In this document: positions 1 to 40,812 of the stretch, in pieces
How positions within the stretch are numbered: the first letter of the stretch is position 1
Layout of the letters: every line of letters begins with the position of its first letter
Assembly: GCA_029974925.1 (NCBI GenBank)
Contig: JARKQH010000065.1
Location: forward strand, 1 to 40,812
Source: Verrucomicrobiota bacterium
GTDB lineage: Bacteria > Verrucomicrobiota > Verrucomicrobiia > Limisphaerales > UBA8199
DNA length: 40,812 bases
Reading direction: 5' to 3'
Notes under the pieces: model-generated
Databases searched by the model: none
What the model was told of the DNA's origin: nothing
Seen by the model: only the letters and a program-made list of their open reading frames with translations
Made by a program: the position numbers and the translations under genes

Positions 1-1
1 C

Positions 2-862
2 GGCTTGCGCAATCCGGGGGGCCGTCTTGCCTGGCTCCTGCCCACGCCCTTTTACTCCGAGCTGATGTTTTCCCTGCAGAACAGCCACGGAGAGACCGCC
101 TCAAGCTTTCGCAGCAGCGGCCACAGCCACGGCCATGAGGATTCCGAGACGGTCCCCTTTGCCTATCGGCACGCGGACAACGATCGGGGCGTCCAACACC
201 TCGACGACCTCCTGTTTTCCGGCCGGTACGCTGTGTCGTTTGATCTGACGGACACGCAGGTGCTGTTGCTGGGCGCTTCGGGCGCGTTCGGCCCCAACTC
301 GCGCGGAGGCGAGGACGGCGGAAAAACCACCAGCCAGATTTTCGGCGTGGACCTGACTTGGAAATGGAAATCCGCGTCGCATCACGCCGGGTTTCCGTTC
401 GTGAGTCTGCAAACCGAGGCGCTGCTGCGGCGGTATGACGCCGGAACGTTTGATTGGGATGAAGACGGGGACGGGTTGGCCGGCCCTGGCGAAATCGTTG
501 ACCTGCGAACCGGCGCCCCGGCGCTGCTCGAAGGGGAAACGCTCACGGATTATGGTTTTTATACCCAACTGCTTTATGGTTTTCGAAAGGGCTGGGTGGC
601 GGGCTTGCGCTTTGATTACGTCACGGGCGACACGGCGGACTACGAACAGCGCGGGCTCGCGCTGGATGGCCGGTTGCTGGGGCGTGACCCGCAGCGCGCG
701 CAGCGCTGGCGGCTCTCGCCGAACCTCACATGGTACCCGACCGAATTCTCGAAGGTGCGCCTGCAATACAACTACGACGACCGCCTCGTCGAGGGCGTGG
801 ATCACTCGGTCTGGCTTCAGTTCGAATTCCTTCTGGGCGCCCACGCAGCCCACAAATTCTGA
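2..862 (+). CDS. Outer-membrane beta-barrel protein, 5' end missing
   Basis: The frame is open from the left edge of the window, so this is the C-terminal part (about 286 residues) of a longer protein. It shows alternating hydrophobic/polar strands with aromatic residues, acidic loops (DWDEDGDGLAGPGE), and ends in phenylalanine (AHKF), as outer-membrane barrels do. An early loop is rich in histidine and acidic residues (GHSHGHEDS, then FAYRHADNDRG), which could bind metal. The gene ends 14 bases before a ZnuA-like binding protein and a ZnuB-like permease, so a role in passing zinc or manganese through the outer membrane is likely by context. It is not recognisable as a TonB-dependent receptor from the part visible. 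Barrel identity is fairly sure; substrate is inference. Confidence 0.7.
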   Translation, partial: GLRNPGGRLAWLLPTPFYSELMFSLQNSHGETASSFRSSGHSHGHEDSETVPFAYRHADNDRGVQHLDDLLFSGRYAVSFDLTDTQVLLLGASGAFGPNSRGGEDGGKTTSQIFGVDLTWKWKSASHHAGFPFVSLQTEALLRRYDAGTFDWDEDGDGLAGPGEIVDLRTGAPALLEGETLTDYGFYTQLLYGFRKGWVAGLRFDYVTGDTADYEQRGLALDGRLLGRDPQRAQRWRLSPNLTWYPTEFSKVRLQYNYDDRLVEGVDHSVWLQFEFLLGAHAAHKF

Positions 863-876
863 AAGGGCCTTGCTCT

Positions 877-1881
877 ATGATTGGCTTCTCTTGCTGGTTT
901 GACGGAATCCGCGCCCTCGCCTCAGGGCGAGGGCGGGCTTGGGATTGGGACCGGACCGCCGCGCGTCGTTTCAGCCCAATTCTATTGGAATTCATGGTTG
1001 GGGTGGGCTTGCTGACGGCGACGCCGCTCCAAGCGAAACTCAATGTCGTGACCACGACGCCGGATTTGGCGGCCATTGCCCGCGCGGTTGGCGGTGAGGA
1101 CGTCGAGGTGGTTTCGCTGGCCCGCCCGACGGAGGACCCGCATTTTGTCGAGCCGAAGCCCAGCATGATTGTCAAGCTGCGCCAGGCGGATGTGCTGATC
1201 GAGGGCGGGGCCGAGCTCGAGAGCGGGTGGCTGCCGCCCCTGCTGGGGCGGGCCGGCAACCGGAAGATTGCCGGCGACGGCCCGGGCCACGTTCTGGCCA
1301 ATCAGGGAATCGAGATGCTGGAGGTCCCCACCGAGCTGGATCGGGCCAAGGGAGACATTCATGCGGCCGGCAATCCCCATTTTCTGGTGGATCCGGTGAA
1401 CGCGCAGATTCTGGCCCGGCACCTCGGCCGCGTGTTTGCCCGATTGGACCCGCAGGCCGCTGCGCGGTATGACGCGAACGTGAGCAATTGGGTGGAGCAA
1501 ATCAGCGCCAAACTCGCCGGCTGGGAGCAGGCGCTGGCTCCCTTCAAGGGCCAGACTGTTGTGAGTTATCACAATTCCTGGCCCTATTTCGCCCGCCGTT
1601 TCGGGCTCAAGATTGACTTGTTTCTCGAGCCCAAGCCGGGCATCCCGCCGACGCCAACGCACCTGGCCGAGGTCATCAGCCAAATGAAAGAGCGACGGGC
1701 TCACGTGGTGATTGTGGACCGCTACCTCGACCGCCGGACGGCGGAGGCCGTGGCGGGCCGGACTGGCGCGACCGTGGTGGAGGTTTCCCAGTTTCCGGGC
1801 GGCATCAAAGGCACGGAGGGCGGTTACGTGGAGCTGATGGACTGCCTGGTGCGGGCGCTGGCCGAGGCGCTGGCCCGTTGA
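877..1881 (+). CDS. znuA: ZnuA-like metal-binding protein of an ABC importer (cluster A-I)
   Basis: Periplasmic solute-binding protein for Zn2+ or Mn2+ that hands metal to an ABC permease. From the ATG at 877 it has 334 residues. The signal sequence follows Arg30-Arg31 (hydrophobic stretch to about LQA, residue 53), so the N terminus is long; an ATG at 994 would leave a shorter signal without positive charges. Mature protein starts KLNVVTTTPDL, typical of the family. Expected metal ligands are present: His89 (EDPHFVEPKPS), His168 (NPHFLVDP), His232 (SYHNSWPYF) and Asp281 (VIVDRYLDRR). The long His-rich loop of enterobacterial ZnuA is absent; only a short IHAAGNPH segment is seen. The permease follows 33 bases downstream. 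Family sure; zinc versus manganese not decided. Confidence 0.88.
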   Translation: MIGFSCWFDGIRALASGRGRAWDWDRTAARRFSPILLEFMVGVGLLTATPLQAKLNVVTTTPDLAAIARAVGGEDVEVVSLARPTEDPHFVEPKPSMIVKLRQADVLIEGGAELESGWLPPLLGRAGNRKIAGDGPGHVLANQGIEMLEVPTELDRAKGDIHAAGNPHFLVDPVNAQILARHLGRVFARLDPQAAARYDANVSNWVEQISAKLAGWEQALAPFKGQTVVSYHNSWPYFARRFGLKIDLFLEPKPGIPPTPTHLAEVISQMKERRAHVVIVDRYLDRRTAEAVAGRTGATVVEVSQFPGGIKGTEGGYVELMDCLVRALAEALAR

Positions 1882-1914
1882 ACGGCCCGCGCAGGCTTCC
1901 CCTTTTTTCCGTTT

Positions 1915-2739
1915 ATGTCTGAAATCTTCGTCTTGTTAAAGTGGCCCTTGATCGCCAGCCTCCTCCTGCCGTGGTTGCTGGTTTACCTCGGCCTGCATAT
2001 TGTCCAGCGGGGCGTCATTTTTGTGGACCTGGCGCTGGCCCAAACCGCCGCGCTGGGCACGTGTGTGGCCATGCTGGTCGGCTATGACCTCCATGACTGG
2101 CAGAGTTTCCCCTTTTCACTCGGGTTTACCTTGCTGGGCGCGGTGGTTCTCACCTTCACCCGCACCCGCCATGAGCAGGTGCCGCAGGAAGCGTTGATCG
2201 GCATCCTTTATGTCGTGGCCGCCGCCGCGGCCGTGCTGGTGCTCAGCCACACGGCGGGCGGCAAGGAGGAATTGCAGCGGTCGCTGGTGGGGGAGCTGCT
2301 GGTCGTGCCGCCGGCGGAGGTTATCAAGACTTTTTTTCTTTACCTCACGGTTGGCGTGATTCACTTTTTGCTGCGCAAGAAGTTCCTGGCCATTTCAACC
2401 CAGCCGGCAATGGCCGCCGCGGCGGGCCTGAACATTCGCTGGTGGGACTTCCTCTTTTACCTCCTCTTCGGGCTGGTGGTGACCAGCTTTGTGCATATTG
2501 GCGGGGTGCTCCTGACTTTCTCGTACCTGGTCATTCCGGCCGTGTGCGCCATCTTCCTGGTCAACTCGCTGGTCGCGCGTTTTGTGGTCGGCTGGGCCAT
2601 CGCGACCGCGGCCAGCATCGCCAGCCTGCTGGTGACGACCCGGGTGGACCTGCCCATTGGCGCGGCGACCGTCTGCGCCTTGGGCCTGAGCTTGCTCATC
2701 GTGTCCCTCGCCGCAACCGTCTCCCGCCGCGCCGCTTGA
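1915..2739 (+). CDS. znuB: ZnuB-like metal ABC transporter permease (ABC-3 family)
   Basis: Inner-membrane permease of 274 residues, normal length for the ABC-3 family, with about eight hydrophobic segments. The segment RGVIFVDLALAQTAALGT corresponds to the conserved early region of zinc/manganese permeases, and FVHIGGVLLTFSYLVIPA matches the conserved region near the ATPase contact loop. Together with the upstream binding protein it should import Zn2+ or Mn2+. No ATP-binding subunit lies between or after these genes; it must be upstream of the window or elsewhere. No clear ribosome binding site precedes the ATG. Confidence 0.88.
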   Translation: MSEIFVLLKWPLIASLLLPWLLVYLGLHIVQRGVIFVDLALAQTAALGTCVAMLVGYDLHDWQSFPFSLGFTLLGAVVLTFTRTRHEQVPQEALIGILYVVAAAAAVLVLSHTAGGKEELQRSLVGELLVVPPAEVIKTFFLYLTVGVIHFLLRKKFLAISTQPAMAAAAGLNIRWWDFLFYLLFGLVVTSFVHIGGVLLTFSYLVIPAVCAIFLVNSLVARFVVGWAIATAASIASLLVTTRVDLPIGAATVCALGLSLLIVSLAATVSRRAA

Positions 2740-3063
2740 GCCCGGTTCGAGCGGGCAGGCAGGGGGTGACCCGAGGCCGGCCGGGGCGGTCTCCGGTCCC
2801 GCATGCCGGGGGAGCCGCTTGCGGATGCGGCGGCTGAAGACGCGGGAAGGGGGCGCCCGGGCGGTTTTTGGGTGTGGTTTTTGGGTGATGACAAGGGGCG
2901 CCAGGTGTGTTACTCTGACAGCGAATTCCGGTTTGGAGCCCGGCAGCCGGTCGTCATCTTGGAAGTGCTGCCATCCTGACGTCGTTGCAGGGGGCCCTTC
3001 CAGGCAACCGGCAGCAGTGGTCATCCGAACCGGTCGGACAAACAATTCAACCCAAAAGTGAGT
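2740..3063. other. Intergenic region before the LamG gene
   Basis: No convincing gene is seen in these 324 bases. Right after the permease stop there is a small GC hairpin (GCCCG at 2740-2744 with CGGGC at 2752-2756) without a T-tract, possibly a weak terminator. The rest is G-rich and presumably holds the promoter and leader of the LamG gene, but I could not find a convincing -35/-10 pair. Confidence 0.4.
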
Positions 3064-5835
3064 ATGACGACAAGAACCTCCCTGCAACGTAGATGGCGCG
3101 CCGCCGCCCTGGTTATGCTAAGCGCGGCTCTGTCGGTCCCGGCCCAGACGCTCATTCATCGTTATAGTTTCAACGATGTCATGGGCAGCCTCAATTTCAC
3201 CGATTCCGTGGGTGGGCCGGCTTGGAATGGTTCGATTTACGGTGGGGCGTACCTGGACGGATCGAGCCTGCAATTGGACGGATTCGGCAGTTTCGCCTCG
3301 CTGCCCTCGGGCGCCATTGCCGGTCTGACCCAGGTCTCGATTGAGTTTTGGGCCTCGTTCGGTCCCAACAATCCGGTGTGGACCCGAGTGTTCGCTTTTG
3401 GCGAACAAAACGGCACCGGGGGTCAGCTCACCGGCCTTGACTATTGCCATTACGCGGGCGGCGACTGGCAGAACCTGAACCTCAGCACCAGCGCGGGCAA
3501 CGTGTATGTCAACAACCCCGGCGGTCTCAACGGCCGGACCAATGTGCATGTTACCCTCATTGTGGATCCGGTGGGCAACCAAATGCTGTATTACAACGGC
3601 ACGGCGGTGGCCTCGAATCCCGGCATCAACGGCAACGGCGGCATTGTGCCACCGCTCAGCGCGATGAACGACACCTTGTGCCTGATCGGAAAATCACTCT
3701 GGGACGTGGATGCGACGCTGGAGGGTTCGATTGATGAGTTTCGCATTTACAGCGGCGTGGTCGGGTCGGACCGTGTCGCGATCAACCACGCGGCCGGCCC
3801 GAACAACTACGTGGCCTCCCCCGGCGCGTTGCAGACGGTGCAGTTGATCAGTCCGGACAATCCGTTGGTGGTCAACCAGAATTCCCAACAACGGTTCCTG
3901 GGCAATTTTGCGAATGTGAGCGGGGTGGACCTGGTTGCGTACGGCGAGGCGACCTTCACCTCCGGCAACCCGGCGGTGCTGACGGTCAACCCGGCGACGG
4001 GGCTGGTCAAGGCGGTGTCGCCCGGCACCACGACGGTGGTCGCCTCGTTCGGGGGCCTGAGCGCCACCAACACCTTGACGGTGGTGGCCGTGCCCGCAGT
4101 GCTGGCGCACCGGTACAGCTTCACCAGCGATGCCAGCGATTCGGTGGGCAACGCGCACGGCAGCCTTGGGGGCAGCGCAACCGTCACGGGCGGCAAGGTG
4201 GTGCTGGATGGCAATTATGGCAGCAGTGTCGAACTGCCGGCCGACGTCATCAATATCGCGACCAACCCGGCGGTGACCTTCGAAGCGTGGGTGGATTTTG
4301 GCGACGTGCCCTCCTGGTGCCGCCTCTTTGATTTTGGCATGGATGGCGGCTCCAGCGAAATCTATTTTGCCCCCCGCGGTCCGGGCAACGGCTCGCAGCA
4401 TCGCATCAGCCAGAACATTGCCGGCGGCCGGACCATTGACTGGCGCGGTTCGCTGGCCAATCAAAGCGTTCATCTGACGGTGGTGGTGGACCCGCCGTCC
4501 TCCACGCTGGCCATCTACCGCGACGGCGTGCTGGAGTACGCGCGGTATGACGCAACCGCCGCACTGTCGCTGGTGTCCACCAATGCGGCGGCGCTGGGCC
4601 GCTCGTTCGTGGCGGTGGACCCTTACATGCCCGGTTCGATTGACGAATTCCGCATCTACCGCGGCGCACTCACCCCGCCGGAAATTGCGCTGACGCACCA
4701 GAACGGTCCCAATTCGACCGTTCGGGACCCGGGGGCCCTGCAATCCATTACCGTCGCGCCGGCCGTTTACCCGGCCTATTCGGGCCGCGTGCCCCCCGTG
4801 ATTCTCGCCCATTACGCCAACCTGCCGAATTTCAACCTGTTGCCCAACAACAGCGCGGCGGTGACCGGCTTGTCGTTGTCTTCCAGCGACACGAACATTG
4901 TCCAGGTGCTGGCCAATAACATGTTGCGCACTTATCGGCCGGGAACGGTGACGCTGACGGCGACTTATCTCGGCAAGACTTCCAGCGCCGCCGTGACGGT
5001 CGCCAACCGCGCGACGCTGACGCATCGTTACAGCTTTGACACCGATGCCAGTGACTCGGTGGGAACGGCTCATGGCATATTGCAGGGCTCCGCCACGGTC
5101 ACGGGCGGCAGCCTGGTCCTGGACGGCAACCCCGGCACTTACCTCGAACTGCCGGCGGGGATGCTTGAAAGCTACGACGACGTCACGGTGGATGCCTGGG
5201 TCACGTTTAACACGGCCTCCACCTGGGCGCGCCTTTGGTACTTTGGCGACGACCGGGCCAACGAGTTCTACGTCGCCCCCTCGGTCAACGCCGGGGCCGC
5301 CCATTGGTTCAGCACCGGCTTCCCCATCGGCGGCGCCACCATCACCATCGCTCCCAGGTGGGAAAACGAAACCGTTCACCTGACGTGCATTTACGGGAAC
5401 GGGACGATGGCCATGTACACCAACGGCGTGCTTCACGGCTCCAACTTCAACGTCGGCGGACGCCTGAGCCAGGTTGGCACTTCCTTCGCCTGGATCGGCC
5501 GGTCGCCGTATCCCGCGGACCCTTATCTCAATTGCTCCGTCAACGAGTTTCGCATTTACCAGGGCAAACTGAGCCCGGAGGAAATCCAGGCGGCGCAGCT
5601 TCTGGGCGCCGACCAGTTGTTGAGCCCAACGGCTTCCCTCAGCGCCACGGTGTCCGGCGCCAACTTGGTGCTGAGCTGGCCCGTGGCGGCGGCTGGCTTC
5701 TCCGTTCAGGCCCGGCCTGCTCTGGGGACCGGCGGGTGGGTCACACTCACCAACGCTCCGGTGCTGGTTGGCAACCAATGGCAGGTCAGCCTCCCGGCGG
5801 CGGAGTCCGCCCGGTTCTTCCGTCTGTGGAAGTAA
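3064..5835 (+). CDS. Secreted triple LamG-domain protein with bacterial Ig-like (Big2) linkers
   Basis: Exported protein of 923 residues. I chose the ATG at 3064, which gives a classic signal peptide (positive MTTRTSLQRRWR, hydrophobic AAALVMLSAALSV, cleavage near PAQ); a GTG two codons earlier is possible. Order: LamG 1 (about 30-230), Big2-like linker (255-340), LamG 2 (345-545), Big2-like linker (552-650), LamG 3 (652-860), then a short beta module ending ARFFRLWK that closes many large verrucomicrobial secreted proteins. Each LamG starts HRYSF and ends with an (I/V)(D/N)EFRIY motif. LamG/concanavalin folds usually bind glycans or calcium; no catalytic domain is visible. LamG 2 and 3 share extra motifs such as SATVTGG and VLDGN, which LamG 1 lacks. 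Ligand unknown; probably a surface or polysaccharide-binding protein. Confidence 0.85.
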   Translation: MTTRTSLQRRWRAAALVMLSAALSVPAQTLIHRYSFNDVMGSLNFTDSVGGPAWNGSIYGGAYLDGSSLQLDGFGSFASLPSGAIAGLTQVSIEFWASFGPNNPVWTRVFAFGEQNGTGGQLTGLDYCHYAGGDWQNLNLSTSAGNVYVNNPGGLNGRTNVHVTLIVDPVGNQMLYYNGTAVASNPGINGNGGIVPPLSAMNDTLCLIGKSLWDVDATLEGSIDEFRIYSGVVGSDRVAINHAAGPNNYVASPGALQTVQLISPDNPLVVNQNSQQRFLGNFANVSGVDLVAYGEATFTSGNPAVLTVNPATGLVKAVSPGTTTVVASFGGLSATNTLTVVAVPAVLAHRYSFTSDASDSVGNAHGSLGGSATVTGGKVVLDGNYGSSVELPADVINIATNPAVTFEAWVDFGDVPSWCRLFDFGMDGGSSEIYFAPRGPGNGSQHRISQNIAGGRTIDWRGSLANQSVHLTVVVDPPSSTLAIYRDGVLEYARYDATAALSLVSTNAAALGRSFVAVDPYMPGSIDEFRIYRGALTPPEIALTHQNGPNSTVRDPGALQSITVAPAVYPAYSGRVPPVILAHYANLPNFNLLPNNSAAVTGLSLSSSDTNIVQVLANNMLRTYRPGTVTLTATYLGKTSSAAVTVANRATLTHRYSFDTDASDSVGTAHGILQGSATVTGGSLVLDGNPGTYLELPAGMLESYDDVTVDAWVTFNTASTWARLWYFGDDRANEFYVAPSVNAGAAHWFSTGFPIGGATITIAPRWENETVHLTCIYGNGTMAMYTNGVLHGSNFNVGGRLSQVGTSFAWIGRSPYPADPYLNCSVNEFRIYQGKLSPEEIQAAQLLGADQLLSPTASLSATVSGANLVLSWPVAAAGFSVQARPALGTGGWVTLTNAPVLVGNQWQVSLPAAESARFFRLWK

Positions 5836-5871
5836 GCGGTTCAATTGCCGTCCGCCGGCCGGGTCTTATCC

Positions 5872-5898
5872 CGAGCCGGCGGGCCGGCGCCCGGCTCG
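5872..5898 (+). terminator. Stem-loop after the LamG gene
   Basis: CGAGCCGG (5872-5879) pairs perfectly with CCGGCTCG (5891-5898) around an 11-base loop, 36 bases after the LamG stop codon and 51 bases before the pseudopilin start. There is no T-tract, so it may act as an mRNA end, a Rho-linked pause, or part of the next gene's leader. Confidence 0.35.
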
Positions 5899-5949
5899 CG
5901 CGCAACTCGCGCTCCGCTGTGCCACCTCACAAAGCCTCTGGGTAACACG

Positions 5950-6771
5950 ATGAAAGATTGGGAACCTGATTTCGCCCCACCCGGGGCGGCGGCGGTTCTC
6001 TTTCCCATCAGCGCCGGCCGGCGGCTGGGCGGGAAGAAACAGCGTGGGCATGGAAAAGCGCGGGAGCATGGGGGGCGGGCTTTCACATTGATCGAGTTGC
6101 TGGTGGTGATTGCCATCATCGCCATCCTGGCCGCCATGCTCCTGCCCGCCCTGGCGCGTGCCAAGGAGCAGGCCCGGCGCACAAATTGCAAAAGCAATCT
6201 GCGGCAGCTTGGCCTGGCGACTTTGATGTACGCCCAGGACAACCGCGAACGGCTGCCGGACTTGCGCAACTATGGCGTCTGGTTCTGGGACATGTGGCGG
6301 CCGGTAGCGAGCAACCTGCTGGAACAGGTCAAACGCCCCGACATCTTTTACTGCCCGAACGAGTATTACCTTTACAAAGAGAATGGGCCGCCGGATGCCT
6401 GGAACGCCTTTAATGATTATGTTGTGACGGGATATATCTGGCTCTTCCCCAATGCCCCCGGCATCAACCAGGTGCCCGCCCTCAGCGGCAGCAACATGGT
6501 CACTCACATCACTCGCGGCCGGGGCAGCCTGTCGGTCTCGGACACCGAAATGATCGTTGACGCCACCATTTCAGTGCTGGGCGCCACCGGCACCCGCCGC
6601 TACGTGGACATCGCGGGCGCCGGCGGCACCAAGGTCCGCACCGCGCATCTGGACAAGGGCGTCCCGGCGGGTGGCAACGTCTGTTTTCTCGACAACCATG
6701 TCGAGTGGCGCCGCTATGCCGCCATGACCAACCGCGTGGCTCCGCGCGGCCTCCCGCAGTTCGAATTCTAA
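5950..6771 (+). CDS. Pseudopilin-like protein with type IV prepilin N-terminal signal
   Basis: Protein of 273 residues with a class III signal: [18 protein letters not shown], with Phe45 as the likely first mature residue and Glu49 as the conserved Glu5. The leader before it is unusually long (44 residues, many Lys/Arg/His) and the residue before the cut is Ala where Gly is usual. After the hydrophobic helix comes [20 protein letters not shown], the standard continuation of the large family of pseudopilin-like proteins that is strongly expanded in Verrucomicrobiota and Planctomycetota. The C-terminal part ([15 protein letters not shown]) matches the end domain of that family. Such proteins are membrane-anchored and probably surface or secretion related; exact job unknown. 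It converges with the M14 peptidase gene, 7 bases apart. Confidence 0.85.
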
Positions 6772-6778
6772 GCCGGAA

Positions 6779-9733
6779 CTACTCGCCGGCGAGGGGCTCG
6801 CCCCTGGGCCAAACGGCGCCGGCGTTGAGAATGCCGTTGAAGAGGAATTTGAATGTGCCGTGGGACTGGGCGCGGAACACGATTTCCGGTCCAAAAAGAA
6901 GCAGGCACCCCGCCCCCACCCGGACCTCGGCGATGGCAATGCCGTTTTGCAGGTATTGCTGGCCCAAGGCCCAGCCGCTGCGCAGGGGCGCCGTTTGATC
7001 AAACCACGCCACGCGCGTAATGTCCGCCGTAACGCCGCCGTCGTCCCCGTCGCCTGCGCCTGCCCCCGCGGCGAGCCGGAACACCGGGCTGGAGTGGAAC
7101 ATCACGTCCACCTCTTCCTCCGCCCCCCACGCCAGCGGATGTTCGGCGTTGACACGAACACGGACAATCGAGCCGGGGATATAGAACTTCTCGCGCGGCA
7201 AGGGGACCTCCCGGCCGTCCTCGTTCGTGCTGACCAGATGACTGGCTAGTGGGAGGCCAAGGTGTCTGGCCAGGTCCGTCGAGCTGCCGATGGTCAGCAC
7301 AGTCCCTCCTGCCTCGAGGAACGCCCGCAATTGCGGAATGGTTCGGTCGGGGGTCACGCTGCCCCACCGGTCCCGCCACTCTGCGGGAAGCTGCGCGGGC
7401 GGGCGGGCCGGCGCGCGCGCTTGAGTCTGCGACGGGCCAGGGGGCTGGAGGTCCGCCCCGTCGTTCTCCTCGAGCGATGCAGCCGGGCGGTTCGTCACTC
7501 CCCGAAAAGCCGGGATGGCCCCGGTGACAAACACCAAAACGTCGAATTGGTCACGCAAATTGCCCGCGTCCAACCGCGGCGCAAAAACTGTTTCGAAGGG
7601 CATTTCAAACTGCTCCAGCACCCAGCGCGTCCAACCGGAGGCTATTGAGCCGCCGTAACGGTCCCACAAGCCCACCCGCACGGGCCTGAGCGGAACCACT
7701 GGAACCGGCGGGGCGCCTTGGATGCCGACGAACGTGACCGGCAGGTGGATCACCAGAGACTGCAGCAGGCGCAGAGTGTCCGGGCGGCGAGGCAGGTGGA
7801 AAGTGCCGGCGTTGAACCGGCCCCTGGCGAGGGTGACAGCCTCCGCGAGTCGCCCGAGGGGATGACCCGCGGCCTGCAGCCGGTTTACAGCCCGAAACGC
7901 ATCGTTGGCATCCGCGCGCAGTAGAAAACCCTCCGCCCCCGCCGCGCCGTCTATCCGCCCAACCGGCAACGGCTGGACGTCCTCGCAGATTTCAAAGGGA
8001 CCGGACAACCCCGTGAACACACGATCAAACTTCACATTCATCTGGATCGCCGGCGTCCAGCCGGCCAGATCATAGGGCGGAATCGGCGGGCCGCCGGGAT
8101 ATTGCAGGTCGTGGGGGTGATCCTGGGGCTCGAACATGTCGAGCACATGGGCGCGGTAGGCCTGGTCACAAGGCACCACAAACGAGCCGGCAGGATAGGG
8201 GCGGTTTTCAAAGTCAAACGCGTTGGTCGCGCGGAGAACCCGCACGCCGCTTTCGATAAGCATGTTGACAAAACGGGTCGCGGTGCCGAAATCGGCTTGG
8301 TCGCTCGCGAGGAGGTAGCCGCGAGCGTCCCGGTGCGACGGGTCTCGGAAAAAGCGGACGAAATCATTTGGGGTCGGGGGCGCCGGCCGGGGCGCCTTCT
8401 TTGCTGATGAGGATGGGGCGGCGGGCCGGGCGGTTTTCGCGGCCCGGGATTGGGCTTGCTTTATCTCCGCCTGCGCGCGCTCCACCTGGCTGGGCGAGGG
8501 CGTCCAGTGATCCCGCCTGCCTCGCGCGATGGCATCCCGGCCCATCGCATAATGGTTCCAGAGCAGTTCCACCCGATGCCGGGAAGCGTAATCCAGAACG
8601 GCGTAGTTGGCCGTGACCGCGTATTCGACCGATTGCCGGAAATGCCACCGCTGGGGCTCGATTGGAGCGAGCCAGTCGCCGCGCGGAAGCTGTAACGCGG
8701 GATGGAACGGAATTTCAATCGGATTCGGCCCGCCGATCGTTTCGGTCAACAGCCCGATCGCGTTGTGGTAATAGCCAATCGAGCGCAACCCGCCGTTCCA
8801 CCACGCCGAGTAACGGGCTCCGGAGCGAACCGTCACACCCGGCTTTCCTTCAGCCAGAAATCGCTGGATCATGGCCGCCCCCAGCACCTCCACGCCGTTT
8901 TGCACTCGCGGGTCTATCCGGTAGTTGAAGGGGTCGCGGAAGGGCGGGGCATACATCACCGTCCCCGGCGGGCCGCTCTGATGATGGTCGTAGATGATCT
9001 GAGGAAACCACTCGCGGAACAGCGCGCGGCTCATGGCCTTGCTCTCCGACTGGGTCAAGGCGTAGAAGTCGCGGTTGTTGTCGTGGCCGGCGTACTTTTG
9101 GTACAGGCGCGGCAGGTTGGTAAGCGAACGCTTGGCGGGGTCCGCCTCCCGCATGTACCAGTCCCCAACCAGATCCATGCCGTCCGGGTTGGCCGGCACG
9201 GCGAGCACAATCACGCTTTCAAGAATCCGCCGGGTCTCCGCGTCCTTCCGGCTGATCAACTGATACACCGTCTCCACCAACTGTACTGTGCCCAGCGTCT
9301 CCGTGGCGTGCAAACCACCGGAAATCCACACCACCACCCGCCCTTTCCCGGCCAGCGCCTTCGCCTGGTTGTCGGAGAGGTTCTCCGCCAGCGCCAGCCT
9401 GCGCGCGATCTCCCGGTACTCCTCCACCCGGCGCAGGTTCGCCGGCGAGCTTACCACCGCCATCACCATCGGGCGGCCTTCCTCGGTCACGCCGATGGGA
9501 ACCACCTTCAGGCTCGAAGATTCGCGCTCGAGCCGGTGCCAGTAGTTGGTGAGCTGGCGATAATTCGGCAGATGATGGTCATCACCCGGATTGAAACCGA
9601 AATGCTCCCGGGGCGTGGTCAGCCCAGGCGCGGCGGTCGCTCCGGCCCCATCCCCAAGCAAAAAGACGGCGGCCCAAACAATTGCGAGGCGGCGACACCG
9701 GCTCCAGGCGCCGCCCGTGGACTTCAATTTCAC
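6779..9733 (-). CDS. Large secreted M14-family zinc carboxypeptidase-like protein
   Basis: Exported protein of 984 residues. The N terminus (RCRRLAIVWAAVFLLGDGAGATA) is a signal peptide. The M14 peptidase domain spans about residues 50-380: zinc ligands His142 and Glu145 (GLHATETLG), third ligand His250 or His251 (YDHHQSG), and catalytic Glu331 (LLTETIGG). These are the canonical HxxE...H...E residues, so it is probably an active metallopeptidase. From about residue 690 a second domain begins (RVGLWDRYGGS...) and resembles a class I glutamine-amidotransferase-like fold without an obvious catalytic Cys; this pairing is common in long bacterial M14 proteins. A Pro/Ala-rich linker (PSSSAKKAPRPAPPTP) lies near 450. 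The GTG start at 9733 is favoured by a promoter that ends 6 bases upstream. Confidence 0.82.
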   Translation of the reverse strand: MKLKSTGGAWSRCRRLAIVWAAVFLLGDGAGATAAPGLTTPREHFGFNPGDDHHLPNYRQLTNYWHRLERESSSLKVVPIGVTEEGRPMVMAVVSSPANLRRVEEYREIARRLALAENLSDNQAKALAGKGRVVVWISGGLHATETLGTVQLVETVYQLISRKDAETRRILESVIVLAVPANPDGMDLVGDWYMREADPAKRSLTNLPRLYQKYAGHDNNRDFYALTQSESKAMSRALFREWFPQIIYDHHQSGPPGTVMYAPPFRDPFNYRIDPRVQNGVEVLGAAMIQRFLAEGKPGVTVRSGARYSAWWNGGLRSIGYYHNAIGLLTETIGGPNPIEIPFHPALQLPRGDWLAPIEPQRWHFRQSVEYAVTANYAVLDYASRHRVELLWNHYAMGRDAIARGRRDHWTPSPSQVERAQAEIKQAQSRAAKTARPAAPSSSAKKAPRPAPPTPNDFVRFFRDPSHRDARGYLLASDQADFGTATRFVNMLIESGVRVLRATNAFDFENRPYPAGSFVVPCDQAYRAHVLDMFEPQDHPHDLQYPGGPPIPPYDLAGWTPAIQMNVKFDRVFTGLSGPFEICEDVQPLPVGRIDGAAGAEGFLLRADANDAFRAVNRLQAAGHPLGRLAEAVTLARGRFNAGTFHLPRRPDTLRLLQSLVIHLPVTFVGIQGAPPVPVVPLRPVRVGLWDRYGGSIASGWTRWVLEQFEMPFETVFAPRLDAGNLRDQFDVLVFVTGAIPAFRGVTNRPAASLEENDGADLQPPGPSQTQARAPARPPAQLPAEWRDRWGSVTPDRTIPQLRAFLEAGGTVLTIGSSTDLARHLGLPLASHLVSTNEDGREVPLPREKFYIPGSIVRVRVNAEHPLAWGAEEEVDVMFHSSPVFRLAAGAGAGDGDDGGVTADITRVAWFDQTAPLRSGWALGQQYLQNGIAIAEVRVGAGCLLLFGPEIVFRAQSHGTFKFLFNGILNAGAVWPRGEPLAGE

Positions 9734-9739
9734 TGCGAC

Positions 9740-9768
9740 AGTCTGAAAACCTCCCTCGCGATTGTCAA
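9740..9768 (-). promoter_or_regulatory. Promoter of the M14 gene, probably leaderless
   Basis: On the minus strand a perfect TTGACA (9768-9763) is followed after 17 bases by CAGACT (9745-9740). The likely transcription start, 6-8 bases later, falls on or next to the GTG start codon at 9733, so the mRNA would have almost no 5' leader. Confidence 0.5.
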
Positions 9769-9933
9769 GAAACGCCGCGGTCCCCCGCTTCGGCCCGCTC
9801 CCTCGAGGCGCACGCGGGATTGGGGCGCCTGCAAAAACCAGCCAGTCCTCAGCTTTTTCCTGTTAGCATGCCCCTCGATTGGTGCAGTCGCGTGGCGCCA
9901 GCAAAGGGTCGCAACTCACGGGGGCGCCCCGGC

Positions 9934-10626
9934 TTAATGGCTCGGGCGCGCGAGGTAGTCCAGCACCTGTTCCATCAAAGCATTGAGCGTGGAATAATCG
10001 CCAGAGGAGGCAGCGCGGAGCTGTTTCTGGGTTTGGACGAATCGCCGCGGCTCCAGCTCGTGTCCGCAATGCGCAATCAACGCGTCCACGGCGGCCGGCG
10101 TCGTCTCCAGATGAAACTGAAGCCCCATCGCCCGCTCGCCGACCTGGAACGCCTGGTGACGACACGCCCGGTTGCCCGCCAACAGCTTTGCCCCGCTCGG
10201 GAGGTCAAAGGTCTCGCCATGCCAATGGAAGGCCCGGAAGCATTCCGGGAACCGGAATGCGGGCGCAGGGGGACGTTCTCCGAAGACGGGAAACCAGCCG
10301 ATTTCCTTCTCGGGTCCGGGATAAACTCGAGCGCCGAGCGCGCTCGCCATCAGTTGCGCCCCGAGACAAATACCCAGAACGCGCGTTCCCGAGCGGATGG
10401 CGTCGGCCAGGAACTGCTTTTCCCGAGCCAGCCAAGGGAGGCGTTTCTCGTCGTTCACGCTCATGGGCCCGCCCAAGGCAATTACAAATTCCAAAGACGA
10501 AACCGCTGGCAGCGCGTCCGATTCGAAAAAACGTGTGGCCGTCACCATGGCGCCCCGGCGCGACAACCACGCCTGAATGCTGCCAAGGCCCTCGAAAGGA
10601 ACGTGCTGCAACACATGAACGCGCAT
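9934..10626 (-). CDS. Class I glutamine amidotransferase (GMP synthase-like GATase domain)
   Basis: Stand-alone GATase1 protein of 230 residues. The start at 10626 gives MRVHVLQHVPFEGLG, which fits the first beta strand of the family; upstream in-frame extension is not protein-like. Catalytic triad: Cys87 (LGICLGAQLMA), His172 and Glu174 (GLQFHLETTP). IALGGPMSVNDE is the oxyanion-hole region. Members of this family hydrolyse gamma-glutamyl bonds or deliver ammonia; some break down gamma-glutamyl conjugates. No partner synthase is adjacent, so the substrate cannot be named. It is divergent to the rhomboid gene with about 50 bases between the starts. Confidence 0.82.
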   Translation of the reverse strand: MRVHVLQHVPFEGLGSIQAWLSRRGAMVTATRFFESDALPAVSSLEFVIALGGPMSVNDEKRLPWLAREKQFLADAIRSGTRVLGICLGAQLMASALGARVYPGPEKEIGWFPVFGERPPAPAFRFPECFRAFHWHGETFDLPSGAKLLAGNRACRHQAFQVGERAMGLQFHLETTPAAVDALIAHCGHELEPRRFVQTQKQLRAASSGDYSTLNALMEQVLDYLARPSH

Positions 10627-10644
10627 CGGTACCCAGGGTTTTAA

Positions 10645-10674
10645 TGGACAAACAAACGCGCGGAAGGTTAGTGT
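10645..10674 (+). promoter_or_regulatory. Possible promoter of the rhomboid gene
   Basis: TGGACA (10645-10650) is followed after 18 bases by TAGTGT (10669-10674). The predicted transcript would begin near 10681, which argues that the TTG at 10679 may not be the real start and that GTG 10688 or ATG 10736 should be considered. Confidence 0.3.
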
Positions 10675-10678
10675 TTTC

Positions 10679-11572
10679 TTGAGCGCCGTGCAAACTTTCA
10701 CCCATCGCATCCCCGCTGCTTCACGCCGCCAGGCGATGGACTGGAGCCTGGTGCTTCTCAGCCAGGAAATCGAGTCGGTGATTGATGACGCGGAAGAGAG
10801 CGGGGGCTGGGGCTTGATCGTTGCGCCGGAGGATTACGAGCGGGCTGTGGCGGCCATTCGCTTGTACCAGGCGGAGAACCGGCGATGGTTGTGGCGGCGG
10901 GAGGTGTTCCGTCCGGGACTGGTCTTTGACTGGGCGGCGCTGGGTTGGGTCTTGTTGCTGGGATTTTTCTTCTGGATCAGTGGCGAGTATCCGCAAGTCA
11001 GGAGCGCGGGCGCGGTGGATGGCGCGCTGGTATGGCAGCAGCCGTGGCGGCTGTTTACGGCAGTGTGGCTCCATGCGGACGTGGCGCATCTGGGCGCCAA
11101 TGCCACCATCGGACTGGTGTTGCTGGGGCTGGCGCTGGGCGGTTGGGGGACCGGGGCCGGCCTGCTCGCCGCCTATCTGGCCGGCGTGGGGGGCAACGTG
11201 CTGGCGGTGGTCCTGTCGCGCATGCCGCATCACAGTCTGGGCGCGTCCGGAATGGTCATGGGGGCCCTGGGCCTGCTGGCGACTCAATCCCTGGCTTTTG
11301 GCGGTCTGGGACCGCGTCCAATCCGCACGGCGGTCATCGGCCTGGTTGCGGGCCTGATGTTGTTTGTTCTGATGGGGTTGACCCCCGGCACGGATATTAT
11401 CGCCCACCTGGGTGGCTTTCTCGGAGGTCTGATCCTGGGCATCTTCCTGGGGCTCATCCCTCGAACGGCCCAACGCATGGGCTTGAACCTTGTCTGCGGG
11501 CTGGTGTTCGTCCTGCTGGTGGTCTGGCCGTGGTGGCTTGCCTTCGTCCAGGCCAGCCAGCCCTCCGGCTGA
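10679..11572 (+). CDS. Rhomboid-family intramembrane serine protease
   Basis: Membrane protein of 297 residues counted from the TTG at 10679 (GTG 10688 or ATG 10736 are alternative starts; all keep the conserved part). A soluble N-terminal region of about 80 residues (DWSLVLLSQEIESVIDD) precedes six or so transmembrane helices. Rhomboid hallmarks are present: HADVAHLGAN (His132, His137, Asn141), catalytic Ser190 in GASGMVMG and catalytic His243 in IIAHLGGFLGG. It should cleave membrane-spanning substrates within the bilayer. No substrate is suggested by the neighbours. Confidence 0.9.
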   Translation: MSAVQTFTHRIPAASRRQAMDWSLVLLSQEIESVIDDAEESGGWGLIVAPEDYERAVAAIRLYQAENRRWLWRREVFRPGLVFDWAALGWVLLLGFFFWISGEYPQVRSAGAVDGALVWQQPWRLFTAVWLHADVAHLGANATIGLVLLGLALGGWGTGAGLLAAYLAGVGGNVLAVVLSRMPHHSLGASGMVMGALGLLATQSLAFGGLGPRPIRTAVIGLVAGLMLFVLMGLTPGTDIIAHLGGFLGGLILGIFLGLIPRTAQRMGLNLVCGLVFVLLVVWPWWLAFVQASQPSG

Positions 11573-11632
11573 GGCGGAGTTTCCAGCCCGGGCTTTTGGC
11601 GGCGCCACGCCCCCGTTCTTGGGAAGCGAAAC

Positions 11633-11661
11633 TTGCCGGGGTTTCGAGTCGAGCCTAAGCT
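11633..11661 (+). promoter_or_regulatory. Promoter of nth
   Basis: TTGCCG (11633-11638), a 17-base spacer and TAAGCT (11656-11661). The start codon of nth is 15 bases further on, giving a leader of roughly ten bases. Confidence 0.4.
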
Positions 11662-11676
11662 TCGCCCCGTAAAACG

Positions 11677-12357
11677 ATGCCTCGTGAAACCCAAACCGCC
11701 AAAGCGGCCCGTGTCCGAAAGATCATTGCCGGGCTGAAATCGGCTTATCCCAACGCCCACTGCGAGCTGAACCACTCGAATCCGCTCGAGTTGCTGATTG
11801 CCACGATTCTCTCCGCCCAATGCACGGACAAGCGGGTTAATCAGGTCACGGCGACCCTGTTTAAGAAATACCGTACCGCCCGGGATTATCTCCAAGTGTC
11901 GCCCGCCGAGTTGGAGCAGGACATCAAGACGACGGGGTTTTTTCGCAACAAGGCGCGGAGCATTCAGGCTTGCTGCCGCACGCTGGTTGAAAAGTTTGGG
12001 GCCGAGGTGCCGCGGACCATGGAGGAGTTGCTGCAGCTTGGGGGGGTGGGGCGAAAAACAGCAAACGTCGTTCTCGGCAACGCGTTCAACCTCAATTACG
12101 GAATCGTGGTGGACACCCATGTCGCCCGCCTTTCGCTGCGGCTCGGGCTGAGCCGGGAGCGGGATGCCGAAAAGATCGAACAGGACCTCATGCGGCTTGT
12201 TCCCCAGCCGCAGTGGACTCTCTTCAGCCACTGGTTGATCTGGCATGGCCGCCGCCGATGTTTCGCCCGCAACCCGGACTGCGCGGGGTGCGAGATTCGC
12301 GAGCTTTGCCCGAGGATGGGTGTCCCGGACAAATCCAAGACTGCCGCCGCGCCATGA
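11677..12357 (+). CDS. nth: Endonuclease III, DNA glycosylase/AP lyase
   Basis: Base-excision repair enzyme that removes oxidised pyrimidines and nicks the resulting abasic site. 226 residues, normal for the family. The helix-hairpin-helix LQLGGVGRKTA carries catalytic Lys127, and Asp146 lies in IVVDTHVARL. The C-terminal [4Fe-4S] cluster ligands have exact family spacing: Cys195-x6-Cys202-x2-Cys205-x5-Cys211. The stop overlaps the start of the next gene (ATGA), so the two are co-translated although their functions are unrelated. Confidence 0.96.
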   Translation: MPRETQTAKAARVRKIIAGLKSAYPNAHCELNHSNPLELLIATILSAQCTDKRVNQVTATLFKKYRTARDYLQVSPAELEQDIKTTGFFRNKARSIQACCRTLVEKFGAEVPRTMEELLQLGGVGRKTANVVLGNAFNLNYGIVVDTHVARLSLRLGLSRERDAEKIEQDLMRLVPQPQWTLFSHWLIWHGRRRCFARNPDCAGCEIRELCPRMGVPDKSKTAAAP

Positions 12358-13037
12358 ACGGCTGGTACTTGCTGGATTCGGGTCCCGGGGACCCGGCGTG
12401 GAACATGGCGGTGGACGAGTGGCTGCTCGAGGCGATGGCCCGGCTGGACCGCCCCGTGCTGCGCTTCTATGGCTGGACCGAGCCGGCCGCCTCTTTCGGT
12501 TACTTTCAGCGATACGCCGAGGTCGAGCGGTTGACGGCCTTGCGGCCACTGGTTCGGCGCCCCACTGGCGGAGGGATTGTGCCGCACGACGCCGATTGGA
12601 CCTACAGCCTGGCCTTCCCGCCCTCCGCGCCTTGGTACCAGTTGACCGCGTTGGAAAGCTACCGGCAGGTGCATGCCTGGCTCGGCGCGGCTTTCGCCAG
12701 TTTGGGCATCCTCACCACCCTGGCTCCCGCGCCGCTCAAGGCCACCCCCGGCCAGTGTTTCGTCGGTTATGAGCAATTTGATCTGCTCTGTGGCGGCCGA
12801 AAAATTGCCGGCGCCGCCCAGCGACGCACCCGAACAGGGTTGTTGATCCAGGGATCGGTGCAACCGCCGCCAGCGGCCCCACCCCGCCGGGAATGGCAGC
12901 GGGCGGTCTGTGCTCAAGCCGCCGCCTTTGGCGGGGGAGGATGGTCGCCTTTTCCGGCCGACGCGCAATTCCAGGCGGAAACCCGTCAACTTGCGCTTAG
13001 CAAATATGCCCAGGAGCGATACAATCGGAAGCGTTGA
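12354..13037 (+). CDS. Lipoate-protein ligase A family protein (BPL/LplA/LipB fold)
   Basis: 227 residues from the ATG at 12354, which overlaps the nth stop. It has the family signature RRPTGGG (68-74), the conserved Asn/Asp region DPAWNMAVDEWLL near the N terminus, CFVGYEQFD (135-143) and the catalytic lysine Lys150 in GGRKIAGAAQRRTR. It therefore belongs to the cofactor transferase family that attaches lipoate or octanoate to lipoyl domains of 2-oxoacid dehydrogenases and GcvH. There is no C-terminal accessory domain of E. coli LplA, so it may be an octanoyltransferase (LipM-like) or half of a ligase. Exact activity not decided. Confidence 0.85.
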   Translation: MNGWYLLDSGPGDPAWNMAVDEWLLEAMARLDRPVLRFYGWTEPAASFGYFQRYAEVERLTALRPLVRRPTGGGIVPHDADWTYSLAFPPSAPWYQLTALESYRQVHAWLGAAFASLGILTTLAPAPLKATPGQCFVGYEQFDLLCGGRKIAGAAQRRTRTGLLIQGSVQPPPAAPPRREWQRAVCAQAAAFGGGGWSPFPADAQFQAETRQLALSKYAQERYNRKR

Positions 13038-13145
13038 GCCGGCCGCCTGCGACGTGCCGCAGGAGCGGTGGGTTCGGCCGGTGTGTCACCTTCAACAGGG
13101 GCAGTGGCACCGGCCGGGGCGACCGGCGCGGCCGTAATTTTGATT

Positions 13146-14408
13146 ATGATCGTGGAACTCATCAACACGGGCAGCGAGCTGCTGCTGGGGCGGGTGCTGA
13201 ACACCAACCAGCAATGGCTGTGCCGGCAACTGGCCGAGCTGGGCTGCGTTGTGTCCCGCCAGGTGGCCGTCCCGGACACCGGGCCGGACATTCAGGGGGC
13301 CGTCCGCGAGTCCCTCGGGCGGGCCGACCTGGTGATCACCACGGGGGGCTTGGGCCCAACCTCGGATGATCTGACGCGCGACTTGATCGCGCGGCTGCTG
13401 GGCCGAAGCCTGCGCGAGGATCCGCAGGTGCTGGCCGCCATTCAGGCCTACTTTGCCAGCCGCCAGCGTGCCATGCCGGAATCCAACCGGGTGCAGGCCA
13501 TGGTGCCGGAGGGGGCGCGGGTGCTGCACAACGCTTTCGGCACCGCTCCCGGCTTGGCGCTGGAAATCAAGCCCAACCCTTACCGCGCGGGCGGCGAAGG
13601 GTCGTGGCTGGTCATGCTGCCGGGACCGCCCCGCGAACTGCGGCCGATGTTCACCAACCAGGTCGTCCCGCTGCTCCGCACCCTGCTGCCCCCCGAAGCG
13701 CGCTTCGCCTGCCACACGTTGCGGACCACCGGCTTGGGAGAGTCTTGGGTCCAGGAACGGATCGCGCCCGCCCTCACTCGGCTGGTGGCCAGTGGGCTCG
13801 ACCTCGGCTACTGCGCCCGGCCTGGCCAGGTGGATGTGCGCTTGTCCGCGCGGGGCCCCCAGGGCGAAAGCCTGGTGGCCGAAGCAGAAAAGGTCGTCCG
13901 GGAGCTCCTCGGGGGGAGTTGCTACGGAACCGAGGATGAGGAGCTGGAGCAGGTGATCATCCGTTTGCTCACGGCCCGCCAGGCAACGCTGGCGGTGGCG
14001 GAATCCTGCACGGGCGGATGCATCGCCCATCGGCTGACCAATGTGCCGGGCGCCTCCGCAGTGTTCCTGGCCGGGTTGGTGACTTACAGCAACGCCGCCA
14101 AACAGCAGTTCCTCGGCGTGCCGGCCCAAACGCTCGCCGCCCACGGGGCGGTGAGCGAACCGGTGGCGCGGGCGATGGCGGAGGGCGCGCGCCGGGCAAC
14201 CGGCGCGCAGTATGGCATCGGCGTCACCGGCATTGCCGGTCCCTCGGGCGGCACGCCCGACAAGCCCGTTGGAACCGTGTTTATCGCTGTGGCTTCGCCG
14301 CGCGAAACCACGGTCGAGCGCCAATGCAACGCAACCGACCGGGAGACGTTCAAGCAGGTGACGGCCCAGCAGGCCATGGACTTGTTGCGGCGCACCTTGC
14401 GTGATTAA
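13146..14408 (+). CDS. cinA: CinA family protein, NMN amidohydrolase / competence-damage protein
   Basis: 420 residues from the ATG at 13146 (MIVELINTGSELLLG is the normal family start). N-terminal MoCF/COG1058 domain (about 1-170) with TTGGLGPTSDDLTRD; C-terminal CinA domain (about 260-420) with AVAESCTGG and TYSNAAK, which hold the Ser, Tyr and Lys used for nicotinamide mononucleotide deamidation. The protein recycles NMN and may have an ADP-ribose pyrophosphatase activity in the N-terminal domain. It starts 108 bases after the lipoate ligase gene and is probably in the same unit. Confidence 0.94.
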   Translation: MIVELINTGSELLLGRVLNTNQQWLCRQLAELGCVVSRQVAVPDTGPDIQGAVRESLGRADLVITTGGLGPTSDDLTRDLIARLLGRSLREDPQVLAAIQAYFASRQRAMPESNRVQAMVPEGARVLHNAFGTAPGLALEIKPNPYRAGGEGSWLVMLPGPPRELRPMFTNQVVPLLRTLLPPEARFACHTLRTTGLGESWVQERIAPALTRLVASGLDLGYCARPGQVDVRLSARGPQGESLVAEAEKVVRELLGGSCYGTEDEELEQVIIRLLTARQATLAVAESCTGGCIAHRLTNVPGASAVFLAGLVTYSNAAKQQFLGVPAQTLAAHGAVSEPVARAMAEGARRATGAQYGIGVTGIAGPSGGTPDKPVGTVFIAVASPRETTVERQCNATDRETFKQVTAQQAMDLLRRTLRD

Positions 14409-14429
14409 AACCGTCAGCCTCAGCGTCCA

Positions 14430-17057
14430 ATGCAAATGGCAGTTGCGGGTTCGCCCCTCTCACGCGTTCGAGTGGAGGGTAAGTTTTTCCGCCTGGGCGA
14501 GGAAAAATTCTGCGTCAAAGGCGTGTCGTATGGTCCGTTCGCGCTCAATGCGGCGGGCCAGCCTTTTGCTTCTCCCGAGCAGACCGCCGCCGATTTCGCC
14601 CAAATCCGCGAGTTGGGCGCCAATGTGGTCCGCATCTACCATGTTCCGGGCCGCTGGTTCCTCGACCTGGCCGCCGAATACGGCCTGAAGGTCTTGGTGG
14701 ATATTCCCTGGAACAAGCACCTGTCGTTTCTCGACACGGCGGCGGCGCGCGAGCAGGCGCGCGAGGCCGTTCGCCGGGCGGTCCTGGCCTGCGCGCGGCA
14801 TCCCGCCGTTTTCGCCTTCAGCATGGTCAACGAGATTCCGCCCGACTTGGTTCGCTGGAGCGGGGGGGAAGCGGTGGCGGATTTTATTGATGAGTTGGTC
14901 CTGGAGGCCAGGCGGATTGACCCCGAATGCCTTTGCACCTTCGGCAATTATCCACCCACGGAGTTTCTCCGCCCCCAAAGCGTGGATTTTGTCTGCTTTA
15001 ACGTGTATCTGCACCACGAACCAGCCTTCCGAAACTACCTGGCGCGACTCCAAATGCTGGCGGAATCCAAACCGCTGCTTCTGGGCGAGCTGGGCATTGA
15101 TTCGTTGCGCGAGGGGGAAGCGCGACAGGCGGAGATGCTGGCTTGGCAGCTCGAAGACGCTTACCGGGCCGGCGCCGCGGGGGCCGTGGTCTTCAGCTTC
15201 ACCGACGACTGGCACCGCAACGGCCAGCCGATCACCGATTGGGCCATGGGCCTCACGCGCGCGGATCGGAGCGCCAAACCCGCCTTTGCGGCCGTCCAGC
15301 GCCAGTTCCGCCTTGCCCCGTGCTTCGCCCTCCCGCGGTACCCGCGCGTTTCGGTCGTGGTGGCAAGCTACAATGGCGGGCGCACGCTCAAGGCCTGCCT
15401 CGAATCACTCCAAAGGCTGAACTATCCGGACTATGAGGTGATCCTGGTGGATGACGGCTCGACCGATGGCAGCGGCCAGGCCGCGGCGGCTTACCCCTCG
15501 GTTCGCTACGTGCGCCACGAGCAGAATCTCGGCCTGTCCGCCGCCCGGAACACCGGCATCGCGGCCGCGACCGGAGAGATCGTCGCCTTCACCGACGCGG
15601 ATTGCCGAGCGGACCGGGACTGGCTGTATTACCTGGTCGGCGACCTGTTGCGGAGCGACTTCGCCGCGATGGGCGGCCCCAACCTATTGCCACCGGAGGA
15701 CTCGGCGGTGGCGGCGGCGGTAATGGCTTCGCCCGGCGGCCCGGCGCATGTGATGCTCAACGACCGCGAGGCGGAACACATTCCCGGCTGCAACATGGCA
15801 TTTTATCGTTGGGCCCTCGATCAGGTCGGCGGGTTCGACCCCGTCTTTCGCGCCGCCGGCGACGATGTGGACATTTGCTGGCGGCTGCAGCAAGCCGGCC
15901 ACAGGATCGGATTTAGTCCGGCGGGATTTGTCTGGCACTACCGGCGCTCGACCATCGGCGCTTATTTGAAGCAGCAACGGGGCTACGGCGAAGCCGAATC
16001 GCTGCTCATCCGGAAGCACCCCGAGTATTTCAACGTCCTGGGCGGAAGCATCTGGCGGGGCCGGATTTACACCACGGCGCCCCTGGGACTTCGACTGCGC
16101 GCGCCCGTCATCTATCGCGGCTTGTTCGGCAGCGCCGGCTTTCAATCCATTTATGTCGCCCCTCCCTCGCCCTCGCTGATGCTCTGCACCACGCTCGAAT
16201 ATCACGTGCTGGTGACGCTGCCGCTGTGGGTCCTTTCGGCCGCCTTCCATTTTGTTTTTCCACTAGCTTTGACCAGTCTGTTGTTGTCGCTCGGGCTCTG
16301 CGGCCTGGCCGGCGCCCAGGCCTCGCTGCCTCCCGGCAAGGCGCACTGGTGGTCGCGACCCCTGGTGGCCTGCCTGTTTTTCCTCCAGCCCATCGTCCGC
16401 GGCTGGGCCCGCTACCGGGGCCGCCTGCTGCTGCATACCCCGGCCCGCGCGGAGCGCCGGAGCCTGGATTCAATCGCCTTGCGAGACAGCCGCCAGCCCT
16501 TGGAAGAAGTCAGTTATTGGACGGAGCGGCGCGTGGACCGGCTGGCCTGGGTGGCCGACCTCCTGCAACGTTTGGCGGCCCAAGGCTGGCCGCACAAGCC
16601 GGACATCGGTTGGAGCGATTACGATGTCGAGGTGTACGGAAGCCGCTGGTGCAGCCTGCAAATCGCCACGGTAATCGAGGAGCATGGGCAAGGCCGCCAG
16701 ATGATCCGCTGCCGGCTGCGGCCGCGCTGGTCGTTACAGGCCAAAATCGCGTTCTGGCTGCTTTGCGCATTTGAAATGATCGTGCTCGGGGTGTGGGGGA
16801 GGGCGACGCTCTGGCTGTGGACGCTGCTGGCCCTGGTGCCGCTGCTGTTCTGGTTTCTGCGGCGGGACCGGCGCGATTTCCAGAGCATCCTGAGAGTGTC
16901 TCTCGACCAGATGGCCACCGATTGGGGGTTTGTCAAGCCCACCCCCCCGCCCACCCGCGCTGCCGATGGCGCCACGCCGAAAGGCGGGGGGATCTCCCCG
17001 CCTCCGGCGCCTGGCCCCGAAGCGCAAATTGAGCTGCGCACCCGGAAGCTGTCGTAA
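14430..17057 (+). CDS. Glycoside hydrolase (clan A TIM barrel) fused to family 2 glycosyltransferase
   Basis: 875 residues. Residues about 12-295 form a (beta/alpha)8 glycosidase like GH2/GH5: KGVSYGP, acid/base Glu135 in SMVNEIPP, likely nucleophile Glu220 in LLGELGID, and FSFTDDW near the end. Residues about 305-560 are a GT2 domain: VSVVVASYNGG, VDDGSTDGS, metal-binding Asp389-x-Asp391 (FTDADC), and GDDVDICWRLQ. Hydrophobic segments follow (about 595-660), then a soluble stretch, then two more membrane segments (about 770-815) and a Pro-rich tail. No signal peptide precedes the glycosidase, so both catalytic domains are predicted on the cytoplasmic side. It probably makes and trims a polysaccharide; NdvB-type glucan synthases combine GT2 with a GH17 domain, a loose parallel. 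kdsB follows 64 bases downstream. Confidence 0.85.
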   Translation: MQMAVAGSPLSRVRVEGKFFRLGEEKFCVKGVSYGPFALNAAGQPFASPEQTAADFAQIRELGANVVRIYHVPGRWFLDLAAEYGLKVLVDIPWNKHLSFLDTAAAREQAREAVRRAVLACARHPAVFAFSMVNEIPPDLVRWSGGEAVADFIDELVLEARRIDPECLCTFGNYPPTEFLRPQSVDFVCFNVYLHHEPAFRNYLARLQMLAESKPLLLGELGIDSLREGEARQAEMLAWQLEDAYRAGAAGAVVFSFTDDWHRNGQPITDWAMGLTRADRSAKPAFAAVQRQFRLAPCFALPRYPRVSVVVASYNGGRTLKACLESLQRLNYPDYEVILVDDGSTDGSGQAAAAYPSVRYVRHEQNLGLSAARNTGIAAATGEIVAFTDADCRADRDWLYYLVGDLLRSDFAAMGGPNLLPPEDSAVAAAVMASPGGPAHVMLNDREAEHIPGCNMAFYRWALDQVGGFDPVFRAAGDDVDICWRLQQAGHRIGFSPAGFVWHYRRSTIGAYLKQQRGYGEAESLLIRKHPEYFNVLGGSIWRGRIYTTAPLGLRLRAPVIYRGLFGSAGFQSIYVAPPSPSLMLCTTLEYHVLVTLPLWVLSAAFHFVFPLALTSLLLSLGLCGLAGAQASLPPGKAHWWSRPLVACLFFLQPIVRGWARYRGRLLLHTPARAERRSLDSIALRDSRQPLEEVSYWTERRVDRLAWVADLLQRLAAQGWPHKPDIGWSDYDVEVYGSRWCSLQIATVIEEHGQGRQMIRCRLRPRWSLQAKIAFWLLCAFEMIVLGVWGRATLWLWTLLALVPLLFWFLRRDRRDFQSILRVSLDQMATDWGFVKPTPPPTRAADGATPKGGGISPPPAPGPEAQIELRTRKLS

Positions 17058-17121
17058 GCCCGGTGTCCAGGGGAACTCTTTTCAGGCTTCATTTCCGCCG
17101 CGGGTCCGCTACAAAGGGCGC

Positions 17122-17871
17122 ATGCGTGTAATTGGAATCATCCCGGCGCGGTACGGCTCCACCCGGTTTCCGGGCAAACCACTGGCTCTCATTGCCGGCA
17201 AAACACTCATCCAGCGAGTCGTCGAACAATGCCGGAAGGCGGCTGCGTTGGCCGAGGTCATTGTGGCTACCGATGATGACCGCATCCGGCAGGCCGTGCG
17301 GGGCTTTTGCCGGGTCGAAATGACTTCCCCCGACCACCCCAGCGGCTCCGACCGGATTGCGGAGGTTGCCCGCGGGCTGGCGTGCGACGCGGTGGTCAAT
17401 ATCCAGGGCGATGAACCGCTGATTGACCCCAACGTCATTAACCGCGTCGCCGAGGCGTTGGACCAGGCGGCCATGTCCACCGCGGCCACACCCCTGAAGG
17501 ACCCCGCCGAGTACGACAACCCCAACGTGGTAAAGGTGGTCGTCAATCGCGCGGGCTATGCCCTCTACTTTTCGCGCCGCACCATTCCGTATCTGCGCGA
17601 GGCCGCCGCCCGCCCGGCCCCGGAGCAAATGCGCGCGTTTCCGTTTCTCAAGCATCTCGGCATCTATGGGTTCCGGCGGGACACCCTCCTCCGGCTGGTG
17701 GGTCTGGCCGTTTCCCCCCTCGAGGCCGCCGAGAAGCTGGAGCAACTGCGGGCCCTGGATCATGGCATCCCGATCGCGGTGGTTCGAGTGGAATACGACA
17801 GCGTGGGGGTGGACGCCCCGGCGGACGTTGCCCGGGTCGAGCGCCTGCTTCGGGCGGACCCCGCCGCTTGA
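17122..17871 (+). CDS. kdsB: 3-deoxy-manno-octulosonate cytidylyltransferase
   Basis: Activates KDO with CTP to CMP-KDO for lipid A-core assembly. 249 residues from the ATG at 17122 (MRVIGIIPARYGSTRFPGKP is the family start; in-frame extension upstream is not conserved-looking). Signature segments: IPARYGSTRFPGKPL, VATDDDRI, NIQGDEPLI, PNVVKVV and the end YDSVGVDAPADV. It shows the cell has KDO-containing lipopolysaccharide. The product consumes CTP, and the CTP synthase gene pyrG lies next downstream, a pairing seen in many Gram-negative genomes. Confidence 0.96.
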   Translation: MRVIGIIPARYGSTRFPGKPLALIAGKTLIQRVVEQCRKAAALAEVIVATDDDRIRQAVRGFCRVEMTSPDHPSGSDRIAEVARGLACDAVVNIQGDEPLIDPNVINRVAEALDQAAMSTAATPLKDPAEYDNPNVVKVVVNRAGYALYFSRRTIPYLREAAARPAPEQMRAFPFLKHLGIYGFRRDTLLRLVGLAVSPLEAAEKLEQLRALDHGIPIAVVRVEYDSVGVDAPADVARVERLLRADPAA

Positions 17872-17874
17872 GTC

Positions 17875-17904
17875 TTGTCAACCGGGCGCGGGCGCTCTTA
17901 TAGT
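17875..17904 (+). promoter_or_regulatory. Promoter of pyrG
   Basis: TTGTCA (17875-17880), an 18-base spacer and TATAGT (17899-17904); each hexamer differs from consensus at one position. It starts 3 bases after the kdsB stop. The predicted transcript begins near 17911, leaving a 5' leader of about 135 bases before pyrG. Confidence 0.55.
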
Positions 17905-17945
17905 TCTCCGGCGCACGCGTTCGCGATCCGGCGAGGCCGCCAGTC

Positions 17946-18014
17946 GGTTGGCAAGCAACCCTTGGCGGCATTTCTTTTTGCGCGGCCGCACGGCCGGCGC
18001 CGGCGGGCGCAAAA
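17946..18014 (+). promoter_or_regulatory. Structured 5' leader of pyrG
   Basis: Two stem-loops lie between the promoter and the start codon. The first is GGTTG (17946-17950) with CAACC (17956-17960). The second is TTTTGCGC (17976-17983) pairing perfectly with GCGCAAAA (18007-18014), enclosing a 12-base palindrome (17993-18004) that can form an inner stem. No T-tract follows, so it is not a simple attenuator; translational or protein-mediated control is possible. Confidence 0.4.
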
Positions 18015-18045
18015 GTCGCCGTCCGCCGCGGGCTGAGTTTGCGGC

Positions 18046-19689
18046 TTGAAACTTGTGACAAAAGCTGTGGGCACCAAATATGTATTCGTAACTGGCGGCG
18101 TCGTGAGTTCGTTGGGCAAGGGCCTGACGGCCGCTTCGCTGGGCACGCTGCTCGAGAATCGCGGGCTGAAAATCGCCCTCCAGAAATTCGACCCCTACCT
18201 TAATGTGGATCCGGGCACCATGAACCCTTACCAGCACGGCGAGGTTTATGTGCTGGATGATGGGGCGGAAACCGACCTGGACCTCGGCCATTACGAACGG
18301 TTCACCAACTGCCAGCTCACCCGCCTGAACAACCTCACCAGCGGCCAGGTTTACCAAACCGTCCTCAACAACGAGCGGGAGGGCAAATACCTGGGCAAGA
18401 CCGTGCAGGTCATCCCCCACGTGACCGACGAAATCCAGAACCGGATTCACCTCCTGGCCGAGACCACCCGGGCCGACGTCATTATCACGGAAATCGGAGG
18501 CACGACCGGCGACATCGAAGGCCTGCCGTTCCTCGAAGCGATTCGGGAGTTCGCCCTCGAGGTCGGCCCGCACAACGCGGTCTTCGTGCATGTCACCTAT
18601 GTGCCCTTCATCAAGGCCGCGGGCGAACTGAAAACCAAGCCCACCCAGCAGTCCGTGGCCAAGCTGCGCGAAATCGGTCTGGCCCCGCATATTCTGGTCT
18701 GCCGCTGCGAAAAGCCGCTCGAGAAGGAGTTGCGCCAGAAAATCTCGCTTTTCTGCAACGTGCCCTTCGAGGCCGTGGTCGAGGAAAAGGATGTGGACCA
18801 CAGCATTTACGAAGTGCCGCTGATGCTGCAGCGGGAGCGGGTGGACGAACTGGTGTGCCGCCAACTGCGGCTCGACGTGCCGCAACCCAACATGGCGCAC
18901 TGGCAGGAGATTCTGCGGAAGATTATCGCCCCGCAACGCCGGGTGCGAATCGGCGTGGTGGGCAAGTACATCGAACTGCAGGACGCCTATAAATCGGTTT
19001 ATGAAGCCATCAATCACGGCGGCATCGCCAACGACTGCGGCGTGGACATTCAAAAGGTGGATGCCGAGGAGATTGAACGCGAAGGGGCGGCCAAAGTCTT
19101 GCACGGCCTCGGCGGCATCCTGGTGCCCGGCGGCTTTGGTGAGCGGGGCATCGAGGGCAAAATTCAGGCCGCGCGTTACGCCCGGGAGAACGGCCTGCCC
19201 TATCTGGGGCTGTGCCTGGGGATGCAAATCGCCACCATCGAGTTCGCGCGCCATGTCCTCAAACTGACCCGCGCCCATTCGACCGAATTCGACCCCGCGA
19301 CGCCCCACCCCGTCATTGCCATGCTGGATGAGCAAACGCGGGTCACGCGCAAAGGGGGCACCATGCGCCTCGGGGCCCAAGCCTGCCAGCTCGCCGTCGG
19401 CACGCTGGCCGCGCGCTTGTATGGCGCCTTTGTCATCAAGGAACGCCACCGGCACCGCTACGAGTTCAACAACGCCTACCGCGAGCGGTTTGCGAAGGCC
19501 GGCTTTGTGTTCAGCGGCCAGACGCCGGACGGCAAGCTCGTCGAAATCATCGAGGAACCGCGGCATCCCTTCTATATCGCCAGCCAGTTCCATCCCGAGT
19601 TTCAAAGCAAACCTCACCAACCGCATCCGCTCTTTCGAGGCTTCATCGCCGCCGCCCTGGCCCACGGCAGCGCCAAAACGCAAGGATGA
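18046..19689 (+). CDS. pyrG: CTP synthase
   Basis: Makes CTP from UTP, ATP and glutamine. 547 residues from TTG at 18046; there is no ATG before the conserved [17 protein letters not shown], so the start must be TTG 18046, GTG 18055 or GTG 18067. Synthetase domain up to about 270 with VSSLGKG P-loop and [13 protein letters not shown]; GATase domain from about 300 with catalytic Cys390 (GLCLGMQIA), His516 and Glu518 (SQFHPEF). All key residues are present and length is normal. The stop overlaps the folC start (ATGA). Confidence 0.97.
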
Positions 19690-21008
19690 CGGCTTTTGCG
19701 GCGCGCCTTGTGACCTACTCCCAAGCCATTCAGTTCCTTTACAGCCTGCGCTGGTATGGCACCAAGCTCGGCCTGGATAATGCCTTCCGCCTGGCCGGGC
19801 TGGCCGGAAACCCGCACCACCGGCTGCGATTCATTCATGTGGCCGGCACGAACGGCAAAGGGTCCACCTGCGCCATGATTGAAAGCATCTGCCGCGCCGC
19901 CGGCCTGCGGGTGGGCTTGTTCACCTCCCCCCACCTGGTCGCCTTCGGCGAGCGCATCCAGGTCAATCGCCGGCTTTTGTCCGAAGCCGACACGGTCCGG
20001 TTGGTGGCCGGGATGCAATCCTTGCTGCGCCACTTTCCGGCGGAGAATCACCCCACGTTCTTCGAAGTGGTCACGGTCATGGCGCTGCAATACTTCCTCG
20101 AGCAGCAGTGCGACCTCGTTGTGTGGGAGACGGGCCTGGGAGGACGCCTCGACGCGACCAACATCGTGACCCCCCTGGCCAGCGTCATCACGAATATTCA
20201 GTACGACCACCAGAAATGGCTGGGCGAAACCCTCGCCGGCATCGCCGCCGAAAAGGCCGGCATCATCAAACCCGGCATCCCCGTGGTGACCGGCGTGCGC
20301 ACGCCCGAACCCCTCGCCGTGATCCAGGAAACGGCGCGCCGCCTGCAAGCGCCGCTCACCCAGGTGCCCGCCTCGGCGGCGCGCGAAGCGCCGCTCGACC
20401 GGATCGAACTGCCGCTGCTGGGGGACCATCAGAAAATGAATGCGGCCGTGGCGCTGGCGACGTTGCGCGTCCTGGCCTCCCAACTGCCGGTCTCGCCCGC
20501 CGCCATTCGCGACGGGTTGATGCGCCTGCACTGGCCCGGCCGCCTGCAATTGGTCACCCGTCCCTCGGGCCAGCGCCTCCTGCTGGACGGGGCGCATAAT
20601 CCGGGCGGAGCGGAGATTCTCGCCCAGGCGCTGCGGCAGTACTTCGCCGACGCCCGGCCGGCCCTGGTGCTGGGAATTCTGCAGGACAAGGACTGGCCGC
20701 AAATGTGCCGCCTCCTGGCCCCGCTGGCGCGCCGCATCCTCCTGGTGCCCGTGCATAACGAGCGGACGGCCGACCCCCATGCTTTGGCCGGAGTCTGCGC
20801 GGAAGCCAACCCGCGCACGCAAGTCCTCGAATTGCCAGGCCTGGCCGCCGCGCTGGCCGAGGCTGCCGGCGACGAGTTCGTCGTCATCGCCGGCTCGCTG
20901 TATCTCATCGGCGAAGCCATGGAGTTGTTGCACCTCTCGGCCGCTCCGGAACAAAACGAGCGGAAGTTGAACGAATGGGGGCCGCCACGCGATCCCCGGT
21001 CAAAATAA
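19686..21008 (+). CDS. folC: Folylpolyglutamate synthase / dihydrofolate synthase
   Basis: Mur-ligase family enzyme that adds glutamate to dihydropteroate or folate. 440 residues. ATP-binding loop GTNGKGST (54-61), then [28 protein letters not shown] and the C-terminal [13 protein letters not shown]. It overlaps pyrG by four bases, so the two are translationally coupled. The gene is followed by a strong stem-loop at 21032-21055. Confidence 0.95.
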
Positions 21009-21031
21009 ATCTGCCGGAACAACCCGCGGGT

Positions 21032-21055
21032 GCCAGCACCGGGTGGCGTGCTGGC
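21032..21055 (+). terminator. Stem-loop after folC
   Basis: GCCAGCAC (21032-21039) pairs perfectly with GTGCTGGC (21048-21055) around an 8-base loop, 24 bases after the folC stop. No T-tract follows, so it is a likely transcript end or stabiliser rather than a classical intrinsic terminator. Confidence 0.45.
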
Positions 21056-21117
21056 TCACGGTAACGCGCCATCGGCGGGTCGGGAAATCCGGCAAATAAG
21101 TCACCCCTATTTAAGGC

Positions 21118-21146
21118 TTGCGAACAAACGGCCCCTGTCTTATCCT
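21118..21146 (+). promoter_or_regulatory. Possible promoter of the 69-residue gene
   Basis: TTGCGA (21118-21123), a 17-base spacer and TATCCT (21141-21146), each four of six to consensus, in a locally AT-rich stretch. The ATG at 21158 lies 11 bases further on. Confidence 0.35.
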
Positions 21147-21157
21147 CCCGCTCCCAG

Positions 21158-21367
21158 ATGCAAGCTGTGAGCAGACATCCCATGGTCAGGCACAGAGTGC
21201 GGCGGCGGCTCAGCTACAAACAGAAACGCGCGATCCGCTACGTGATCGGCTTGGGTTTCGCAGCCAGTGTCTTGTGCGCCTTGCTGCTCTGGCGATTAAA
21301 CAAGCCCTCCGAACCGCCGCGGGAGATCCCGGTTCCGCAGACCTCGCTGAGCAAGTTTGGCCGCTGA
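21158..21367 (+). CDS. Small single-pass membrane protein, unknown
   Basis: 69 residues: a strongly basic N terminus (HRVRRRLSYKQKRAIR), one transmembrane helix (YVIGLGFAASVLCALLLW) and a short Pro-rich end (PREIPVPQTSLSKFG). The pattern predicts N-in, C-out topology. It lies 107 bases before the ExbB-like gene and has its own promoter-like hexamers. No family recognised; it could be a small partner of the Ton-like motor or unrelated. Confidence 0.55.
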   Translation: MQAVSRHPMVRHRVRRRLSYKQKRAIRYVIGLGFAASVLCALLLWRLNKPSEPPREIPVPQTSLSKFGR

Positions 21368-21440
21368 GGCCGCGGCTCAACCCCGCGGCAACGCTGCGAG
21401 GCCACCGGAGCCGCGCCCTCGCCGCCCTCAACTTTGACCT

Positions 21441-21468
21441 TTGAAGCGGGGGGCGCAAGCCGTATAAC
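21441..21468 (+). promoter_or_regulatory. Promoter of the exbB operon, probably leaderless
   Basis: TTGAAG (21441-21446), a 16-base spacer and TATAAC (21463-21468; five of six to consensus). The ATG of the ExbB-like gene begins only 6 bases after the -10 hexamer, so transcription should start at or beside the A of the start codon. Confidence 0.5.
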
Positions 21469-21474
21469 AGGGGC

Positions 21475-22107
21475 ATGTTAACCTTGCCGGTATTGTTGGC
21501 CAATGGCGGGCCGGTGTTGTGGCTGATCCTGTTCATCAGCGCGGTTGCGGTGGTGGTGTTCACCGAACGGTTCCTGCACTATCACCGCGCCCAGATCAAC
21601 TCCCTGGAGTTCCTCAACGGCGTGCGCACCGTCCTCAAGCGCGACAACGTGGTCGAGGCCCTTTCGATTTGCGACGCCACCCCGGGGCCGGTGGCCCGGC
21701 TCGTCAAAACCGCCATTCTCAACCGGGACCACGGCCGGGAGCGGGTCCAGGAGGCCCTCGAGGAGGCGGGCTTGGCGGAGGTGCCGCGTCTGGAGGAGAA
21801 GCTGAACCTGCTGGCGACCATCGCCCAGTTGTCGCCGCTGCTGGGCCTGTTAGGCACGGTGCTGGGATTCATCCAGACGTTCATGCGAATTCAGAGCGCC
21901 GGGTTGCACGCGCAGGTGGGCGACCTGTCCAACGGCATCTGGCAGGCCCTGATCTGCGCCGCCGCCGGCCTGGCGGTCGCCATCCCCGCCCATGCCGGCT
22001 ACAACTACCTCGTGAGCCGCGTCAACTCCATCGTGCTGGACATGGAACGCGCGGCCACGGAAATCGTTAATATTCTGACCGAAACCCCCGCGTCGCGTTC
22101 CGCATGA
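21475..22107 (+). CDS. exbB: ExbB/TolQ/MotA-type membrane protein, divergent
   Basis: 210 residues with three membrane segments (about 8-29, 112-138, 153-178), the usual ExbB layout. The TM2 motif PLLGLLGTVLGFIQTF is intact and keeps the pore threonine (Thr128, matching E. coli Thr148). In TM3, however, IWQALICAAAGLAVAIPA has Gln157 where E. coli ExbB has Glu176 and Ala162 where it has Thr181, both conserved polar residues near the proton path; His173 follows in the same helix. First gene of a four-gene run with ATGA overlaps (exbD-like, TonB-like, zinc ribbon). It should form the motor stator ring, but energy coupling may differ. Confidence 0.85.
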   Translation: MLTLPVLLANGGPVLWLILFISAVAVVVFTERFLHYHRAQINSLEFLNGVRTVLKRDNVVEALSICDATPGPVARLVKTAILNRDHGRERVQEALEEAGLAEVPRLEEKLNLLATIAQLSPLLGLLGTVLGFIQTFMRIQSAGLHAQVGDLSNGIWQALICAAAGLAVAIPAHAGYNYLVSRVNSIVLDMERAATEIVNILTETPASRSA

Positions 22108-22538
22108 AATTCCCCCGCAACGCCCGCATTTTTCGCGGACAGCTCGATGCCGCGCCCTTCGCGACGGTCTTCTTCCTCCTGGTGATTTTTCTGATGCTGG
22201 GCTCCCTGGTTTACACTCCGGGAGTGCGCCTGAACCTGCCCACCGGCGAAAATCTGCCCGGAACCGACCGGCCCAGCGTGGCCGTGGCCATGGACGCCAA
22301 CGGGCGCCTTTATTACGAGAACCGGCTCATCGAGCCGGACCAGCTCAAACAGCGGCTGGCCGAAGTGGTGAAGCAGGCCAACACCCCCTTGAGCCTTCTG
22401 GTGCAAGCGGACAGAAGCGTCTCCTACGAGCGGCTCCTGCGGCTGTCGCTCCTGGCGCGAGAGGCGGGCATTGCCGACGCCTGGCTGGCCACCCTGCCGC
22501 GCCCGTTCGAGCTGCCGCGCAAAACCCCGGCGCGATGA
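22104..22538 (+). CDS. exbD: ExbD/TolR-type protein lacking the conserved membrane aspartate
   Basis: 144 residues: a short basic N terminus, one transmembrane helix (about 19-37) and a periplasmic domain starting VRLNLPTGE, as in ExbD, where VKVNLPAS follows the helix. The helix reads LDAAPFATVFFLLVIFLML. In E. coli ExbD the same place reads TPFIDVMLVLLIIF, and its Asp25 is essential for proton use; here that position is Thr21. The only acid nearby is Asp15, six residues earlier at the cytoplasmic edge. The rest of the fold looks normal. The gene overlaps both neighbours by four bases. Either proton use relies on Asp15 and other groups, or this motor works differently. Confidence 0.85.
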   Translation: MKFPRNARIFRGQLDAAPFATVFFLLVIFLMLGSLVYTPGVRLNLPTGENLPGTDRPSVAVAMDANGRLYYENRLIEPDQLKQRLAEVVKQANTPLSLLVQADRSVSYERLLRLSLLAREAGIADAWLATLPRPFELPRKTPAR

Positions 22539-23314
22539 AAAGGCAGGCGAACGAGTCGCGACGCCGGCGCGTGCGGTGGTGGGGCTCCGTCACCTTGGTG
22601 TTCGCCACCCAACTGGGGCTGATCTTCTGGCTGAGTGATCGTTCCCCCCTGCGCACCCGCCCGCCCGCCGTTTCGCCTTCGATTAACTTGCTGGACTCCG
22701 GCGCGGAAAACCTCCTGGCCCTCCAGGACGCCACCCTCTTTGCCTTGCCCCACCAGCAGGGGTTTTCCGGGCCGGCCTGGCTCCATTTCACGCCGCCGGA
22801 TTTTCACCCGGCAGACCCGCCGGACCCGCCGCGCTGGCTGGCCCTGCAACCGGCGGTTCTGGGCCGCACCTTCCAGCAGTTGCTGGCCTTGCGCCTCAAC
22901 GCCGATCGGCCTTCACCGCGCCCGCCGCTGCCCGAGTTGTTCCGGCCGGCATTGCCAGCCCAGCGGCTCGGACCGGCCGAATCCGAATTGGTGGTTGCCG
23001 GCGAGCTGGCAGGGCAGGGCCCCCTGGCCGCCATCCCCCTGCCTCCGCAACCTCATGCGGACCTCCTGACCAACACGGTCGTCAGTGTGGTGGTGGATGG
23101 CCTGGGCCAGCCCGTGACCACCACCTTGCTGGCCGGCAGCGGACGGACCGAGGCCGACCGCCTGGCCCTGGACCACGCCCGACAGTTCCGGTTCCGGCCC
23201 TTGGACCCCGGCCTGACTCCGCTCGAAGCCCGCAACCGCTTGCGATGGGGGGAATTGATCTTCCACTGGCAAACGGTGCCCCTCCCAGGCACCAACACCC
23301 CGCCCGCCTCATGA
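22535..23314 (+). CDS. TonB-like energy transducer
   Basis: 259 residues: basic N terminus (RRRRVRW), one membrane anchor (about 15-34, WGSVTLVFATQLGLIFWLS), a long Pro-rich middle (PPDFHPADPPDPPRW; PRPPLPELFRPALP) and a C-terminal domain (about 178-250) that reads like TonB_C: VVSVVVDGLGQPVTTTLLAGSG, then LDHARQFRFRPL in place of the usual A...wrF.P. This is the architecture of TonB, which spans the periplasm to outer-membrane receptors. Sequence match is weak and based on pattern. Position directly after exbB and exbD supports the call. Confidence 0.68.
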   Translation: MKRQANESRRRRVRWWGSVTLVFATQLGLIFWLSDRSPLRTRPPAVSPSINLLDSGAENLLALQDATLFALPHQQGFSGPAWLHFTPPDFHPADPPDPPRWLALQPAVLGRTFQQLLALRLNADRPSPRPPLPELFRPALPAQRLGPAESELVVAGELAGQGPLAAIPLPPQPHADLLTNTVVSVVVDGLGQPVTTTLLAGSGRTEADRLALDHARQFRFRPLDPGLTPLEARNRLRWGELIFHWQTVPLPGTNTPPAS

Positions 23315-23535
23315 CTGTTCCGGAGTTGATCCTGACTTATGTGGTGGTGCTCCTCGGCGGAGTCTGTGCCGCGGCGATCCTGTCGGAAATGCGCCGGCGG
23401 CGGTTCACCGCCGCCACGCCGGAGGACCGGATTTTCCGCTGTGAACACTGCGGCTACGTTTACACCGACGACGCGGACGTGGACCGCTCGCGTTGCTCGC
23501 AATGCGGCACGATGAACGAGGCCATCGAGTTCTGA
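23311..23535 (+). CDS. Small membrane-anchored zinc-ribbon protein
   Basis: 74 residues. One N-terminal transmembrane helix ([20 protein letters not shown]), basic EMRRRRF on its inner side, then a single zinc ribbon CEHCGYVY...RCSQCG (two CxxC pairs 15 residues apart), so the ribbon faces the cytoplasm. It overlaps the TonB-like gene by ATGA and ends 47 bases before guaB. No family name recognised. As the fourth member of a tightly coupled operon it may regulate or assemble the motor. Confidence 0.75.
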
Positions 23536-23582
23536 CGCGATTTGCGCTTGCCAGCCGGTGCCCGCACCGGGCATTTTCCGAC

Positions 23583-25148
23583 ATGGCAGTTAGCAAAGAT
23601 TCAGACCAGCTTGATTCCAGATTCTACAAGGCGGCGGACGCCTTCTTCCCGGCCTACAACAACATCGGCCTGACCTTTGACGACATCACGCTCGCGACCC
23701 TTTATTCCGAAGTGCTCCCGCGCGAGACGCAGCTTGAAACGCGGCTGGCCGAAGGCCTCCAGCTCAACATCCCCATCATTTCCGCCGACATGGACACGGT
23801 CACCGACTCGCGGATGGCCATTGCCATGGCGCTCAATGGCGGCCTGGGCCTCATCCATTACAACATGCCCGAACGCGAGCAACTCTCGCAGGTCAGCCGC
23901 GTGAAAAACCATGTCCACGGCCTGATTCAGGACCCCATCAAGGTCACGCCCGACCAGCTCATCGGCGACGTGCTGGCTCTGATCGAAAAGAAGCACTTCG
24001 CCTTCAGCACGTTCCCCGTGGTGGACCAACACGGCAAGCTCGTGGGCCTGCTGCCCGGCCATGTGGTCAAAGTCCGCTACGCGAAACGAAAAGTGGCCGA
24101 GGCCCTCACGCCGCGCAGCCAGGTCCACACCATCCATCGCAAGGAACTCGGCCGCAACCCCATTGCGGCGGCGGACCGCTTTTTCACCGCCCATCCCGGC
24201 ATCCACAAACTGCTGGTGGTGGATGACGAGGACCGGCTTCACGGCTTGTTCACCATGAGCGACATCGAGCGCATCACCCAGGAGCGCAACGCCCAGTTCA
24301 AGCCGGCGCGCGACGCCCATTTCCGCCTGGTGTGCGGCGCCGCCGTTTCCGCCACGCGCAATGCATTTGGCGAGCTGGACCGCGACCGCATCATTGCGCA
24401 TGTGGGCGGGCTGGTGGAGCGCGGGGTGGATGTGGTGGCGGTTTCCACCGCCCATGGCCACAGCAAGGGCGTGGGGGACGCCGTGCGCATGCTGCGGGAC
24501 GCGTTTCCGCGCCTGCCGCTGATCGCCGGCAACGTCACCAGCGCTGCAGGGGTCGAGTTTCTGGCCGACCGCGGCGCCGACATCATCAAGGTGGGGCAGG
24601 GGCCTGGTTCAATCTGCACCACCCGGATTGTCGCGGGGGTCGGCATTCCGCAAATGACCGCCCTCTATGTGGCCTCGCGCGCAGCTCACAAGAAGAAAGT
24701 CACCCTGGTTGCCGATGGCGGCATTACCAAGTCCGGCGATATTGTCAAAGCGCTGACCTTGGCGCATGCCGTGATTTGCGGCGGGCTTTTTGCCGGCTGC
24801 CCGGAGGCGCCCGGCGAGGTCATGGAGTTCAGCGGCAAACTCTACAAACAATACCGCGGCATGGGCAGCCTCGCCGCCATGAAGGCCGGCTCCGCCAGCC
24901 GTTACGGACACGCGCCCGACCCCACCCGGAAAGTCGCGCCCGAAGGTGTCGAAGCGCTCAAGGAGGTCACCGGCTCGGTGGACCGCGTCCTGGAGCAACT
25001 CATCGGCGGCATCCAATCCGGCATGGGATACCTCGGCGCGGCCAACTTGTCCCAATTGCGGGAGAAGGCTCGGTTCATCCGCGTCAGCCCGGCTGGCCAG
25101 CGCGAGGCCGCCCCGCATGATGTGGTCGAGCTTAAGACCGGCAATTGA
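23583..25148 (+). CDS. guaB: IMP dehydrogenase
   Basis: Converts IMP to XMP with NAD+, the committed step to GTP. 521 residues from the ATG at 23583. [12 protein letters not shown]-type start, two CBS domains (about 113-236), catalytic Cys345 in [19 protein letters not shown] and the flap Arg-Tyr pair in SASRYGH, followed by SGMGYLGA. One oddity: the strongly conserved Asp in the (V/I)D(S/T)(A/S)HGHS motif, which contacts the nicotinamide ribose in characterised enzymes, is Ser288 here ([10 protein letters not shown]). Otherwise complete; likely functional, perhaps with changed cofactor handling. It converges with the response regulator gene, 77 bases apart. Confidence 0.93.
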
Positions 25149-25225
25149 CGGGTCTTTCAGTCGGTTTCCCGCGAGCCAAAGCAGCGCCCTGCCACGGGGC
25201 GGCGCGGCCCCCGTTCACGGTGGCT

Positions 25226-26539
25226 TCAATCCGGCGGGGAAGGTGGCGCCTCGGAACCGGGCCTCGGGCCTGGCGGCGTCAGGCGGCGCTGCAACAGGTG
25301 GCAGACCGACTTGACCGCCAGTTCCATGGGGAAAACCGGTTTGGCAATCAGATCATCCGCGCCGCTGTCCTTGCTGCGCTGGCGAGTCGCCGCATCGGAG
25401 TGGCCCGTGACGAAAACGACCGGCACCTCGGCATATCCTGGCAGGCACCTGATCTGACGACACAGTTCCAAGCCGTCCAAGCGGGGCATCTCAACATCGA
25501 GCAGCAGCAGATCGAAGTTCTGCCGCCGGGCCAATTCCAACGCGGCCAGCGGGTCTTGAGCGGCCTGAGTCTGGAAGCCCACCGTGCGAAAGGCCGAGAC
25601 AATCAAACGGCTGGCAAGGGGGTTGTCATCCACGACGAGAACCTGCAGCCGCGGATGGCTGATCGGTTCCAGGTCCGCGCCGAAGGCCAGCACCTGTGCC
25701 AGGACTTCGATCGCGTGTTCAATCGTGTGGAGCACGGACGCAGTCACCAAAGCCGGTTTGCCAATCATCGAATAGAGCAGCGCCTCCAGCACGCTCGCCA
25801 GTTGCCCGATGGCCTGGCATTCGGCCAAACCGGCGGTCGCGCTGATAAAATGAACCCGCCGATACAAGTTCTGCAGCCGCAACTCCCGTTCCAGATCGTT
25901 CCGGCTGTCCTTCAGGGCGGCCAGCAGCGTCTGCAGCTCGCCTTGCGTCGCCGCGGGGTCGCCCAGCAACTGCTCCCGGGCCAACTGGCGCGGCTCCCAA
26001 TCGCCGGCAGGCGCCTCGGCCGCGGCCTGAGCCGGCGCATCTCCGGCGGGGGGAACCGCCGAACCGGGTGTGCCGCCAACTGTCGCCGGGGGCTTTCCTC
26101 CCGTCCGAACCAGACTCGGAGCGCGGCGAGGAGCGGCCAGCAGGCCGGAGAGGTCCGCCGGCGCCGGAATCCCTTCCAGAATCTCCCGGATCACCGCCGC
26201 CAGGGCGGCGGGGGTGCAGCGGATTTTCAGCAGGGCTTTTTGCGGCCCCAAGGCTGCCGCCTGCTGGGCCATTTCATCCATGTACAGGTTCGACAGGACG
26301 ACAACCGGCAGCTCCTTCAGATGCTCGTCGGCCCGGATGAACTTCAGCACATCCACCCCGCCGAACTTCGGCATCATCAAGTCCAGCACTGCCAGGTCGG
26401 GCGCGCTCACCCGGAGCATTTGGACCGCCTTGAGACCGTCCTCGGCGCAGACCACCTCAAAACCTTGCTTTTGCAGGCCTTCCTGGTAAATCCGCCTCAC
26501 CAGCGGATCGTCATCCACCAATAGAATGCTTTTGCCCAT
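25226..26539 (-). CDS. Response regulator with REC, HPt-like and second REC domain
   Basis: 437 residues from MGKSILLVDDD. First receiver about 1-122 with Asp9-Asp11, phospho-acceptor Asp53 (VLDLMMP) and Lys105; a Pro/Ala-rich linker (125-185); a helical region (about 195-285) with His230 in RRVHFISATAGLAEC, which looks like the HxxK/S-GxA motif of phosphotransfer (HPt) domains; second receiver about 298-420 with Asp348 (LLLLDVEMP). No DNA-binding or enzymatic output domain is present, so it may act by relaying phosphate or by protein contact. No sensor kinase is adjacent. Probably transcribed with galE, 29 bases upstream. Confidence 0.82.
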   Translation of the reverse strand: MGKSILLVDDDPLVRRIYQEGLQKQGFEVVCAEDGLKAVQMLRVSAPDLAVLDLMMPKFGGVDVLKFIRADEHLKELPVVVLSNLYMDEMAQQAAALGPQKALLKIRCTPAALAAVIREILEGIPAPADLSGLLAAPRRAPSLVRTGGKPPATVGGTPGSAVPPAGDAPAQAAAEAPAGDWEPRQLAREQLLGDPAATQGELQTLLAALKDSRNDLERELRLQNLYRRVHFISATAGLAECQAIGQLASVLEALLYSMIGKPALVTASVLHTIEHAIEVLAQVLAFGADLEPISHPRLQVLVVDDNPLASRLIVSAFRTVGFQTQAAQDPLAALELARRQNFDLLLLDVEMPRLDGLELCRQIRCLPGYAEVPVVFVTGHSDAATRQRSKDSGADDLIAKPVFPMELAVKSVCHLLQRRLTPPGPRPGSEAPPSPPD

Positions 26540-26568
26540 GCGCCAATGGCATGGCCGCCCCTGCGACG

Positions 26569-27540
26569 CTAGTCCGGATAACCCTGGGGGTGTTTCCGGT
26601 GCCAGGCCCAGGCTGTGGCCACCATTTCCTGCAATCGCGGGAACTTGGGTTTCCAGCCCAGCTCCCGCATCGCTTTTTCGGCCGATGCAACCAGCCGGGG
26701 CGGGTCCCCCGGCCGCCGCGGCTTCTCCACCGCGGGAATCCGGCAGCCGGTCACCTGTTCGCAGGTCTGGATGACCTGCCGCACCGAGTAGCCGTCGCCG
26801 TTGCCTAAATTGTAAAAACCCTGCTTCCCGGGCGCCAAGGCCAGAATGTGCGCCTGGGCCAGGTCCACCACGTGAATGTAATCCCGGATGCAGGTGCCGT
26901 CGGGCGTCGGGTAATCCGTCCCGTAAATCTCGCACTGCTTTGCCTGCCCCAAGGGCACCTTCAACACGTTGGGGATGAGGTGGGTCTCCGTCCGGTGGTG
27001 CTCGCCGAATTGTTCGCTCGCCCCCGCCGCGTTGAAATACCGGAACGCCACAAACTCCAAACCATGAATCTCGTGATACCAATGCAGCATCCGCTCGAAC
27101 ATCAGTTTGGACTCCCCATACGGGTTGATCGGCCGCTGCGGCAATTCCTCCGTCATGGGCACCTTCTCCGGCGGCCCGTAGGTCGCGCAGGTCGAGCTGA
27201 AAACAAATTTCCGCACCCCCGCCGCCACCGCCGCGTTGAGCAGCGCCAGGCCGTTGACCACGTTGTTCTGAAAATACTTGCCCGGGTTGGCCATGGATTC
27301 CCCCACCAGAGCGCTCGCCGCAAAATGCAGAATCGCCTCCGGCTGCGCCTCCCGCACGGCTTTCAATAGGTCGCCCTCCACCTCGGGCCGCCCCAAAATG
27401 AACCGGGCCCGCGAGTCCACCGCAGACCGGTGCCCCTCGGTCAGGTTGTCGTACACCGTGACCGCGTGTCCGGCATTCAACAGCTCTTCCGTGCAGACCG
27501 AACCGATGTAACCGGCCCCGCCCGTAACCAAAACATTCAT
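26569..27540 (-). CDS. galE: UDP-glucose 4-epimerase
   Basis: Short-chain dehydrogenase family enzyme that interconverts UDP-glucose and UDP-galactose with bound NAD+. 323 residues, slightly short of the usual 330-340. NAD-binding GGAGYIGS at the N terminus, SSTCATYG with the catalytic Ser/Thr, and the catalytic YxxxK in NPYGESK; YNLGNGDGYSV and the GDPPRLVAS end are typical. It supplies sugars for LPS or polysaccharide, in line with kdsB, the GT2 fusion and the Wzz-like gene nearby. Confidence 0.94.
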   Translation of the reverse strand: MNVLVTGGAGYIGSVCTEELLNAGHAVTVYDNLTEGHRSAVDSRARFILGRPEVEGDLLKAVREAQPEAILHFAASALVGESMANPGKYFQNNVVNGLALLNAAVAAGVRKFVFSSTCATYGPPEKVPMTEELPQRPINPYGESKLMFERMLHWYHEIHGLEFVAFRYFNAAGASEQFGEHHRTETHLIPNVLKVPLGQAKQCEIYGTDYPTPDGTCIRDYIHVVDLAQAHILALAPGKQGFYNLGNGDGYSVRQVIQTCEQVTGCRIPAVEKPRRPGDPPRLVASAEKAMRELGWKPKFPRLQEMVATAWAWHRKHPQGYPD

Positions 27541-27548
27541 GCGGCGCC

Positions 27549-27577
27549 AACCTAACCGCCCAAGGCGGGGCGCTCAA
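27549..27577 (-). promoter_or_regulatory. Possible promoter of galE
   Basis: On the minus strand TTGAGC (27577-27572), a 17-base spacer, and TAGGTT (27554-27549), 8 bases before the ATG. The spacer also carries a small CCGCC/GGCGG hairpin. The -10 is of the TAGGYT type seen at other genes here. Confidence 0.35.
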
Positions 27578-27611
27578 CCGGAAAAAGCGCATCACCTGGA
27601 AAAGCGCATCA
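27578..27611. repeat. Two-copy imperfect tandem repeat
   Basis: The unit (C)CTGGAAAAGCGCATCA occurs twice in a row with small differences (27578-27594 and about 27595-27611). It lies in the 231-base gap between galE and the membrane protein gene. No function assigned; the rest of that gap shows no gene I would support. Confidence 0.45.
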
Positions 27612-27771
27612 TCCGGGCCCCCAACTGCCTGCTGTGTGGCACTCTTGTGACCTTGCGCACCGCCGGCAAAGGCCCGCGCGCAGGTTCGCGGTGCCAAAGC
27701 GGCGTCCGATACCCGGCCTGCAAAGGCGCCAAGCCTGTGTGAAAACCATCAAAGACCTCCTGCCGCGCCGC

Positions 27772-28350
27772 TCACGAGGTCTCGCCGCGAGATGGCAGGT
27801 GTTCCCGCACCGCCGCCGCCAGCACCAGGAAAATGCCGGTCAACTCCAGCAGCCAGTTCATCTTAAAGCCCGCCGGCCGCAACCCCAGCACCTCGTCCAC
27901 ATGATGAAATGACACCATCCGGACGCAAATGAACGTCACCAGAAAGAACAAGCCAGCCACCAGCAACTTGTGACTCAACCAGAAACCGCGGAAACGCCAG
28001 ATGAACCACCCTCCGAAGCCGGACGCCATGAGCACCACTCCCACGACGGCCCATTTCTGGAAATCCCGGCGGTGTTCATACCACCCTTGCTGCCGGGCGA
28101 TGACCCGGCCGATATCGGTGAGAAGCGACTGCAGGTCCAACTGCTTGTTGACGCACAGCAACGCCAACAGCATCGCCACGCCCCACCACACCCGCTCCCG
28201 CCACGGTTCCCCCGGCCGCCGCAGCGCCGGGCGCGCGGCGGTCAGCGCCGCCGCGGCCGCGGCCAGGGCATACGCCGCGACGGTGAACCAGCCCATGAAG
28301 CTGGGGTCCCCGATTTGCGGCCGCCAGCGCAATTGTGAAATGAAATCCAT
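27772..28350 (-). CDS. Membrane protein of unknown function, about five helices
   Basis: 192 residues from MDFISQLRWRPQIGDPSFMGW. About five hydrophobic segments: 19-42, 55-67, 100-118, 128-146 and 165-182. A conserved-looking polar stretch sits between them (NKQLDLQSLLTDIGR, then QQGWYEHRRDFQ), and a HHVDEVLG motif precedes the last helix. I do not recognise the family. It lies between galE and a ferredoxin gene on the same strand but is separated from the ferredoxin gene by a terminator-like hairpin. Confidence 0.7.
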   Translation of the reverse strand: MDFISQLRWRPQIGDPSFMGWFTVAAYALAAAAAALTAARPALRRPGEPWRERVWWGVAMLLALLCVNKQLDLQSLLTDIGRVIARQQGWYEHRRDFQKWAVVGVVLMASGFGGWFIWRFRGFWLSHKLLVAGLFFLVTFICVRMVSFHHVDEVLGLRPAGFKMNWLLELTGIFLVLAAAVREHLPSRGETS

Positions 28351-28400
28351 CGGTCCAGGCTAACCTCCGGCCAACATGGCGGCTGGCCGCACAAATGAAA

Positions 28401-28440
28401 AGACCCGCGGCCGTCAAACCGCGGGCCTGATCAAAAAAAA
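28401..28440 (-). terminator. Terminator after the ferredoxin gene
   Basis: CCCGCGG (28404-28410) and CCGCGGG (28419-28425) form a perfect 7-bp GC stem with an 8-base loop. On the minus strand it begins 21 bases after the ferredoxin stop and is followed by a T-rich TCTTTTCATTT; a run of eight T lies before the stem. Confidence 0.6.
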
Positions 28441-28446
28441 CTGCGA

Positions 28447-28680
28447 TTACGCGCCGTTGTCGCCGATGGCCTCGACGGGGCAGCCTTCCTTGGCTTCTTT
28501 GCAGCGGGCCTCTTCCTCCGGCGATTCGGGTTGCTTGAACACGTAGGAGTACCCGCCATCTTCATTGCGTTGGAAATTGTCCGGCGCGGTCTCCCGGCAA
28601 AGATCGCAATCAATGCACTGGTTATCTACGTAATACTTGCCCGGAACATTCTCAGGATATTTATTTGCGACGTCAGCCAT
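28447..28680 (-). CDS. Small [4Fe-4S] ferredoxin
   Basis: 77-residue acidic electron carrier with one cluster site: Cys22-x2-Cys25-x2-Cys28 (QCIDCDLC) and distal Cys67 followed by Pro (GCPVEAIG). Cys60 is an additional cysteine. The start MADVANKYPENVPGKYYVD and the acidic, aromatic middle (DGGYSYVFKQPESPEEE) are typical of single-cluster soluble bacterial ferredoxins. The redox partner is not evident from the neighbours. Its leader is strikingly AT-rich compared with the region. Confidence 0.92.
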   Translation of the reverse strand: MADVANKYPENVPGKYYVDNQCIDCDLCRETAPDNFQRNEDGGYSYVFKQPESPEEEARCKEAKEGCPVEAIGDNGA

Positions 28681-28701
28681 ATATAAATAACAATTTGAGG
28701 C

Positions 28702-28730
28702 AATATGGAGACGTTCCCCCGGGTTGGCAA
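28702..28730 (-). promoter_or_regulatory. Possible promoter of the ferredoxin gene
   Basis: On the minus strand TTGCCA (28730-28725), a 17-base spacer, then CATATT (28707-28702). An AT-rich leader of about 15-20 bases precedes the ATG at 28680. Confidence 0.4.
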
Positions 28731-28883
28731 GCGCATTCCAGCGAAAATTCCAGCCAAAACCGGCGGTTTCCTGGCCTGGGGCGGGCTGCGCCGCGCCAAG
28801 GCGAAGGGACGCTGACCTCCCTGGCGGCGCAGCACCGCGCGCACGCTCCCGCGCGGCACCTGCCGCGAGGCGCGCGGGCGGCT

Positions 28884-31466
28884 TCATCGCCAGGCGTGTT
28901 TGGGATATTTGCGCTGCAGTTCCTGTTTGATGCGCGGGTAATGCTCGCGCCAGAAACCGGCGAGGTCCTGGGTGATCTGCACCGGCCGCATGTTCGGGGC
29001 CAGGATGTGCACCAGCACCGGCACGCGGCCCATCGCGATCCGCGGCGTGGAATTGACGTCGAACAGTTCCTGAATGCGGACGGCGATGTGTGGGGGATTG
29101 GCGGCGTCGTAAACCACTTTGGGCGCGCGCCCGTTGGCAAGGGTCAGCCGCTCGGGCGCGTGTTGGTCCACCCACTCCTGTTGCTGGGGGCTGAGCCAGC
29201 CCTTGACCAGCGGCCGGACCGGCTTGTCTTTGATGTCCTTGTAGGAAAAGGCTCCGTGACAAAGCTGTTGAACCAGATCGCGCCGGGCCTGGTCGGTGAT
29301 CGGCGGCAGCCCGAGCTCCGGACACCACTGCGCCAGCAGATTCAGCCGCAAAATCCATTGCTCGACCGCGTGGTCCCATTCGTTCAGAGTCAGCCGCCCC
29401 GCCAAAACCTCCTCCGCCAGCAGCCGGGCAGCCTCGTCAGCGGGCGGCGGCTCGATGCGGCGGACGCCGATGGCCAGGTCGCGAAACCGGAGTTGTTCCT
29501 CCGCATACACGCGGCGGCTGGCGGAATCGTAGAAACACCGCAACGCGCGGGAAAGGTCCTCGGGAAACAGTTCCGCAAGCCAGGTCTCCTCAATGGCCGT
29601 GGCGAGGCTGAGCAGGGTGTTGACGCTCTTGTCTTTGCCTTCCACCTCGCGAATTTCCGCGGCGACCAGCAGCGGGCTCGATTGCACGGCGCTTTCCCGG
29701 GCCAGGGTGCCCCGCCGGCCATGCACCAGCTCACAGCGCAGCGTCCCCGCGTCCACCCGTCGGGCCACCCGGTCGCTGAAAGCGACCAGGATGCACTTTT
29801 GCAGCGCTTCATCCGCCACCTCCCGCGGTTCCACCTCGAGCCCCTCGCGGCGCGCGATGTCCAGAAACTGCTCGAACAGCGGTCCAACCTGCCGGGCGGT
29901 GAGCGCGTGAATTCCCAGCCGGCGGCAGGCTTCGAGCTTGAACTCCTTGCGCACGGCGTAATTCCAGGCGCGCATGAGCAGAAACAAATCGCTGGCGGCG
30001 GTTGGCCCCAGGAGCTCTTCGCGCAGAGCGGCTGTTTCGCGGTCCACGTTCCGCAGCAGCAAATCACGGCCCTGGGTCAGGGCGGCAACCAGGCAGGCCG
30101 GGTAAACGCAACCGCGTTCCTGGGCGGCCAGCAACATGCGCGCGTAACGGGGATGCAGCGGAAACGCCAGCATCTGGCGTCCCATCGGGGTGATCGTTGA
30201 ACACGGGCCGCCCGTTGCCTCGCCCGCCAAAGCCTCCGGCGTCCGCGGAGGGGCCAGCGCCCCAAGGTCCGTCAGCAACTCCTCCGCATGCGCCAGCGCC
30301 TGCTCTTCCGGCGGCTCCAGCCAGCGGAATTTCCGGAGGTCGGCCACCCCGGCCGCTTTCAGCGTGAGAACCACCTCTGCCAGGTCGAGCCGCTTGACTT
30401 CCGGCAACTCCCGCGCGGGCCGGTGGCTGTGTTCCTCGCGCGACCAGAGCCGCAGACAAACGCCGGGGGCCGTCCGGCCGGCCCGGCCGGCCCGTTGATC
30501 CGCGGAGGCCTGGCTGATTTTTTCAATCAGCAGGGTGTTGATGCCCCGGTAAGGATCGTAGCGCGGAATCCGCGCCAGCCCGCTGTCAATCACGCAGCGG
30601 ATGCCGTCAATCGTCAGGGAGGTTTCCGCCACGTTGGTGGCCACCACGACTTTTCGCTTGTCATACCGGGCCACGGCCGCGTCCTGCTCCCGCGGGGGCA
30701 GCTCCCCGTGCAAGGGCAGCAGCACCAGCCCGCGCGATTCCTCACAGTGCCGGATGGCTTCAATCGTTTGGTTGATCTCGAAGCTGCCCGGCATGAACAC
30801 CAGCACGTCCCCCTCGCCGCCCGACCGCACGAAGTCGCAAAACGCCGCAGCCGCCTGGTCCCAAACCGGCCGCTTTTCCAGGTAGGACGGCGTTCGGGCG
30901 TATTCGATCTGAACCGGGTGGGTGCGGCCCGCGGACTCCACCACGCGGCAGGGCCGCAGGTACTCCTCCAGCCGCGCCGCGTCCAGGGTCGCGGACATCA
31001 CCACCAGGAGCAGGTCGGGCCGGCGCCGTTCCTGGAGCTCCAGCGCCTGCGCCAGGGTGATGTCCCCGTAAAGATGGCGTTCGTGGAACTCATCAAAGAT
31101 CAGGGCCGACACGCCGCGCAGCTCGGGGTCCTGAACCATCTGCCGCAGCAGAACCCCTTCGGTGACAAAGCGAATGCGCGTGTCGGCGCAGGTCACGTTC
31201 TCGAACCGGATTTGATAACCGACCTCACCGCCCAGCTCGCTTTTTCGTTCCCAAGCCACGCGCGCCGCCAGCAGCCGGGCCGCCAGCCGGCGTGGCTGCA
31301 GGACCACCACCTGCCCGCGGCCCAGCAGTCCCGCGTCCAGCAGCATTTGGGGCACTTGCGTGGACTTTCCCGACCCCGTGGGCGCGGAAAGGATCAACCG
31401 CCGGTGCTCGCGCGCGCCGGCCAGAATCGCCGATTCAACTTCGTAGATGGGCAGTCGGTCCGCCAT
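28884..31466 (-). CDS. hrpB: ATP-dependent RNA helicase HrpB (DEAH family)
   Basis: 860 residues, close to the family norm (about 820). Walker A GSGKST (31-36), DEFH at 125-128 in place of DEAH, MSAT (157-160), TNVAETSLTIDGI and QRAGRAGRTAPG (motifs V and VI), then helicase-associated and HrpB C-terminal domains. The C-terminal end keeps the HrpB signature around RPVQITQDLAGFW and HYPRIKQELQRKYPKHAW. HrpB is a widespread RNA helicase with poorly defined targets. Start ATG at 31466; a promoter-like pair sits just upstream. Confidence 0.95.
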   Translation of the reverse strand: MADRLPIYEVESAILAGAREHRRLILSAPTGSGKSTQVPQMLLDAGLLGRGQVVVLQPRRLAARLLAARVAWERKSELGGEVGYQIRFENVTCADTRIRFVTEGVLLRQMVQDPELRGVSALIFDEFHERHLYGDITLAQALELQERRRPDLLLVVMSATLDAARLEEYLRPCRVVESAGRTHPVQIEYARTPSYLEKRPVWDQAAAAFCDFVRSGGEGDVLVFMPGSFEINQTIEAIRHCEESRGLVLLPLHGELPPREQDAAVARYDKRKVVVATNVAETSLTIDGIRCVIDSGLARIPRYDPYRGINTLLIEKISQASADQRAGRAGRTAPGVCLRLWSREEHSHRPARELPEVKRLDLAEVVLTLKAAGVADLRKFRWLEPPEEQALAHAEELLTDLGALAPPRTPEALAGEATGGPCSTITPMGRQMLAFPLHPRYARMLLAAQERGCVYPACLVAALTQGRDLLLRNVDRETAALREELLGPTAASDLFLLMRAWNYAVRKEFKLEACRRLGIHALTARQVGPLFEQFLDIARREGLEVEPREVADEALQKCILVAFSDRVARRVDAGTLRCELVHGRRGTLARESAVQSSPLLVAAEIREVEGKDKSVNTLLSLATAIEETWLAELFPEDLSRALRCFYDSASRRVYAEEQLRFRDLAIGVRRIEPPPADEAARLLAEEVLAGRLTLNEWDHAVEQWILRLNLLAQWCPELGLPPITDQARRDLVQQLCHGAFSYKDIKDKPVRPLVKGWLSPQQQEWVDQHAPERLTLANGRAPKVVYDAANPPHIAVRIQELFDVNSTPRIAMGRVPVLVHILAPNMRPVQITQDLAGFWREHYPRIKQELQRKYPKHAWR

Positions 31467-31475
31467 GCGCCCCCC

Positions 31476-31503
31476 AGCCTACCCCGAACCGCCTCCCACG
31501 CAA
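31476..31503 (-). promoter_or_regulatory. Possible promoter of hrpB
   Basis: On the minus strand TTGCGT (31503-31498), a 16-base spacer, then TAGGCT (31481-31476), 9 bases before the ATG at 31466, so the leader would be only a few bases. Confidence 0.4.
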
Positions 31504-31624
31504 AGGGGTCAGTCCTATAATCTTTGCATCCTTGCGGCGCATGATGCTCCCCAGCCCCCTCTTTCGTGAAATGGACTGGCCCGTCGGGCCGGACTTCCAA
31601 ACCGTCGTCGCCCCGTTGCCCGCG

Positions 31625-31653
31625 TTGACACCTCTGGCCGCTTTGTGTAGGCT
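31625..31653 (+). promoter_or_regulatory. Promoter of the HNH gene
   Basis: A perfect TTGACA (31625-31630), a 17-base spacer and TAGGCT (31648-31653). The ATG at 31675 follows after 21 bases. The same TAGGCT hexamer occurs before hrpB. Confidence 0.5.
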
Positions 31654-31674
31654 CTCGGCACGTTGGAACGGTCT

Positions 31675-32295
31675 ATGACGACGATGCTGAACCAACACGT
31701 GCTGGTCTTGAACCGCCTCTGGCAGGCGGTGAATGTCTGCACGGCGCGGCGGGCCCTGACCTTGCTGTTCCAGGGTCACGCCCAGGTTGTGTTCGAGCGC
31801 GGGGACGGCTCGTTCCAGACCTTCAACTTCACCGAGTGGCACCATTTTTCCGAGCGCGAGCCGCATCCCGAGTCGGTCCGCACGGTTTCATTCCGCATTC
31901 GCGTGCCGCGGGTGATCCTCCTGCTGGTTTACGATCATCTGCCGAAGAAAGAGGTGAAATTCACCCGCCACAACATTTTCGAGCGCGACAAGAACACCTG
32001 CCAGTATTGCGGCGTCACCTGTGACCGCAAGGACCTGAACCTGGACCATGTCATCCCGCGGGACCGGGGCGGCCCGACCTCGTGGGAGAACATCGTCTGC
32101 TCCTGCATCGAGTGCAACACGCGGAAGGCCAACCGAACGCCGCAGGAGGCCGGCATGCACCTGATCCGCAAGCCAAAGCGGCCCAAGTGGCGGCCCTTCG
32201 TGCAGATTAATTTCACGCTGCACCAGCACGACAGTTGGAAGCACTTCATTGACCTGGCGTATTGGAACGTGGAACTCGGCGAGGACGTGGCCTGA
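31675..32295 (+). CDS. HNH endonuclease-fold protein
   Basis: 206 residues. N-terminal half (MLNQHVLVLNRLWQAVNVC, RRALTLLFQGHAQVV) is the part that precedes the nuclease in the very common bacterial HNH family of this size; the HNH domain spans about 95-155. Zinc-binding pairs Cys109/Cys112 (CQYCG) and Cys144/Cys147 (CIECN) frame the motif LNLDHVIPRDRGG (His125) with Asn138 in SWENIVC. Members are chromosomal, not tied to introns or restriction systems, and their role is not settled. No partner methylase or mobile element is adjacent. I prefer the ATG at 31675 to the TTG 12 bases before it. Confidence 0.9.
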   Translation: MTTMLNQHVLVLNRLWQAVNVCTARRALTLLFQGHAQVVFERGDGSFQTFNFTEWHHFSEREPHPESVRTVSFRIRVPRVILLLVYDHLPKKEVKFTRHNIFERDKNTCQYCGVTCDRKDLNLDHVIPRDRGGPTSWENIVCSCIECNTRKANRTPQEAGMHLIRKPKRPKWRPFVQINFTLHQHDSWKHFIDLAYWNVELGEDVA

Positions 32296-32327
32296 GAAGG
32301 CGGGCCGACGCCGGGCAAAAAACGCTT

Positions 32328-32357
32328 TTGCGCGCCCCCCCTGTTTTGAGCTATACT
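32328..32357 (+). promoter_or_regulatory. Possible promoter of the DUF1573 gene
   Basis: TTGCGC (32328-32333), 18 bases, TATACT (32352-32357; five of six). The -35 overlaps a small hairpin (GCAAAA 32315-32320 with TTTTGC 32326-32331). The ATG at 32374 is 16 bases past the -10. Confidence 0.4.
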
Positions 32358-32373
32358 GGGTTTGAATTTGCTT

Positions 32374-33567
32374 ATGAGCACGAAGAAATTGGGAATGGCG
32401 CTGGGATTCATTCTGGCCCGCGCCGTGGGGGCGGTGGCCCAGCCGCTGGCCGCCCCTGCCACGCCTTCACTGCCGCCCGCCCCGGACGCCGCCTTGCCGG
32501 CGGACGCCACGCCCCTGGGGCCGAGAATCAAGTTTGCCGAGCCCATCTTCGACTTCGGCCGCGTCAAAGCCGGCGAAGTTGTCAAACATACGTACGCCTT
32601 CACCAATATCGGCGACCAGGTCCTCGAAATTCACAACGTTCAGCCTTCGTGCGGCTGCACGCCGCTCGGCGAGTGGAGCCGCCGCGTCGAGCCCGGCCAG
32701 ACCGGGAGCATCGCCGTCCAGTTCAACAGCGCCAACTTCAACGGCGCCGTGTTCAAAACCATTTCGGTGGCCTGCAACGATAAGACCCAGCCGTCCCACA
32801 TCCTCCAGCTCAAGGGCACCATCTGGAAACCGATTGACGTTGCCCCCCAGTTCGCGGTCTTAAACATCCCCCCGGACGCCCCCAACGCCTCCACCACCGT
32901 CAAAATCATCAACAACACCGAGGAGCCGGTGACCCTGTCGCCGCCCGAGTCCAATAACCCCGCCTTCACCGCCGAGGTAAAAACCAATCAACCGGGCAAG
33001 GAATACGAGCTGACGGTTTCCACGAAATCCACCCTTCCGCCCGGCAACGTTCAGGGCATTATTACGCTCAAGACCAGCAGCACCAACCTCCCCGTGGTCA
33101 ACGTCACGGTTTGGGCCAATGTGCAGCCGGTCCTGGCCATCATGCCGCCCCAGATCACCCTGCCGCCTGCGCCGTTGACCACCAAGACCCTCCCCAGCGT
33201 CACCATCCAGAACAACACGACCAACACCCTCTCGCTCTCCGAACCGCAGATCAACCTGCAGGATGTGGATATCACCCTCCAGGAAATCCTGCCCGGCCGG
33301 GCCTTCTCCGCCACGCTGGCTTTTCCGCAGGGCTTCACGCTGCCTCAAGACCGGCAGACGGTTTTCACGGTTAAGACCAGCCACCCCAAATATCCCGTGG
33401 TTCGGGTGCCGGTGATTCAGATGCCGCGGCCCGCAACGCTCCCGGCCACCACCCCGGCCCCCGCCGCCGCCCCGCCTGCGGCCGCCGCCCCGCCCCCGGC
33501 GCCCCGGGTGTCCGCCGGTCCGACTCCACCGCCCCCGCCGCCCCCGCTGCCGCTTCCCAGCCGCTGA
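32374..33567 (+). CDS. DUF1573-type secreted protein with repeated Ig-like domains
   Basis: 397 residues from the ATG at 32374. Signal peptide (STKKLGMALGFILARAVGAVAQ) then about 80 residues of DUF1573: FDFGRVKAGEVVKHTYAFTN and the hallmark PSCGCTPLG. At least two further beta-sandwich units of the same general kind follow (VTVWANVQPVLAIMPPQI; TTKTLPSVTIQNNTTN), and the end is a Pro/Ala-rich tail (PPPPPPPLPLPSR). The fold is related to ASH/MSP domains and is extracellular here. It heads a close set with a rhodanese gene (8-base gap) and a MauE/DoxX gene (1-base gap), a combination that suggests extracytoplasmic thiol or redox chemistry. Molecular function unknown. Confidence 0.85.
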   Translation: MSTKKLGMALGFILARAVGAVAQPLAAPATPSLPPAPDAALPADATPLGPRIKFAEPIFDFGRVKAGEVVKHTYAFTNIGDQVLEIHNVQPSCGCTPLGEWSRRVEPGQTGSIAVQFNSANFNGAVFKTISVACNDKTQPSHILQLKGTIWKPIDVAPQFAVLNIPPDAPNASTTVKIINNTEEPVTLSPPESNNPAFTAEVKTNQPGKEYELTVSTKSTLPPGNVQGIITLKTSSTNLPVVNVTVWANVQPVLAIMPPQITLPPAPLTTKTLPSVTIQNNTTNTLSLSEPQINLQDVDITLQEILPGRAFSATLAFPQGFTLPQDRQTVFTVKTSHPKYPVVRVPVIQMPRPATLPATTPAPAAAPPAAAAPPPAPRVSAGPTPPPPPPPLPLPSR

Positions 33568-33575
33568 CACGCCAC

Positions 33576-34205
33576 GTGAAAGCGGTTCTGATCGAAGGGC
33601 TGCTGGTTGCGCTGGTGGGCGCCGGCCTCTCGCTCGCCGCCAATTACCTCTCCCCTCGCGGTCTCAAACTCTCGCGCAATTATTTCCCCCCGCCGCCCGC
33701 CGTCTCCAACGCCCCGCCGACAAGTCTCGCGCCCGGCGGCGGCCTGACCACCAACCTGCCGGCGCTGTCCAATGCCCTGGCGCTCCGGTTGCAGGCGCGC
33801 GGTTTGAGCCTGCTGGACAGCAACCAGGTTATCCACCTCTTCCACGACCCGGCCTATCAACAGGAACAGGTGATCTTTATTGACGCCCGGGACGACCCGG
33901 CCTATCAGGCCGGCCATATCCCCGGCGCTTACCAACTGGATTACTACCGGCCCGAGCCCTATCTGCCCGCCGTCCTCCAAGCCGCCCAGTTCGCCCGCCA
34001 AATCGTCATTTACTGCAACGGCGGCGACTGCGAGGACAGCGAATTCGCCGCCACGCTCCTGGCCCCGGCCGTCCCGCCCGGCACCCTGGGCGTTTACGGC
34101 GGCGGTTTCACCGAATGGGTCACCAACGGACTGCCGGTGGAAATCGGCGGCCGCAAAAGTGGCGTGTTCAAAAACGCGCCTTCGCCCTCCACTGCGCCTC
34201 GCTGA
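33576..34205 (+). CDS. Membrane-anchored rhodanese-like protein
   Basis: 209 residues from GTG at 33576. An N-terminal hydrophobic helix (LIEGLLVALVGAGLSLAANY) and a Pro-rich linker precede a single rhodanese domain (about 80-195): IFIDARDDPAYQAGHIPGA, active-loop Cys147 in IVIYCNGGDCEDSE, and VYGGGFTEWVTNGLPVE. The active loop has the CxGGxCExS form, with a second Cys (Cys152) and no Arg at the classical last position, so substrate choice probably differs from thiosulfate sulfurtransferases. Predicted to face the periplasm. Sandwiched between the DUF1573 and MauE/DoxX genes. Confidence 0.88.
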   Translation: MKAVLIEGLLVALVGAGLSLAANYLSPRGLKLSRNYFPPPPAVSNAPPTSLAPGGGLTTNLPALSNALALRLQARGLSLLDSNQVIHLFHDPAYQQEQVIFIDARDDPAYQAGHIPGAYQLDYYRPEPYLPAVLQAAQFARQIVIYCNGGDCEDSEFAATLLAPAVPPGTLGVYGGGFTEWVTNGLPVEIGGRKSGVFKNAPSPSTAPR

Positions 34206-34206
34206 C

Positions 34207-34728
34207 ATGAGCCTGGATGCTCCCACAAAACGCAAACTGGCCGACCTGGCCGGAGTGCTCGGCCGCTGGCTCCTGGGCGGATTGTTTATTTACATGGGGC
34301 TCAACAAGGCCCTGCATCCGGTGGACTTCCTTAAGCTGGTGCGGCAGTACGAACTGGTGGCCCATCCCTATCTGCTCAATTCGATTGCCGCCGCCCTGCC
34401 CTGGTTCGAGGTCTTTTGCGGTTTGCTGCTGGTGGCCGGGGTGGCGGTTCGCGGAGCCGCGCTCATGCTGGCCCTGATGTTGGTGCCCTTCAGCCTCGTG
34501 GTGCTCGATCGCGCGCTGGGCATTGCCGCCACGCAGGGCATTCCCTTTTGCAGCGTCAAGTTCGACTGCGGTTGTGGCACCGGCGAGGTCCTCATTTGCC
34601 GCAAACTCGTCGAGAACACGCTGCTGTTGCTCCTGGCCTTGTGGCTGCTGTGCGGCGTCGGGACCCGTTTCGCTCTCCGCTTTCGGTTGCAGAATCCGCG
34701 GGGCGGGCCCAACCGGGGCGCCCCCTAA
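34207..34728 (+). CDS. MauE/DoxX-family membrane protein
   Basis: 173 residues with four membrane helices (about 15-35, 58-78, 83-103, 132-152). The first helix carries GRWLLGGLFIYMGLNKALHP, typical of DoxX/MauE. A cysteine-rich loop follows helix 3: Cys115, Cys121, Cys123 and Cys131 (FDCGCGTGEVLIC). MauE-type proteins help make disulfides in methylamine dehydrogenase and relatives; together with the periplasmic rhodanese this suggests a thiol-oxidation or sulfur-transfer module. It starts one base after the rhodanese stop. Confidence 0.85.
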   Translation: MSLDAPTKRKLADLAGVLGRWLLGGLFIYMGLNKALHPVDFLKLVRQYELVAHPYLLNSIAAALPWFEVFCGLLLVAGVAVRGAALMLALMLVPFSLVVLDRALGIAATQGIPFCSVKFDCGCGTGEVLICRKLVENTLLLLLALWLLCGVGTRFALRFRLQNPRGGPNRGAP

Positions 34729-34865
34729 CCCCTCCGTCCCCGCTGCCCGGGATGCGTTTCACCGCGTCCCTTGCCCGAGCCGGACCTCGAGCGGAACGCT
34801 GGAATGCGCCCGTGCCGGCCCTCCTCCCCCCTGGCTCAAGAGTTGCGACGCTCCACTTTTATTAG

Positions 34866-34889
34866 TTGACACGCCGCGCGCCATCGCGC
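34866..34889 (+). promoter_or_regulatory. -35 element with overlapping inverted repeat before the Wzz-like gene
   Basis: A perfect TTGACA (34866-34871) is followed by GCGCG-CCAT-CGCGC (34876-34889), an operator-like inverted repeat exactly where the promoter spacer would be. No good -10 hexamer is seen (CAATTA at 17 bases), so activator-dependent or repressed transcription is possible. Confidence 0.3.
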
Positions 34890-34957
34890 AATTAGGAGCG
34901 GACACTTAAAGCAGGATCACAAAATCAACAACCAGAATCGAAGCGAGGATTCATCTC

Positions 34958-36094
34958 ATGCAACCGACCTCTGCCCCATCCCCCGGAGCCACTGTCTCGA
35001 ACCCGCCCGCGCCGCCCAAACCACCCGGTTTTCCTTTTTCCATCTTCCTGTCCATCTTCTTTCTCGCCCTCCTCGTGACCACCGTCATCACGGCCGTCCT
35101 TCCGGAGTCCTACGCCAGCTCCGCCCGCATCCTGGTTCAGAGGGACCAGGCGGACATCTCCGGCCTGGGTGACCACGGCGGCGGAGCTTCCTACGACCCG
35201 TACTTCAGCGAAACACAGGCTCGCCTCATCTGCTCGAGCGCCGTCCTCGAGAAAGCGGTGGAGACGCTCGACCTTAACAAAAAGCTGGCCGAGCGCTCTG
35301 GCTTGAGCCAGCCGCTCAAGACCAGCGAATCCATCGAAATCCTGAAACGGAAGCTCCGCGTCGTCCCGGTCCGCAACACGGATATCATTCAAATCGAGGC
35401 CGTTGACACCAACCCCGAAGAGGCTGCCACCCTCGCCAATGCCGTGGTGGCCGCCTACCGCGATTATCGTTCGCAAATTCGCGCCCGGAAAATTGCGGAC
35501 GCGCTTCCCGTCCTCCAGCGTGCCTACGACGAAAACCGGCGCGAGATTCTCGAACTTCAGACCGAAATCGCCGGACTTTCCCGCGCCCAAAACGCGGCCG
35601 ACACCAACCGGATCGCCGACGCAAACAAACGCCTCGAGGAGCGTCAACAACTCAGTGTTTCCCTCCTCTTCAAGCGCCTGTGGCACCAGACCGACCTGGC
35701 TCTCCCCGCCACCGACATGGTGCGAATCATAGACCCTGCCATCCCGCCCAGCCACCCGGAAAACCCCAACTTTCGCCTCAACCTGACAGTTGCCTTTCTC
35801 GTGGGCGGGTTTGCCGGGTTGTTCCTGGCCGCCACCGTTTATCTGCTCCAGCGGCGCGGTTATCGCCGGCAATACCAGCTCGCCCACAACCCCTTTCCCC
35901 CGCCGGTCCGCGCCGTCGCCCACAGCCTTGTCGCCCTGGTCGCCGGCTTCATCATCGGCTACCACTGCGCCACCCCGACCACTCTTTTTACGGTCATCCT
36001 GATTCCCCTGACCATTCTCCTCGCCTTTTTCGCCGCCCTCTACATTGAGCTGGCCGACCGCCCGGTCCCCGCTTCGCCCCCCTCCAAGCCCTAA
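34958..36094 (+). CDS. Wzz/GNVR-type polysaccharide chain-length protein with extra C-terminal helices
   Basis: 378 residues. After a Pro-rich N terminus (PPAPPKPPGFP) comes TM1 (about 28-50), then the Wzz periplasmic part: YASSARILVQRDQADISG, a long helical region (about 155-215, EETEIAG-like heptads), and the conserved DPAIPPSHPENPN just before TM2 (about 268-292). Unlike the usual two-helix Wzz, two more hydrophobic segments follow (about 310-328 and 330-352). There is no BY-kinase domain. It probably sets the length of an exported polysaccharide. The GAGG at 34945-34948 is a usable ribosome binding site. No glycosyltransferase cluster is next to it. Confidence 0.85.
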   Translation: MQPTSAPSPGATVSNPPAPPKPPGFPFSIFLSIFFLALLVTTVITAVLPESYASSARILVQRDQADISGLGDHGGGASYDPYFSETQARLICSSAVLEKAVETLDLNKKLAERSGLSQPLKTSESIEILKRKLRVVPVRNTDIIQIEAVDTNPEEAATLANAVVAAYRDYRSQIRARKIADALPVLQRAYDENRREILELQTEIAGLSRAQNAADTNRIADANKRLEERQQLSVSLLFKRLWHQTDLALPATDMVRIIDPAIPPSHPENPNFRLNLTVAFLVGGFAGLFLAATVYLLQRRGYRRQYQLAHNPFPPPVRAVAHSLVALVAGFIIGYHCATPTTLFTVILIPLTILLAFFAALYIELADRPVPASPPSKP

Positions 36095-36102
36095 ACTCCG
36101 AA

Positions 36103-36130
36103 GTTCAAAGTTCAGGGTTCGAGGTTCGTT
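36103..36130. repeat. Heptanucleotide tandem repeat
   Basis: GTTC recurs at 36103, 36110, 36117 and 36124, exactly every 7 bases, with mostly purines between (unit GTTCRRR). It lies just after the Wzz-like stop in a 273-base, AT-richer gap. The gap also contains the palindrome CTGTACAG (36218-36225), TATAAA (36244-36249) and the hairpin CGTGCT/AGCACG (36290-36302), which may form the control region of the PEP-CTERM gene; no clear -35 was found. Confidence 0.45.
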
Positions 36131-36367
36131 CGGTTAGAACCGGCTTGGTGGCGCCAACCATTTATTGTCATGGTCAATGCAATCCATGGCCGAAATGTGT
36201 ACCAAAATGTCCGGAGACTGTACAGACAAAGCATAATCTAATGTATAAAATAAGTCTCGTTACTGAGCAACGCCGGGCCGCAGTTCGCCCGTGCTGAGCA
36301 CGGCAATTAAACGCTGAACCTGACCAAGCCCAGCCGGGGGGAACCTGCTGGAAAGAACGGAAAACCT

Positions 36368-37042
36368 ATGATGACGAACAAACAAATACGCGGGAAGAGC
36401 GCGGCGCTTCTCGCGGGGGTGGTCCTCGGTGCCGGGGCGGTTGCGAGCGCAAATGCGGCGATTACCTGGAACCTCACAGACACCTTCTCCGGAACAGCGC
36501 CCAGCGGCGTGTTCGCGGTGAGTCTGGCAGATGCCGCCCCCGGTGTGGTCACCCTCACTGTGACCAGCGGCGGGGCAAGCGGCGAGTTTCTGAGTTCGCT
36601 ATATTTAAACTACTTGCCCAACACTTCCGCCGCCGGCCTCACCATCGTTCGCAACTCTGGTCCTGGCTCGTCGCCGGGCGTTTTCCTTGGCCTGGATGCG
36701 TTCAAGGCGGATGGCGACGGATTGTTCGACATTCGCATTGATTTCGACACCGCCCCTCCGCCGGATCGAATGACCGCGGGCGCGGTCTCGGTTTTCACGA
36801 TCACCGGCGCCACCGCGGCGAACTTCGTTTACCAATCGGCGCCCGATCCGCTCGGTTCCCAGGCCGCAGGCTATCCCAAGGACGGACTTTACGTCGCAGC
36901 TCATATTCAAGGGATTGGTCTGAATGGCGACAGCGGTTGGGCTACCGTTCCCGAGCCGACGACCATGATTGCCGGCGCGTTGCTGCTGCTGCCGTTCGCG
37001 GCCAGCACCTTCCGCTTCGTGCGTCGGCGCAAGCAGGCCTGA
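36368..37042 (+). CDS. PEP-CTERM sorting-signal protein
   Basis: 224 residues. Signal peptide (KSAALLAGVVLGAGAVASANA), a beta-rich middle of about 150 residues with no recognised domain, and a textbook PEP-CTERM tail: VPEPTTM, hydrophobic IAGALLLLPFAAS, and basic RFVRRRKQA. Such proteins are cut and anchored or released by an exosortase and are tied to exopolysaccharide formation. No exosortase is in the window, but the Wzz-like gene lies just upstream on the same strand, fitting an exopolysaccharide link. Function of the body unknown. Confidence 0.9.
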   Translation: MMTNKQIRGKSAALLAGVVLGAGAVASANAAITWNLTDTFSGTAPSGVFAVSLADAAPGVVTLTVTSGGASGEFLSSLYLNYLPNTSAAGLTIVRNSGPGSSPGVFLGLDAFKADGDGLFDIRIDFDTAPPPDRMTAGAVSVFTITGATAANFVYQSAPDPLGSQAAGYPKDGLYVAAHIQGIGLNGDSGWATVPEPTTMIAGALLLLPFAASTFRFVRRRKQA

Positions 37043-37071
37043 TCCGGCTGTTTCAACCTGCCGAGCGCCGC

Positions 37072-37362
37072 CTAAATGTCGGCGTTCGGTTGACGAGAGA
37101 CCTGCGGAATCCCCGCGCGCAACGGAGAGCGGCAGCCCCAGCGCAGCAAATAAATCTCCATGACAACGGGCTCAAAGAGCCTCCGGAGCGTGCCGGGGAA
37201 ACCGAGGCGGTCGAAGCTGCAAAGGAGGTTTGTGATGTGCCGGCCGAAGTTGGCAAGACAGGCGTCGGCGACGTGGTAACCGGGAGTGCGCGTTAGGCTT
37301 TTTTCCTGCACTCCAGCGCATACCACGCCACGCCGCGTTCCGCCACTGTGGTGGTGGTGCAA
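37072..37362 (-). other. Unidentified 96-codon open frame or decayed repeat
   Basis: The 341-base gap 37043-37383 holds no well-supported gene. On the minus strand a frame starting at TTG 37362 reads without stop through a hydrophobic stretch (FEPVVMEIYLLRW) and basic ends. It lacks a ribosome binding site and a recognisable family, and it is oriented tail-to-tail with the PEP-CTERM gene. It could be a small gene, a relic, or a repeated non-coding element that happens to be open. Confidence 0.2.
37283..37314. terminator. Inverted repeat between convergent genes
   Basis: GGAGTGC (37283-37289) pairs perfectly with GCACTCC (37308-37314) around an 18-base loop that contains a run of T. Lying between the convergent PEP-CTERM and glycosidase-like genes, it may end transcription from either side. 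The long loop makes this uncertain. Confidence 0.3.
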
Positions 37363-37383
37363 CGCTGTGTTCTTTGTGGCCGG

Positions 37384-38964
37384 CTATCTCCACCCCTTCA
37401 ACCAGTCCCGTTCGCCCACCTGGTAACGCCCACCGTTTAATTCCACCGGCGCTGCGTCGTCATTGAAATTGCAGACCACCCAGCTCCCGTCGCGGTAGAG
37501 GAACAACGCAACCTTGTTAGGCGCCTTGAAGCTGGCGTTGAACGGCCGCAACAGCGGCTCGCGGAGCTGGTCCAGTTCCTCACGCGTCAGGTTCAGCAAT
37601 GACTTCGGCTCCCCGTTCACCGCCAGCACGTGGACGTTTGGCCCGTCCAGTTTCACCTGCCCCTGCAGTCCCGCCTTCAGGCCGTCGGTGATCAACGCCG
37701 TTCTGCCGGCCGCCAGAAACCCGCCCAGTTTGGGCGCAAAGTCCTTGTCCTTCAGGCAATGCACCGGGAAAAACGCCGCCGTCGCGTTCGTCGGGAACTC
37801 ATGGCAGGGCACCAAGGGGATGCCCATCATGCCCACAAAATCGAACACATACTTCTCCTTGCCGGCGTCACTGTGCGGCGGTTTGTAGGCTGCCAGCCCA
37901 ATCGGCTCGCGCTGAGCCACCTCCTTTGCCAGCGCCAGCAGGTCCGGAATCTGGTTGCGCAATGCTTCAATGTTCCCCGGCCCGGTCGAGCCCTGCAAAC
38001 CCCCGTAACAGAACAGCATCGTCTCTCGCGCGCCCCCCAGCACCGTCATCCGGGCCTGCTCAAGATAGGTTTTTTCCGTGGTGCCCAGCCAGTCATACCA
38101 CCCGCCACCGCACTTCGCGCCGCCGATGCCCCCCAGCCAGCGCATGATGAAGTAGCCTTCATATTGCACCGTCCCGCCCCAGCGCTTGTCGTGGTAATCC
38201 CGTGTCTCGGTGCCCACCCAGATTCGGTCAAAATCCGCCGTTTGGCGCAGCACGTCGTAGCCGCGGGTGTGAAAATTTTCGTACCATTGGGGATATTTGA
38301 TGATCAGCTTCACGTTTGGATTCACCCGTCTGGCCGCGCCCAGCACGTACTCGCGCGACAGGAGCACCATCAGCTCGGACCGGTAATCCTCCCAGGTGTC
38401 GCCGTTGACCGGGTGCTTCGTTCCCCCAATCGTGACGGTCTTCGCCGTCCGCGCAGCCTGGCATTCAGAGCAGGCACAGTCCGTAAACCAGAAATCGTCA
38501 ATCATGATTTCATCGAATATCCCCGCGGTGTATTCAAAGATCGCCTTGATCTTCTCCTGCGTCGGCCCATCCGTGTAACAGGAAATGTCGGTCCATCCCT
38601 TCGACGGTTTGCCCACCTTGGTCGGCGTCACGCACCCCGACACCACAAACCCGGCGGCCTTGAACTGGTCCCGCGCGTGCTCCAGCGCCTTCCTTTCCGC
38701 CTGGTACCCGTCGCGGTAGGTCTCAATATAGACCTTGGTCACGGCCGTTTTCCGGCACCAGTCCATCGCCTGCGCGATCCCCTCCTCGCTCGACAAATGC
38801 TTGCGTACGTCCTGAGCCGGGAACAACGTCGAGAATCGGTGCCTCGCCGCCTCCTTCCGCCCCAACTCCCACAAATCCCCTGGCACGGGCTGGGCCTGCA
38901 CCGAGAGGTTCAGCGCCAGGACGAAAAAACCGCCGCACCATGCGAATCCAGACATGCGTTTCAT
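37384..38964 (-). CDS. Secreted TIM-barrel glycoside-hydrolase-like protein
   Basis: 526 residues. Signal peptide (SGFAWCGGFFVLALNLSVQAQ) then a (beta/alpha)8-type domain: KVYIETYRDGYQ, a strand ending DEIMIDDFWFTDCACSECQ with a candidate acidic pair Asp156/Asp157 and a CxCxxC cluster (Cys163, 165, 168), KLIIKYPQWYENF, and RIWVGTETRDY. The C-terminal part (about 370-520) has beta-sandwich features (VHVLAVNGEP; GSWVVCNFNDDAAPVELNGG), as in glycosidase accessory domains. The I(D)DFWF...C.C..C pattern is known from uncharacterised glycosidase-like families. Substrate unknown. Start ATG at 38964. Confidence 0.72.
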   Translation of the reverse strand: MKRMSGFAWCGGFFVLALNLSVQAQPVPGDLWELGRKEAARHRFSTLFPAQDVRKHLSSEEGIAQAMDWCRKTAVTKVYIETYRDGYQAERKALEHARDQFKAAGFVVSGCVTPTKVGKPSKGWTDISCYTDGPTQEKIKAIFEYTAGIFDEIMIDDFWFTDCACSECQAARTAKTVTIGGTKHPVNGDTWEDYRSELMVLLSREYVLGAARRVNPNVKLIIKYPQWYENFHTRGYDVLRQTADFDRIWVGTETRDYHDKRWGGTVQYEGYFIMRWLGGIGGAKCGGGWYDWLGTTEKTYLEQARMTVLGGARETMLFCYGGLQGSTGPGNIEALRNQIPDLLALAKEVAQREPIGLAAYKPPHSDAGKEKYVFDFVGMMGIPLVPCHEFPTNATAAFFPVHCLKDKDFAPKLGGFLAAGRTALITDGLKAGLQGQVKLDGPNVHVLAVNGEPKSLLNLTREELDQLREPLLRPFNASFKAPNKVALFLYRDGSWVVCNFNDDAAPVELNGGRYQVGERDWLKGWR

Positions 38965-39183
38965 GCCGCATTGGTGTCACAAAAGGGCCGCCTCGAAAAC
39001 AGGAAAATAACCGGGGTGATGGATGGCGACCGGAGGAGGATGAACAGAGGTTGGTGTTCTGATGGCAGGTTTCACGCGAAGGGCGCACTTCCTGGCCAAT
39101 TGGTCTCAGCCCTGACCGGTCAAAAGCCCGGCTGCGGATTTCTTAGCGCGGCATAGCCGCAACCAAGGGATTTGAGCAGGGGC

Positions 39184-39208
39184 CACCTTTCCGGGTAAAA
39201 GGAAGGTG
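39184..39208 (+). promoter_or_regulatory. Hairpin that hides the ribosome binding site of the next gene
   Basis: CACCTTTCC (39184-39192) pairs with GGAAGGTG (39201-39208), eight base pairs with one bulged T and loop GGGTAAAA. The 3' arm contains the Shine-Dalgarno GGAAGG (39201-39206), five bases before the ATG at 39212, so ribosome access should depend on opening this stem. Just upstream, GCGGC-ATA-GCCGC (39148-39160) forms another hairpin. Confidence 0.6.
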
Positions 39209-39211
39209 ATT

Positions 39212-40774
39212 ATGAAAACTTCCACAGTCCCTTCGGGTGGTCCCTTGGCTCAGTTTCTAGAGGAACACGGAAAAAAAGTCATTGGGGTTTTACAGGGCTT
39301 CGACCGAGTTCGGGTGCAAGCCAGCTTGCGAACTCTCTACCATCAATCGGTCATGGAGTATTACCTGCTTTCCCAAAAGCTGCTGTTCAAAGACTTCAAA
39401 GGATTAGTGACCCGCACAACCGATAAGGTGCGGCAAGCGGCCTCGGCCTTGGCGGAGCGCCTCCACCGTCCGGTGGTGTATCTCCAAAGCAATTGCCACC
39501 ATAAAGAGGATTTGGCGCGGGACATTATGCGGCGGGACAGGGTCAAGGAAGGCTTAATCACCGTCCTGAGCGCCGTGGAACCCTGCCGCACCTGGTTTGT
39601 GCGGGGCAATAAGCAAACCCAGCATTTGGAACTCAAACTCAACTGGGGCAAATGTATCCATCTGTATTTCTATTTTCTGCATCAGCAATTGGGCTTTTTA
39701 CATTTGCGGCTGCAAACCTGGTTCCCTTTTCTGGTCCAAATCTGTTTTAACGGGAGAGAATGGCTGTCGCGGCAATTGGAATCGGCGCACATCAAATATA
39801 AGCGCCGCGATAACTGCTTTGCCTGGATTGAGGATCTGGAGCGAGCCCAGAAGCTGATGGACCAGCAAATAAGTACGAACTGGCAGGAACTCTTCCAGCC
39901 GTTAATTGATTTGTGCCATCCCCATCATCCCGAGATCTGCCGGCCCATTGGCGGCTCTTATTATTGGACGGTGGCGGAGAGCGAGTACGCCACCGATGTG
40001 ATGTTCAAAACGCGCGCCGATTTGGACCGCATTTATCCTGCGTGGGTGCACCACTCGGTGATGAGTTTCGGCACCGAGCAGGTGCTGCGATTCCTGCAAC
40101 GAGCCGATGCCAAGGAAGTAAAAACCGATCGGCGCCGAGGCCCGGATGGCGTGCGGGTCAAACACTGGCTCAACGACAACTCGCTCAAACTCTATGACAA
40201 GGGCTCCGTGCTGCGTAGCGAAGTGACGATTAATAACCCAAAGGACTTTCGGGTTTGGCGAACCTCAGAGCTAAATCCCACAGGCGACAAGCAATGGCGT
40301 AGCCTGCGTCGCACCGTGGCCGATGTGCCTCGTCGTGCAGAGATTTCCCGCGCTGCAACCCACCGGCACCTGGAGGCTTTAAGCGTCGTGCAGCTCAAAA
40401 CTCCCTTGGCGGAAGAAGCGGGCAAGGTTTGCCGGGCCAAGCGTAAGCAGGGCCATCGATATCGAGCTTTGCGCCCGTTCGGAGATGACGCGCTCCTGCT
40501 CCAGACCGTCAACCGTCTGGAGTACGCTATCGCGGGATTTCACAACCAGAACATCCGTAAGGAACTCTATCCTCCCACCCGCTGCCCCAAACTCCAACGC
40601 AAGCAAACCGCAGCCGTCACCCGAAAACTCGCTTTACTGCGAGCCCACGGGCTCATCCGCCGCGTACCCGGAAGGCATTTGTACCACGTCTCAGCCAAAG
40701 GCCGTCGCGTTATCACCGCTCTATTGACCGCGCGGAATGCTAGCGTTGAAGATCTTACGAAAATGGCGGCCTAA
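39212..40774 (+). CDS. Large unrecognised protein with winged-helix-like C terminus, possibly mobile
   Basis: 520 residues from the ATG at 39212, which has the clearest ribosome binding site of the window. Visible parts: helical N terminus; a highly aromatic central stretch (KCIHLYFYFLHQQLGFLHLR, then LQTWFPFLVQICFNGREWL, about 148-185); a segment LYDKGSVLRSEVTINNP (327-343) with a YxK...RxE pattern similar to that in some rolling-circle replication initiators; and a basic end (about 455-515, TRKLALLRAHGLIRRVPGRHLYHVSAKGRRVI) that looks like a winged helix-turn-helix. Base use is clearly more AT-rich than the neighbours (for example 24 G/C of 60 at 39661-39720). No DDE or HUH motif is seen. 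I do not recognise a named family. Transfer is likely; function unknown. Confidence 0.75.
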   Translation: MKTSTVPSGGPLAQFLEEHGKKVIGVLQGFDRVRVQASLRTLYHQSVMEYYLLSQKLLFKDFKGLVTRTTDKVRQAASALAERLHRPVVYLQSNCHHKEDLARDIMRRDRVKEGLITVLSAVEPCRTWFVRGNKQTQHLELKLNWGKCIHLYFYFLHQQLGFLHLRLQTWFPFLVQICFNGREWLSRQLESAHIKYKRRDNCFAWIEDLERAQKLMDQQISTNWQELFQPLIDLCHPHHPEICRPIGGSYYWTVAESEYATDVMFKTRADLDRIYPAWVHHSVMSFGTEQVLRFLQRADAKEVKTDRRRGPDGVRVKHWLNDNSLKLYDKGSVLRSEVTINNPKDFRVWRTSELNPTGDKQWRSLRRTVADVPRRAEISRAATHRHLEALSVVQLKTPLAEEAGKVCRAKRKQGHRYRALRPFGDDALLLQTVNRLEYAIAGFHNQNIRKELYPPTRCPKLQRKQTAAVTRKLALLRAHGLIRRVPGRHLYHVSAKGRRVITALLTARNASVEDLTKMAA

Positions 40775-40812
40775 AATGTTCGCAAAAAAACAAAACTTTT
40801 CAGGATAGCAGT

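Follow-up and report, generated by a model that had tools for sequence, protein, structure and literature searches.

Does the 520-residue open reading frame (ORF) at the right edge of this Verrucomicrobiota contig belong to a mobile element, and if so, what kind of enzyme does it encode? The window (the whole stretch of 40,812 nucleotides analysed here) is the entire contig C231 of a 5.73-Mb assembly with 487 contigs. An initial annotation, made from the letters alone, had read the ORF, which lies in AT-richer DNA, as encoding a transposase or a replication initiator from a family with no recognised DDE or HUH centre. The ORF and its composition were confirmed: GC content is 54.7% in the element delimited below compared to 64.5% in the rest of the window, and thus lies below all of 375 other element-sized windows, the lowest of which has 60.2%. 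We consider it likely that the ORF encodes the transposase of a one-gene insertion sequence (IS) of an undescribed family, and that this enzyme is most likely a Rep_trans-type single-strand nickase (Table 1).

Table 1 Features of the insertion sequence, numbered from the first base of the window. Slashes mark element boundaries here and in the text.
Feature	Positions	Strand	Evidence
Whole IS, 1670 bp	39143..40812	+	Left: left-end motif common to relatives; right: divergence of C231, C128 and C190 after 40812
Left end: TTAGC, hairpin GCGGC-ATA-GCCGC (39148-39160), AACCAA (39161-39166)	39143..39166	+	Motif search across members
Predicted hairpin closing the ribosome-binding site (CCACCTTTCC...GGAAGGTG), just before ATG 39212	39184..39208	+	Predicted fold
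Gene of the likely transposase, 520 aa, stop included	39212..40774	+	ORF, relatives, predicted structure
Predicted catalytic domain, residues 10-396, TBP/Rep_trans-like curved sheet	39239..40399	+	AlphaFold, fold comparison, conservation
Key residues D31, E258, Y328, E337, K330 and R335, in the catalytic domain	39302-39304 (D31), 39983-39985 (E258), 40193-40195 (Y328), 40220-40222 (E337)	+	
C-terminal MarR-like winged-helix domain, residues 399-520	40406..40771	+	VIA-align and weak HTH profiles
Right end GGATAGCAGT	40803..40812	+	Clade consensus TAGYANT/RC

Both limits in the initial annotation had to be moved. It had started the feature at 39184, which is inside the element, and had placed the right boundary beyond the window, the last base of which is the right end. 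One end of contig C128 is identical to the final 141 bases of the window, and the start of contig C190 is 99% identical to the final 68 (one mismatch). In both, unrelated sequence follows directly after GGATAGCAGT. Contig C231 was broken at this point because the same element end recurs elsewhere in the genome. The genome has three right ends. That on C190 belongs to another copy, while the window's copy may in fact continue on C128, whose right end would then be the same one. A search of the genome for the left half of a second copy found the left-end pattern once, and the assembly contains only one complete copy.

The left-end hairpin followed by AACCAA precedes the gene in 34 of 63 members under a strict pattern compared to 9 of 1240 shuffled upstream regions, and further members show the arrangement with six-base stems. 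This arrangement, CNYA-RC-hairpin-AACCAAA, is conserved across phyla. Its stem covaries, with an outer pair of G-C in 19 members and C-G in 14, and with changes from C-G to T-A and from G-C to A-T in other members. Three contigs from other genomes start at CCTAGC or CCTAAC, six bases 5' of the hairpin, as expected where a repeat ends. The IS has no terminal inverted repeats, and a right-end hairpin is present in a few members but is no family trait. The Anaerolineales genome H5_CFX5 also contained several isolated matches of 33-52 bp to the left-end hairpin without a gene (L155-L161), which could be solo ends, small non-autonomous copies, or the ends of diverged members.

The gene starts at GTG 39206 or ATG 39212, the latter being better placed after AGGAAGG. 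The structured ribosome binding site of the initial annotation was upheld only as a predicted hairpin, as the fold in the window was not significant against shuffles. Control of expression by RNA structure at the start of the window's gene is for this reason suggestive only. Several relatives (L061, L066, and L067) also close their gene start, with unrelated sequences. L066 and L067 (each at about 2926-3010) have strong RNA hairpins over the start codon region, with z of -4.5 and -5.3, that are dissimilar to each other in sequence.

The family is mobile, as recorded in relatives of the window's copy by multiple copies and empty sites, the latter from a relative element. When one genome per species was scanned with an alignment, 207 relatives from at least 15 bacterial phyla were recovered; a scan of genome contigs with the single protein recovered none. 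H5_CFX5 contained seven copies of ~1.67 kb without a difference along their whole length and another of 99% identity, with differing flanks and sharp ends. Genome ACC004 contained three copies, and Lachnospiraceae A4 at least 10 from two subfamilies. Presence by genome was patchy, with the family in 14/387 genomes of a phylum sample, where many occurrences are fragments containing stops, and in 11/78 genomes of near relatives. The nearest kin of the window's genome with family members were Verrucomicrobiota. In a tree of 60 rows, host phyla intermingled on strongly supported branches (30 label changes, 15 groups, minimum 14), and the window's clade joined Verrucomicrobiota and Myxococcota rows. 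Metagenome binning errors may inflate this apparent mixing.

The copy counts, flank comparisons, and empty-site searches suggested in the initial annotation yielded multi-copy relatives, exact ends, and, for a relative element, empty target sites. With the Rep_trans-like fold described below, these support its reading as a transposase or replication initiator. What it had named as refuting a mobile element, namely a single-copy gene in fixed context without conserved ends and with a known non-mobile fold, was not observed. Readings as a replicon or as a host gene were rejected for want of a fixed context.

Two neighbourhoods stood out among the relatives. In L055 (1-3753) and L054 (2378-4332), a close relative is directly followed by a second, distantly related family member. 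This pair includes a 1955-bp block that is 99.95% identical in two bins (Verrucomicrobia and Deltaproteobacteria) whose left flanks differ, which looks as though the two members had moved jointly from one left end. In L012 (6615-7511), an ORF resembling REP-associated tyrosine transposases (NHFHLVVE motif) adjoins a family member, possibly by chance.

Some relatives are plasmid-borne, which together with an initiator-like fold would suit an integrated plasmid or phage, with the ORF as its replication initiator and the ends as its origin. We regard this as very improbable and largely refuted by the distribution of the family: the elements carry a single gene, occur as many dispersed chromosomal copies with fixed ends, and had no match in 50,697 phage records and one partial match in IMG/VR. 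The plasmids concerned are large (~0.2-1.4 Mb) and the relatives sit on them among other IS. Annotated plasmid relatives are called hypothetical proteins or, in one case, an ArsR regulator; none is labelled a transposase. The ArsR-labelled relative is a distant member on the Paraburkholderia plasmid pOLGA1 (L047, 4995-6509), whose name 'ArsR family transcriptional regulator' probably reflects recognition of the winged helix alone. A more distant branch of the family (L013, 4229-5896; L027, 387-2027; L048, 4827-6347; L050, 3896-5467; and members on Rhodococcus/Mycobacterium plasmids) has ~20% identity and retains NG, N, E, KxYxK, and RxE.

Empty sites of a relative element showed how the family inserts. 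One H5_CFX5 copy interrupts a gene which, from the reading frame across the junction, we take to encode an M32 carboxypeptidase. Relatives align across the joined flanks with a CCNA-like tetranucleotide present once, mostly gap-free at the junction, and the alignment at a second site is gap-free as well. Insertion therefore adds the element alone, with no target duplication. Insertions of the window's clade have C as the last base on their left side and mostly RC as the first bases on their right (target C/RC), and joining the flanks often restores a short host repeat (L061, AACGCAGAGAC/GCAGAGAACGCAGAG; L059, CGCAAAGGCGCAAAGAC/GCAAAGC; L068 and L069, ACCACGAAGATC/CACGAAG; L051, CACGAAGAGC/ACGAAGG). 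For the window, the left flank on C231 and the right flank on C128 give GCGGATTTC/ACGGATTGC. The word common to true flank pairs averaged 5.5 bases compared to 4.2 in mispaired flanks (1/500 as high) and 3.9 in shuffled ones. The flank evidence fixes the ends as C/TTAGC...GCAGT/. Judged from these flanks alone, the evidence argues for a lack of target duplication in the window's clade as well. Short intergenic repeats of the types CRCAGAG, CACGAAG, and CACGGAT recur in many phyla (flanks of L051-L069; window 39122-39142), and these host repeats seem to be a landing site for the family. What these comparisons show is the mobility of the family, the ends, the left-end hairpin, the targets, and the lack of duplication.

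Thirteen positions of the protein were invariant in 60/60 members (G114, Y154, N180, G181, N201, W252, E258, D262, K326, Y328, R335, E337, and G442), while D31 and K330 were kept in 59/60. The YDK...RxE segment of the initial annotation is real and reads K-x-Y-D-K...L-R-x-E (K326, Y328, K330, R335, and E337, each kept in 59-60 of the 60 relatives), and Y328 is kept in the distant plasmid members too. No histidine was conserved in ≥90% of the 60 members, and therefore the family has no HUH motif, as had been proposed. Scans of the 60 members against Pfam, NCBIfam, and PHROGs gave weak winged-helix/HTH matches only and no known catalytic family, and a sequence search against PDB chains gave no match. 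The winged-helix-like character that had been noted for the basic end was borne out by VIA-align matches to MarR-type chains (Z about 8 to 8.6) and by weak HTH profile matches to the C-terminal part of many members.

A plain winged-helix domain, and the relative annotated as an ArsR regulator, could also mean that the ORF is a passenger or regulator, such as an ArsR-like repressor as on pOLGA1, on an element moved by a foreign enzyme. This has very little standing given that the only ORF between the mapped ends fills almost all of the 1.67 kb, that the residues with a catalytic look never change in it although the genes on either side do, and that there is no other conserved ORF.

Structure prediction and a Foldseek search had also been suggested at the outset. 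The AlphaFold model was confident (pLDDT 92 for the whole protein and 94.6 for residues 10-396, pTM 0.91), and with the full-length model the PDB entry that Foldseek ranked first was RepSTK1 (4cij, E 3.5e-3, prob 0.91). Top matches among viral models had E of 3e-4 to 5e-4, including an inovirus protein at 5e-4. With the catalytic domain alone, VIA-align gave a Z of up to 8.7 for TBP, followed by the Rep_trans structures 4cwe (7.1), 4cwc (7.0), and 4cij (6.8) over 176-190 residues, and by the next unrelated group at 6.1. A Z of about 7 falls in the range of common arrangements, and no Rep_trans protein was among the top 50 in Foldseek with the domain alone, ranking lower than in the whole-protein run. 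RNase H, HUH, and recombinase folds were absent among the matches listed, which for RNase H is no proof of absence. The catalytic fold is predicted to be TBP-like, resembling the tyrosine nickases of the Rep_trans type that initiate rolling-circle replication of small plasmids rather than any recorded transposase fold. 

In Rep_trans proteins, the nucleophile Y191 lies on strand 10 of a TBP-like sheet, and the metal ligands D46, D142, and E214 lie on separate strands (Carr et al., PMC4797284). By strand order and without superposition, Y328, E337, E258, and D31 are on predicted strands 10, 11, 6, and 1, which are the positions of Y191, E214, D142, and D46, respectively. The replication-initiator-like motif proposed initially coincides with Rep_trans motifs III and IV in order and predicted strand. 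For motif III (YxKxxE), Y328-D-K330 is near invariant and the trailing E is absent; for motif IV (RxE) and the acids of motifs N' and I, R335-x-E337, D31, and E258 are conserved on strands 11, 1, and 6 by order. No conserved equivalent of motif II ([TS]x[YE]xG) was found before Y328 in the alignments. We infer from these residues a tyrosine nickase with Y328 as its tyrosine and a carboxylate metal site of D31, E258, and E337.

The same IS could instead have a TBP-like fold by convergence, with the conserved acids serving as a hydrolytic centre for two metals and without any covalent step at a tyrosine. TBP does outscore Rep_trans in VIA-align, there is no sequence kinship to Rep_trans, and D31, E258, D262, and E337 are conserved as strongly as Y328. 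We nevertheless find this unlikely, as Y328 is present in 60/60 members and the distant plasmid members, the residue order and strands agree with Rep_trans, and the IS lacks the target duplication and inverted repeats of the known hydrolytic DDE transposases.

For a tyrosine nickase, transposition would most likely proceed as follows. The C-terminal winged helix would find and bind the element ends, and Y328, on strand 10 of the TBP-like sheet, would attack a short end site and stay attached to the 5' end of the DNA, with a metal held by D31, E258, and E337 and assistance from K326, K330, and R335. One strand would be released up to a far end that the left-end hairpin (GCGGC-ATA-GCCGC) defines, and this single strand would be joined into the short target. 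Such single-stranded joining would leave neither target duplication nor inverted repeats, as in IS91, Helitrons, and IS200/IS605. The donor strand could be either copied (rolling circle) or peeled off, as in IS200/IS605. Taken on the bottom strand, the left end is hairpin-GCTAA/G, and a Helitron end is a hairpin plus CTRR. By this resemblance, which does not amount to a test, the right end would be the origin. The tyrosine chemistry, the single-strand intermediate, and the choice of origin are inferences, and neither excision nor a single-stranded circle is on record for the element.

Our literature search found no earlier description of the family and no IS whose transposase is of the Rep_trans type or has a TBP fold, and we conclude that, ISfinder excepted since it was not covered, the family is undescribed and unannotated. 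We think it reasonably probable that it represents a new transposase class, in which a TBP-fold (Rep_trans-like) tyrosine nickase moves a one-gene IS by a single-strand route in most bacterial phyla, having evolved in parallel to the HUH enzymes that move IS91, Helitrons, and IS200/IS605. Few transposase chemistries are known. IS91 is the mobile-element counterpart of HUH initiators, and, if our reading is true, a TBP-like tyrosine nickase family would be that of the plasmid Rep_trans initiators. It would also account for many 'hypothetical' and 'ArsR' annotations, and genome annotation would gain a large number of elements. The enzyme apparently inserts at short fixed sites without duplicating them, and insertion within the CRCAGAG/CACGAAG/CACGGAT intergenic repeats is a testable target rule.

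Among known systems, the family differs from transposases of the DDE (RNase H fold) type in having neither terminal inverted repeats nor target duplication. IS200/IS605 elements (HUH Y1) share a subterminal hairpin, insertion beside a short target without duplication, and a start region closed by RNA structure (predicted here), whereas the enzyme here is a 520 aa non-HUH protein (vs about 150 aa), and the element has no regular right-end hairpin and no TnpB. Like IS91/ISCR and Helitrons (HUH Y2), the IS lacks inverted repeats and target duplication, uses a short fixed target, and has asymmetric ends with a hairpin near one of them; in contrast, we saw no HUH motif, helicase, or zinc domain, and it has a single invariant tyrosine on a predicted beta strand. 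The lack of inverted repeats and target duplication, common to it and the HUH elements, reflects mechanism and not family membership. Rep_trans/MOBT proteins (PF02486; pT181 RepC/RepD, RepSTK1, and the Tn916 and ICEBs1 relaxases) resemble it in the predicted TBP-like curved sheet and in the order D ... D/E ... YxK ... RxE on corresponding strands, and RepD also has an HTH-type DNA-binding part after its catalytic domain. The family differs from these in its 387-residue catalytic part with large insertions, in its role in the mobility of a one-gene IS rather than plasmid replication or conjugation, and in having no detectable sequence similarity. Comparison by hhalign with eleven Rep_trans proteins gave no significant match (probability 2%), which is why the family is not filed under PF02486. 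No PF02486 profile match reached the curated cut-off. The Rep-Arvir proteins (RepSNJ2, DUF7845) belong to archaeal viruses and plasmids, serve replication and not transposition, and have KHYYM where the family has KxYDK (PMC13107129). They likewise combine a TBP-like Rep_trans-type domain, found by structure only, with a following MarR-like winged helix, and work with a DNA hairpin (PMC13107129). For RepSNJ2, kinship to Rep_trans was recognised by structure without sequence similarity and was later backed by mutation (PMC13107129).
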